In this document: positions 1 through 49,651 of the stretch, piece by piece
Layout: each line of letters begins with the position of its first letter
Position numbering within the stretch: position 1 is the stretch's first letter
From: Epibacterium ulvae
GTDB taxonomy: Bacteria > Pseudomonadota > Alphaproteobacteria > Rhodobacterales > Rhodobacteraceae
Length of the DNA stretch: 49,651 nt
NCBI RefSeq assembly: GCF_018678075.1
Contig: NZ_JAHHIR010000047.1
Span: 1 to 49,651 of the forward strand
Direction of reading: 5' to 3'
Made by a program: the position numbers and the translations under genes
The notes under the pieces: generated by a model
Seen by the model: only the letters and a program-made list of their open reading frames with translations
Databases searched by the model: none
Told to the model about the DNA's origin: nothing

Positions 1-2
1 CC

Positions 3-122
3 ACCCCCTTCCACCTGCCCGAACCATGCCCCTGTTGCGGCGGCCCCATGCGCATTATCCAGATATTCCGGCGCGGCCAGAAACCAATGTCGCGCGCGCC
101 ACCAACGGAACAAGCCGCATGA
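3..122 (+). pseudogene. IS91-family transposase, C-terminal fragment
   Basis: Frame 3 is open from the window edge to a TGA at 120-122. It encodes about 39 residues with a CPCCGG zinc-knuckle-like motif followed by MRIIQIFRRGQKP and a short Pro/Ala-rich tail. This resembles the extreme C-terminus of IS91/ISCR-type (Y2, rolling-circle) transposases. The remainder of the gene lies upstream of the window, so whether the element is intact cannot be judged. It abuts the IS5 remnant within about 40 bases, suggesting nested insertions. The family call is from memory of the motif. Confidence 0.6.
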
Positions 123-162
123 GCGAACGACCGCCAAATACCATCAACCTATGCTGCCGGGC

Positions 163-753
163 AGTGGAAGGGGAGTGGAACGCCCGCAAGCACGGTGGTT
201 CCAAACGGCGTATCCACTGACCGACAGGGTCATGCGAAGCATGATCCCGAGAGGTTGGCGCAAGATACACATCGGGATCGATGAAGAAACACTGGAGGTG
301 CGGGCAGTCGAGGTCACCACCAGCAATGTCGGTGATGCACCGATGCTGCCGGAATTGCTTGCGCAGATCCCACCCGATCAGCACATCGGGAGCGTTACCG
401 CGGACGGAGCATACGACACCCGCAAATGCCACGACACAATCGCGGCTGGTGGTGCCCACGCTATCATTCCACCGCGTAAGAATGCCAAGCTCTGGAACCC
501 CACGAGCGCCGGCGCGATCGCCAGAAACGAAGCGGTCAATGCTTCGAGATACCTGGGCCGTGCGCTATGGAGGCGATGGAGCGGATACCACCGCAGAAGC
601 CGCGTCGAAACGAAGATGCATTGCTTGAAGCTGATGGGCCAAGGCCTCATGGCGCGGGACTTCGACCGGCAGGTCGCGGAGATCCAAATCCGTGTTGCAG
701 TCCTCAACCAGTACACCGCTCTTGGTATACCCATCACGGAGCCCGAAGGATAA
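163..753 (+). pseudogene. IS5-family transposase, 5'-truncated and frameshifted
   Basis: DDE transposase remnant. Frame 2 (about 163-214) reads VEGEWNARKHGGSKRR. After a 41-nt disruption, the protein continues in frame 1 as WRKIHIGIDEETLEVRAVEV through to the stop at 751-753. The second catalytic Asp (TADGAYDT) and the Glu (RSRVETK) are present. The first catalytic Asp (family motif DSTGIK) and the whole N-terminal half are missing. Upstream sequence belongs to the IS91 fragment. The C-terminus (VLNQYTALGIPITEPEG) matches the usual family ending, and the right terminal repeat follows at 789-807. The element is dead. Confidence 0.88.
215..255. repeat. 41-nt hairpin-bearing insertion in the IS5 transposase
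   Basis: The codons for KRRI (ending at 214) and WRK (starting at 256) should be contiguous in this family. Between them lie 41 extra bases that shift the frame. They contain a near-perfect stem, GGTCATGC (228-235) and GCATGATCC (239-247), around a 3-nt GAA loop with one bulge. The boundaries are inferred from the family protein, not from an intact copy. A comparable hairpin interrupts the IS481 transposase at the other end of the window. Confidence 0.5.
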
Positions 754-788
754 GCCCGTCCGGGGAAAGGGGAAGCCTGCCCAGCAAC

Positions 789-807
789 GGATTTGTGCAA
801 CAAAGCC
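789..807. repeat. IS5-family right terminal inverted repeat
   Basis: GGATTTGTGCAACAAAGCC sits 36 nt after the transposase stop. Its reverse complement, GGCTTTGTTGCACAAATCC, is the terminal repeat usual for this IS5 subgroup. No matching left copy is seen because the 5' part of the element is lost. Confidence 0.75.
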
Positions 808-931
808 TCGTGCGTTCATAAATCGGTTTTGGACTGAACGCGGGCAAAGCGCAGGTCTGACTGACTTTGAGCAATCCGACAGATAGCCTGTTTGATTGAT
901 TTCTGACGGTGCCGAGGGGAATTGGCGCTTA

Positions 932-959
932 ACCAAGAGCCCCGGTTAGAGCTCTTGGT
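932..959. other. Perfect inverted repeat downstream of ettA
   Basis: ACCAAGAGC (932-940) pairs with GCTCTTGGT (951-959) around a 10-nt loop, 22 nt beyond the ettA stop. There is no T-tract on either side, so it may be a weak terminator or an RNA 3'-end stabiliser for the minus-strand ettA message. The rest of 808-980 contains nothing recognisable. Confidence 0.45.
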
Positions 960-980
960 CGTTTCACTAATGAAGTGAGA

Positions 981-2648
981 TCAGCGCACGAATTTCTTGT
1001 GCTTCAAACGCTTAGGCTCCAATGCATCGGGGCCCAGACGGCGTTTTTTGTCTTCTTCATAGTCTTCAAAGTTGCCTTCGAACCATTCCACATGCGCGTC
1101 GCCTTCAAAGGCCAGGATGTGGGTACAGATCCGGTCGAGGAAGAAGCGATCGTGCGAGATCACCACCGCGCAGCCCGCAAAATCCACCAGCGCGTCTTCG
1201 AGCGCCCGCAGGGTTTCCACGTCCAAATCGTTGGTCGGTTCATCGAGCAGCAGCACGTTGCCGCCCTCTTTCAACAAACGCGCCATGTGGACCCGGTTGC
1301 GTTCACCACCGGACAACAGGTTCAGCGGTTTTTGCTGGTCGCCGCCTTTGAAATTGAACGAGGAGCAATAGGCGCGCGAGTTCACCTGCGCATCGCCCAG
1401 TTCAATGATCTCGGCGCCGCCGGAAATTGCTTCCCAAACGGTTTCATTGTCTTTCAGGTCATCGCGCGACTGGTCCACATAGGACAGTTTCACGGTGTCA
1501 CCATATTCAACACTGCCCTCATCAGGTTGTTCCTGACCGGTCAGCATCTTGAACAGGGTCGATTTACCGGCGCCGTTGGGGCCAATCACGCCCACAATAC
1601 CACCCGGCGGCAGCGAGAATTCTAGCCCTTCAACCAACAACGAGTCGCCAAAGCCTTTCTTGAGGCCGGCCACTTCGATCACTTTGGATCCCAGACGTGG
1701 ACCGTTCGGGATAACGATCTGGGCACGGCCGACCTTTTCACGCTCGGACTGCGAGGCCAGATCATTATAGGCGGCAATACGCGCTTTGGACTTCGCCTGA
1801 CGGGCCTTTTGACCCTGACGCATCCACTCCAACTCGCGCTCCAGCGTCTTTTGCTTGGATTTGTCTTCGCGCGCTTCCTGCGACAGACGTTTGGATTTCT
1901 GCTCCAACCAGCTGGAGTAGTTGCCCTCGTAAGGAATGCCACTGCCGCGATCCAGCTCCAGGATCCAGCTGGTGATATCGTCCAGGAAGTACCGGTCGTG
2001 GGTCACACAGAGGATGGTGCCTTTGTAGTCGATCAGGTGCTGTTGCAGCCAAGCGATGGTCTCGGCGTCCAGGTGGTTGGTCGGTTCATCGAGCAGCAGC
2101 ATATCCGGCGCTTCAAGCAGCAGCTTGCACAGGGCCACACGACGTTTTTCACCCCCAGACAGATCCTTGATCGGCGCATCATCCGGCGGGCAGCGCAGCG
2201 CTTCCATCGAGACGTCAACCTGGCTGTCCAGATCCCACAGATTGTCCGCGTCTATCGCGTCCTGCAGGACAGTCATCTCTTCCATCAGCTCGTCGGTGTA
2301 GTTTTCCGCCATCTCAACCGCGATCTGGTTGAAGCGGTCGACCTTGGCTTTCTTTTCGGCCACACCCAGCATGACGTTTTCCCGCACGCTCAGGCTCTCG
2401 TCCAGTTTGGGTTCCTGCGGCAGATAGCCAACCTTGGCCCCTTCGGCCGCCCAGGCCTCACCAGTGAAGTCCTTGTCCAGACCGGCCATGATCTTCATCA
2501 GCGTCGATTTACCAGCACCGTTGACACCGACCACACCGATTTTCACACCGGGCAGAAAGGACAGATGGATGTTTTCAAAGCATTTCTTGCCACCGGGGTA
2601 GGTCTTAGAGACCCCCTGCATGTGGTAGACGTATTGATAGGCCGCCAT
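981..2648 (-). CDS. ettA: Energy-dependent translational throttle protein EttA (ABC-F)
   Basis: Soluble ABC-F ATPase of 555 residues that binds the ribosomal E site and gates early elongation according to ATP/ADP level. It has two nucleotide-binding domains with Walker A motifs GVNGAGKST (residues 41-49) and GPNGAGKST (about 356). Each has an LSGGE signature (LSGGEKRR, LSGGERNR) and a Walker B (LLLDEPTNHLD, LLLDEPTNDLD). No membrane segments are present. The N-terminus (MAAYQYVYHMQGVSKTYPGGKKC) and total length match EttA rather than Uup or YheS. It is a single-gene unit between IS debris and the HNH-like gene. An ABC-F resistance paralogue is unlikely given the match. Confidence 0.95.
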   Translation of the reverse strand: MAAYQYVYHMQGVSKTYPGGKKCFENIHLSFLPGVKIGVVGVNGAGKSTLMKIMAGLDKDFTGEAWAAEGAKVGYLPQEPKLDESLSVRENVMLGVAEKKAKVDRFNQIAVEMAENYTDELMEEMTVLQDAIDADNLWDLDSQVDVSMEALRCPPDDAPIKDLSGGEKRRVALCKLLLEAPDMLLLDEPTNHLDAETIAWLQQHLIDYKGTILCVTHDRYFLDDITSWILELDRGSGIPYEGNYSSWLEQKSKRLSQEAREDKSKQKTLERELEWMRQGQKARQAKSKARIAAYNDLASQSEREKVGRAQIVIPNGPRLGSKVIEVAGLKKGFGDSLLVEGLEFSLPPGGIVGVIGPNGAGKSTLFKMLTGQEQPDEGSVEYGDTVKLSYVDQSRDDLKDNETVWEAISGGAEIIELGDAQVNSRAYCSSFNFKGGDQQKPLNLLSGGERNRVHMARLLKEGGNVLLLDEPTNDLDVETLRALEDALVDFAGCAVVISHDRFFLDRICTHILAFEGDAHVEWFEGNFEDYEEDKKRRLGPDALEPKRLKHKKFVR

Positions 2649-2830
2649 TTGGTTGCTCCGTCATGGGGGGAAGTTGTTTGGCAGGTGTGATAGCGGATGG
2701 CGGGGGCGGGGGCAATGGATGTGCTTGTTGGCTGGCGTACTGCAACTTTATGCTTCTTCAAGGTGATTGATTTGTAGAGTGGCTTAACTCACCATGGGTT
2801 GGTGCTTATGGCTAGTGAAGGAGGTTTACG

Positions 2831-3700
2831 GTGGCGCCCAGACGAAAGCAGTGCATTTTTTGCGGTTCAAAAGAAAAAATGTCGGCAGAACATATTTGGG
2901 GCAAACAGATTCAAAAAATGTACCCGCACTTAGATTTCAAAAAGCACAATCTCAAGAGCGAAAGAACTGGGCTTTCAGCAGATGAATTAATTCAAACGAT
3001 GCAAGGAGGGTATGCGAAAAAAGGGCATGCTTTCGGTCACACCTATAGGTGCGTGTGTCAAATTTGCAATAGCGGTTGGATGAGCGAAATAGATGACGAA
3101 GCTTTTAAGGTCTTCAAAAAGTTTAAAAAAGAGATGTGTTGGGTTCTTGGAGAGAAAGAACAGCTTGCGCTGGCGCGATATGCTTTTCTCAAGTCTCACA
3201 TAATAATGGCGGAGTCGCATGACAAGATGGGCGGCTTCGAAAGTGTAGCTAACTTCCACGGAAGGCGAATGAATTCGTTCCGCGAGACGCAGATTCTACC
3301 GGCCGGATTTAGAGTGTACTTAGGTGTCCCACCTAGGTTGGTAGGGTTGGATTACGCGAGATCTGCACTAAACCCGCCTAGTTCTTGGAACTATCATCCG
3401 CTGTATGCGGATAAAGAAATCTTCTTTTTTAATATTATGATGTTACCCTTCGTTGCATTGTGTATAACCAATGCGCCTGAAATCGATTTTGTATTTCGTC
3501 GACAGTTAGCGTTGGGGCAACTAGGGCTACTGGGGCCCTATGAACGCGACCTGTCGAGTTTCATGCTTCGTGAGACAGAAAGATTTTTTTTGGAGGAGGA
3601 AGCACTAATTGCAATGGAACTATTTTGTTCGAGATCCGCTGTGAGTTTACCAGTGAGGCGAAATCATAGACGCCCAAGTTTTCCGCAAGATCCGGGCTGA
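2831..3700 (+). CDS. HNH-like zinc-finger protein of unknown function
   Basis: 289-residue protein. The N-terminus has C8-x2-C11, then an EHIW motif (H21), then C76-x2-C79-N-x-G-W, the layout of treble-clef HNH/His-Me finger nucleases. The remaining 200 residues match nothing I recognise. It starts with GTG; AAGGAGG at 2818-2824 lies 6 nt upstream and fixes that start. Base composition is clearly AT-richer than the neighbours, with rare-looking codons and A-runs, so it was probably acquired horizontally. It stands alone, with no partner gene, close to IS debris. A nuclease role in defence is possible but unproven; a non-catalytic zinc-binding protein is the alternative. Confidence 0.6.
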   Translation: MAPRRKQCIFCGSKEKMSAEHIWGKQIQKMYPHLDFKKHNLKSERTGLSADELIQTMQGGYAKKGHAFGHTYRCVCQICNSGWMSEIDDEAFKVFKKFKKEMCWVLGEKEQLALARYAFLKSHIIMAESHDKMGGFESVANFHGRRMNSFRETQILPAGFRVYLGVPPRLVGLDYARSALNPPSSWNYHPLYADKEIFFFNIMMLPFVALCITNAPEIDFVFRRQLALGQLGLLGPYERDLSSFMLRETERFFLEEEALIAMELFCSRSAVSLPVRRNHRRPSFPQDPG

Positions 3701-3756
3701 TCCAACCGCCTGCACCCCATAGATCCATAAGCAGTCCCAACCACAGGAGAGCGCTT

Positions 3757-4224
3757 ATGTCCTATCGCATCACAGGTCTCGAACCCGATCAATTCACGCC
3801 ACTTTTCGGCCTCTCAGATGCTGAACTGGCGGAACAACACATCACCCGCCACCATGTGACCGAACCCCATGCCTGCCCGGATCGCGTAACCATGGTGGAT
3901 CTGGAACCGGGGGAGACCGCGCTGCTTTTGAACTATGAACACCTGCCCGTCGACAGCCCCTATCGATCGCGCCACGCGATCTACGTCAAAGAGGGCGCGA
4001 CCACGCCCTACACTCAAACCGGTGAGGTGCCAGATGTCATGCAACGCCGCACCCTGGCGCTGCGCGGGATCGATAGCGGCGGCTCTATCGTCGATGCGGT
4101 TCTGGCCACGGGCGACGGGATCGAGCCACAAATCCTGCAGCTGTTTGAAAACCCTGACATCGCCTATATCCACGCCCATTACGCGCAACGCGGCTGTTTC
4201 TCGGCCCGGATCGATCGCGCGTAA
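3757..4224 (+). CDS. DUF1203 domain protein
   Basis: 155-residue soluble protein covering a complete DUF1203 domain, from MSYRITGLEPDQFTPLFGLSD to HAHYAQRGCFSARID. The C-terminal HAHxAxRGCF motif is typical of the family. The biochemical role of DUF1203 is unknown. A good ribosome-binding site (CAGGAGAG) precedes the ATG. The gene is monocistronic, converging on the MarR-GNAT gene with a hairpin between them. No signal peptide or membrane segment is seen. Confidence 0.85.
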   Translation: MSYRITGLEPDQFTPLFGLSDAELAEQHITRHHVTEPHACPDRVTMVDLEPGETALLLNYEHLPVDSPYRSRHAIYVKEGATTPYTQTGEVPDVMQRRTLALRGIDSGGSIVDAVLATGDGIEPQILQLFENPDIAYIHAHYAQRGCFSARIDRA

Positions 4225-4266
4225 CGCCCGGCTTTCATCTTTTCAAAAATACTTAAAACCCAACAG

Positions 4267-4297
4267 GGGCCGCACTATACAACAGCTGCGGCCCTTG
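4267..4297. terminator. Hairpin between convergent genes
   Basis: GGGCCGCA (4267-4274) pairs with TGCGGCCC (4287-4294) around a 12-nt loop, followed by a weak T-containing tail. It lies between the convergent DUF1203 and MarR-GNAT genes and could terminate either. Confidence 0.55.
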
Positions 4298-4315
4298 CCC
4301 CCTTTAAAATGCCCG

Positions 4316-5191
4316 TCACAGCACCTTCTCAAAAAACAAATCGGGGTAGGGGTCATCGTTGAAGCGCGCGATCTGCGACCAGCCGAGTTTTGGATACAGC
4401 GCTGAGGCCTCGGGCAGGGCGGAATTGGTGTCCAGTCGCAACCGCGATATGCCAAGGTCGCGTGCAGTTTCTTCACACAGATCCATCAGACGGCGCGCCA
4501 GCCCCAGCCCCCGGGCAAAGGGCGCAACCCACAGACGCTTGATCTCAGCATACCCTTTGTCGGTACCTTTCAGCCCCACGCAGCCCTGCGGCAACCCGTC
4601 GGAAAAGGCGACATAAAAGGCGCCGCGCGGGGCCATCATGTCCACCGCTTCCGGATTGGCCGATAGCGACACGTCAAATCCGCAGTCCAGTCGGCGACCC
4701 AATTCGGCGTAAAATTCCTGTAAACACCACACGGCTTCGGTCGCGCGCGGATCGCAAAGATGGATTTCCATCCGCTCCGCCGCCAGGGCCGAGGCCACCA
4801 GATCCATCGCCGCCAACAGCGCATCGGGGCGTGGGTGGCGCTCCAGCATCGCGCGTGCCTGTAGATCTGACAGCGCGTCATAGGCCTGCGCCTCGTGTCG
4901 GCCGGTCTCAGTCAGCAGCGCATGGCGTTTGCGGGCATCTTGCTGGTCCTGTTCCAGATGGAGCAACCCTTCCTGTTCCAGGGCCTTTAACGCCCGGCTC
5001 AGCACCGCTTTGTCGAGGTTCAGGTAGCGCCGGATCACCCCAAGGTCGCTGCCAAAATGGCCAATGGCATGCAGCACGCGTGCATAGCCCAAGGGACGAC
5101 CACGTCCCAGAAAAGATGTGTCGAGCGCGCCGACCTCGGTCGTGACGGCGCGGTTAAAACGGCGGATGCGGGCAATGGGCTCAAGTGTCAT
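4316..5191 (-). CDS. MarR-type regulator fused to a GNAT acetyltransferase
   Basis: 291 residues in two parts. Residues 1 to about 140 are a MarR winged helix-turn-helix domain (LDKAVLSRALKALEQEGLL recognition region, then a DARKRHALLTETG wing). From about 150 to the end is a GNAT fold with the acetyl-CoA loop RLWVAPFARGLGLARRL. This fusion is a known bifunctional architecture, but its substrates are mostly undetermined. Two tandem TTGAC-N4-GTCAA palindromes lie directly upstream of the start codon, so autoregulation is very likely. It is divergent from nadD. Confidence 0.88.
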   Translation of the reverse strand: MTLEPIARIRRFNRAVTTEVGALDTSFLGRGRPLGYARVLHAIGHFGSDLGVIRRYLNLDKAVLSRALKALEQEGLLHLEQDQQDARKRHALLTETGRHEAQAYDALSDLQARAMLERHPRPDALLAAMDLVASALAAERMEIHLCDPRATEAVWCLQEFYAELGRRLDCGFDVSLSANPEAVDMMAPRGAFYVAFSDGLPQGCVGLKGTDKGYAEIKRLWVAPFARGLGLARRLMDLCEETARDLGISRLRLDTNSALPEASALYPKLGWSQIARFNDDPYPDLFFEKVL

Positions 5192-5195
5192 GTGG

Positions 5196-5226
5196 TTGAC
5201 TTACGTCAATGGTTGACGTTGGTCAA
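5196..5226. promoter_or_regulatory. Two tandem palindromic operators, probably for the MarR-GNAT regulator
   Basis: TTGACttacGTCAA at 5196-5209 and TTGACgttgGTCAA at 5213-5226 are separated by 3 nt. Each has perfect 5-bp arms around a 4-nt spacer, and their centres are 17 bp apart, near 1.6 helical turns. They begin 5 nt upstream of the MarR-GNAT start codon, overlapping its expected ribosome-binding or promoter region, and lie about 85 nt upstream of nadD. MarR dimers bind such palindromes; assignment to this protein is inferred from adjacency. Confidence 0.75.
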
Positions 5227-5308
5227 TTAATAAAGTCTCTGCCCCTTGCACGGTTTTTCTATCGGCTTCTGATTGATCCCGCATGATTTTCTGTGCATCA
5301 GTGCCAAG

Positions 5309-5953
5309 GTGACACAAACGCTGCCGCATATCCGGGCGGGCCAGACCGTCGGCCTATTGGGGGGATCCTTCGATCCGCCTCATTCGGGGCATGTGGCCAT
5401 CAGCGAAGCCGCGATGCGCCGGTTTGGGCTGGATCACCTGTTCTGGCTGGCCTCTCCGGGCAACCCATTAAAAGTACATGCGCCTGCTGCAATGGAGCGT
5501 CGTATGGCTGCGGCGCGGGATCTGCTGACCCATCCGCGCATTCACGTCAGCGATATTGAGGCTCGGATGGGCACCCGCTACACGGCCCAGACCCTGCTTC
5601 GTCTGCGTGCACGTCATCCAGGGGTGCGGTTTGTCTGGTTGATGGGGGCCGACAATCTGGTGCATTTCCATCACTGGAAGGACTGGCGCGAGATTCTGAA
5701 TACTGTCGGCGTCGGTGTGCTGGCCCGTCCCGGAGATCGCATTCGTGCGCGCCTTTCGCCTGCCGCCCGCATCTATCGCCACGCACTGTTGAAGGGGCGG
5801 CAAAGCCAGCTGTTGTCGATGCGCCCGGCTCCGGCCTGGTGTTTTATCAATGTCCCGATGGTCGATCTGTCGTCTTCTGAAATTCGCGCGCGCGGCGGTT
5901 GGGCCAGAGAGAGTCCTGATGCAGACGAAATGCTGCGAAAAACACAAGAGTGA
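5309..5953 (+). CDS. nadD: Nicotinate-nucleotide adenylyltransferase NadD
   Basis: Transfers AMP from ATP to nicotinate mononucleotide in NAD biosynthesis (cytoplasmic). The nucleotidyltransferase signature [15 protein letters not shown] is near the N-terminus, and the ISSTxIR-type motif appears as [11 protein letters not shown] near the C-terminus. The start is uncertain. A GTG at 5309 gives the usual short N-terminus before the G-rich loop. An in-frame TTG at 5273 would add 12 residues ([12 protein letters not shown]). Neither has a strong ribosome-binding site. dacB follows after about 60 nt and may be co-transcribed. Confidence 0.88.
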
Positions 5954-6014
5954 CTTGTAAATCAGCACAAGATCGTTTGTCGTTTCGCAAGGATTTTAGC
6001 AGAATATCGCAGCG

Positions 6015-7505
6015 ATGATGAACCGCCGTTCTTTCCTTTTGTCCGGGCTGATGTCCGGCGTTGCCGCCGGGGTGGCGCAGGCCAATGCGCCGCTTGTGTC
6101 CCTGCGTCCATTGGCGCGCGCAGGCGGGCCGATCAGCGCCACCGCCAATGGTGGCCTATCGGGCGTTCTGGCGCGGGCGGGTCTTTCGGGCAAAGTGGTC
6201 TGTGCGGTTGCCGATGTCTCCACCGGCGCATTGCTGGAGGAGGAGGGGGGCGCGTCCACCTTACCGCCTGCAAGTGTCGCCAAAGCGCTGACGGCGCTTT
6301 ACGCGCTCGATACACTGGGCGCCAATCACCGCTTCTCGACCGAGCTGGTGGCGACAGGCCCCGTATCGGGCGGCGTTTTGCAGGGCGATCTGGTCCTGTC
6401 GGGCGGCGGCGACAGCATGCTGACCACCGATCATCTGGCGCAAATGGCCCGCAGCCTCAAAGAGGCGGGCATTCGCGAAGTGCGCGGCGACTTCCGGATC
6501 TGGGATGGGGCCTTGCCGATGATCAAAACGATCGATCCGGGCCAGCCGGATCATGTGGGCTATAGCCCTGCGATTTCGGGCATCGCTTTGAATTTCAACC
6601 GGGTTCATTTTGAATGGAAACGCGGTGGCAGCGGCTGGAACGTCTTGATGGACGCCCGAACCGAACGGTATCGCCCGACGGTGTCGATGGCGCGGATGCA
6701 GGTCGCGCAGCGCAGCGTGCCGGTCTACACCTATGCCGACAAGGGCGGTGCGGATCATTGGACGGTTGCGCGCGGCGCGTTGGGCAATGGCGGGGCGCGC
6801 TGGTTGCCGGTACGCAAACCGGCGGCCTATGCTGCGGATGTCTTTCTCACCATGGCGCGTTCGCAGGGTATTGTGCTGAAGGCCGCGAAACAGGCCACAC
6901 ATGCGCCGCGTGGGCAGGTGGTCGCGGTACACCAAAGCCCACCGTTGTCGGTCATGCTCAAGGCGATGCTGCGGTTTTCCAACAATCTGATGGCCGAAAT
7001 GATCGGGCTGTCCGCCACGCGTGCGCGCGGCGTGGCTGCGAAAACACTGGCCCAATCCGGCGACGTCATGAGCCGCTGGGCCGCCGATAAATACGGTATG
7101 AAGCGCAGCAAGCTGGTGGATCACTCTGGGCTGGGTTCGAAATCCAAAATGGCTCCGACCGATCTGGTTGCGGCCCTTATTGCGGCGCATCGCGCTGGGC
7201 AATTGAAACCCCTGCTCAAGGATTTTCCCCTGCGTGACGCCAACCGCCGCGTGATCAAGGACCACCGGATCAAGGTCACGGCCAAAACCGGCACATTGAA
7301 TTTTGTCTCGGGCCTTGGCGGGTTTATGACCGCCGCCGACGGGACCGAGCTTGCCTTTGCTATCTTCACCGCAGATGAGGACGCGCGTGCAGCCCTCAGT
7401 CGGGCAGAGCGGGAGCGCCCGCAAGGGGCGCGCACCTGGAATCGCAAGGCCAAGGATCTGCAGCAGAAGCTGATCGAACGTTGGGACGCGGTTTACGGTG
7501 CCTAA
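6015..7505 (+). CDS. dacB: D-alanyl-D-alanine carboxypeptidase/endopeptidase (PBP4, DacB)
   Basis: Periplasmic class C low-molecular-weight penicillin-binding protein of 496 residues that trims or cleaves peptidoglycan cross-links. An export signal with a twin-Arg-like start (MNRRSFLLSG) ends near residue 22 at an AQA-like cleavage site. Catalytic motifs are SVAK (Ser87, Lys90), SNN (in RFSNNLMAEM) and KTG (in AKTGTLNF). The long insertion domain typical of PBP4 lies between SxxK and SxN. A second ATG one codon downstream (6018) is an equally good start. It follows nadD closely. Confidence 0.92.
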   Translation: MMNRRSFLLSGLMSGVAAGVAQANAPLVSLRPLARAGGPISATANGGLSGVLARAGLSGKVVCAVADVSTGALLEEEGGASTLPPASVAKALTALYALDTLGANHRFSTELVATGPVSGGVLQGDLVLSGGGDSMLTTDHLAQMARSLKEAGIREVRGDFRIWDGALPMIKTIDPGQPDHVGYSPAISGIALNFNRVHFEWKRGGSGWNVLMDARTERYRPTVSMARMQVAQRSVPVYTYADKGGADHWTVARGALGNGGARWLPVRKPAAYAADVFLTMARSQGIVLKAAKQATHAPRGQVVAVHQSPPLSVMLKAMLRFSNNLMAEMIGLSATRARGVAAKTLAQSGDVMSRWAADKYGMKRSKLVDHSGLGSKSKMAPTDLVAALIAAHRAGQLKPLLKDFPLRDANRRVIKDHRIKVTAKTGTLNFVSGLGGFMTAADGTELAFAIFTADEDARAALSRAERERPQGARTWNRKAKDLQQKLIERWDAVYGA

Positions 7506-7616
7506 CTGCTCCTGCGCCGACCACCCCGCCCAATCCACGCACAACCGGCCTTTTGTGATGCGTCTTTGACATCGCCGCGCTTGACTTTCGCCGTTTGGCG
7601 GGGAACACAGGCGCAA

Positions 7617-7630
7617 CTTTGTATACAAAG
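7617..7630. promoter_or_regulatory. Perfect palindrome CTTTGTATACAAAG, probable GntR operator
   Basis: A 14-bp perfect palindrome containing TTGTATACAA (7619-7628), ending 11 nt before the start codon of the amidohydrolase gene. The same core recurs three times between the two promoters at 10100-10347. It matches the TTGTNTACAA style recognised by FCD/VanR-type GntR regulators. The GntR gene at the end of this locus is the natural candidate (inference). Confidence 0.75.
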
Positions 7631-7641
7631 AGAGGCTCGCT

Positions 7642-9216
7642 ATGATCGAAACAGCGTTGGGACGCCAGCACGCAATGACCGCACCGCATCGGGTTGCCGC
7701 CAAAGTTGGCGCTGGAGTGATGGAGGGAGGTGGCTCCGCGATTGAGGCGATGGTTGCAGCTGCTGCAGCGATTTCGGTGGTTTACCCCCATATGAATGGT
7801 ATTGGTGGCGATGCCTTCTGGGTGGTGAAACGCCCCGGGCAGGCACCGGTCTCGATCATGGGCTGTGGTGGGGCCGCCGGACTGGCAACGCCAGAATGGT
7901 ATACAAACCTTGATGTGATCCCCAGCCGGGGACCAAAGGCCGCGCTGACTGTTCCTGGTGCGGTTGGCAGCTGGCAGGCGGCCCTAGATCTGTTGCCGGA
8001 GGGGCATATCCCCCTGGCCGATCTGGTGGCACCCGCCGTGAAACTGGCGCGCGAAGGGGTGGCAACCAGCCGCCATCAGGCTGGATTGGCCGCCGAAAAA
8101 CTGGATCAGCTGCGCGATGTTCCGGGCTTTGGCGATGTGTTTCTGGTGGATGGCCAAGCGCCGAAACCGGGTGCGATCCTGAAACAACCCGCGCTTGCCG
8201 CCACGCTTGAGATGATCGGAACCGAGGGCGTGCGCTGTTTCTATGAGGGCGAGATCGCGCATGCGATGGCGGGCTTCCTTGAAGAAACGGGTAGCCCGTT
8301 GCGGGTCGCAGATCTAGCGGCCTATCAGCCCAAATCCGCCACGCCGCTGACGCTTGAGACGAAATGGGGCCGTCTTTTTAACACCCAACCGCCGACCCAG
8401 GGCATGGCCTCATTGGCTATTCTCGGGATTTTTGAGCGGCTTGGCGTCACCGAAGGTGAGAGTTTCGCCCATATACATGGCGCGGTTGAGGCGATCAAAC
8501 GCGCCTACCGCGTGCGCAATGCGGAACTGGGCGATCCCACGTCGATGCGTCTGGCGGCGCAGGATCTGTTGACCGCTGACAGGCTGGATGCGCTCGCGGC
8601 TGAGATTGACATGACCCAAGCGATGCCCTGGCCCGAGGTGGCGCAGCCGGGTGACACGATCTGGATGGGCGCGGCGGATGCGGATGGCACCGTTGTCAGC
8701 TTTATCCAGTCGATCTTTTGGGAGTTCGGATCGGGGCTGACGTGCCCGACAACCGGCGTTCTGTTCCAGAACCGGGGCGCGGATTTCACCCTGACGCCGG
8801 GCGTCAATCAGCTCGCCCCTGGCAAGGTGCCGTTCCACACGTTGAATCCGGCCCTGGCCGAGCTAAACGACGGGCGTGTCATGGCCTATGGCACACAAGG
8901 CGGCGAAGGTCAGCCGCAGACGCAGGCGGCGATTTTCACCCGTTACGCCGGGTTTGACATGCCGTTGCAACAGGCGATTACCGCGCCGCGCTGGTTGCTG
9001 GGGAAATCCTGGGGCGAGGAGTCCACGACCTTGAAAGTCGAGGCGGATTTTGGTCCCGAACTGATCGACGCCTTACGCGCGGCAGGTCACGATTTGGAAG
9101 TTATGCCACCGCATCATGGGGTTATGGGGCAGGCGGGCGCCGTGGTGCGCCATGCGGATGGGTTGGTTGAGGCCGCAAGTGATCCGCGTTCCGACGGGGC
9201 AGGCTACGCGCGGTAA
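7642..9216 (+). CDS. Gamma-glutamyltransferase-family Ntn hydrolase, oxamate-amidohydrolase-like
   Basis: 524 residues, self-processing Ntn-hydrolase fold. By alignment with the family, the catalytic nucleophile is Thr339, in GDTIWMGAADADG; classical enzymes have TTHYSV there. The following VSFIQSIFWEFGSG and AYGTQGGEGQPQTQ motifs are typical of the branch that includes HpxW, oxamate amidohydrolase of purine breakdown. There is no obvious signal peptide, so it is probably cytoplasmic, unlike periplasmic GGT. A hydrolase of an amide or gamma-glutamyl bond is likely, with substrate imported by the adjacent TRAP system. It has a perfect operator palindrome just upstream. Substrate is not established. 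Confidence 0.85.
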   Translation: MIETALGRQHAMTAPHRVAAKVGAGVMEGGGSAIEAMVAAAAAISVVYPHMNGIGGDAFWVVKRPGQAPVSIMGCGGAAGLATPEWYTNLDVIPSRGPKAALTVPGAVGSWQAALDLLPEGHIPLADLVAPAVKLAREGVATSRHQAGLAAEKLDQLRDVPGFGDVFLVDGQAPKPGAILKQPALAATLEMIGTEGVRCFYEGEIAHAMAGFLEETGSPLRVADLAAYQPKSATPLTLETKWGRLFNTQPPTQGMASLAILGIFERLGVTEGESFAHIHGAVEAIKRAYRVRNAELGDPTSMRLAAQDLLTADRLDALAAEIDMTQAMPWPEVAQPGDTIWMGAADADGTVVSFIQSIFWEFGSGLTCPTTGVLFQNRGADFTLTPGVNQLAPGKVPFHTLNPALAELNDGRVMAYGTQGGEGQPQTQAAIFTRYAGFDMPLQQAITAPRWLLGKSWGEESTTLKVEADFGPELIDALRAAGHDLEVMPPHHGVMGQAGAVVRHADGLVEAASDPRSDGAGYAR

Positions 9217-9223
9217 CGCTCGT

Positions 9224-10102
9224 TTACAGCTTTAGCGCGCGGAAATGATCGTTGATGGCACCAGCGGTGGTCCACCAGACCGCATCGCCGCCGGCTGCCA
9301 ACATATGGCGCAATGCGCGGTCCAGATGTTTCAACCGATGCGGATGCCCCATCAGATAACCATGCAGCGCGATGCCCATCACCAACGGGCGACGCGCGCT
9401 TTCTTCCAGCATCACGTCAAAGGCGTCGATCAGCATATCACCAAACTCCGCCCCCTCGCGCTTGCGCCCGACGATCTGGGGAATGTCGTTTAGCTCCTGC
9501 GGATAGGGCACCGACAGGATGTGGCCGTGGCGCGTTTGCATCCAGGTCGGCTGGTCATCATGGCACCAATCTAGCAGATATTCATATCCCGCCTCCTGCA
9601 ACAGGTCGGGTGTCACCGGGGATTGGGAAATCCACGGACCTAGCCAGCCTTTGGGAACTTGCCCATGTCGATTGGTCAAAACCTCAGTCGCCTCGGCAAT
9701 TAGCGCGCGTTCGTCGGCCTCTGCCAGCGTGCCCTGACGCTCGGCATTGGTACGCCCATGGCCTGCGATCTCATCCCCGCGGGCGGCAAAGGCTTCGGCC
9801 AGGCCGGGCGCGGTTGTGTACAATTCACTGTTGATGAGGGCGGTGCAGGGCAGGTTCAGGCGGTCAAACAGCTCTAACATACGCGGCGCGCCGACCCGAT
9901 TGCCGTAATCGCGCCAAGTATAGTTCAACACATCCGGCTGGGGTCCACCGGGGGCTAGCTCGGCACCAAGCCCATCTCCAAAGGAGAAACACTCAAGGTT
10001 CATCCCCAAATAGATCGCCAGCCGACGCCCATCGGGCCAGTCAAAATCGGGCCGATCAGTGATGGAGGAGTAGGAATAGCGGTGGTGGTGATTCATTTTC
10101 AT
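9224..10102 (-). CDS. Polysaccharide-deacetylase-like hydrolase (PuuE/allantoinase-like group)
   Basis: 292 residues, NodB-type (CE4) fold without signal peptide. The start RYSYSSITDRPDFDWPDG, the RDYGNRVG motif, GHGRTNAERQG and the terminal IALHGYLMGHP contain the likely metal-binding His residues. Cytoplasmic members of this group hydrolyse C-N bonds of cyclic ureides or imides (PuuE allantoinase is the best known) rather than cell-wall sugars. ATG at 10102 is chosen because AGGA lies 9 nt upstream; an in-frame TTG sits two codons earlier. It converges on the amidohydrolase gene with 7 nt between them and is divergent from dctP. Confidence 0.82.
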   Translation of the reverse strand: MKMNHHHRYSYSSITDRPDFDWPDGRRLAIYLGMNLECFSFGDGLGAELAPGGPQPDVLNYTWRDYGNRVGAPRMLELFDRLNLPCTALINSELYTTAPGLAEAFAARGDEIAGHGRTNAERQGTLAEADERALIAEATEVLTNRHGQVPKGWLGPWISQSPVTPDLLQEAGYEYLLDWCHDDQPTWMQTRHGHILSVPYPQELNDIPQIVGRKREGAEFGDMLIDAFDVMLEESARRPLVMGIALHGYLMGHPHRLKHLDRALRHMLAAGGDAVWWTTAGAINDHFRALKL

Positions 10103-10132
10103 ACTCAATGTTCCTATGGGCAGGCTTTCCCT

Positions 10133-10142
10133 TTGTACACAA
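10133..10142. promoter_or_regulatory. Operator-like site TTGTACACAA
   Basis: Lies 31 nt upstream of the deacetylase-like gene start and differs from the 7619-7628 palindrome core at two positions. It is well placed to repress the minus-strand promoter. Confidence 0.6.
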
Positions 10143-10261
10143 TCTGACGGTGGGGCCGCCTGTTTGGCGCTGGAAATATGCGCCGCGAGGGCGTTATCGG
10201 GTCAAGAATTAAGCAGCCTGCCGCATTTCAGGTAAATTTTCACGACATCCAAATTTTTCCT

Positions 10262-10271
10262 TTGTGTACAA
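10262..10271. promoter_or_regulatory. Operator-like site TTGTGTACAA
   Basis: In the divergent dctP/deacetylase promoter region, flanked by CT and AAG so that the wider CTTTGTGTACAAAAG resembles the 14-bp palindrome at 7617-7630. One mismatch from the core. Confidence 0.65.
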
Positions 10272-10323
10272 AAGCGCAATTGATCCAAGAAATGGGGCGA
10301 GTAAATCAAGAAAAATACAAAAA

Positions 10324-10333
10324 TCGTATACAA
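10324..10333. promoter_or_regulatory. Operator-like site TCGTATACAA next to the dctP ribosome-binding site
   Basis: One mismatch from TTGTATACAA. It ends 4 nt before GGAG (10337-10340), the ribosome-binding site of dctP, so binding here would block transcription or initiation. Confidence 0.65.
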
Positions 10334-10346
10334 CATGGAGAACCTC

Positions 10347-11426
10347 ATGGACCGCCGCTCCTTTATCACAACCGCCGGTGCCGTTGGTGCCGCCTCGCTG
10401 GCTGCACCCGCAATTGCCCAAGGTGCACCTGTCAAATGGAAGCTCACCTCAGCCTTTCCAGCCGGTCAGCCCTTCTACTCCAACGGTCCCGGCTCGCTGA
10501 CCGATTTCGCCGATCGGGTCAAAGCCATGTCCGGTGGCAAAATGGAAATTCAGGTCTACCACGCCGGTGAGCTGGTCCCGGCCTTTGAAGGATTTGACGC
10601 CGCCCGTCAGGGTATTGTCGAGATGAACAGCTGGATCGCCTATTTCGGCGCGGGCAAAGTGCCAGCGGCGCAGTTCTTTGGCGCGGCACCGTTTGGCATG
10701 TCGACCCAGGGCAAAAACGCCTGGTTCTATATCGGCGATGGCATCAAGCTGTGGAACGAAGTCTATGAACCTCTGGGTCTGGTGGGTATGCCCATCGGTG
10801 CCACCGGCGTGCAAATGACCGGTTGGTTCAACAAGGAAATCAACAGCCTCGAAGATATGTCCGGCCTGCGCCTGCGTATTCCGGGTCTGGCGGGCAAGGC
10901 CTATGCGCGCATTGGTGTGGACGTAAAAGTTCTGCCGGGCGGTGAAATCTTCCCCGCGCTGGAACGTGGTGTGATCGACGCCGCCGAATGGGTTGGTCCG
11001 GCACAGGATAAAATCCTCGGCCTAAACAAGGCTGCGAAATACTACTACACCACCGGTTGGCACGAGCCGACAACCGTGACCGAACTGGGCATCAACAAAG
11101 CTGCCTGGGACGGGTTGGATCCAAGCCTGCAAGCCGTGGTTACCAATGCGGCTGCTGCCTGTAACCTGATCTCCCACAGCTGGGGTGAGGCGAACAACGC
11201 GGCCGCGTTGAAAGAGTTTGCCGCCAATGGCACCGAAATCCGCACCCTGCCGACCGAAGTGGTCGAGGCACTGCGGGTTGAGATGAAGGCCGTCTACGCA
11301 GAGCTGGGCGCGTCCGATCCGTTGTTCAAAAAGGTCATGGACAACTACTTTGCCTTCAAGGCCGAGCATGATTTCTGGGCCGCCGCCTCCGAGGAAGTCT
11401 GGCACGAGCAGCTGCGCAACGGCTAA
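10347..11426 (+). CDS. dctP: TRAP transporter substrate-binding protein DctP
   Basis: Periplasmic solute receptor of 359 residues from the ATG at 10347, which has GGAG 6 nt upstream; an ATG four codons earlier lacks one. The N-terminus MDRRSFITTAGAVGAASLAAPAIAQG is a Tat signal. The mature part has the TakP/FcbT1-type DctP fold. GLRLRIPG carries the conserved Arg that usually binds a substrate carboxylate, and DAAEWVGPAQD is typical of this subgroup, which takes up oxo-acids and related organic anions. It is followed by a strong hairpin, then dctQ and dctM. Confidence 0.93.
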   Translation: MDRRSFITTAGAVGAASLAAPAIAQGAPVKWKLTSAFPAGQPFYSNGPGSLTDFADRVKAMSGGKMEIQVYHAGELVPAFEGFDAARQGIVEMNSWIAYFGAGKVPAAQFFGAAPFGMSTQGKNAWFYIGDGIKLWNEVYEPLGLVGMPIGATGVQMTGWFNKEINSLEDMSGLRLRIPGLAGKAYARIGVDVKVLPGGEIFPALERGVIDAAEWVGPAQDKILGLNKAAKYYYTTGWHEPTTVTELGINKAAWDGLDPSLQAVVTNAAAACNLISHSWGEANNAAALKEFAANGTEIRTLPTEVVEALRVEMKAVYAELGASDPLFKKVMDNYFAFKAEHDFWAAASEEVWHEQLRNG

Positions 11427-11449
11427 CACCCCCTTGCGACAGCACCCAA

Positions 11450-11482
11450 GGTCAGGAGGCAGTGCACCTCCTGACCATTTTT
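11450..11482 (+). terminator. Strong hairpin between dctP and dctQ
   Basis: GGTCAGGAGG (11450-11459) pairs perfectly with CCTCCTGACC (11467-11476) around a 7-nt loop, then ATTTTTA. It looks like an intrinsic terminator, but it lies inside the transporter operon 27 nt before the dctQ start. The likely effect is partial termination or 3' protection, giving much more binding protein than permease (inference). Confidence 0.8.
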
Positions 11483-11509
11483 ATTCTCCCGAACTAAAAA
11501 GAGACCCTC

Positions 11510-12019
11510 ATGAGTTACGCGCTTCGTCTCGCGGATGGGATCGATTGGCTGACACGCGCCATCGGTCGAATGGCGTCTGCCCTGTTGTTGGGCATGATTG
11601 CTTTGGTGTTTTTCAATGTGGCCGGACGCTATGTCTTTGGCACCAGCCCGATCTGGATGCAGGAGCTGGAATGGCATCTGCTGGTGCCGATCTCCCTGTT
11701 GGGCATAACGGTTTTGATGATGGAGGGCGGCCACGTGCGGGTTGATATGCTCTATGATCGCTTCCCCACCCGCGTCAAACACGCCATCGATTGCATCACC
11801 ATGCTGCTGGGGGTCTGCGTCTCTGTGCTGTTTATCAAATACGCCAGTGGTTATGTGTCGAATTCTTTCACCATCCTCGAAGGCTCCCCCGATCCCGGCG
11901 GTCTGCCCGGACGTTGGCTGCTCAAAGGGTTCATCCCCGTCGGGTTTGCCTTTCTGGCGCTGCAATGTCTGGCCAATGCGATCCGCCACGGCGACGCTTT
12001 TTTGAATGAGGAGGGCTGA
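11510..12019 (+). CDS. dctQ: TRAP transporter small permease DctQ
   Basis: 169-residue inner-membrane protein with four hydrophobic segments (about residues 24-44, 58-76, 97-118, 142-158). The conserved family motif WMQELEWHLLVPISLLG is present between segments 1 and 2. It partners with DctM, whose gene begins 3 nt after this stop. It forms the small membrane subunit of the sodium-driven TRAP transporter. Confidence 0.92.
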   Translation: MSYALRLADGIDWLTRAIGRMASALLLGMIALVFFNVAGRYVFGTSPIWMQELEWHLLVPISLLGITVLMMEGGHVRVDMLYDRFPTRVKHAIDCITMLLGVCVSVLFIKYASGYVSNSFTILEGSPDPGGLPGRWLLKGFIPVGFAFLALQCLANAIRHGDAFLNEEG

Positions 12020-12022
12020 CCC

Positions 12023-13342
12023 ATGGATCAAATTCTCGCAATTGGGCTGATCCTCGGCTTTATGGGCTTTCTGCTCCTGGGCATGCAGGTGGGCATCGGC
12101 ATCGCAGTTGCCGGTTTTCTGTTTGGCTGGATGGGGTTTGGCGACTTTCTGTTTAACCTGTCGCCCGCGCGCATTTACGGCGTGGTGACGAAATACGAAT
12201 TTATGGCGATCCCGCTCTTTGTCTTTATGGGGGTGATGTTGGAGAAATCCCGCGCCGCCGAAGACATGTTAGAGGTCGTGGGCCGCTTCTCGGGCCGTTT
12301 GAACGGGGGTATGGCGATTGCGCTGATCGTGGTTGGCGTCTTGATGGGGGCCTCGACCGGTATTGTTGGTGCCACCGTGGTGACGCTGACGCTGCTGACC
12401 ATGCCGGTGCTGTTGAAGCGCGGCTATGATGGCGGCATCGCGGCTGGTGCGATTTGTGCATCCGGCACCCTGGGGCAGATCATCCCGCCCTCGCTGGTGT
12501 TGATCCTTTTGGCCGATATCATGGGCGAAAGCGTTGGCACGCTGTTTGCGGCGGCGATGATGCCGGGGTTGATGCTGGCGGGGTTCTACATCGTCTTTAT
12601 CCTGATCCTTGGCGTGGTGCGCCCCGACATGGTGCCTGCAATTCCTGCCGAAGAACGTGCTGAGATTACCGGCTGGCCCCTGGCCTGGCAGGCGGTCAAA
12701 GCGCTGTCACCGCCCTTGATCCTGGTGGGTGGCGTCTTGGGATCGATCATCGGCGGTCTGGCCGCCCCGACCGAGGCCGCAAGCGTGGGCGCTGTGTTCT
12801 CCATCGTGATTGCCGCGCTTTATGGGCGTCTGACCCTACCGATGATCTGGGAAGCCTCGCAAAGCACCCTGCGGATTTCGGCGATGATCTTTTTCATTCT
12901 TGTCGCCTCGCAGGTGTTCTCCATCGCGTTCCGTGGTCTGCATGGCGAGGATCTCGTCAAAGACATGCTGGCCGTGTTGCCCGGTGGTGAAACCGGCGCG
13001 TTGATCTTCCTGATGGTGCTGTTGTTCATCCTCGGCTTTTTTCTGGAGTGGATCGAGATCAGCTATATCGCGCTGCCCCTACTGCTGCCTTTCTTTCAGG
13101 CGCAGGGCACCGATATGATCTGGCTTGCGACGCTGATTGCGCTGAACTTGCAGACCTCGTTCCTGACGCCGCCTTTTGGCTGGGCGCTGTTCTTCCTAAA
13201 AGGTGCAGCACCTCCGGGGATCACCACCTCGATGATCTATCGCGGTGTCTTGCCCTTTATCGGCATCCAAGCCGTCGCGTTGGTCCTGTTGTTCTGCTTC
13301 CCCGGCATCGCAACCTGGCTGCCCCAAGCGATCGGGTGGTAA
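12023..13342 (+). CDS. dctM: TRAP transporter large permease DctM
   Basis: 439-residue polytopic membrane protein with about 12 hydrophobic helices, the transport channel of the TRAP system. Typical motifs include EKSRAAEDMLEVVGR, GIVGATVVTLTLLTMPVLLKRGYD, ASGTLGQIIPPSLVLILLAD and the C-terminal LQTSFLTPPFGWALFFLKG. The sequence belongs to the branch formerly described for mannitol/chloroaromatic or oxo-acid uptake, consistent with the DctP subtype. The permease gene downstream starts 1 nt after its stop. Confidence 0.93.
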   Translation: MDQILAIGLILGFMGFLLLGMQVGIGIAVAGFLFGWMGFGDFLFNLSPARIYGVVTKYEFMAIPLFVFMGVMLEKSRAAEDMLEVVGRFSGRLNGGMAIALIVVGVLMGASTGIVGATVVTLTLLTMPVLLKRGYDGGIAAGAICASGTLGQIIPPSLVLILLADIMGESVGTLFAAAMMPGLMLAGFYIVFILILGVVRPDMVPAIPAEERAEITGWPLAWQAVKALSPPLILVGGVLGSIIGGLAAPTEAASVGAVFSIVIAALYGRLTLPMIWEASQSTLRISAMIFFILVASQVFSIAFRGLHGEDLVKDMLAVLPGGETGALIFLMVLLFILGFFLEWIEISYIALPLLLPFFQAQGTDMIWLATLIALNLQTSFLTPPFGWALFFLKGAAPPGITTSMIYRGVLPFIGIQAVALVLLFCFPGIATWLPQAIGW

Positions 13343-13343
13343 C

Positions 13344-14159
13344 GTGAGCGGAGATCTTCTGACTTATCTGCCGCTGGTCTTCGGGCTGGTTGGGGCCTCG
13401 GTCTTTGCCGGAATTCTGGCAGGGTTCCTGGGGGTCGGCGGCGGGATTGTACTGGTGCCTGCCATGTTCTGGATGTTCAGCCTGGTCGATTTTCCGGCCA
13501 ATCTGACCATGCATATGGCGGTGGCGACCTCGTTGGCGACCATCATCTTTACTGCGATCTCCTCGGCGCGGGCCCATTACAAGCGCGGCGGGGTGGATAT
13601 GGACCTGCTGCGCCTGTGGGGGCTGCCGATCGGGCTGGGTGCGTTGGCGGGCGGTCTTGCCGCGCGCTGGATCGACCCGGACGGACTGCGCGCGGTCTTT
13701 GGTGTGGTGGGCGTTTTGGTGTCGCTGAACTTCTGCCTGCCACGCAGCCTGGTGTTGGGCCAAGCGTTGCCTGCGTCACGTAGCGCCAATGCGGGCATGG
13801 CGGGCAGTATCGGCTTTGTCTCCTCCTTGATGGGGATTGGGGGCGGCACGTTGGGGGTGCCCACGCTCTCGGCCTTTTCGTTCCCGATCAAACGCGCGGT
13901 GGGCACTGCCGCGGCCTTTGGTCTGATCATTGCGGTGCCTGCGGTGGTGGGGTTTGTGCTGTCGGGCCTGTCTGTGCCGGGCAGACCGCCGCTGTCACTG
14001 GGTTATGTCAGCCTGCCTGCGGTCCTGGTGATCATCCCCTTCACCACCGCCCTGGCGCCTTATGGTGCCAAACTGGCCCACAAGGTCGAACCCAAATGGG
14101 TCAAACGCGGCTTTGCGGTGTTTCTGGGGATCACATCGATCAGAATGCTTTTGAGCTGA
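13344..14159 (+). CDS. TauE/SafE-family membrane permease
   Basis: 271 residues with eight or so hydrophobic segments. It carries the duplicated glycine-rich family motif GFLGVGGGIVLVP (N-terminal) and SLMGIGGGTLGVPTLSAF (C-terminal half). The family moves organosulfur compounds, sulfite or organic acids, often as exporters. The start is GTG at 13344, 1 nt after the dctM stop, arguing for translational coupling and a joint function with the TRAP system. An in-frame ATG at 13245 inside dctM is rejected because the extra residues are a shadow of dctM. Confidence 0.88.
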   Translation: MSGDLLTYLPLVFGLVGASVFAGILAGFLGVGGGIVLVPAMFWMFSLVDFPANLTMHMAVATSLATIIFTAISSARAHYKRGGVDMDLLRLWGLPIGLGALAGGLAARWIDPDGLRAVFGVVGVLVSLNFCLPRSLVLGQALPASRSANAGMAGSIGFVSSLMGIGGGTLGVPTLSAFSFPIKRAVGTAAAFGLIIAVPAVVGFVLSGLSVPGRPPLSLGYVSLPAVLVIIPFTTALAPYGAKLAHKVEPKWVKRGFAVFLGITSIRMLLS

Positions 14160-14166
14160 ACCCGTG

Positions 14167-14194
14167 CTGTCCAAGGCGTAGAAGCCTTGGGCAG
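14167..14194. terminator. Hairpin between convergent tauE-like and gntR genes
   Basis: CTGTCCAAGGC (14167-14177) pairs with GCCTTGGGCAG (14184-14194) with one mismatch around a 6-nt loop. The short space between the convergent genes suggests a bidirectional terminator, though the T-tract is poor. Confidence 0.55.
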
Positions 14195-14200
14195 TCATAT

Positions 14201-14905
14201 CTACTGCCGGGTCTGCACCACGGTTTCGGCCGCGCCTGCCAGATGTTGACGCAGGGCGGTTTCAACACCGGCCTTGTTGCCCGCCCGCAAGAGCGCCACG
14301 ATCAGCCCATGTTCGCGGTTTGACTGCAGCATGCGGTCGACCTGCATCAGCTGCGATTTGCGAAAGGGTGCCAGTTTCAGACGCATATCCATCGCCATCT
14401 GCGCCAGATCATCATTGCCCGAGCCGCGATAGATCTGGTTGTGATATTCGATATTCATTGCCTCATATTCGCGCGACGCCTTGTACGAGGCCAGTTCGGA
14501 CATCCTCAGATGTGCGGTCTCCAACGCATCCATCGCCGCCGCTTCCATCCGCAGGGCCGCCAGCCCGCCACAGGTGGCTTCGATCTCGGCCATGGCTTCA
14601 AACATTGACCGGATCCGCGCTTCGTCAAAGGCCCGCACTACGACGCCCTTGAACGGTACCCGTTCGGCCAGTGAGCGTGAGACGATGTTTTGCAAAACCT
14701 CCCGGATCGGGGTGCGCGACACGCCAAATCGATCCGCCAGCGCCGCCTCATTCAGGCGGGCGCCCGGCACGATCTGGCCCGAGACAATCTCGGCCTCCAG
14801 AACATCCAGGATCATAGTGCTGTGAACGTCTTTCAAGGGGCGTGCTTCCGGATCCGGCTCAGGTGATATGCCGGGCACGGGCGCCCCGTTCGATCCCCGC
14901 CGCAT
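14201..14905 (-). CDS. GntR-family regulator with FCD ligand domain
   Basis: 234 residues. A winged helix-turn-helix (ARLNEAALADRFGVSRTPIREVLQNI, about residues 49-74) is followed by an all-helical FCD domain whose metal/ligand His residues include those in NIEYHNQIY, NREHGLIV and LRQHLAG. It is likely the local regulator of the TRAP/amidohydrolase locus through the TTGTATACAA sites. The start at 14905 overlaps the end of the TerB-like gene by 47 nt. A later ATG at 14815 would cut into the DNA-binding domain, so the upstream start is favoured. Confidence 0.9.
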   Translation of the reverse strand: MRRGSNGAPVPGISPEPDPEARPLKDVHSTMILDVLEAEIVSGQIVPGARLNEAALADRFGVSRTPIREVLQNIVSRSLAERVPFKGVVVRAFDEARIRSMFEAMAEIEATCGGLAALRMEAAAMDALETAHLRMSELASYKASREYEAMNIEYHNQIYRGSGNDDLAQMAMDMRLKLAPFRKSQLMQVDRMLQSNREHGLIVALLRAGNKAGVETALRQHLAGAAETVVQTRQ

Positions 14906-15281
14906 GCAGCCGGTCGATGTTCAGCTCGTATCGGATCTCTTCCAACAGGCGCAATTCCGGCTCATGCAATTGCCCGTCTGCCGCCGCCACATCGCAAGCC
15001 AGCGCATATGCGGTTTCAAACAGCCGTTCGGGCAGGTTGTCGCGGATCAGACCAAACAACGCGTCCAGCCCGTCTTCCTGTTCAAACAGATCATAGACCG
15101 TCTGGCTCACCGCATTGGTGCGGTCGGTGTCATAGTCGGCAAACACCGGCAACATATTGACGGCATTCTGAATTTTGACGAGTTCCGCGGTGCGGATATT
15201 CTCATCCGAAGCGGACACCGCCACCATCAGCGCCACCAGACAATCCTGCGGGGTCAAAAGATGCGGATCTTGGTCAGACAT
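14859..15281 (-). CDS. TerB-like (tellurite resistance family) protein
   Basis: 140-residue all-helical acidic cytoplasmic protein. DCLVALMVAVSASDENIRTAELVKIQ and the second half AYALACDVAAADGQLHEPELRLLEEI form the duplicated TerB-like metal-binding pattern with Asp/Glu pairs. Despite the name, family members rarely have a proven link to tellurite. It overlaps gntR and is probably co-transcribed with it. A good AAGGGAGT-like ribosome-binding region lies upstream. Confidence 0.8.
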   Translation of the reverse strand: MSDQDPHLLTPQDCLVALMVAVSASDENIRTAELVKIQNAVNMLPVFADYDTDRTNAVSQTVYDLFEQEDGLDALFGLIRDNLPERLFETAYALACDVAAADGQLHEPELRLLEEIRYELNIDRLHAAGIERGARARHIT

Positions 15282-15545
15282 GAAGGGAGTCCTTTGGATG
15301 TGTTCTGCATCAAGAGGATAGTCATCTTGGCCTGTACGTTCAATGAGATATGGTGCTTATTGAACAGGTGTTTGCCTGCGCTGCCCCCGGATGTCACGCT
15401 CGTAAAACACCGAGGGTCCGCGAATTCTTCCCTTCAAGCGGCGGCCATCAGGTTGACTCACCCCCGCTGCAGGCCATAGAGGGTTACGCCGGTTTGCCGA
15501 ATGGCAGCCGGTTTCCCAAACAGACACCCTTTGGAGACACATAAA

Positions 15546-17189
15546 ATGTCTGAACTGCGCGAAGAAGCTCTCAAGAGCAAAGCCTGGCCGTTTGAAGAAG
15601 CACGTCGCATCGCCAAACGTTACGCCAAGGGCGCGCCGGAAAAGGGCTATGTGCTGTTCGAAACCGGTTATGGCCCATCGGGTCTGCCGCATATCGGTAC
15701 CTTTGGTGAGGTGGCGCGCACCTCAATGGTGAAACGCGCCTTCGAGGAAATCTCGGACATTCCAACCAAGATGATTTGCTTTTCGGACGATCTGGATGGC
15801 CTGCGCAAAGTGCCGTCGAACGTGCCGAACCCGGAAGCCCTGGAAGAGCATTTGCAACGGCCGCTGACCTCAGTGCCGGATCCTTTTGGCACACATGCGA
15901 GCTTTGGTGATCACAACAACGCAATGCTGCGCCGGTTCCTGGATACCTTTGGTTTTGAGTATGAATTCTACTCGGCCAAGGAATTCTACCAGTCCGGTCA
16001 ATTTGATGAGATCCTGAAACGCGCCGTCGACAATTACGACGCGGTGATGGCGATCATGCTGAAGTCCTTGCGCGAAGAACGCGCGGCGACCTATTCGATC
16101 TTTCTGCCGATCCACCCGGAAACCGGTCGGGTGCTGTATGTGCCGATGAAAAAAGTCTGCGCCGAGACCTATACCGTCACTTTTGACGATGAGGACGGAA
16201 AGGAATGGACCCTGCCTGTGACCGGCGGCAATGTGAAACTGCAGTGGAAGCCAGATTTTGGCGCCCGCTGGGCCGCGCTGGGTGTCGATTTTGAGATGTA
16301 CGGCAAAGAGCACGCCACCAACGAGAAGATCTATGACTCGATCTGTCGTGCGCTGGGCGGACGCCAGCCCGAGCACTTCTCCTATGAGTTGTTTTTGGAT
16401 GAAAATGGCCAGAAGATTTCGAAATCTTCCGGCAATGGCGTGTCGATTGACGAATGGCTGACCTACGCGTCAACCGAGAGCCTGTCCTATTTCATGTATC
16501 AAAAGCCCAAAACCGCCAAGCGGATGCATTTTGACGTGATCCCCAAGGCGGTGGACGAATATCACCAGCAGCTGCGCGCCTATCACACGCAGGACGCAAA
16601 ACAGCAGTTGAACAACCCGGTCTGGCACATCCACGGCGGTGATGTTCCGCAATCGGATATGGTTGTTCCCTTCTCGATGCTGTTGAACCTGGCCTCGGCT
16701 TCCAGTGCTGAAGACAAGTTGAACATGTGGGGGTTCATCAACAAATACGCCCCCGATGCAACACCTGAAACCCATCCCGGCATGGATCAGGCGGCGGGCT
16801 TTGCGGTGGCCTATTTCAATGACAAGGTGAAGCCGACCAAGACATTCCGCGCGCCCACCGATCAGGAGCGCACAGCCTTGCAAGATCTGGCCGATGCGCT
16901 GCGCACGCCCGAAGCCGCATTGGCGGCAATTGCCAAGAAGAATGAGATTGTCGGCAACGACGATGCGCTGCCAGAGGCGGATTTTGCATCCGAAGATTTC
17001 CTGCAATCGGTGGTGTTTGCCATCGGCAAGATCCACGGGTTCGAGCCGCTGCGCGCCTGGTTCACGGCGATCTATGAGGTTCTGTTGGGTGCTTCTCAGG
17101 GCCCACGTTTTGGTGGTTTTATCGCTCTTTACGGGGTGGAAGAGACCATCGCCTTGATCGAAAGAGGTCTGGCAGGGGAGCTGGGCTGA
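15546..17189 (+). CDS. lysS: Lysyl-tRNA synthetase, class I
   Basis: 547 residues from the ATG at 15546. Class I Rossmann-fold signature [13 protein letters not shown] (HIGH-like, about residues 43-55) and KISKSSGNG (KMSKS-like, about 290). Charges tRNA-Lys with lysine. Class I enzymes are typical of archaea and some alphaproteobacteria, and replace the unrelated class II LysRS. An in-frame start at 15501 would add 15 residues but is less well placed. The upstream 15282-15545 gap separates it from the divergent terB and probably holds both promoters. A strong terminator follows. Confidence 0.95.
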
Positions 17190-17222
17190 TCTCTCGCATT
17201 CAAGGTTGGAGCGAAGACAAAG

Positions 17223-17250
17223 GGGCGCCCGATGGGCGCTCTTTTTTGTT
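17223..17250 (+). terminator. Intrinsic terminator of lysS
   Basis: GGGCGCCC (17223-17230) pairs with GGGCGCTC (17234-17241, one G-T pair) around GAT, followed directly by six T. A standard rho-independent terminator 34 nt after the lysS stop. Confidence 0.88.
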
Positions 17251-17561
17251 TTGAAGGAGGGCTTCTGGGGCTCACCAAAGCGAAGCTTCAAAGCCCCCCA
17301 TCACCCGCACCCCTGCATGACCGCGCCGACCCTTGGGTCAAGTAAAATGACGGTTTCCACGCGGTGCCCGCGCGGAGCCTCCGCAATTTTTCTGGACCCC
17401 GCGGGCACGGGGCGCGGCCCATTTGGGGGCAGGCGATGGGCGGCTCCGAAGCGAAGCATCTGGGGTCAGGTGTTGCGGGGGCAGCGCGCGCCCCACATCG
17501 GCCTTGTTAAGGTGGCGGGAGTAATTTGCGGTCCGACCTCAGCGTGGAAAGGATGCCTCCG
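17251..17561. other. 311-nt non-coding stretch with a long-range inverted repeat
   Basis: No gene is apparent. GTGCCCGCG (17364-17372) and CGCGGGCAC (17400-17408) form a perfect 9-bp inverted repeat with a 27-nt loop. The last 60 nt must carry the promoter and ribosome-binding site of the beta-helix gene; AAAGGA at 17548-17553 fits its ATG at 17562. Confidence 0.5.
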
Positions 17562-19847
17562 ATGAACAAGGCCATTACAGATGATCTGCAACTGATGCCC
17601 TCTGCCTTTGTTGAGGGGTTGGATCAATGGTCCAGCGGCGATGGGCGGCCAGGATCTGACACTTATGACGGGGCGGCCAATGCGGCCTTGGTGGCGGCGG
17701 ATGCGGATTTTGGCAGCTGTTTGGAAGTGCAGAAGATCACAAATACCCAGAAGCTGCGGTACATGGGGCAGACGCCGATCCTGCCGGGCTGTTATCTGCA
17801 GGTGCGTGCACGGGTGAAGGTTCTGAGCGGAGCATTGCCGTCGGCGCGGATCGCGGCCTGGGCCAGTTCGGGGGGCAATACCCATCTGGGCGGCGTGGTG
17901 GAGGTCGGCCCCAGCGTGGCTTTGGATCAATATGGCACCGTGTTTGAGGTCAGCGCCATTATTGGCAGTGGTCGACGCGGTGGCGTCGATATGCCGTGGG
18001 GGCGAAGTGCCCAATACGGCCATATCGGATTGGACCTGACGGGCGCCAATGGTGCGGTGGTGCGGATTGAGGATCTGGTGGTCGAAGATGTGACCGCCTT
18101 CTATCTGCGCGACATGCTGAGCCTGGTGGATGTGACCGATTTCGGCGCGGTGGGGGACAATTCCACCAACAATGCCGCCGCGTTTGAAGCGGCAGATCAG
18201 GCCGCAGATGGACGGCGTATTCTGGTGCCCGAAGGGCAGTTTTACATCGCAAGCACCGTGTCGCTGAACCACGACGTGGTGTTTGAGGGCACTTTGCGGA
18301 TGCCGACAAGTGCGTTGCTGCTGCTGAGTAAATCCTTTGATCTGCCCAACTATGCGGCGGCCTTTGGCAGCGAGGAAGAGGGGTTCAAAAAGGCATTTCA
18401 AGCCCTGTTGAACAATGTGGATCACGACACGCTGGATCTGAAAGGGCGGATGATCAACGTGACTGGCCCAATAGATATGCAGGCGGCGGTGCCCAATCGC
18501 ACCACCTTTTCCACCCGCCGCGTGATCCGCAATGGGCAGTTTTCGGCCGCCAGCAACAGCGCTTGGGATACAGAGACCGTCACGTCACAAGGGACCTATG
18601 CGCTGGGGGACAAGCGCAAACTGACCAATGTCAGCAATGCCGCCAATATCAAAGTCGGCGCCTTGGTCGAGGGCAACGGCGTCGGGCGCGAGATCTATGT
18701 CGCCGCCGTCAATGTGGGCGCGCGGGAAGTGACGTTGAATGAGCCGCTCTATGATGCGGTGGGCACCCAGAATTACACATTTCGTCATTTCAAATGTTTG
18801 CTCGACTTCTCGGGCTTTGACCTTTTGTCGAAATTCGCCATGCACCATGTGGATGTGCAATGTAATTCCCGGTGCAGCGCGATCCGGCTGCCGCAGACGG
18901 GTGCGACATTCTCGTTGGAACATTGCTTTTTGTCGCGCCCGATGGATCGCGGCATCACCTCGTTCAATACCGGCTGTCAGGGGCTGTTGCTGGACAACTG
19001 CCAATTCCTGTCGGCAGAAGAGGCGATGGAGGTGTCGGATCGCACATCGATTGCCTTTAATGTCAATGCAAATGACCCCAAGGTGCGCAATTGCAGGGCA
19101 ACCAATTTCCGCCATTTCTGCGTCTTGGGCGGCGACAACAATATCATCACTGGCAACCATTTCTTCCAAGGGGACAATGTCGCCGATGGGGTGCGGTCGG
19201 CCGGGATCATCCTGACGTCCAACTATTGTTCTACAACGATATCAGACAATTACGTGGATAATTGCTCCATTGAATGGACCAATGAACGCGACGAGGAGCC
19301 GGATTTCGATGGTGGGTTTTCGTTTTCAGCGCTGTCGATTTGCGACAATGTCTTTCTGTCCGGAGATGTCGCGCCCTGGTTCAGCCCGATCGTGGTGAAA
19401 CCCTATGGCACCGGGCATTTTCTTAATGGTTTAGTGGTGACCGGGAACAAGTTCCGCTCCACCAATGGTAAGATCGAGCGGGCCGAACGGGTGGATACCA
19501 GCTTTGCGGATCTGGATATGAACCGGGCTAATGACGTGTTCTTTGACGGCAATACCTATCACAACGTTGATGTCCACGCCGCCAACCCGCTGCGCCTGCG
19601 TCACAGCCAGGGATCAGCCACTCGGACCTGGTCGGTGGACACGGATGGCCAATTGCCGTTTGCGGGGGAGGCGCGCGGCGTTGACAGTATTGTGCCCCTG
19701 GGGGCGATTGAGACCTCGGGCGGCAGTGACCGCTTTGCCTTTCCTTATGTGGCGCTGCGCCAAGGCGGCGACCGCGATCAGGTGAACGTGGTCTGGCAGG
19801 AAAATGTGCGCGGCCAGATCATGATCCAGGTGCGCATGGATCAATAG
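17562..19847 (+). CDS. Large parallel beta-helix (pectate-lyase-superfamily) protein
   Basis: 761 residues. Residues 1 to about 190 are an unrecognised beta-rich domain beginning MNKAITDDLQLMPSAFVEGLDQW. VTDFGAVGDNSTNNAAAF then opens the Pectate_lyase_3/GH28-related beta-helix, with many NxxIxxNxF-type turns (GDNNIITGNHFF, TTISDNYVDN). There is no signal peptide. Such proteins serve as tailspikes or polysaccharide-binding spikes; roseobacter homologues resemble, from memory, the head-spike protein GhsB of gene transfer agents. That link is a hypothesis. A lyase or adhesin is the alternative. ATG at 17562 is preferred over 17553 by ribosome-binding-site spacing. Confidence 0.72.
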   Translation: MNKAITDDLQLMPSAFVEGLDQWSSGDGRPGSDTYDGAANAALVAADADFGSCLEVQKITNTQKLRYMGQTPILPGCYLQVRARVKVLSGALPSARIAAWASSGGNTHLGGVVEVGPSVALDQYGTVFEVSAIIGSGRRGGVDMPWGRSAQYGHIGLDLTGANGAVVRIEDLVVEDVTAFYLRDMLSLVDVTDFGAVGDNSTNNAAAFEAADQAADGRRILVPEGQFYIASTVSLNHDVVFEGTLRMPTSALLLLSKSFDLPNYAAAFGSEEEGFKKAFQALLNNVDHDTLDLKGRMINVTGPIDMQAAVPNRTTFSTRRVIRNGQFSAASNSAWDTETVTSQGTYALGDKRKLTNVSNAANIKVGALVEGNGVGREIYVAAVNVGAREVTLNEPLYDAVGTQNYTFRHFKCLLDFSGFDLLSKFAMHHVDVQCNSRCSAIRLPQTGATFSLEHCFLSRPMDRGITSFNTGCQGLLLDNCQFLSAEEAMEVSDRTSIAFNVNANDPKVRNCRATNFRHFCVLGGDNNIITGNHFFQGDNVADGVRSAGIILTSNYCSTTISDNYVDNCSIEWTNERDEEPDFDGGFSFSALSICDNVFLSGDVAPWFSPIVVKPYGTGHFLNGLVVTGNKFRSTNGKIERAERVDTSFADLDMNRANDVFFDGNTYHNVDVHAANPLRLRHSQGSATRTWSVDTDGQLPFAGEARGVDSIVPLGAIETSGGSDRFAFPYVALRQGGDRDQVNVVWQENVRGQIMIQVRMDQ

Positions 19848-19850
19848 CCG

Positions 19851-20330
19851 TCACAGTCCCAAATCGGAGGGCTGTAATTGATAGGCTTTGCCAAAACCGC
19901 CATTCAACGCGGCCTCCTGCACCGCAAACCGCACAAAGGTGAAATCCGCAAGGCTGAGATAGAGTTTGGCCTTGGGGGTCTGACTCAGATAATGCGCGGC
20001 GCGGGCGTCATGATCGGCGCCATCGCGGGGCATGATCTGGGCTGTGGCCATCAGGCTGAGACGAGGATGGGAGAGCGGGTCACCGCGTTCTCCTGGCTCT
20101 CCGAGCAACAGCGAACATTGCGGACGTGCGCGCAGCGCTTTGGTGTGGGCAGAGAGACCGGAAATCAGGCTGAGCGGGGTGCCATCCAGATCCAGACCAA
20201 AGGCAATCCGCGTAACCAGCGGCTGTTGATCCGTGATCATCACCCCAAGTGCGGCATGGCGACAACTGCGCAGAAAACCCACCGCCATCTCGCGGGCGTC
20301 GTCATCAGTGTCACGGATTGGATTGGTCAT
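19851..20330 (-). CDS. HugZ-like/pyridoxamine-phosphate-oxidase-fold protein
   Basis: 159 residues from the ATG at 20330, with AAGGA at the right distance. An upstream in-frame extension to 20570 is rejected as lacking family similarity. The split-barrel flavin/haem-binding fold shows as CRHAALGVMITDQQPLVTRIAFGLDLDGTPLSLISGLSAHTKALRARPQCSLLLGE, written here in separate conserved blocks. Family members bind FMN or degrade haem (HugZ, HutZ). It lacks the C-terminal extension of true HugZ, so activity is uncertain. It converges on the beta-helix gene with 3 nt between them. Confidence 0.78.
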   Translation of the reverse strand: MTNPIRDTDDDAREMAVGFLRSCRHAALGVMITDQQPLVTRIAFGLDLDGTPLSLISGLSAHTKALRARPQCSLLLGEPGERGDPLSHPRLSLMATAQIMPRDGADHDARAAHYLSQTPKAKLYLSLADFTFVRFAVQEAALNGGFGKAYQLQPSDLGL

Positions 20331-20704
20331 GGCAGGCGTCCTTTTGGTCCGCAGACTGACATGATGGCTTGGCGGAGCCAAGGTCACAATTCCGATTGCC
20401 GATATAGCGCGCTGCGCAGTTTTGATCGCTACGCTAGATAGGACGAGAGCCACGACAGGTCGGACGTGTTTGTAGCAAACGCGAGGGTCCGTAACGAGCC
20501 CGAAGCAGAAGGTTTCAAGGCAAGTGTCTTCGAGTGCTGAAGTCTTGATTTCGCCCGTATCATGAGCCACTAAGCATTCATGACGACACGATGCATATCA
20601 TCTCGGTTGCCAAACCATTCAACACTCCTTCGGGCGTGGTATCGCTGAGCGCTTTGCACTCGGCCCATATACTCACGTATTGAAATGTTTGCTGGAGATG
20701 AAGC
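20331..20704. other. 374-nt gap between divergent genes
   Basis: No supported gene. Minus-strand open frames run through it but lack a recognisable protein or ribosome-binding site. A small stem CTTGGC/GCCAAG (20368-20382) is present. Promoters for the divergent HugZ-like and 2OG-oxygenase genes must lie here. Nothing else recognised. Confidence 0.4.
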
Positions 20705-21283
20705 ATGACTATTCCCTCGGTGCTTGAGCGCCTTGTTTTCGAAATTTCTGAATTCGCCGATAAAGATTTTTGTAATCGGGTTATTGATCGGGCAAACGCT
20801 ATCGGTTTTGAACCTGCGACCATCACGTCCGAAAATGGAACTTTGGTTGCGCCAGAAATCCGAAACAACGACCGTGTAATTTTTGATGACGTTGCCTTTG
20901 CTGAAGAAGTGTGGCTTCGGGTGTCGTCTCACTTCCGGAAGCCGTTTAAGGGCCTGACAGCAACTGGCATAAATGAACGCTTTCGTGTTTACAGATACGT
21001 GGCAGGTCAGTTCTTTGATTGGCATCAGGACGGTGAATTTCAAAAAACCGATGGGTCTGTAAGCAAATTTACTATGATGATTTACCTGAACGATGTGGTG
21101 GACGGAGGCGGAACCTCTTTTGCAGATGTGTTTTCGCCGTATGTATTTACGGACTTCACAATCGAGCCAGCCGTGGGAAAAGCGCTAATGTTTCACCATC
21201 CACTTTCACACCGAGGCGATTCAATCAACAGCGGTGTAAAGTATATATTGCGCACCGATGTTATGTTTAGGGCCAAAATCTAA
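20705..21283 (+). CDS. 2-oxoglutarate/Fe(II)-dependent oxygenase, prolyl-4-hydroxylase-like
   Basis: 192-residue cytoplasmic double-stranded beta-helix enzyme. The iron triad is His107 and Asp109 (WHQDGEF) with His169 (HPLSHRGD). Arg183 (ILRTD) is placed to bind the 2-oxoglutarate carboxylate. The substrate is unknown: peptidyl proline, a small molecule or a nucleic acid are all possible. Base composition is AT-richer than the surroundings, hinting at lateral acquisition. It is a lone gene with GGAG upstream of the ATG. Confidence 0.87.
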   Translation: MTIPSVLERLVFEISEFADKDFCNRVIDRANAIGFEPATITSENGTLVAPEIRNNDRVIFDDVAFAEEVWLRVSSHFRKPFKGLTATGINERFRVYRYVAGQFFDWHQDGEFQKTDGSVSKFTMMIYLNDVVDGGGTSFADVFSPYVFTDFTIEPAVGKALMFHHPLSHRGDSINSGVKYILRTDVMFRAKI

Positions 21284-21484
21284 CGACTGCTTCGCCCGCA
21301 TAACCGACACTAGGTCTGAATGGTTCGACGTACCGGTCGCGTCTTCCCGACACGCCGCAGTTTTTTGCACCAGTCAGCCCCACATCAGACGCCAATTCTG
21401 CGCGACGTTCCACAGGAGCTGTTAAAAAAAAACGCTCGGCAAATGCGCGAAACGGCCTAAGCTGGAGGTCTAAGGGAGGAACCG

Positions 21485-21805
21485 ATGCCAACGATCCAGA
21501 CATCCAACGATATCCAGACCGTCATCACCACATTTGAAGTCACGCCGGGCACGTGCCAGGACCTGCTGGATGCGCTTGAGGAGGCGTTGAACGCCTTTAT
21601 CTCGCACCAGCCGGGGTTTGTGGCGGCGGGCCTGCACGTCAATGACGCCCAGACCCGGATTGCCAATTACTCACAATGGGCGCGCCGTGAGGATTTTATG
21701 GCCATGTTGCGCACGCCCGAGATGCGTGAACGCACCCGGGCTTTTAATGCGTTGTGTCGCAGTTTTGAGCCGGTCATGTATGACGTCACCGCCACATTCG
21801 ACTGA
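21485..21805 (+). CDS. Antibiotic-biosynthesis-monooxygenase (ABM) domain protein
   Basis: 106 residues, a single ferredoxin-like alpha/beta ABM domain: VITTFEVTPGTCQDLLDALEEAL, FISHQPGFVAAGLHV and RIANYSQWARREDFMAML. Members act as cofactor-free monooxygenases or, more often, have unknown function. A strong ribosome-binding site, GGGAGG, precedes the ATG. It is monocistronic, with a run of nine A in the upstream gap. Confidence 0.85.
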   Translation: MPTIQTSNDIQTVITTFEVTPGTCQDLLDALEEALNAFISHQPGFVAAGLHVNDAQTRIANYSQWARREDFMAMLRTPEMRERTRAFNALCRSFEPVMYDVTATFD

Positions 21806-21830
21806 CACATTTGACGTGCCCTGACGCCAC

Positions 21831-22469
21831 TTAGATCGGGGTCCCAAACGGATCCCGGTTCCAAAGATAAAGCGTGGCCATGCGCAGGCCGGTCTGCAAT
21901 GGTGCGGGCAGCAGCAACAGGGCAGAGCGCAGCAGAACCTTGTTCGAATTCACCGCCTCGGCGATCTGGCCCATATGGCGGACTTTATGTTCGGGTGCGC
22001 GCAGCAGGATGGTTTCCGCCTGTTCCATGGCGCGGATCGTTTCGCGTTTGATCTCGGGGATGGCTTCGGGTTTCACCGGGCGATAGGTCTGCACCAGGCG
22101 GCGGCGATTGGGCTGGGCGGGGTCGATGTTTTTGGTCACCGCCGCGTCAATGGCGTCCTCGATCAGCTCCATCGCCTCAGCAGCTTCGTCATAGGCGGAG
22201 TTGTTGCGGATCTTGCGGTTGGCTTCGCGGTAGACCAGCCGGTAACAGTCCCATTTATAGATCTTTTTCTCCCGCTCACAGCGATCATGTCCGCCGCGCA
22301 AGATCCGCACCACGTCGCGGGTGGTGCTGCGGTTCAGGTTGGTGTCATTGCCGCTGTCGTCGCTGCCCCCGCCGTAATCGGCCATCGCACCCGTCGTGCC
22401 GAGACACAGGATGAGGGATGCGGTCGCGGCAATCCGCGCCACGTTTGCCTGAGAAAACCATCTGCTCAT
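21831..22469 (-). CDS. Exported hypothetical protein
   Basis: 212 residues from the ATG at 22469, which has GAGGAG upstream. The N-terminal signal peptide (ARIAATASLILCLGTTGAMA, cleavage near residue 31) is followed by a Gly/Asp/Ser linker and a helical, charged region. CEREKKIYKWDCYRLVYREAN contains two Cys that could form a disulfide in the periplasm. I do not recognise the family. It resembles small periplasmic proteins conserved in roseobacters. Confidence 0.7.
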   Translation of the reverse strand: MSRWFSQANVARIAATASLILCLGTTGAMADYGGGSDDSGNDTNLNRSTTRDVVRILRGGHDRCEREKKIYKWDCYRLVYREANRKIRNNSAYDEAAEAMELIEDAIDAAVTKNIDPAQPNRRRLVQTYRPVKPEAIPEIKRETIRAMEQAETILLRAPEHKVRHMGQIAEAVNSNKVLLRSALLLLPAPLQTGLRMATLYLWNRDPFGTPI

Positions 22470-22583
22470 TGATAAAACTCTCCTCGTTACCTCCGCGCAG
22501 CCTAACATGCGCCTCGGTGCCAGGGGAGAGTTTTGCGGCGAAATGATCACAGGATTTATGATGCATTCCACGCTTTGGCCGCG

Positions 22584-22895
22584 TCAGTCGGTCAAGCCCA
22601 TGGGCGCCGCCATAAAGGTACGCAGATAGGCGCAGTTGGAACACATCAGCATTGCCGCCGGATAAGACGCACGACCGGGTTTCGAGCTGCCCGCCACATA
22701 AGAGCCGTTCTGGATCAGATAATCACCAATCGCCCAGGTGTTCTGGCCGCAGACAGGGCAATCGTGGCTGGTGCATTTCGAGGCCACCCAATCGCCGATT
22801 TTCTGCTTGTCTTCCGCCGTCAGGCGCCGCGCCTCGGGCTGTGCGGACTGCTGCCGCATGTGTTGCGGATTAAAGGGGCGCTGCATGTGCTGCAT
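22584..22895 (-). CDS. Small zinc-ribbon hypothetical protein
   Basis: 103 residues from the ATG at 22895 (AGGA 7 nt upstream). A TTG 16 codons earlier lacks a ribosome-binding site. CPVCG near the middle and CSNC near the C-terminus form a four-Cys zinc ribbon; CSNCAYLRTF resembles CSNCG-type ends of small zinc-ribbon proteins often seen in phages and bacteria. Cytoplasmic, with a Gln/His-rich N-terminus. Function unknown. Confidence 0.65.
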   Translation of the reverse strand: MQHMQRPFNPQHMRQQSAQPEARRLTAEDKQKIGDWVASKCTSHDCPVCGQNTWAIGDYLIQNGSYVAGSSKPGRASYPAAMLMCSNCAYLRTFMAAPMGLTD

Positions 22896-23196
22896 GAGAT
22901 ATTCCTGAATCTTCTGCCCCAATACCCGTGAGGCGATCGTCAAATCGGCTAGTCTGTGAGTCCATAAACTGGCAGTAAAAGGTTGCTGAAGTCTTGCTCG
23001 CGAGATCTCATTCGATGGGAAAATGTTTCCGTGTCGCCGATGCGGAGGGTGGGAATACGGTAATAGTTTAATCGCGCATTGGGTGTTTTTTGTGCAACGA
23101 CGTTACTCTAGGTGATTTTTATTTTGATATTTCGAAATCTTATTTATTGTTAGTGTGGTGTATTTATGCATGTGAATCTAAAGTGGTGGTGTTGAT
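22896..23196. other. 301-nt AT-rich gap
   Basis: No gene seen. From about 23080 the sequence becomes strikingly AT-rich (runs such as TTTTTATTTTGATATTTCG), marking the edge of the lipoprotein island. It probably holds that gene's promoter; no clear ribosome-binding site is visible immediately upstream of 23197. Confidence 0.4.
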
Positions 23197-23973
23197 ATGA
23201 GATTTCCTTTATTTGCTGCTTTTGTGGCTTTTTCGACCTTTTCAGCCTGTTCTGACTTACGCAATGTCGCTAGCGCATATAGCTACCTTGAAGTGACAGG
23301 CACGCATCTTTCTTCAATTGAACTTCCTGGGCAGGTGTTTCTACTTGACGCCTCTGGGGAAAAGGCAGTTATCCAGGAGTTAGATGTCGAAATAGATTTT
23401 CCCGAACTTGAAGTTCAGAGCAATGGTGATGCTTCTTTGGCTTCTTCGAAGATTAGCGGGGCTTCAGCGGATCTAGTGAAAGTATCTGATGCCAATATCT
23501 CAGGCACTTTGGCATTTCAGGCTAAAGTTGACGCGGTAAATGTTCGCACTTCAAGGATTTTGGCTAGGAGGGCTTCTAGCCTCCTCGAGGGGGCGTATGA
23601 AGAAGAAGCGAACAAGGGGTTTTCGGTGGGTCAAGAGCCTTTGTTCGCGCGAAAAGTTGTAAACAACGAAAAAGTTTACTACGCATTCATTACTGGCCGT
23701 ACCGAAGCGGACAAACTAAAAGTTACCTATGGAGCACCTGAAAAAAGCGGTAACGGAATAAATGTCCAGATTAATGATATTGAATTTTCGAACGTTAAGA
23801 TTTCGAATGATAAATTTTGGGAGTGTAATAAAACAACATCAAGGGCAACTTGCGGTGTGGCGATAGAACTTCTAGATGCTAAGTGGGTTAATGCATCGGG
23901 CGTGACGAAGCTAGATATTTTTCCGGCTCCTAAGAATCCCAACTTAATTGCAAAGTTGTTCCGGGCGAAATGA
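23197..23973 (+). CDS. Putative lipoprotein of unknown function
   Basis: 258 residues. The signal MRFPLFAAFVAFSTFSACSD has a lipobox-like FSAC, so Cys18 would be lipidated. The remainder is beta-rich with alternating hydrophobics and a late Cys pair (FWECNKTTSRATCGVAIE). No family recognised. The gene is markedly AT-rich with TTT/AAA-heavy codons, unlike uvrB beside it, and was probably acquired horizontally. Confidence 0.68.
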   Translation: MRFPLFAAFVAFSTFSACSDLRNVASAYSYLEVTGTHLSSIELPGQVFLLDASGEKAVIQELDVEIDFPELEVQSNGDASLASSKISGASADLVKVSDANISGTLAFQAKVDAVNVRTSRILARRASSLLEGAYEEEANKGFSVGQEPLFARKVVNNEKVYYAFITGRTEADKLKVTYGAPEKSGNGINVQINDIEFSNVKISNDKFWECNKTTSRATCGVAIELLDAKWVNASGVTKLDIFPAPKNPNLIAKLFRAK

Positions 23974-24018
23974 TCGATATACATAAAATGCTTGTCTCAC
24001 GGACTGGGAAATTCTTGG

Positions 24019-26211
24019 TCACCGCCCCCGCCGCTTCACATTCCCGCCGCGCTGACCCGCACGGCCCGCCGTCGAACGACCGCGGGATTTCACCGCGCTT
24101 TCGGCTGCGGCGTCGATGGCGGATTGGCGCGCCAAGGGGTCGTCGGCGATGGCGAGATCCACCGCTTCCAGGCGTTTGACTTCATCGCGCAGGCGGGCGG
24201 CTTCCTCAAACTCCAAATTCTCAGCCGCTTTGCGCATCTCGTCTTTGAGGCCGGCCAGATGGGCCTCCAGGTTGGCGCCGTGCATCGGTTTGTCGATGGT
24301 GGCGGTGACGCGGTTCATGTCGGTGTCGCCGTTGTAGAGGCCGGCCAAGACGTCCTCGACGTTCTTTTTCACGGTCTCCGGCGTGATGTCGTGTTCGATG
24401 TTATAGGCGATCTGTTTCTCGCGGCGGCGGTCGGTCTCACCAATGGCGCGCTCCATCGAGCCGGTGGTTTTATCCGCATACATGATCACGCGGCCCTCGG
24501 CGTTTCGCGCGGCGCGGCCAATGGTTTGCACCAATGAGGTCTCGGACCGCAGGAAGCCTTCCTTATCCGCGTCCAAAATGGCGACCAGTCCGCATTCGGG
24601 GATGTCCAACCCCTCCCGCAACAGGTTGATCCCGACCAGTACGTCAAAGGTGCCAAGGCGCAGATCGCGCAGGATTTCAATACGTTCCAGTGTGTCGATG
24701 TCCGAGTGCATGTAGCGGATCTTGATCCCCTGTTCGTGCAGGTATTCGGTCAGATCTTCGGCCATGCGCTTGGTCAGGACCGTGGCGAGCGTGCGGAACC
24801 CCCGTGCAGTGACCTGGCGGATTTCGTCCAGCAAATCGTCGACTTGGGTGGCGACGGGGCGAATTTCGATCTGGGGGTCCAACAGGCCGGTGGGGCGGAT
24901 CACCTGTTCCGCAAAGACGCCGCCGGCTTGTTCCAACTCCCAGCTTGAGGGCGTGGCGGAGACAAAGACGGATTGCGACCGCATGGCGTCCCATTCCTCG
25001 AACTTCAACGGCCTGTTGTCCATGCAGGACGGCAGACGGAACCCGTGTTCGGCCAGGGTCGATTTGCGACGAAAGTCACCCCGGTACATGCCGCCAATTT
25101 GTGGCACCGAAACGTGGCTTTCATCTGCGAATACAATGGCGTTATCGGGGATGAATTCAAACAGGGTGGGGGGCGGCTCACCGGGGGCGCGGCCGGTCAG
25201 ATAGCGGGAGTAGTTCTCGATCCCGTTGCAGTGACCGGTGGCTTCTAACATTTCGATGTCAAAGTTGGTGCGCTGTTCCAGCCGCTGCGCTTCCAGCAGT
25301 TTGCCTTCACCGACCAGATGATCCAGCCGCTGTCGTAGCTCTTTCTTGATCGAGATAACAGCCTGATTAAGCGTGGGTTTTGGTGTCACATAGTGCGAGT
25401 TTGCATAGACGCGGATCTGGTCAAACGTGCCGGTACGCTCACCGGTCAGCGGATCAAATTCGGTGATGCTTTCCAGCTCTTCGCCAAAGAACGACAGCCG
25501 CCAGGCGCGGTCTTCCAAGTGGGCGGGGAAGATTTCCAGACTGTCGCCGCGCACCCGAAAGGAGCCACGTTGAAAGGCCTGATCGTTGCGTTTGTATTGC
25601 TGGGCCACCAGATCTGCCATGACCTGGCGTTGTTCATAATCCTCGCCAGTTTTCAGATCCTGGGTCATCGCGGAATAGGTCTCAACCGAGCCGATACCGT
25701 AGATGCAAGAGACCGAGGCGATGATGATCACATCGTCACGCTCCAACAGCGACCGGGTGGCCGAGTGGCGCATGCGGTCGATCTGTTCGTTGATCTGGCT
25801 TTCTTTCTCAATATAGGTGTCCGAGCGCGCCACATAGGCCTCGGGCTGGTAGTAGTCATAAAATGACACAAAATACTCAACCGAGTTTTCCGGAAAGAAA
25901 CCTTTGAATTCCCCATAAAGCTGCGCCGCCAAGGTCTTGTTCGGGGCGAGGATAATGGCGGGGCGCTGGGTCTCTTCGATCAGCTTGGCCATGGTGAAGG
26001 TCTTACCGGTGCCGGTCGCACCCAGCAGAACCTGATTGCGCTCTCCGTCCAGAATGCCCTGGCTGAGTTCGGCAATTGCCGTGGGTTGGTCGCCTGCGGG
26101 GGCAAAGGTGGTGTGCATCTCGAATCGCTTGCCGCCTTCCAGCTTGGGGCGGCGCTCAGCTGCGCGATCCGCCATCATCGGCTGGGAATTGTCGGAATTT
26201 GCGTAAGGCAT
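24019..26211 (-). CDS. uvrB: Excinuclease ABC subunit B (UvrB)
   Basis: DNA-damage verification helicase of nucleotide excision repair, 730 residues. Walker A is GATGTGKT; the beta-hairpin region has [18 protein letters not shown]; helicase motifs include [11 protein letters not shown] and [19 protein letters not shown]. The C-terminal UvrC-binding UVR domain is [23 protein letters not shown]. The ATG at 26211 is chosen because AAGGAG lies 7 nt upstream; the frame stays open to 26748 without family similarity. No LexA-like GTTC-N7-GTTC box was found upstream. Confidence 0.97.
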
Positions 26212-26439
26212 GAGCGACTCCTTTGGGGCCGGGCGGGGCATTTGCGGCGATTTTGATCCGTTTTTGTTCTTCTGCAAGGGGGATTTCAAGCGCCGAGACG
26301 GAATTGCGGCGGGATTGGGGGCGGATCGTGCGGATTTCCACGTGAAATCGGTGCAATGCGTGACAATTGGCATCTTGCGCCCAAGGGGTAGCCTGTCGCA
26401 TATAGTCAGGAGCGAATTCTCAAGGCCAAGGAGACAGCC

Positions 26440-26751
26440 ATGCGCGCGCGTATTTACCGTCCAGCGAGAAATGCCATGACCTCGGGCATGGCCAAGACCC
26501 GGACCTGGGTTCTGGAATACGTTCAAAGCAGCGCGCGTGAAGTGGACCCGTTGATGGGGTGGACCTCCTCGGATGACACTCAGGCGCAGGTGCGCCTGAA
26601 GTTCGCAACCAAGGAAGCCGCGCTGGATTACGCCGAGGCCAATGGTATCGACGCGCAGGTGGATGAGCCCAAGTCCCGCAAGACCAATATCCGCGCCGGT
26701 GGCTATGGCGACAATTTTGCGACCAACCGTCGTGCGGTTTGGACCCACTGA
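26440..26751 (+). CDS. ETC complex I subunit, NDUFS4-like
   Basis: 103 residues, the alphaproteobacterial homologue of the mitochondrial 18-kDa NDUFS4 accessory subunit. [27 protein letters not shown] and the C-terminal [11 protein letters not shown] are characteristic. It supports assembly or stability of NADH:quinone oxidoreductase near the N-module. It is unlinked to any nuo operon here, as usual in this group. Divergent from uvrB. Confidence 0.9.
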
Positions 26752-26814
26752 TCCAGCCGGGCGCGCATATACGTCGCGCCCATGACAGATTGATGTAAGA
26801 TCGCCCCATCGGTT

Positions 26815-26834
26815 AGCCCGCGTGGGGCTTTTTT
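26815..26834 (+). terminator. Intrinsic terminator after the NDUFS4-like gene
   Basis: AGCCC (26815-26819) and GGGCT (26825-26829) form a short GC stem followed by a run of T to 26834. The stem is short but the T-tract is clear. The remaining gap to 27000 has nothing recognisable. Confidence 0.7.
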
Positions 26835-27000
26835 GTTGGCAGGTGTTCGGCGGTCTTGTGCCGGTCCGGGGTCACGAAGCCGTGTGGACCCCATTCTGCC
26901 CCTCGCAACGCGTGCGCGCTGCCCTAAGATATTGCCAACGGCAGAGATCTTTGGCGGCATGTAGCGCCTGCGCAAAAACCGTGCGAGAAGGGAAACGGAT

Positions 27001-27498
27001 ATGGATTTCAAACATCAAAACCGCCGCAAATTTCTGGTGACGGGCAGCGCGGCTGGCGCGGGGCTGGTCGCCGGTGTCGCTGGTTTGGTGTCGCCTGCGC
27101 GTGCGGCAGGCCTTGCGCCGACGCCTTCGATGCGCGGCGGGTCCAACAACTATCGCCCCGGTGCGCCTCTTGTTGATAAAATTGGCGGTGGCGGGTTCTG
27201 GATGACTGGAACGGTACTGCGTGCTGGTGATGGGGCCCCACTAGAAGGCATCCGCATTCAGGTCTGGGCCCATACCACCGAAGGCCATGAACGTGACGTC
27301 CAAAGCCACGGTGCGACGCTGACACAGGCTGACGGAACCTTCCGTCTGGAGATGCCGCAGATCGTGCCGGCCTTTGGTCAACCGCATGGGCATTTGGCCT
27401 GTGACGTGGCAGAGTTCGAGACGGTGTTCATGCGTCCAGTGATGAAACGTGCGTCCGACACAACTTTGAACGCTGACTTCGTTCTGCAGCCGGCTTGA
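27001..27498 (+). CDS. Tat-exported intradiol-dioxygenase-like protein
   Basis: 165 residues with a Tat signal (NRRKFLVTGSAAGAGLVAG; cleavage after ARA, about residue 36). The mature part has the intradiol-dioxygenase/transthyretin-like beta-sandwich: MTGTVLRAGDGAPLEGIRIQVWAHT and LTQADGTFRLEMP. Two His in GQPHGHLA align with the His iron ligands (AHIHF in true enzymes). No Tyr stands at the two expected ligand positions, so catalysis by the normal mechanism is doubtful. The adjacent ferric-reductase-like membrane protein, starting at the stop codon, is the obvious partner. Confidence 0.78.
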   Translation: MDFKHQNRRKFLVTGSAAGAGLVAGVAGLVSPARAAGLAPTPSMRGGSNNYRPGAPLVDKIGGGGFWMTGTVLRAGDGAPLEGIRIQVWAHTTEGHERDVQSHGATLTQADGTFRLEMPQIVPAFGQPHGHLACDVAEFETVFMRPVMKRASDTTLNADFVLQPA

Positions 27499-27506
27499 CC
27501 GAACCT

Positions 27507-28118
27507 ATGCGGCTGCGCGCTTTTCTGATTTGGGTCGGTCTTGTTTTCCTGATGGCGTTGCCGATGCTGGTTGCCACGCAAAGCCCGCTGTTGGCCTGGC
27601 GCGATGGGATCTATATCGCCGCCGGCTTTGCCGGAATTGTGGCGATGTCGCTGTTGCTGCTGCAACCATTGTTGATGAGCGGCGCCTTGCCGGGCCTGTC
27701 CTTGGCGGCGGGGCGGCGATCTCACCGTCTGGTGGGGTCTGTACTGGTGCTGTCGATCGTGGTGCATGTCGTGGGCCTGTGGTTGACCAGCCCGCCGGAT
27801 GTTGTGGATGCGCTGTTGTACCGCTCGCCGATGCCGTTTTCGGTCTGGGGCGTGACGGCCATGTGGGCGTTGTTTGTCGCGGCCACGTTGGCGGTTCTGC
27901 GTAAACGTTTGCGGATACGGGTGCGCCTGTGGCGGCTAGTGCATTTGGGGCTCGGCGTGATTGTGATCCTGGGCAGCATCCTGCACGCGCTGTTGATCCA
28001 AGGCACGATGGAGGTGCTGACAAAATGGACGCTTTGCGGCGCGGTTGCGCTGGCTTTGATCAAGGTGTTGCTGGATCGACGCACCTTGTTGCGCCGTCAT
28101 CACGTTGCCTCGCGCTGA
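27507..28118 (+). CDS. Ferric-reductase-like transmembrane protein
   Basis: 203 residues with six hydrophobic helices. His residues in RRSHRLVGSVLVLSIVVHVV and WRLVHLGLGVIVILGSILHALLI (quoted as two motifs) are spaced for two b-type haems, as in the YedZ/ferric reductase superfamily. It probably carries electrons across the inner membrane to the Tat-exported partner. A TTG at 27495 overlapping the upstream stop would add four residues; ATG at 27507 is listed. Either start implies coupling to the preceding gene. Confidence 0.83.
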   Translation: MRLRAFLIWVGLVFLMALPMLVATQSPLLAWRDGIYIAAGFAGIVAMSLLLLQPLLMSGALPGLSLAAGRRSHRLVGSVLVLSIVVHVVGLWLTSPPDVVDALLYRSPMPFSVWGVTAMWALFVAATLAVLRKRLRIRVRLWRLVHLGLGVIVILGSILHALLIQGTMEVLTKWTLCGAVALALIKVLLDRRTLLRRHHVASR

Positions 28119-28253
28119 GGGTGGCTGGCGTTGAACATCGCGCAGCTGCGCGGTAGAGGCGGCCTTAACTGTGATCCCAAGAGGGCCGTGCGTGGTCCTT
28201 TGTAATCTGATAGATCACGCCGACCCAAACATCCGCCCAAAGGTTTGCACCCC

Positions 28254-29195
28254 ATGTCGATCTCTTTCCTTGTCACCCATTCCGGTGGTTTTCACGCCGA
28301 TGAGGTCCTGTCCTCGGTCATCCTGACGCGTCTGTTTCCCGACGCCAAATTGGTGCGCAGCCGCGATGCGGAATGGATCACGCCGGGCGAAGATCGCATT
28401 ATCTATGACGTAGGTCGCGAATTTGATGCTGCGCGCCAGATCTTTGACCACCACCAGAAACCGGTGCCATTGCGTCCCCAGGAAGATGACGCGGAAGAGG
28501 CGCAGCCCTATAGCTCCTTTGGTCTGATCTGGGCCCATTATGGCCACGACTACCTGCGGGCGCTGGACGTGGATCCGGCGCATCTGGAGGAGATCTTTGC
28601 CTCCTTTGATCGCGGTTTTGTGCTGCCGATCGATCTGATGGACAATGGGGTGATGAACCCGGGCCAAGCCGGGCCAATGCTCGCCGGTCTGACCTTGCCT
28701 GCGTTGATCGAAAGCCTGAAGCCGGTGTTTGATGACGCCTCTGAGGGGGCCGATGATCGTGCGTTCCAGGCGGCGCTGACGATGGCGCGCGGGCTGGTTG
28801 AGGCTTTGATCCGCCGCAAAGCCGCCAAACGCCGCGCCGAAGCCATGGTGACCGATGCGATCACCGCTGCGGGTGAGGGGCGCGTGTTGGAGCTGCCGAT
28901 GGGCATGCCGTTCCGCTCAGCTGTGGATGCAACCGGTGCGGATCATCTGTGGTTTGTGGTGCATCCGCGGGGCACGGACTGGACGCTGACCACCATTCGT
29001 GTGGGCAGCGATACCTTTGAAAACCGCGCTGATCTGCCCGAAGCCTGGGCCGGTTTGACCGACGCCGCATTGGAAGAGGCCTCTGGCGTCAAGGGCGCGA
29101 AGTTCTGCCACAACGGCCGTTTCATCGCGGTTGCCGACAGCCGCGAAGCTGCGTTGAAAATGGCAGAGCTGGCCGTTGCAGAGGCGGAGGCCTAA
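28254..29195 (+). CDS. MYG1-family metal-dependent hydrolase (UPF0160)
   Basis: 313 residues. THSGGFHADEVLSSVIL and IFDHHQK carry the His/Asp metal ligands of the DHH-like MYG1 family, and WFVVHPRGTDWTLTTI and GAKFCHNGRFIAVADS are typical C-terminal blocks. The eukaryotic relative MYG1 is a 3'-5' RNA exonuclease; the bacterial substrate is uncertain. ATG at 28254 is favoured over a TTG three codons earlier. A lone gene. Confidence 0.88.
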   Translation: MSISFLVTHSGGFHADEVLSSVILTRLFPDAKLVRSRDAEWITPGEDRIIYDVGREFDAARQIFDHHQKPVPLRPQEDDAEEAQPYSSFGLIWAHYGHDYLRALDVDPAHLEEIFASFDRGFVLPIDLMDNGVMNPGQAGPMLAGLTLPALIESLKPVFDDASEGADDRAFQAALTMARGLVEALIRRKAAKRRAEAMVTDAITAAGEGRVLELPMGMPFRSAVDATGADHLWFVVHPRGTDWTLTTIRVGSDTFENRADLPEAWAGLTDAALEEASGVKGAKFCHNGRFIAVADSREAALKMAELAVAEAEA

Positions 29196-29196
29196 G

Positions 29197-29736
29197 CTAG
29201 CCACTGGCGCGTTTGCACCGGTGGCGCATACATGAAAGCATCACCAGCCCAAGTAAGCTGAGAGCTGCCATACAGCTGAGGTAGAAGCTAGCAGTCTGGG
29301 CCATCAGAAAACTGTCTATGGCAACTGGATGGTCAATGTATCGGCGTGGGCTTGGCAAGATGGTCAATGCTAAAAACGAACCAATCGAGGTGGCTTGACC
29401 CAGGTGCAACAGCCAGAATGAGAGCTTGGTCAGCGACGGGAAATACATCGCGCCAAGTCGCTCCTGGAGCCAGATCACAGCCCCGCAGAAGACCATCACA
29501 TTTACGATTTGCATAAGGGAGAGGCTATGGCCAAGGGAGTAAAGCGCGAAATTAGCACCGTGTTCAGGAAGGCCGAATGATAAGTCTGTCGGGAAGGCGT
29601 TGACCTTTATCCCAACCGCGAAGCAGCCGTATCCAACTGCAGCAGACATAAACAACATCGCAAGAGCAGGGTGCCGGAAGTGGGAAACCAAGGGCGGTGT
29701 AATCGTTACGAACAGAAACGTAAGTGTCAGAAGCAT
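29197..29736 (-). CDS. Multi-pass membrane protein of unknown function
   Basis: 179 residues with about five hydrophobic helices and a basic C-terminus (CMRHRCKRASG). Several helices contain His near their ends (SHFRHPALAMLFM, SLGHSLSLMQIV, LLHLGQATSIG), which could hint at haem or metal binding, but I recognise no family. The start codon is ATG at 29736. It meets the MYG1 gene tail to tail with 1 nt between. Composition is a little more AT-rich than its neighbours. Confidence 0.55.
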   Translation of the reverse strand: MLLTLTFLFVTITPPLVSHFRHPALAMLFMSAAVGYGCFAVGIKVNAFPTDLSFGLPEHGANFALYSLGHSLSLMQIVNVMVFCGAVIWLQERLGAMYFPSLTKLSFWLLHLGQATSIGSFLALTILPSPRRYIDHPVAIDSFLMAQTASFYLSCMAALSLLGLVMLSCMRHRCKRASG

Positions 29737-29923
29737 GCGAGCACCATTTGAGCCAATCTTTGTGACCTCGGTCTGAGGTTTGTGAGCGTTTAAATAGGCG
29801 GGGATACGTGCTTGATCGCGCGACTTTCGGGCCGAATTAAGGTGTTGTGATCAATAGGTCGTGAAAAGGATCCAAGAGCGTCACAAGGCCGAGGGTGGAT
29901 TGCAGATTTAGCCGTTTCAACGT

Positions 29924-31300
29924 TTACCCGCCCGCGGGTGCTGAGAGTTGCCACAGTTGGTTGTTCAAATGGGTCAACGTCTCGCTAAGGCGCGCGCGGC
30001 CAATGCGGCCGCCCAGACAGACCCGCGCCATCTGCGATTGATCGCTGCCCACGGCGAAATTATCGCCGGGCACAATGCCGATTTCAAAATTGGACATCTG
30101 CGACATGAGCGCGGCGCAGGTCACCCCCGGCGGCAATTGCAACCAGACGTTAAAGGCGTTGTCTTGGGCGGTGTAATGCGCCTCGGTCAGGATGCCGGCG
30201 GCGATCTCCTGGCGGGCGGCGGTCTCGGACCGGATGAAACGGCGGATCTGGTCGGCGGTGCCATCCAGCACCCAGCGTGTGGTCAGCGCCATCGATAGGG
30301 GCGACGCCATCACCGCCACCGCGCGCAAGGCGTTCTCCAAGGCAAAACCCGCCCGCGCATTGGGCGCGACCGTATAGGCCAGCCGCAGACCTGCACCGAT
30401 GCATTTGGCCAGCCCGCCGATATGCCAGGTCTGTTCGGGCGCGCTGGTCGCCAGCGGGGGCGGCGCGTCGGGCGGAATAAACCCATAGGCGTCATCCTCG
30501 ATCAGCGGCAGGTTTTCATGCTGGATCAGACGCGCGATTTCCAGGCGGCGCGATTGCGGGATCGTGTGGGTGGTCGGATTGTGCAGGGTGGGGTTCAGAT
30601 ACAGCGCCTTGGGCTTGTGCTGCTTGATCAGCTCGGCCAGCGCGTCGGGCTGGATCCCGTCCTTGTCCCAGGGCACGCCGACCAGCGTCAGCCCCAGTTG
30701 GCGGGCGATCTTGCGAAACCCGGTATAGGTCACATCCTCACACAGGATGGTATCGCCGCGTTCGGCCAGCACCGACAGCAGTGCCAACATGGTGGCATGG
30801 GCGCCGGGGGTGACCATGATCCGGTTGAGGCTCGGCACCATGCCGCGCATCGACAACCAGATCGAGGCGGCCTCTTTGTCCTGTTCGCTGCCGGTGGGCG
30901 ATTGGTAGCGCAGCAGGTGGATCAGATCATCCGACACCGCCGACAGGCCCGACCGCATCCGGTCCAAAAGTTCGGGATCGGTGGGTTCGGGGGGGGCATT
31001 CATGGTCAGATCAAACGCATTGGCGCGCCGGTCATCGCTGATATTGGTGACCACTTGCTGCGCCAACACAAAAGTGCCGCGCCCCACATGGGTTTCCACC
31101 AGCTTGCGTTTCAGCGCCTCGGAATAGCCACGCGACACGGTGGTGAAATCGACCCCCAATTGATCCGCCAATTTGCGTTGTGGCGGCAGGCGATCGCCGG
31201 GCAGCAGCACGCGGTCCTTTATGTCCTGTGCGATGCAATCGGCAATCGCCAGGTAGCGAGGATTGGAGGAATGTTCGATTCGACTGCGCCAGTTTTGCAT
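29924..31300 (-). CDS. MocR-type (GntR-aminotransferase) regulator, divergent from the Nit1C cluster
   Basis: 458 residues. Residues 1-80 are a GntR winged helix (LPPQRKLADQLGVDFTTVSRGY). From about 95 on is a fold-type I aminotransferase domain with the PLP-binding lysine at about 299 (GGLAKCIGAGLRLAY), Asn in LHNPTTH and Asp in IEDDAYGF. MocR proteins usually sense PLP or an amino-compound adduct and control a divergent operon. Here that is the Nit1C cluster, with ATTGTATG half-sites between them. Assignment as its activator is inferred from position. Confidence 0.9.
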   Translation of the reverse strand: MQNWRSRIEHSSNPRYLAIADCIAQDIKDRVLLPGDRLPPQRKLADQLGVDFTTVSRGYSEALKRKLVETHVGRGTFVLAQQVVTNISDDRRANAFDLTMNAPPEPTDPELLDRMRSGLSAVSDDLIHLLRYQSPTGSEQDKEAASIWLSMRGMVPSLNRIMVTPGAHATMLALLSVLAERGDTILCEDVTYTGFRKIARQLGLTLVGVPWDKDGIQPDALAELIKQHKPKALYLNPTLHNPTTHTIPQSRRLEIARLIQHENLPLIEDDAYGFIPPDAPPPLATSAPEQTWHIGGLAKCIGAGLRLAYTVAPNARAGFALENALRAVAVMASPLSMALTTRWVLDGTADQIRRFIRSETAARQEIAAGILTEAHYTAQDNAFNVWLQLPPGVTCAALMSQMSNFEIGIVPGDNFAVGSDQSQMARVCLGGRIGRARLSETLTHLNNQLWQLSAPAGG

Positions 31301-31332
31301 GGACCCGGAGACTCGTATGGAAATTGATGGTT

Positions 31333-31496
31333 ATTGTATGGATCATTTCCAGACAATTTATCGCAAGGGAATTTCCGCATATTTCACGATTTCAAACAAG
31401 TTTGGGCACTTTTTTAGCCGTTTGGACCTCCTTCGCGCCCAAGATATGAGCAAAGCATACAATCAATACAATTTTATTGATCGCAAAATTGTATGC
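31333..31496. promoter_or_regulatory. ATTGTATG half-site array in the regulator/Nit1C intergenic region
   Basis: GCATACAAT (31455-31463) and ATTGTATGC (31488-31496) are perfect inverted copies. Between them is another direct half-site, ATACAAT (31466-31472). A further ATTGTATG (31333-31340) lies 33 nt from the MocR start codon. MocR regulators typically bind direct and inverted half-sites like these. The cluster near 31455-31496, 75 nt before the first nit gene, is placed for activation; the distal copy for autorepression (inference). Confidence 0.7.
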
Positions 31497-31570
31497 AGTG
31501 ATGGGCAGGGGCAGCGTCACCGGTCAGCAAAGAGGGGACATCAACGCGACGAACACAGGAGAGGACGCAG

Positions 31571-32053
31571 ATGCCCGAAGTCACAACACCCGCCCACAAG
31601 GATGGCGACTATTTTGTAAACTACGAAGAGAAGGTTTTTGAGGACGTACAGGCCGACGAAGGTGAAAAAGCGCTGGTGACGTTTCACACCGTAGCCTTTG
31701 AAGGATCCATCGGTCTGGTCAACATTCTGCAAGCGATCCGCCTGCAGCGCAAAGGCTTTGAAACCTCGGTTCTGCTTTATGGTCCCGGCGTCTCCCTCGG
31801 CGTGCAACGCGGTTTCCCAACCCTGGGCGATGAAGCGTTTCCCGGCGCGCAGAACTACTCTGCCAACCTGATGAAGTTCATGAAAGAGGGCGGCAAAGTC
31901 TATGCCTGCCGTTTCGCGCTGCAAATGCTGATGGGTCATGGTGAACCGTCGCTGTTGCCGGGGATCACCCCGATCGCGCCTCAGGATGTGTTGGATATCG
32001 TTCTACTGCACCGCAAGGACAATGCCTTCATCCTGGACACCTGGACGGTCTGA
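31571..32053 (+). CDS. nitB: MSMEG_0572/Sll0783-family nitrogen-starvation protein (Nit1C, NitB)
   Basis: 160 residues, DsrE-like fold: [25 protein letters not shown] and [18 protein letters not shown]. First gene of the conserved nitrilase cluster Nit1C. Its biochemical role is unknown; in cyanobacteria the homologue is strongly induced by nitrogen starvation. The ATG has AGGAG upstream. A gap of 132 nt separates it from the nitrilase, the only sizeable gap in the operon. The nit symbols used here follow, from memory, the nomenclature for cyanide-assimilating pseudomonads. Confidence 0.9.
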
Positions 32054-32185
32054 TCTGGTCGCGCGCACAAGACGCGGGAGGCAACGGCGTCTCCCGCACC
32101 CTGGCGCGCATTCCATCCGGGGCAACAGCGAGGTTGCCCCAATTTTACCTGATTGCCTTTTGATTTGTCCCAGCAGGATCACCCC

Positions 32186-33172
32186 ATGTCCAACTCAACC
32201 GTCCGCGCCGCCGCCGTGCAAATCGCGCCCGATCTCACCAGCCGCCAGGGCACGTTGACCCGCGTGTTGAACGCCATTGCCGAGGCCGCCGGAAAAGGCG
32301 CCGATCTGATCGTCTTTCCCGAGACATTTGTACCCTGGTATCCCTATTTCTCATTCGTGCTGCCGCCGATGCAGCAGGGGGCCGAGCATCTGCGCTTGTA
32401 CGAAGAGGCGATGACCGTGCCCTCTCCCGAAAGCGAAGCGGTGGCCAAAGCGGCCAAGACCCATGGGGTGGTGATCGTTCTGGGCATCAACGAGCGCGAC
32501 CACGGCTCGCTGTTTAACACGCAGCTGATTTACGACGCGGACGGGACGCTGGCGCTGAAAAGGCGCAAGATCACCCCGACCTATCATGAACGCATGATCT
32601 GGGGGCAGGGCGATGGTTCCGGCCTCAAAGTGGTCGACACCAAAGTGGGCCGCATGGGCGCGTTGGCCTGTTGGGAGCATTACAACCCGCTGGCACGCTA
32701 TGCGCTGATGACCCAGCACGAGGAAATCCACGCCGCACAATTCCCCGGCAGTCTGGTCGGGCCGATCTTTGGCGAACAGATCGAAGTCACCATGCGCCAC
32801 CACGCTTTGGAATCCGCCTGTTTTGTGGTCAATGCCACCGGCTGGCTGACCGAGGAGCAGATCGCCAGCATTCATGATGATCCCAAGCTGCAAAAGGGTC
32901 TGCGCGATGGCTGCATGACCTGCATTATCTCTCCCGAAGGCCGCCATGTGGTGCCGCCTCTGACCGAAGGCGAAGGCATTCTGATTGCCGATCTCGATAT
33001 GCGTTTGGTCACCAAACGCAAGCGGATGATGGACAGCGTCGGCCATTATGCGCGCCCCGAATTGCTGCATCTGGTGCATGACGCGCGACCTGCGCGCCCT
33101 GTGCACCGGATCGAAGACGACAGTGAATTTGCCCAAACCCTTTCCCCTGAATTGGAGGCTGAAAATGTCTGA
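32186..33172 (+). CDS. nitC: Nitrilase, Nit6803/Nit1 family (NitC)
   Basis: 328-residue carbon-nitrogen hydrolase converting nitriles to acid plus ammonia. The catalytic triad is Glu46 ([12 protein letters not shown]), Lys128 ([11 protein letters not shown]) and Cys162 (LACWEHYNP). The conserved second Glu, in TYHERM, and the WEHYNP context mark it as a true nitrilase rather than an amidase. ATG at 32186 has AGGA 8 nt upstream; a TTG at 32153 is poorer. In Nit1C organisms this enzyme is implicated in using cyanide or cyanide-derived nitriles as nitrogen source. Its stop overlaps the next start by 8 nt. Confidence 0.94.
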
Positions 33173-34295
33173 TGCTGAGTTGATCAACGAATTGCAGACC
33201 CGTGGCATGCGTCTGGTGGACCCCAGCGCCGGTCACGAAAGCCGCCGTGGCGGGGCAGGGCCGACGGATCACAAGGCGGTCACAATTGGCGATCAGACGG
33301 TGATGGTGCCGGTTCATACCGCGCCGGCCTTTGACAGCCCCTATGTTGTGACCCCGGATGGCTGTGAGGGCACGGCCGAGGTCACCAAACTGGGTGCCGC
33401 CGCGCCCGAGAAGCTGGCCAAAATCTCATTCCCGGCGCGGCCCAAATTCTATGATCTGAAAACCGCCGAAGGGGTGCCCTATAATCACATCGCAGTGCTG
33501 CACGCGCGTGATGTGCTGGCAACCACGGTGCTGCAGACCTGCATTCGCTATGAAAGCCGCAAGAAAACCTGTCAGTTCTGCTCCATCGGGCAATCGCTGG
33601 CGGCGGGGCGCACCATTGCCCACAAAACACCCGAACAACTGGCCGAAGTGGCCAAGGCCGCGGTTGAGCTGGACGGGATCAAGCACATGGTGCTGACCAC
33701 CGGCACCCCGGCAGGTAAGGATCGCGGCGCGGCGGTATTGGCCGACAGTGCACGCGCGATCAAGGCGGCGGTGGATCTGCCCATTCAAGCGCAATGTGAG
33801 CCGCCCGAGGACGATGCCTGGCATCAGAAAATGTATGACGCAGGCGTCGACGCGCTGGGCATGCATCTGGAAGCGGTCACGCCCGAGGTGCGCGAACGTA
33901 TCATGCCGGGCAAGGCGCAAGTGAGCCTTGAGAAGTATTTTTCCAGCTTTGAAGCGGCGGTAAAGGTCTTTGGCCGTGGTCAGGTTTCAACCTATATTCT
34001 GGCAGGTCTTGGCGACACGGCCGAGGCGATCTTGGAAACCTCCCAAAAGCTATGTGACATTGGGGTCTACCCGTTTGTGGTGCCTTTTGTGCCGGTCTCG
34101 GGCACGCCGCTCGAAAGCCACCCGGCGCCAAGTTCTGAATTCATGGCCTCGGTCCTGCGGCCCCTGTCGCAGATGATTTTGCGCGCGGGCATGGCCGCGG
34201 ATCAGATCAAGGCAGGTTGCGGCAAATGCGGTGCGTGTTCGGCGCTGTCGACCTATGAAAAATTGGGTCTCAAAACGCTGGAGGCCGCATCATGA
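33165..34295 (+). CDS. nitD: MSMEG_0568-family radical SAM protein (NitD)
   Basis: 376 residues. The presumed [4Fe-4S] ligands are Cys126, Cys136 and Cys139, spaced CX9CX2C ([14 protein letters not shown]), not the usual CX3CX2C of radical SAM enzymes. A further Cys group near the C-terminus ([10 protein letters not shown]) may bind a second cluster. The TIM-barrel part is recognisable ([22 protein letters not shown]). Reaction unknown. ATG at 33165 overlaps the nitrilase stop by 8 nt and follows GGAGG; the in-frame upstream extension to 33048 is a shadow of the nitrilase. Confidence 0.92.
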
Positions 34296-34843
34296 GCTTT
34301 CAGAACCAATCGGTCTTTGTCTCGCCCGACTTCTTTATCCGCGCGGCAACCTTGGCCTGGGAACAGGCCGGGGCTGAGGCGCTGCGCCATCAGGTCTTTG
34401 TCCGCGAACAGGGGATTTTTCAGAACCACGACCGCGATGCAATCGATGAATTTGCGATGCCGTTGGTGGCAATCTCGACCTATGCATCCGAGGCGGATCA
34501 AGTGGTCGGCACCGTGCGCATTCACGAGGATGCTCCGGGTCTGTGGCGGGGATCGCGTCTCGCCGTGGCCCCCAGCCATCGCCGCATTGGCAGCTTGGGG
34601 GCTGAGCTGATCCGGCTCGCGGTGTCGACCGCCAACGGGCGCGGATGCGACCGCTTTTTGGCCCATGTGCAGGTGCAAAATGTGCCCCTGTTCAAACGCC
34701 TGCATTGGACCCCGATCCAAGAGGTCGACCTGCACGGTGTGCCCCATATGGAGATGTCGGCGGACCTGAACGCCTATCCCCCGATCAAAGATCCGGCTTG
34801 CGGTTGGAAAACACTGGGGCGCAGACGGCGGAGACGGGTGTGA
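34292..34843 (+). CDS. nitE: MSMEG_0567/Sll0786-family GNAT acetyltransferase (NitE)
   Basis: 183 residues. A GNAT fold with acetyl-CoA loop RLAVAPSHRRIGSLGAELIRLA and a typical VFVREQGIF N-terminal motif. The acceptor is unknown. ATG overlaps the stop of the radical SAM gene (ATGA at 34292-34295), so translation is coupled. In some genomes it is fused to the AIR-synthase-like protein that follows, supporting joint function. The C-terminus ends in an Arg-rich tail. Confidence 0.9.
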   Translation: MSFQNQSVFVSPDFFIRAATLAWEQAGAEALRHQVFVREQGIFQNHDRDAIDEFAMPLVAISTYASEADQVVGTVRIHEDAPGLWRGSRLAVAPSHRRIGSLGAELIRLAVSTANGRGCDRFLAHVQVQNVPLFKRLHWTPIQEVDLHGVPHMEMSADLNAYPPIKDPACGWKTLGRRRRRRV

Positions 34844-35826
34844 TGCAGCAGGACGCACAGCTTTCACAGATGGTGCGCGACCTGCGGGCGCACCCTTCGA
34901 TCCGGGGCAAATTGGACATTGCGGATGCCACCGCGGCACTGGGTCTGACCGGCGACAGCGCGGGCCAGCCGGGTGATGATGCGGCGGTGCTGCCGAATGG
35001 TGCGGGCTTTGATCTGTTTGCCGGTGAAGGTTTCATCAATGCCTTTGTCGAGGCCGATCCCTGGTTTGCGGGTTGGTGCGGGGTGATGGTCAATATCTCT
35101 GATATTCTGGCGATGGGCGGACGCCCCCGCGCGGTGACCAATGCGCTCTGGGCGCCAAGTGCCGAGGCCGCGCAGCCGGTTCTGGCGGGCATGAAGGCAG
35201 CCGCCAGCGCCTATAACGTGCCGATTGTCGGCGGGCACAGCAATCTGCGCACCGATCAGCTGCAACTGGCGGTGTCGATCATTGGCCATGCCAAGGCGCT
35301 GATCTCCAGCTTTGCAGCACGCCCCGGTGACGTGGTGATTGCGGCGGTGGACCACAGCGGCAGCTACCGCGAGCCGTTCGACAATTGGAACGCGGCGCTG
35401 ACCTCGACCCCGGAAAAGTTGCGCAAGAACTTGAACCTGTTGCCCGATCTCGCCGAAGCTGGACTGGTGCGCGCAGGCAAAGACATCAGCCAAGGCGGCA
35501 TCATAGGCACCGCTTTGATGCTGGCAGAGACATCCGGCGTGGCGATTGACCTGCAATGTGAGGCGATCCCGCTGCCAAATGGTGTCGCGCTGGACCGTTG
35601 GCTGCGCTCCTTCCCGAGCTTTGGCTTTTTGCTGTCTGTCGCCCCGGACAAGGCCGACGCGGTCTGTGACGCCTTCCATGCCAGCGGTATCACGGCGGCG
35701 GTTTGTGGTGATGTGACGGCGGGCAGCGCTGTGACCCTCAGCCAGCGCGGCAAACGGGCGTTGTTCTGGGACCATGCCAAGACCCCCTTTATCGATCTGA
35801 AAACACGAGAGGCCCAGCATGCCTGA
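34843..35826 (+). CDS. nitF: Sll0787-family AIR-synthase-like protein (NitF)
   Basis: 327 residues resembling PurM/SelD/HypE-type ATP-binding enzymes: GDSAGQPGDDAAVLP near the N-terminus is the conserved metal/ATP Asp motif, followed by SDILAMGGRPRAVTNALW and VPIVGGHSNLRTD. It probably phosphorylates or dehydrates a carbonyl or amide substrate in the pathway. TGATG at 34841-34845 couples it to the GNAT gene. The longer frame from 34645 is discarded because it runs through the GNAT gene. Confidence 0.9.
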   Translation: MQQDAQLSQMVRDLRAHPSIRGKLDIADATAALGLTGDSAGQPGDDAAVLPNGAGFDLFAGEGFINAFVEADPWFAGWCGVMVNISDILAMGGRPRAVTNALWAPSAEAAQPVLAGMKAAASAYNVPIVGGHSNLRTDQLQLAVSIIGHAKALISSFAARPGDVVIAAVDHSGSYREPFDNWNAALTSTPEKLRKNLNLLPDLAEAGLVRAGKDISQGGIIGTALMLAETSGVAIDLQCEAIPLPNGVALDRWLRSFPSFGFLLSVAPDKADAVCDAFHASGITAAVCGDVTAGSAVTLSQRGKRALFWDHAKTPFIDLKTREAQHA

Positions 35827-36097
35827 GATGCGATTTACCGTTCGGTGGCCCGATGGTCAGGAGGAGATCTGTTACTCCCCATCTAGTGTGGTGACCGAGT
35901 TTCTAGCGCCCGCCACCACCTATACCCTGGGGGATTTTGTGATCCGCTCCCGTCTGGCGCTGGACAAGGCAAGTGGCCGGGTGGCGGCGATTTATGGCTA
36001 CCGCTGTAGTCGGGCGGAAGCGCAGCTCGACCGGATCGAGGCGCGCGCCAAAGAGTTTGAAGACAGTGCCGAAGTGCAGTGTCTGCGTATTGGATAA
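35819..36097 (+). CDS. nitG: MSMEG_0570-family nitrogen-starvation protein (NitG)
   Basis: 92 residues. MRFTVRWPDGQEEICYSPSSVV and IYGYRCSRAEAQLDRIEARA match this small cluster-specific family, which has no known activity. The ATG overlaps the preceding stop by 8 nt (ATGCCTGA). Two Cys (CYSP, YRCS) are conserved-looking. Its consistent position beside the flavin oxidoreductase suggests a carrier or accessory role (inference). Confidence 0.88.
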   Translation: MPEMRFTVRWPDGQEEICYSPSSVVTEFLAPATTYTLGDFVIRSRLALDKASGRVAAIYGYRCSRAEAQLDRIEARAKEFEDSAEVQCLRIG

Positions 36098-36108
36098 GGA
36101 TTTCCTTC

Positions 36109-37365
36109 ATGAGTGAGCGTGAGCACAAAACCGTTGTCATCGTTGGCGGCGGTCAGGCCGGGCTGTCGACCAGCTATTATCTGACCGGTGAGGGCATCGA
36201 CCATGTGGTGCTGGAACGCCATGGCAAGTTTCATTCCTGGCGCGAGAACCGCTGGGACACCTTTTGTCTGGTAACCCCCAACTGGCAATGCCGCCTGCCG
36301 GATTTCCCCTATCAGGGCAGCGACCCGGATGGGTTTATGGTCAAGGAAGAGATCACCGACTACCTCGATGCCTTTGCCGCCAAGTTCAATCCGCCGCTGG
36401 TGGAACACTGCGCTGTGACCCGGATCACGCGGACCGAGGACGGCTCCTATCTGGTGGACACTAGCCAAGGCAATTACAGCGCTGATCAGGTGGTGATTGC
36501 CACTGGGGGTTATGACAACCCCATCGTGCCGCCCTATGCCGGTGATCTGGATCCATCGATCCTGCAGATGCATTCGGTGGACTACCGCCGCCCGGCGCAG
36601 ATGCCGGAAGGCAAGACCTTGGTTGTCGGCACTGGCCAGTCCGGCGTGCAGCTGATGGAGGATCTGCATCTGGAAGGGCGCGAGGTTGCGCTTGCGGTTG
36701 GACCCGCGCCACGCTCCCCCCGTCAGTACCGCGGCCGCGACGCTACCGATTGGCTCTATGAGATGGGGCATTACCATATCACCATCGACCGCCACCCAGA
36801 CCCGGTGCATGCGGTGACCAAGACCAACCACTATATGACCGGGCGCGACGGCGGGCATGAGATCGACCTGCGCCAATTCGCGCGTGAGGGCGTCGGGCTT
36901 TATGGATCGGTATCCGGCATGTCTGGCCAGACCATTCAATTCCTGCCGGATCTGGCGCAAAACCTGGATGATGCGGATGCCAGCTATGTCGGGATTTGCA
37001 AAGCGATCGACACCTATATCACCAAAGAGGGGATCAACGCCCCCGAAGCGAAGCCATTTGAAAAGGTCTGGCACCCCGAGGTTGAGGTGACCGAAATCAA
37101 CTGCGCTGACGAGGGCATCACATCCGTCCTGTGGGCGATTGGCTTTCGCCCCAACTATGGCTGGATCGAGGTTGACGTCTTTGATGAGCGTGGGCGTCCG
37201 AAATACACGCGCGGTGTCTGCGATGTGCCGGGTTTCTATTTCATCGGGCTTGGCTGGCTTAACACTTGGGGGTCGGGGCGGTTCCTTGGGATTAACGAGG
37301 ATTCCCGTTACCTCGCCGATGCGATTGCCCAATATGCCAAAACGCCGGTGCTGGAAGCCACGTGA
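36109..37365 (+). CDS. nitH: MSMEG_0569-family flavin-dependent oxidoreductase (NitH)
   Basis: 418 residues. The FAD-binding Rossmann motif is VVIVGGGQAGLSTSYYL at the N-terminus, with an NAD(P)-binding motif VVGTGQSGVQLMEDLHL at about 170. Architecture is like flavin-containing monooxygenases: oxygen and NADPH would hydroxylate or oxidise a nitrogen compound. ATG at 36109 with AAGGA upstream; an ATG ten codons earlier lies inside the previous gene and is not preferred. The stop overlaps the next gene start. Confidence 0.92.
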   Translation: MSEREHKTVVIVGGGQAGLSTSYYLTGEGIDHVVLERHGKFHSWRENRWDTFCLVTPNWQCRLPDFPYQGSDPDGFMVKEEITDYLDAFAAKFNPPLVEHCAVTRITRTEDGSYLVDTSQGNYSADQVVIATGGYDNPIVPPYAGDLDPSILQMHSVDYRRPAQMPEGKTLVVGTGQSGVQLMEDLHLEGREVALAVGPAPRSPRQYRGRDATDWLYEMGHYHITIDRHPDPVHAVTKTNHYMTGRDGGHEIDLRQFAREGVGLYGSVSGMSGQTIQFLPDLAQNLDDADASYVGICKAIDTYITKEGINAPEAKPFEKVWHPEVEVTEINCADEGITSVLWAIGFRPNYGWIEVDVFDERGRPKYTRGVCDVPGFYFIGLGWLNTWGSGRFLGINEDSRYLADAIAQYAKTPVLEAT

Positions 37366-38189
37366 TGACGCTGCATACACGCGAGCCGCTGGCGGCGATC
37401 CACCTGGAGGCCGAGGTGGCCTTGGGCATGGCGCAGCTGTCGCTGCGGGGCCTGTCCGAGGATTGGTGGCTGAAACATCTGGGCGATGTGCATTGGCAGA
37501 TGATTGCCCGTGCGATGGGACAAGACGAGCCGGTGTTTCGCGATGCGCAGGGGCGGCTGATCTATGCCGCCTTTTGCGCCACCCATTTCGAACAGCCCCG
37601 TCCCGATGCAGTGCCGCTGGGGGGGCGGGCACACGTGCGATCCTCCCTGTGGCAGGCGGGGCGCAGCCGGTTGCAATCCAATCACGAGGTCTTTTGCGGC
37701 GAGAGGCTGGTCCTGCGCCTGCGGATGGTGTCGACCTTTGTGACCCATGGGGAGGCCGGGGTGAATAAATCGGTGTTCCGGGTGCCGCCTGCGATTATAC
37801 CGGTCCTGCCTGCCGCGCCGGATGATTTTGCCGAAGAGGCCGCGCAAAAGGCCCGCCAATTGCGTGCGATCCATCGCGAGCAGGGTCTGAATGGGCAAAA
37901 TCTCGCACACCATATGCCGCTGCCGGACCTGGATTTCAACGCGGTAGGCCTGCTGTATTTCCCCAGCTTCACCCGGATCGCAGCAGAGGCCGAGGCGGCG
38001 CACGGCCAAAGATTGGGACCAGTGCGGTCACGGCTGATGCTCTACTTCGGAAATGTGGAAATCGGTGAGGGTATTCGGTCCGCGGTGCGGTCTGAGACCT
38101 GCAAAACGACCGCCAATCTGGCCCTCCTGAACACCGGCGGTGGGCTGCTTGCGACCTGTGATTCTCAACGTCACGAGCAAAAGGGATAG
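37365..38189 (+). CDS. LnmK/Pnap_2097-like double-hotdog protein
   Basis: 274 residues. LSLRGLSEDWWLKHLGDVHWQMI and DLDFNAVGLLYFPSFTRIAAEAE resemble the double-hotdog LnmK family (acyltransferase/decarboxylase in polyketide assembly) and the Pnap_2097-type proteins that accompany some nitrilase clusters. TGATG at 37363-37367 couples it to the flavin oxidoreductase. It suggests that the Nit1C pathway handles an acyl- or thioester-linked intermediate (inference). The family call is from memory. Confidence 0.75.
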   Translation: MTLHTREPLAAIHLEAEVALGMAQLSLRGLSEDWWLKHLGDVHWQMIARAMGQDEPVFRDAQGRLIYAAFCATHFEQPRPDAVPLGGRAHVRSSLWQAGRSRLQSNHEVFCGERLVLRLRMVSTFVTHGEAGVNKSVFRVPPAIIPVLPAAPDDFAEEAAQKARQLRAIHREQGLNGQNLAHHMPLPDLDFNAVGLLYFPSFTRIAAEAEAAHGQRLGPVRSRLMLYFGNVEIGEGIRSAVRSETCKTTANLALLNTGGGLLATCDSQRHEQKG

Positions 38190-38224
38190 GAAAAATAGGC
38201 TTTTATTTTTTTGCCCTTTTGCTC
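38175..38224 (+). terminator. Hairpin at the end of the Nit1C operon
   Basis: GAGCAAAAGGG (38175-38185) and CCCTTTTGCTC (38214-38224) are a perfect 11-bp inverted repeat. The 28-nt loop can itself fold (AAAAATA with TATTTTT). It straddles the last stop codon. A short T-rich tail follows. Confidence 0.65.
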
Positions 38225-38481
38225 ATTTTCTGCGGTGCGGCTATGCAAACGGCGAAAAAGCCGCCCATTTGTTGAGCTTTTGTTAAAAAACTTTCCGTGA
38301 GCCGGGCCGGGGATTTGCACCGCAGCGCTCCAAGGTGATGAGCTTTTGGCAACACAATCGTGGACAATGGCGTCCATGGATCAATTTGGTACCGCCAAAG
38401 TTTGGCAGGCACCCAGTTTCGAGCAATGTCGCTCATCGCTTAGGGCATCCCATCAATTTGGGGTGCGTGACCCTTTGACAG
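38225..38481. other. Gap before the redox operon, with a candidate operator
   Basis: No gene is apparent. GCATCCC (38445-38451) and GGGGTGC (38460-38466) form an imperfect inverted repeat 15 nt before the first redox gene. No FNR box (TTGAT-N4-ATCAA) was found. A promoter for the operon must lie here. Confidence 0.35.
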
Positions 38482-40497
38482 GTGGGAAATACGTTGCAAC
38501 CGGAAGCTCAGCTTACTTCGCCAGGACCGGATCTTTCAGGCCCCGAGACACCAACAGCCCAGAAGGTTGTGGTGATCGGTGGCGGTCCTGTCGGCATTCG
38601 TGCCGCACAAGAGCTGGTGCAACGTGGACAACAGGTCACAGTTCTAAGCGGTGAGGCCGTCACTCCCTATAATCGCGTGCGTCTGACGCCGCTGTTGTCG
38701 GGTGATGTGCAATTTGGCGACATCATTCTGCCGGATCTTGAGAACCTGGGCGAGGGGTTTACCCTGGTCGAAGGCATGCGCGTGGTGGCGATCGACCGTG
38801 ATGCGCAACAGGTTGTGACCGCAGATGGCGGCACATGGCCCTTTGATAAATTGGTGGTGGCGACCGGCTCCAACGCCTTTGTGCCGCGTATTCCGGGTGT
38901 CGAACTGCCAGGCGTGTTTACGTTCCGCACGGCGGATGACGCTGCGGCCCTGCTGGCGCGGTCCTTGTCGGCGCGCAAAGTGGCGGTCATCGGCGGCGGT
39001 CTTTTGGGGTTGGAAGCGGCCAAGGGGATGCGTGCGCGTGGCTGTGAGGTCACGGTGATCGAACACGAAGCTCGCCTGATGCCGCGCCAGTTGGACAGCG
39101 GTGGCGGCGCACGGCTTGCCTTGCAGATCGAAGACATCGGCGTTGCGGTGCGCACCGGGATCGCGGTGAAAACCATTGATGGAGAGTTCCGCGTCGCGGG
39201 GCTGACCCTGTCCGATGGCAGCACAATCTCCTGCGACACGGTGATCGTCTGCACCGGCGTGCGCGCCAATATCACACTGGCGCAAGAGGCCAAACTGGCC
39301 TTTGGCCGCGGTGTGGTTGTCAACGACCAGATGCAGACCAGCGATCCCGATATCTTTGCCGTCGGGGAATGCTGCGAGCATCAGGGGCAGATGTATGGTC
39401 TGGTGGGACCGGGCTATGCCCAGGCCGAGGTCGCCGCAGCCGAGATAGCCGGAGAGGGCACGCGCTTTGTCGGCCAGACCCCGGCAACCAAGCTCAAAGT
39501 CATTGGCGCAGACGTGTTTTCTGCCGGAGCGGTCGAACAGCTTGATGCCTCCGCCGCAATCAAGAGCCACGTCTGGGAAGACAATCTGGGCTATCGCCGG
39601 ATCTTTCTGGATCGGGGCAAGCTGGTGGGGGCCATTGCCGTTGGCCCCTGTCCGCAAGCAAGCCGCCTGCAGGACGGGGTTGAACAACAGATCACGGTCT
39701 ACCCTTGGATGCTGCATCGGTTCCGCAAGACCGGCCAGCTGTGGTTGGAAGGCGAACAGGCCGTAGATGCGATGCCGGACACGGCGACTGTGTGCAATTG
39801 CACCGGCGTGACCTGTGGCGCGATCCGCAAAGCGATCAACAATGGCTGCGGCACAGTGGATGAGGTCAGCTTTGAAACCGGGGCCAGCACCGTATGCGGC
39901 ACCTGCCGTCCGCTGGTCGAGGATCTGATCGATGTGGGCGGCAAACCGCAGCCGATGCCTTTGTGGAAGCCGGTTCTGGGGTTTTCCTGCGTGGCGGCTC
40001 TTGGCGCGTTGTATCCGCTGTTGGCCGGACATGTTCCGCTGCCGACCAGCTATGACGCGGACAGCCTGCGGGTCTGGTTGTGGCGTGACAATATCGTCAA
40101 ACAATGGAGCGGGTTTATCCTGCTGGGGCTGTTTGTCTCGGCCATGGTGATCGGTCTGCGCAAACGGATCCGCTGGACAGATCGCTTGGGCAGTTTTGAT
40201 GCCTGGCGGCTGGTGCATCTGGGGATCGGCATTGCCGCGATCATCGGCTTTGTCGCCCATACCGGGTTCCGGCTGGGCAGTAATCTAAACATGGCGCTGG
40301 GGCTTGGCTTTATTCTGACCGCGGCCTTTGGGGCGATTGCCGGTCTGACCACTGGCGGCGATCACGAGCTGCGCGCGCGCCGCATTGGCAACAGCCGCAA
40401 CCCTCCGCGTAAACTGCCCACTTGGGTTCATATCCTCACTATCTGGCCTTTGCCTGTGCTGATTTTGCTGCACGTGCTGGCCTCTTACGCGTTTTGA
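38482..40497 (+). CDS. NirB-like FAD/BFD flavoprotein fused to a b-haem-like membrane domain
   Basis: 671 residues. FAD motif VVVIGGGPVGIRAAQEL at about 29 and TPYNRVRLTPLLSG as in NirB; NAD(P)H motif VAVIGGGLLGLEAAKG at about 168. A BFD-type [2Fe-2S] domain at about 434-484 has CNC and CGTC ligand pairs. Five hydrophobic helices follow; two contain paired His (WRLVHLGIG/VAHTGFR and VHILTIW/LLHVLASY) suited to two b haems. The siroheme-binding catalytic part of NirB is absent. This looks like a one-polypeptide NAD(P)H-to-periplasm electron conduit. Start is GTG 38482; a TTG at 38494 is possible. Confidence 0.85.
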   Translation: MGNTLQPEAQLTSPGPDLSGPETPTAQKVVVIGGGPVGIRAAQELVQRGQQVTVLSGEAVTPYNRVRLTPLLSGDVQFGDIILPDLENLGEGFTLVEGMRVVAIDRDAQQVVTADGGTWPFDKLVVATGSNAFVPRIPGVELPGVFTFRTADDAAALLARSLSARKVAVIGGGLLGLEAAKGMRARGCEVTVIEHEARLMPRQLDSGGGARLALQIEDIGVAVRTGIAVKTIDGEFRVAGLTLSDGSTISCDTVIVCTGVRANITLAQEAKLAFGRGVVVNDQMQTSDPDIFAVGECCEHQGQMYGLVGPGYAQAEVAAAEIAGEGTRFVGQTPATKLKVIGADVFSAGAVEQLDASAAIKSHVWEDNLGYRRIFLDRGKLVGAIAVGPCPQASRLQDGVEQQITVYPWMLHRFRKTGQLWLEGEQAVDAMPDTATVCNCTGVTCGAIRKAINNGCGTVDEVSFETGASTVCGTCRPLVEDLIDVGGKPQPMPLWKPVLGFSCVAALGALYPLLAGHVPLPTSYDADSLRVWLWRDNIVKQWSGFILLGLFVSAMVIGLRKRIRWTDRLGSFDAWRLVHLGIGIAAIIGFVAHTGFRLGSNLNMALGLGFILTAAFGAIAGLTTGGDHELRARRIGNSRNPPRKLPTWVHILTIWPLPVLILLHVLASYAF

Positions 40498-40507
40498 GGG
40501 TGGGCGG

Positions 40508-41998
40508 ATGAAGACCAAATTCCTTTGGATGGCCTGGGGAATTGGCACCTTTGCGCTGGCAGGGGTTGGGCTTGCACGCATCTATGTGACTGGCGACCGG
40601 ACCGATCTGTTGCCCGGACAGACCGCAGGTGTGCACCACCAGATCGAGCTGGCCTGTGAGACCTGCCACACGTCCAAACCCTTTGCCGGACAAAAGAAAA
40701 TCCGCAAGGACATCAACAAGACCTGTGTGAATTGCCACAAGGATGAGCTGAAGGCCTCGGACGACAGCCACCCGATAAAAAAGTTCAAACCACCCCGTAT
40801 GGCGGCCTATTGGGATGAGATCGACGCGCGGTTCTGCACCTCGTGTCACAGCGAACACCGGCCCGAGATTACATCAGCAGGTCTGGTAACCCAGCCGGGC
40901 GATTTCTGCGTCGCCTGTCACAGCGAAGGCGACCAAGACGTGCGGGTCAACCGCGAAAGCCATGAAGGTTTGGGCTTTGAAACCTGTGCAACGGCCGGCT
41001 GCCATAATTTCCACGACAACCGCGCGCTGTACGAAGATTTCCTGGTGAAACATTCGGATCAACCCTGGTTGCAGGAAGATCCTACCCATTCGATAGAGGC
41101 CGCTGCACGCGAGAAACCCCGTCCCGAGATCGCAGATATCGAAGCCTATCTGGCCGAAGTCTCGGCCCCTGTCTCGGCGCGTGATCAAGGGGTCGAAGCC
41201 CATTGGGCGGGATCTGCCCATGCGTTGGCGGATGTGAATTGCGCCAGCTGCCACGCGCCCAAGGCTGAGACCGAAGAAGAGGTTACCGCCCAGTGGATCG
41301 AACACCCCGAAGAGAAAGTCTGCGCCAGTTGCCACAAGGATGAGGCCAAGACCTTTGCGCTGGGGCGTCACGGCATGCGCCGCCACCCCGAAGTGTCCAA
41401 TCCGCGCCCTGCCAAACGGATGCTGAAACGTCTGGGCTGGTCCGATCCGTCAGATGGCGCGATTGCATTCCTTGAGGCCTATTTGGTTGACCCAACCCCG
41501 GCCCCGTTGATGAGCACCGCTGAGGCCCGCGTGCCATTGCTGCCGGATGCCCACGGCGAAGAGCTGACCTGTTCCACCTGTCACGACCCGCATGAACAGG
41601 ATCTGCAATTTGCAGCCGTGGGCGCTTGCCTGTCGTGTCACGCGGATGAGCACAGTCAGAATTTCACCCAAAGCCCCCACTTTGCCCTGTGGCAAAGGGA
41701 GCTGGCAGGAGACCTGCCGCCGGGATCCGGCGTGACCTGCGCGACCTGCCATATGCCCAAAACCGAGAGACGCGGTGTAATCACCACCAATCACAACCAG
41801 AACGACACCCTGCGTCCAAACGAGAAAATGATCCGCCCGACCTGTCTGGAATGCCACAGTCTGGAATTTGCCATCGATGCTTTGGCGGATCCGGAGCTGG
41901 TGAACCGCAACTTTACGGGCCAGCCAAATCGCCACATCGAGAGCCTCGATTGGGCGTTGAAACGCGTGACCCAGCCGACCGAAGGCGCCAACCAATGA
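40508..41998 (+). CDS. Multihaem cytochrome c with eleven haem-binding motifs
   Basis: 496 residues exported or anchored by an N-terminal hydrophobic segment (FLWMAWGIGTFALAGVGLARI). Ten CXXCH motifs: CETCH, CVNCH, CTSCH, CVACH, CASCH twice, CSTCH, CLSCH, CATCH and CLECH. One CX4CH variant also occurs (CATAGCH). The GVHHQIELACETCHT region resembles the NapC/cytochrome c3 style. No siroheme, copper or P460-type motif is apparent, so it may only carry electrons or may reduce a small molecule. It starts 10 nt after the flavoprotein gene. Confidence 0.9.
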   Translation: MKTKFLWMAWGIGTFALAGVGLARIYVTGDRTDLLPGQTAGVHHQIELACETCHTSKPFAGQKKIRKDINKTCVNCHKDELKASDDSHPIKKFKPPRMAAYWDEIDARFCTSCHSEHRPEITSAGLVTQPGDFCVACHSEGDQDVRVNRESHEGLGFETCATAGCHNFHDNRALYEDFLVKHSDQPWLQEDPTHSIEAAAREKPRPEIADIEAYLAEVSAPVSARDQGVEAHWAGSAHALADVNCASCHAPKAETEEEVTAQWIEHPEEKVCASCHKDEAKTFALGRHGMRRHPEVSNPRPAKRMLKRLGWSDPSDGAIAFLEAYLVDPTPAPLMSTAEARVPLLPDAHGEELTCSTCHDPHEQDLQFAAVGACLSCHADEHSQNFTQSPHFALWQRELAGDLPPGSGVTCATCHMPKTERRGVITTNHNQNDTLRPNEKMIRPTCLECHSLEFAIDALADPELVNRNFTGQPNRHIESLDWALKRVTQPTEGANQ

Positions 41999-42049
41999 CC
42001 GGCTGGTCACGCACCCTGCAACCCGCGAAAGGCACAGGAGACCTTACAT

Positions 42050-42622
42050 ATGGGAAATAAAATAGGAAAAATCAAAGCCTCAATTCTGGGCGCAGCCCTG
42101 ATGGGCACCACAGCGACCAGCGCTATGGCCGATGGTATGGAGTTTGAGACAGTTGCGGACCTTCTGCACCTGGTCATGAGCTCGGATCGTACGGTTTACA
42201 CCCGCATGGTTGTGAACCGTTTGGCCAATGAAGAAGGCGTGATCACCGCGTCTGAACACTTTGTCGACGACAAGGCGCTGGTTCTGCCGGCACAGATGTT
42301 CCGCTTTGGGGCAGAGATGGTGGCAGAGAACACCGATGAGTTCTCATACTCCTTGCTGTCGCTGTGGCCGATCAACAAGCAGAACGCACCAACGACCCCA
42401 ATGGAAGAAGAAGGCCTGCAGTATATCAACGATAACCCAGGCGAAAACTTCTATGGTGTCGAAGAGCTGGGCGGCGACGAGTATTTCACCGCTGTTTACG
42501 CAGATGTTGCGGTCGCTCCGGCCTGCTACACCTGCCACAACGAGCACAAAGACAGCCCACGTACCGACTTTGAAGGCGGCGACGTGATGGGCGGTGTTGT
42601 GATCCGTATCCCGGTCAACTGA
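42050..42622 (+). CDS. DUF3365 (Tll0287-like) monohaem protein
   Basis: 190 residues. Signal peptide ASILGAALMGTTATSAMA, cleavage near residue 26. The single haem motif is CYTCHNEHKDSPRTDFEGGDVMG near the C-terminus, the hallmark ending of DUF3365/Tll0287-like proteins. This PAS-like fold holds a c-type haem and is proposed to sense or transfer electrons to redox signals. It lies between the two cytochrome genes; stop and next start are 5 nt apart. Confidence 0.88.
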   Translation: MGNKIGKIKASILGAALMGTTATSAMADGMEFETVADLLHLVMSSDRTVYTRMVVNRLANEEGVITASEHFVDDKALVLPAQMFRFGAEMVAENTDEFSYSLLSLWPINKQNAPTTPMEEEGLQYINDNPGENFYGVEELGGDEYFTAVYADVAVAPACYTCHNEHKDSPRTDFEGGDVMGGVVIRIPVN

Positions 42623-42627
42623 TCGCC

Positions 42628-43080
42628 GTGCGTGGGTCGACACATAAATCTCGGCTCTGGCCGCTGGTGGGGGCTGTCGCGTTTTTCGCGGCGGCCACTC
42701 CACTGCAGGCAGAGCCTTTTCCTGCAGATCTCCTGGCCCCAAAAGGGATCGAGGGCTTTGTCTCGGTTGAGCGTTTGCCCATGCCCCAGGACGCGGTGTT
42801 GCAAGACGGACGCGTCGTTTGGGAAGACACCTGCCAGGCCTGCCACGGCGGCAACCGGTTGACCGGTGCGCCCAAAATCACCGCAACAGATGCATGGAGC
42901 CCCCGGATCGAGCAGGGGCTGGCGGTGCTGTTTGACCATGCCATCAACGGATTTACCGGACCCAAATACACCCAGATGCCACCGCGCGGCAGCAATGAGG
43001 ACCTGAGCGATGCGCAGGTTCAGGCAGCGGTGCGCTTTATGGTCTGGGCCAGCGGCGGTGACACGCTGGCAACTGAATAA
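42628..43080 (+). CDS. Small periplasmic cytochrome c
   Basis: 150 residues, GTG start 5 nt after the DUF3365 stop. Signal peptide LWPLVGAVAFFAAATPLQA. One haem motif, CQACH, and a late Met (YTQMPPRG) as probable sixth ligand, a class I cytochrome c (c5-like). It is likely the soluble periplasmic shuttle linking the multihaem protein to other redox partners. Confidence 0.88.
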   Translation: MRGSTHKSRLWPLVGAVAFFAAATPLQAEPFPADLLAPKGIEGFVSVERLPMPQDAVLQDGRVVWEDTCQACHGGNRLTGAPKITATDAWSPRIEQGLAVLFDHAINGFTGPKYTQMPPRGSNEDLSDAQVQAAVRFMVWASGGDTLATE

Positions 43081-43124
43081 CGCAGCAAAACACATATACG
43101 AACCCCGACAGGAGGACTGAAAAC

Positions 43125-43589
43125 ATGGATAGCAATCAAATCACTCTGATCCAGGACAGCTTTGCCAAAGTGGTGCCCATCAAAGACGCGGCCGCTGAGA
43201 TCTTTTACAACGATCTGTTTGAAACCGCGCCCGAGGTGAAGCCCTATTTCGCCAATACCGACATGAGCGAACAAGGCTCGAAACTGATGGCGACGTTGGG
43301 CGTTGTGGTGAACGGTCTGCGCGACCTCGACAAGATCGTGCCGGTTGCCCAGAAGCTGGCGATTGGCCACGTGGGTTACGGCGTAAAGGCCGAGGATTAT
43401 GACAAGGTTGGCGGCTCCTTGCTGCGCACCCTGGAAAAAGGTCTGGGTGAGGCCTGGACGCCCGAGGTCGCTGAGGCCTGGACCACAGCCTACACCACAT
43501 TGGCCGGTGTCATGAAAGACGCAGCCTATCCACCGGTCGCCATGGCAGCTGGTGGCGGCAAAAAGCCATTTTGGAAATTCTGGGCCTGA
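43125..43589 (+). CDS. Single-domain globin
   Basis: 154 residues, a bacterial haemoglobin of Vitreoscilla/flavohaemoglobin-globin type without the reductase domain. Proximal His is in LAIGHVGYGVKAEDY; the distal pocket Phe/Gln region is in FETAPEVKPYF. Strong AGGAGG ribosome-binding site. Such globins bind oxygen or detoxify NO when a reductase is available. Its place as last gene of a flavoprotein/cytochrome operon suggests the flavoprotein may reduce it (inference). A terminator follows. Confidence 0.93.
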   Translation: MDSNQITLIQDSFAKVVPIKDAAAEIFYNDLFETAPEVKPYFANTDMSEQGSKLMATLGVVVNGLRDLDKIVPVAQKLAIGHVGYGVKAEDYDKVGGSLLRTLEKGLGEAWTPEVAEAWTTAYTTLAGVMKDAAYPPVAMAAGGGKKPFWKFWA

Positions 43590-43617
43590 TCTGCTGACGG
43601 TGACAGCAGGCTCGGAT

Positions 43618-43656
43618 AGGGCGGTGCGTCAGGGGGATGCACCGCCCTTATTTTGT
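43618..43656 (+). terminator. Intrinsic terminator of the redox operon
   Basis: AGGGCGGTGC (43618-43627) pairs perfectly with GCACCGCCCT (43639-43648) around an 11-nt loop, followed by a T-rich tail (TTATTTTGTT). It lies 29 nt after the globin stop and marks the operon end. Confidence 0.88.
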
Positions 43657-43840
43657 TCAGAGATGCCGCGTAAGTTTACGTATTTATTGCAAGTCTTCTG
43701 GAAAAACCCGGTATTTTCGTAAAACTGATAGGACACGAGCTACGACCGGTGGTACACGGTCAACGCGAGCAGAACAGCTCGGTTCGATGGTAGATTTGCG
43801 ACTTCATACTCGGGGTGTGCAATGGGGGAGACCGGACAAA

Positions 43841-44317
43841 ATGATAGATATTCGCTTGGCTGATCCAGTCGCGCCGGAATTGCAGGACCTGTTGGCAGCG
43901 CATGTACGCTATTCCGCCGAAAACAGCCCGGAAGAGTGCAACCATACGCTTGATCCACACGCCATGCGGGACAAAGGGCTACAGTTCTGGGTGGCCTTTC
44001 ACGAGGAACGCGCGGTGGGCTGTGGTGCGCTTTCGGTGCTGGCTGATGGCTCGGCCGAGGTGAAATCGGTGCATGTGCTGCAGGACATGCGCGGGCGCGG
44101 TTTGGCGCGTCAGATCATGATCCATCTGGCAGAAGAGGCGATGGCAGCAGGCCACATGTCACTGTTGCTGGAGACGGGATCATCGCAATGCCCCGGCTAT
44201 GACGCGGCGCGCGGGCTCTATGAATCGCTTGGCTATCAATATTGCGAACCGTTTGGCGACTATAGCGCCGACCCAAGCAGCACCTTTATGTGCCTGCCAT
44301 TGCGCAAAGCGGCGTAA
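43841..44317 (+). CDS. GNAT-family N-acetyltransferase
   Basis: 158 residues from the ATG at 43841. The acetyl-CoA loop is SVHVLQDMRGRGLARQIMIHLA and the C-terminal DAARGLYESLGYQYC is typical. N-terminal IRLADPVAPELQDLL and the PGYDAARGLYESLG context suggest an amino-acid or small-molecule acetyltransferase; the acceptor is unknown. The frame is open from 43637, but the extra N-terminus lacks similarity. Convergent with katG with a shared hairpin. Confidence 0.88.
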   Translation: MIDIRLADPVAPELQDLLAAHVRYSAENSPEECNHTLDPHAMRDKGLQFWVAFHEERAVGCGALSVLADGSAEVKSVHVLQDMRGRGLARQIMIHLAEEAMAAGHMSLLLETGSSQCPGYDAARGLYESLGYQYCEPFGDYSADPSSTFMCLPLRKAA

Positions 44318-44343
44318 ATCTCGGCGCGACAGACCGAAACGAA

Positions 44344-44372
44344 AAAAGGCGGCCCATAGGGAGCCGCCTTTT
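44344..44372. terminator. Bidirectional terminator between GNAT and katG
   Basis: AAAAGGCGGC (44344-44353) and GCCGCCTTTT (44363-44372) form a perfect 10-bp stem with a 9-nt loop. A on the left and T on the right give a U-tract in either direction, ideal for the convergent genes. Confidence 0.88.
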
Positions 44373-44391
44373 GTGTGTTTTATCGGTCCGA

Positions 44392-46696
<2,305 letters not shown>

Positions 46697-47605
46697 ATGA
46701 TGAACATTACCCTACGCCAGTTGAAGTATTTCGAAGCCCTTGCCCAACAGGGTCACTTTGGCCGTGCGGCTGATGCCGCGAATGTGTCCCAGCCCGCTCT
46801 TTCAGTTCAGATCAAAGAGTTAGAGGCCAATTTGGGCATGTCGCTGTTTGAACGCACCGCGCGGTCCGTGCAGCTCACCAGCTTTGGAGAAGAATTCCGC
46901 ACCCGTGCCCAAGAGATCCTGCGCGCGGTGGATGAGTTGGGAGATCTGGCGCGGGCTGCGAAACAGGGGCTGGCCGGGCGCTTGCGTCTGGGTGTGATTC
47001 CCACCGTGGCCCCTTATTTGCTGCCCCAGGTGGTGACCGGATTGGGCGCGCGCTATCCGCAGCTTGAGTTCCGTATCCGCGAGACCCAGACCCAACACCT
47101 GACCCGCGCGATCAAAGATTGTCAGTTGGACACTGCGATCATGGCGCTGCCCGTAGGAGAGACAGGGTTTGTCGAACACCCGCTGTTTGATGAGGATTTC
47201 GTTCTGGTGCGCCCTGTCTCGGACGCCAAAAACCCGGTGCCCAGCCAGGAGAGCCTGCGCGAAATGCAGCTGTTGCTGCTGGAAGAGGGGCATTGCTTTC
47301 GCGATCAGGCGCTCAGCTTTTGCGAACTGCGTCCGAGCCAGTCGCGCGAGGTGATGGATGGGTCTTCCTTGTCGACGTTGGTGCAGATGGTGAACGCAGG
47401 CCTGGGTGTGACACTATTGCCAGAAATGGCGGTGCCGGTGGAAACCCGTTCTGCCGATGTCTCCATCGCGCGTTTCGTCAGCCTACGCCCCAGCCGTAAA
47501 ATCGGAATGGTCTGGCGCAGGACCAATCCGATGGGCGACAAATTGGCCGGGCTGGCGGCGGATATTGCCGATATTCTGGACTGCGTAAAGCCAGACGGCC
47601 GGTAA
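46697..47605 (+). CDS. oxyR: Peroxide-sensing LysR-type regulator OxyR
   Basis: 302 residues. N-terminal LysR winged helix-turn-helix (QLKYFEALAQQGHFGRAAD, SQPALSVQIKELE) and a C-terminal sensing domain with the redox cysteines Cys200 and Cys209 in EEGHCFRDQALSFCE, matching the C199/C208 pair of E. coli OxyR. Peroxide-driven disulfide formation activates it. It should regulate katG next door. ATG at 46697 with AGGA 7 nt upstream; the next codon but one is also ATG-compatible. Confidence 0.95.
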   Translation: MMNITLRQLKYFEALAQQGHFGRAADAANVSQPALSVQIKELEANLGMSLFERTARSVQLTSFGEEFRTRAQEILRAVDELGDLARAAKQGLAGRLRLGVIPTVAPYLLPQVVTGLGARYPQLEFRIRETQTQHLTRAIKDCQLDTAIMALPVGETGFVEHPLFDEDFVLVRPVSDAKNPVPSQESLREMQLLLLEEGHCFRDQALSFCELRPSQSREVMDGSSLSTLVQMVNAGLGVTLLPEMAVPVETRSADVSIARFVSLRPSRKIGMVWRRTNPMGDKLAGLAADIADILDCVKPDGR

Positions 47606-47680
47606 CGCTGCCTGATTGCTGGAGCTGCTCTGGCGCCGCGCGATCTGGGACCCCGACGCCAGAACCGTTTCAAAACGAGG

Positions 47681-48907
47681 TCAGTGCAGACGGTGCGTCT
47701 GTGTCGGGCCCTGTTTGGCGATCGCTGCCTGTGGAAGAGGCGCGGGCTCTTCCTTGGCGGCAGTTGGGGCCCATGTATCAGCCACCCAGGACGATTTGGC
47801 TGCCGGCGGTTGTTCGTCATGAACATGCACGCTCAGCCGTGAAGCGTCATGCTGCGCAGTGATCGTCCATTGCTCGCCAGGCGTGACCACACAGGGACGC
47901 TCCAACATAAAGGCCGACCGACCCCAATGGCCGCCGGAATGAATTTCATTGTCGACCTTGATGCCGTCGGCCAAATCCATCTCGAAACTGACAAACACCG
48001 CATGCAGTGTTCCGGTTGTCGTACAAGTGAGCTGCTCAACCGTATGCGCGGGGTTTATGTTTGGATTGGTGAAGTCAAAGTCGAACAGATCTTGGGTCGG
48101 GCCGAGGGGCTGCATGCCACAGGCCGTCAGATCATTCGGCGTCACTTGTGCAATATTCGCCAGCCGGTGAAAGGATTTCAAATCAAAGCCTTCGGCCTGT
48201 TCCGGGTGCCAGATTTCCAGCAATTTGTCGCTTTGGACCAGCTGCGCCATCAGCGTGCCGCGTTCCGGGATCGCACGGGCATCAGGCTTGGCCAGAGCCT
48301 TCATCGCATGGGTCAGCGTCGCAAGCGCGCCTTCGCCGAGCAGCATGGCATCGACGATTTCCGACACCACAAGATCAGCCGCCTCCGGGATATCAACGCC
48401 CACAACGATGTCATGCGACCACTTTGAAATGACGGTGATGCGATCGCTCAATCCATTGTCGGCAATCACCTGTTTGGCGGCCTCAGCGATCAAAGGTTGG
48501 CACTCGCAGGTATAGACATGTTTGGCCCCAGCGCGTGCGGCCAGCATGGCGGTCAGACCCGCGCCGCAACCAATGTCCAAAACAATGTCGCCAGGCTGCA
48601 CCTTGGCCTCGATCGCGCGCGCATAGGCGGTGTTGCGCGCGGTATCGGCCAACATCGGAAAGTGCCACCGCGGGACAAAGGTTTGATAGAGGCGTTCGCG
48701 AAAAATCTGCGCCTGATGGTTGGTCGGGTCAAGCGCAAGCGCCTCTGACAAAAGCTCACCCGTGCGCAATCCGCCGTCCGTCAACGGCGCGGCTTCTGCA
48801 AGGGCGACGAGCTTTTGTGCCTTTTGTTTATCTGATTCCGCCTGTTCGTCAAACGTGGGGAGGGCGGAGATCTTGGCTGCGTCCTTAGGGGAATGTTCTT
48901 CGAACAA
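47681..48907 (-). CDS. PRMT7-like class I methyltransferase
   Basis: 408 residues. SAM-binding motif I is VLDIGCGAGLTAMLAARAGA at about residues 108-127. VVSEIVDAMLLGEGALATLTHA has the double-Glu loop of protein arginine methyltransferases, closest in form to PRMT7. The N-terminal 80 residues are helical, TPR-like (GELLSEALALDPTNHQAQIF). The C-terminal half is the beta-barrel-like dimer region with a Pro-rich end. Start is TTG at 48907, supported by GAGGAAG 7 nt upstream. Targets in bacteria are unknown. Confidence 0.85.
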   Translation of the reverse strand: MFEEHSPKDAAKISALPTFDEQAESDKQKAQKLVALAEAAPLTDGGLRTGELLSEALALDPTNHQAQIFRERLYQTFVPRWHFPMLADTARNTAYARAIEAKVQPGDIVLDIGCGAGLTAMLAARAGAKHVYTCECQPLIAEAAKQVIADNGLSDRITVISKWSHDIVVGVDIPEAADLVVSEIVDAMLLGEGALATLTHAMKALAKPDARAIPERGTLMAQLVQSDKLLEIWHPEQAEGFDLKSFHRLANIAQVTPNDLTACGMQPLGPTQDLFDFDFTNPNINPAHTVEQLTCTTTGTLHAVFVSFEMDLADGIKVDNEIHSGGHWGRSAFMLERPCVVTPGEQWTITAQHDASRLSVHVHDEQPPAAKSSWVADTWAPTAAKEEPAPLPQAAIAKQGPTQTHRLH

Positions 48908-49156
48908 TTCGGATCTTCCTCATTTTAAGAAAATACATTTAAGGCGCATATTGCGGATCCCCTTCTAAGAAACGGTAAAGCTTGGTCCAGAAACATTGAC
49001 AGAGGTGGTCGCGGAAATTCGGTCAATTGTTAAGGTGGATCGCATGACGAAAGAAGCGATCCGAAATTAAGAAACGACAGAACCATTCACCCGAGATTAG
49101 GTGTTTGATCCCATAATTTGATGGTGCGATCTGTTTTTGGAATCGAAGGAAGCATT

Positions 49157-49651
49157 GTGGGACAAGTGCTTCACGGGCGTGCCACGCACTGTTGCCCGGC
49201 AGGCGATTTGCACCGCAAATCTGCCGGGAGGGCACGCACGCGGTCAGAGCAGCAATACAGCGATCGCAAGCTTTGATCGCGGCGCTGAGCACGGAACCCG
49301 GGATCACCCCGAAGACGGTTGCCAAGTGGCGAAAGCGCGAGACCGTTGAGGATCGCAAAACAGGCCCGAAAGAGCCGCGCTCAACCACTCTCAGCCAAGC
49401 CGAGGAGGCAATGATCGTCGCATTTCGGCGGCATAGGCTGCTGCCGTTGGATGATTGCCTCTATACGCTCCGGCCCTCGATCCCGCATCTGACGCGGTCA
49501 GCGCTGCGTCGGTGTCTTCAGCGGCATAGCATCTCGCGCTTGCCGGATGTCGAGGGCGACAAGCCTAAGCGGCAGCAGTTCAAGCGCTACCCGATCGGAT
49601 TTTTCATATCGATATTGCCGAGGTGCAGACTGCGGAGGGTAAGCTGTATCT
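49157..49651 (+). pseudogene. IS481-family transposase, disrupted and cut by the window end
   Basis: Starts GTG at 49157 (GQVLHGRAT), then a hairpin insertion at about 49187-49233 shifts the frame. Coding resumes THAVRAAIQRSQALIAAL, through a helix-turn-helix (ITPKTVAKWRKRET), KEPRSTTLSQAEEAMIVAFRR and LPLDDCLYTLRPSIPHLTRSALRR. After YPIGFF (near 49604) one T is missing from a T-run, and the protein continues in another frame as HIDIAEVQTAEGKLYL, containing the first catalytic Asp. The rest lies outside. Two frame breaks make this copy inactive unless the T-run is an assembly error. Confidence 0.88.
49187..49233. repeat. Hairpin-bearing insertion in the IS481 transposase
   Basis: About 47 extra bases split the N-terminus of the transposase. 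CCCGGCAG-gc-GATTTGC (49195-49211) folds against GCAAATC-TGCCGGG (49215-49228) around a 3-nt loop with small bulges. The insertion is flanked by ACGCAC on both sides (49184-49189 and 49234-49239), which looks like a 6-bp target duplication. Boundaries are inferred from the family protein. Confidence 0.5.

Follow-up and report, generated by a model that had tools for sequence, protein, structure and literature searches.

A five-gene flavoprotein, multihaem cytochrome and globin operon of Epibacterium ulvae, probably part of the nitrate-assimilation regulon

The window analysed here is a 49,651-nt stretch of Epibacterium ulvae DNA (contig NZ_JAHHIR010000047.1, assembly GCF_018678075.1). The locus under study contains the following features.

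38359..38378, + strand: first leader hairpin, P1, with core GGAC-AATGGC-GTCC (38362-38375) and a hexaloop whose first base is A and fourth base G (A1/G4)
38421..38434, + strand: leader hairpin P2, GAGC-AATGTC-GCTC, A1/G4 hexaloop; candidate ANTAR (NasT)-type target
38482..40497, + strand: gene 1, 671 aa, GTG start
40508..41998, + strand: gene 2, 496 aa
42050..42622, + strand: gene 3, 190 aa
42628..43080, + strand: gene 4, 150 aa, GTG start
43125..43589, + strand: gene 5 (globin), 154 aa
43618..43648, + strand: intrinsic terminator, hairpin of 13 pairs with a T-rich tail

The initial annotation had read the five genes as one operon. The reading frames, their coordinates, the common strand and the gaps (10, 51, 5 and 44 nt) were all confirmed, and the arrangement is conserved among relatives. 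The terminator placed at 43618 was also recovered: the hairpin at 43618-43648 is the top-ranked terminator-like site between 37 and 45 kb, a region with a slight overall excess of such sites (12 versus 8.2 in shuffles, sd 3.1). Pfam matches agreed with the domain assignment of all five proteins.

Gene 1 matches Pyr_redox_2 and Fer2_BFD, and its membrane part has no Pfam match. The protein consists of a NirB-like NAD(P)H:FAD domain, a BFD [2Fe-2S] domain and then, from about residue 490 to 671, a di-haem-b membrane domain whose five helices were read from the sequence. It scored 408.6 bits against TIGR02374 (NirB), below the cut-off and over model positions 1-467 of 794 only, and class A members (the relatives with this form of gene 1, defined below) share 34-40% identity in the FAD/BFD module with the own genome's NirB. 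Like NirB, the assimilatory NADH nitrite reductase, gene 1 has the N-terminal FAD/NAD and BFD [2Fe-2S] input half. Unlike NirB, which carries a sirohaem reductase half, it has the membrane cytochrome b domain in that place; the sirohaem/[4Fe-4S] nitrite reductase half was not found in gene 1 among the 25 of 26 Pfam families listed. Di-haem b cytochromes of the NOX/FRD and superoxide oxidase types have two helices with two ligand His each, 13-14 residues apart. The same arrangement is present in gene 1, where four invariant His form two H-x13-H pairs in 32/32 sequences (H100/H114 and H171/H185, domain numbering). The best PDB sequence match of the membrane domain (E 0.63) was to an unrelated protein, and its fold matches were no better than unrelated four-helix bundles (AlphaFold2 model of gene 1, pLDDT 82).

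Gene 2 gave Pfam matches to cytochrome c3, paired CXXCH and C552 families. The eleven haem motifs counted in the initial annotation are indeed there, as ten CXXCH and one CX4CH, all ending in His, and an N-terminal membrane anchor was read from the sequence. The stretch from about residue 216 to 468 is similar to the HAO/ONR/NrfA haem fold. In NrfA/ONR nitrite reductases the catalytic haem is ligated by CXXCK. A motif count found no CXXCK in the gene 2 protein, and its scores against nitrite-reductase models were 25.9-31.4 bits for cut-offs of 184-692, including 29.6 bits (cut-off 595) and 25.9 bits (cut-off 692.5) for the curated NrfA models. The database name 'NrfA nitrite reductase' has no support from the analysis. 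The protein shares with the octahaem nitrite reductase/NrfA/hydroxylamine oxidoreductase superfamily the profile and fold similarity of its C-terminal six-haem half, but differs in its eleven haems, its N-terminal anchor and the lack of the catalytic motif. Among NCBIfam families it scores best against DmsE, a decahaem family (83.1 bits), a likeness to DmsE/MtrA-type cytochromes; however, the matches lie in scattered pieces, the haems number eleven and the score is far below the cut-off of 192.2. In 62 gene 2 sequences, 11 non-motif His are invariant for 11 haems, which is compatible with bis-His ligation of all of them. The AlphaFold2 model is poor in its N-terminal half, so an HAO-like open haem may still exist.

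Gene 3 belongs to the DUF3365/Tll0287-like family (PF11845; 69.2 bits, cut-off 24.1), with a signal-peptide-like start, one CXXCH and no other Cys. DUF3365/Tll0287 is the haem-Cache family, in which an axial Cys ligand is found in Tll0287 and a P. putida protein, and members without such a Cys exist (PMC12889525). Gene 3 resembles these proteins in its family match, conserved CXXCH and stand-alone form, but has no such axial Cys. Of 75 sequences compared, 62, the own copy among them, have no cysteines beyond the CXXCH pair and hence lack this ligand. Gene 4 is a mono-haem cytochrome c (Cytochrome_CBB3) with a signal-peptide-like start. Gene 5 is a single-domain globin (Pfam Globin) without a signal peptide, a likely binder of oxygen or NO, whose pocket has B10 Tyr28, E7 Gln50 and F8 His82; B10 Tyr, E7 Gln and CD1 Phe were present in 29/29 globins compared.

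Loci were fetched for the nearest 80 of 412 relatives and fell into two classes. Class A (31 loci) has the flavoprotein-cytochrome b form of gene 1, the 11-haem cytochrome and the DUF3365 protein. Class B (49 loci) is a globin-less sister group from uncultured Alpha- and Gammaproteobacteria with a GPP34 - cytochrome b - 11-haem - DUF3365 cluster. The gene-neighbourhood search suggested in the initial annotation showed that the genes co-occur: all five are found at 20/31 class A loci, with the same order and strand by match positions. The globin is present at 28/31 and the small cytochrome c at 22/31 of these loci; their absence from 3 and 9 counts against the nitrate-assimilation reading proposed below. 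Cultured bacteria that carry the system include Tritonibacter litoralis and Thalassococcus halodurans. KatG and the nitrilase cluster lie near only 3/31 and 2/31 class A loci, so readings based on oxygen and cyanide lose weight. The class B cluster has the same membrane b domain, cytochrome, DUF3365 gene and gene order as the operon, whereas a GPP34-type N-terminus replaces the flavoprotein in 45/49 loci and the globin is absent in 49/49.

The leader element 5' of gene 1 had been missed in the initial annotation. An ANTAR target RNA carries a pair of short hairpins whose six-nucleotide loops have A first and G fourth (PMC3369931). P1 and P2 have this form. In 30 leaders (the window and 29 others), 39 A..G hexaloop hairpins were found, compared with a mean of 2.8 (maximum 9) in mononucleotide shuffles and 2-7 for each of the other 15 loop rules. 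Strict dual hairpins occurred within 200 nt in 16/29 class A leaders (other loop rules, 0-1/29; background, 0.0064 per 200 nt), and within 270 nt of re-based starts in 17/29 class A versus 1/43 class B leaders. The stems vary with pairing kept, and the closing C-G is constant in 37 hairpins, which were chosen for pairing. Under a looser rule, control nas (nrtA) leaders had both hairpins in 7/8 cases and one hairpin in the eighth.

Several results count against NasT switching. By the looser rule, 12/29 class A leaders have fewer than two hairpins (8 one, 4 none); 11 of these 12 genomes carry an ANTAR protein. ANTAR targets also have an intrinsic terminator that overlaps P2 or comes after it. 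No clear terminator was found between P2 and gene 1 in the window leader; 7/25 leaders have one, and the own nrtA leader folds to a long hairpin taking in part of P2. Enterococcus eut RNAs have natural P1-P2 linkers of 5-12 nt, and 14 nt is harmful (PMC3369931), whereas the gap in the window leader is 42 nt. This limit may not hold for NasT, because the own genome's nrtA leader has 33 nt. In Paracoccus, NasT binds the nasA leader RNA (PMC3795266).

The own genome has one ANTAR protein, which is NasT-like and lies in a nas cluster with NirB and NirD above cut-off. ANTAR proteins were detected in 29/30 class A genomes versus 1/34 class B genomes searched, a further difference between the two clusters; most of the class B genomes are draft MAGs, and incompleteness may account for part of this absence. 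In the family, 72/150 genomes have an ANTAR protein, including all 7 with the cytochrome (6 full, 1 partial). At one relative locus (L080) the set lies inside a nas operon, nasT-nasS-[genes 1,2,3,5]-nirB-nirD-nasA, and at another (L023) nasTS is divergent from gene 1. Of 19 globin loci, 10 have the related globin in the nrtC-nirB interval and 1 has it in the nrtB-nrtC interval; of ten family genomes with nrtC-globin-nirB, eight are without the five-gene system. Globins of this family thus appear to belong to a nas operon or NasT regulon, by placement in the relatives and by the leader element in the window.

The gene set, domains, conserved ligands, leader element, ANTAR co-occurrence and nas-operon placement come from sequence comparison, by which induction of the operon by nitrate/nitrite is a well supported prediction. 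The earlier view that the sequence leaves the substrate unfixed was wrong in part: the leader, the ANTAR co-occurrence, the nas placement and the nas-operon globins tie the operon to nitrate/nitrite. A search for NirK found it above cut-off in only 3/31 genomes, so the NO source is usually not NirK denitrification. In S. meliloti, assimilatory enzymes are reported to play only an indirect part in NO formation (PMC6616083). Both points count against the nitrate-assimilation reading proposed below.

That no characterised pathway has this gene set needs a qualifier, since the globin and flavoprotein half resembles the NasT-controlled Bjgb-Flp system of Bradyrhizobium (PMC4724949). The narK-bjgb-flp-nasC operon likewise has a single-domain globin, an NAD(P)H flavoprotein, NasT-type leader hairpins and a place in the nitrate-assimilation regulon (PMC4724949, PMC6759348), a likeness in gene content and regulation. 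In contrast, the flavoprotein here is fused to a di-haem-b domain, the operon adds the 11-haem cytochrome, haem-Cache protein and cytochrome c, and there is no nitrate reductase. Loss of bjgb or flp causes sensitivity to NO donors, and expression of that operon on nitrate depends on NasT (PMC4724949). Two results from B. diazoefficiens count against the nitrate-assimilation reading: NO consumption of the bjgb mutant was 2.5-fold higher, not lower (PMC4724949), and narK-bjgb-flp expression went up in a nasT mutant under denitrifying conditions (PMC6759348).

We give an even chance to the reading that nitrate or nitrite induces the operon as a branch of nitrate assimilation, in which an NAD(P)H-to-periplasm haem relay and a Nas-type globin probably clear NO or excess nitrite. 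NasS would bind nitrate or nitrite and release NasT, and free NasT would bind the two leader hexaloop hairpins, leading to expression. Gene 1 would oxidise NAD(P)H via its NirB-type FAD/[2Fe-2S] module, and the two b haems would carry electrons across the membrane, where the periplasmic products of genes 2-4 (anchored 11-haem cytochrome, haem-Cache protein, small cytochrome c) would receive them. The globin would act at the inner face, possibly reduced by the gene 1 flavoprotein. The redox order in the initial annotation, from NAD(P)H through FAD, [2Fe-2S] and b haems to the c haems of the periplasm, together with a globin in the cytoplasm, agrees with the domains and conserved ligands; we infer the electron direction, as well as NasT binding, globin reduction by gene 1 and NO or nitrite as substrate. 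The likeliest purpose would be removal of NO, and of excess nitrite, arising in nitrate assimilation, with NO dioxygenation or reduction by the globin inside and N-oxide reduction by the relay outside. Tentatively, and with a chance just short of even, the system would be an undescribed transmembrane arm of nitrate assimilation: a NasT-switched, NirB-derived dehydrogenase re-plumbed via a di-haem domain to an 11-haem cytochrome, so that reactive nitrogen is disarmed on both sides, by the globin inside and the relay outside.

The 11-haem cytochrome could itself be a periplasmic nitrite (or hydroxylamine) reductase, fed with NAD(P)H via gene 1 and supplying ammonium for assimilation, with the globin as an accessory. 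We regard this as unlikely: the missing CXXCK, the 11 invariant His that suit all-bis-His haems, the low nitrite-reductase scores beside a best match to DmsE, and the presence of NirBD for cytoplasmic nitrite reduction all argue against it. A general redox valve or oxidative-stress system acting on oxygen, superoxide or peroxide, with nitrate regulation incidental, is more doubtful still, given the rarity of KatG nearby, a membrane-domain fold match not above unrelated four-helix bundles, and the nas placement of the set and the globins. Electrons might also flow inward, with periplasmic cytochromes feeding NAD(P)+ or the globin by way of the b haems, and anatomy alone leaves the direction unfixed. 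This is very improbable, since the closest counterpart of the FAD/BFD module is the half of NirB that oxidises NAD(P)H, and NAD+ reduction from c haems is uphill without a proton-driven step.

The NasS-NasT regulon has so far been reported to include genes for nitrate/nitrite assimilation, the nap and nos genes and a haemoglobin of the cytoplasm. If the nitrate-assimilation reading is true, the regulon extends to a membrane-crossing multihaem chain, and the operon shows how nitrate-assimilating bacteria may handle NO and nitrite on both membrane sides. It also offers a testable function for an 11-haem cytochrome that databases call ammonia-forming nitrite reductase, a label that could mislead surveys of nitrite ammonification. 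A nitrate-cluster globin family is recognised as well, with its pocket residues defined. Gene 5 ends in the C-terminal tail KKPFWKFWA, and such a tail is a possible membrane-docking element in about half of the family members here.

The initial annotation had proposed a single operon of five open reading frames, with gaps of 10, 51, 5 and 44 nt and one terminator, and had counted eleven haem motifs in the second gene. Our re-analysis confirmed all of these points. The genes, and the two hairpins in the leader (the RNA region upstream of gene 1), are as follows.

38362-38375, + strand: leader hairpin P1, GGAC-AATGGC-GTCC, upstream of gene 1
38421-38434, + strand: leader hairpin P2, GAGC-AATGTC-GCTC, upstream of gene 1
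38482-40497, + strand: gene 1, NirB-like FAD/NAD domain, BFD [2Fe-2S] domain and membrane domain (Pfam, NCBIfam)
40508-41998, + strand: gene 2, cytochrome with eleven haem motifs (ten CXXCH, one CX4CH)
42050-42622, + strand: gene 3, DUF3365/Tll0287 protein
42628-43080, + strand: gene 4, mono-haem cytochrome c
43125-43589, + strand: gene 5, globin
43618-43648, + strand: terminator

A Pfam search gave no match for the membrane domain of gene 1. Among the matches listed for this part (120 of 194 relatives, candidates limited by length), all 120 carried flavin and BFD domains. Database auto-names for the 11-haem family (P0001 and other entries) include 'ammonia-forming cytochrome c nitrite reductase subunit c552' and 'NrfA- nitrite reduction protein'. 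Despite these NrfA-type names, no CXXCK motif was found in the window's cytochrome, and gene 2 is unlikely to be catalytic by itself. DUF3365 was lately redefined as a haem-Cache domain, whose stand-alone members are regarded as redox proteins and those in fusions as NO sensors (PMC12889525). The axial Cys of the stand-alone example is missing from the gene 3 protein. The five-gene set was not described in the portions of the literature returned by our search.

With gene 2 as query against genome contigs, 412 relatives were obtained and the best 80 were analysed. Class A (31 of the 80) has the flavoprotein part in gene 1 and comes, judged by record titles, from Rhodobacteraceae and some other Alphaproteobacteria. 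Genes 1, 2 and 3 were present in 31/31 class A loci, the globin in 28 and the small cytochrome in 22. The full set of genes co-occurred in 20, which bears out the set proposed by the annotation. One gene 1 copy (L013) is cut by a contig end, and that of L018 is interrupted in the assembly (a 215-aa open frame versus about 660 in relatives). Class B (49 of the 80) covers Alpha- and Gammaproteobacteria assembled from metagenomes, together with bins of less definite name. Of these loci, 47 showed the membrane domain and 44 gene 3, and neither globin nor gene 4 was found in any of the 49. A GPP34-type N-terminus replaces the flavoprotein in 45/49, assigned by Pfam for one protein and by similarity to it for the rest. 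This GPP34 (Golgi phosphoprotein 3) domain is fused to the same di-haem-b membrane domain at L038:2212-3384 and other loci. Some class B bins hold several cluster copies (the record prefix JAJDYI is common to L029, L034 and L049). The cytochrome is rare, occurring in 7/150 family genomes (six full, one partial; three further weak hits left out) and in 4/390 order genomes, the window's own included (E<=1e-50).

Both leader hairpins follow the loop rule A1/G4, which PMC3369931 gives for target RNAs of ANTAR proteins, the family of the antiterminator NasT. Across 30 leaders (the window and 29 of class A) we found 39 such hairpins; mononucleotide shuffles gave a mean of 2.8 and a maximum of 9, and each of the fifteen other letter rules gave 2-7. 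Strict pairs were present in 16/29 class A leaders of 200 nt, compared with 0-1 under other rules and with a background of 36 in 1133 kb of strand elsewhere in the same loci. Within 270 nt, they were found in 1/43 class B leaders, measured from the GPP34 start, versus 17/29 of class A, and other rules gave 0-2 and 0-1. Under a looser rule, 17/29 class A leaders had two or more hairpins, eight had one and four had none; the window's leader and the own nrtA leader also had two or more. All 37 AA-loop hairpins examined close with a C-G pair, and at the three pairs beyond it 4, 6 and 5 forms were seen, an illustration rather than a test because the hairpins were picked for pairing.

The window's own genome encodes one ANTAR protein. 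Its neighbours include NirB (860.6 bits) and NirD (81.7 bits), both above cut-off, a nitrate-permease-like protein (158 bits versus a cut-off of 209), and a molybdoenzyme, cut by the stretch end, whose matches to formate dehydrogenase and NasC models did not reach the cut-offs. The labels NasT, NasS, NrtA and NrtC rest on position and similarity, these proteins having no NCBIfam match above cut-off or being unscanned. In the own nrtA leader there are two A..G hairpins. Among seven nitrate assimilation (nas) leaders from other carriers (looser rule), six had both hairpins and one had one; the eight leaders together contain 19 A..G hairpins versus 25 for the other fifteen rules combined. An ANTAR protein was present in 29/30 class A genomes, 1/34 class B genomes and 72/150 family genomes. 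Fisher tests, with kinship ignored, gave P = 3e-8 for class A (29/30 versus 65/143) and P = 0.005 for the cytochrome-carrying family genomes (7/7 versus 65/143). The sole ANTAR-less class A genome (L081) has no hairpins either. However, the 11 further leaders that have at most one hairpin come from ANTAR-positive genomes.

Two of the 31 class A loci are nas-linked. L080 (Rhodospirillaceae UBA1479) has the order nasT, nasS, gene 1, gene 2, gene 3, globin, nirB, nirD, nasA, and in L023 divergent nasT and nasS adjoin gene 1. NrtB permease was found in 30/31 genomes including the own (63-100% identity), L080 having only a 44% paralogue; NirK was above cut-off in 3/31.

Nineteen globin loci were found in 17/150 family genomes: ten between nrtC and nirB, one between nrtB and nrtC, six in the present operon and two elsewhere. 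The nas-locus globins share 42-72% identity with the window's. Eight of the ten genomes with an nrtC-nirB globin lack the cytochrome, and G075 and G142 have it; in G142 (Thalassococcus, L014 by its coordinates) the cytochrome operon lacks a globin, which lies in the nas operon instead. The single-domain globins inside nas operons, mostly at nrtC-nirB, are those of L107-L115, L119 and L120, most of whose hosts lack the haem operon. The closest solved structures to the window's globin are 3wfw and 3s1i, which we take to be Methylacidiphilum globins. By presumed position labels, all 29 globins compared carry B10 Tyr, E7 Gln and CD1 Phe, and F8 His82 is among the positions at least 95% conserved. 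A pocket of this type fits tight O2 binding and NO chemistry, as in flavohaemoglobin-type globins. A C-terminal KK-aromatic tail, present in 15/29 globins (the own copy in L001, cut short, was left out), might dock to the membrane.

These results make it very likely that the operon is under nitrate/nitrite control through NasT. NasS-NasT comes apart with nitrate or nitrite, and NasT binds the nasA leader RNA (PMC3795266); of two leader hairpins in Paracoccus, it is the first that counts for activation, the second having hardly any effect (PMC5424462). A terminator follows P2 in 7/25 leaders and was not found after P2 in the window's. In the NasT-controlled Bjgb-Flp pair (Bradyrhizobium globin and flavoprotein), bjgb and flp mutants were sensitive to NO donors, although NO consumption in the bjgb mutant was faster rather than slower (PMC4724949). 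To this theme the five-gene set adds a haem relay across the membrane. Electrons probably run from NAD(P)H to the periplasm, and there is about an even chance that NO/nitrite removal is the main task.

An Rrf2-family regulator adjoins the operon in some loci (upstream of gene 1 in L015-L018, downstream of gene 3 in L024 and L029). A..G hairpins are down to one or none in L015-L018, and L016 and L017 carry CATTCAT..ATGAATG palindromes, of which L015 and L020 have imperfect versions. Together these features suggest a change of regulator.

Just 5' of the leader (37362-38189) lies an LnmK/Pnap_2097-family acyltransferase/decarboxylase-like protein. It is preceded by a nitrilase cluster (31571-37365), presumably Nit1C-type, with MSMEG_0572, Nit6803 nitrilase, MSMEG_0568 radical SAM, MSMEG_0567 GNAT, sll0787 AIR-synthase-like, MSMEG_0570 and MSMEG_0569 members; it is linked to the haem operon in only 2/31 related loci. 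At 44392-47605, KatG on the minus strand adjoins an OxyR-like LysR regulator (OxyR model below cut-off); L002, L003 and L014 likewise have KatG close to the operon.
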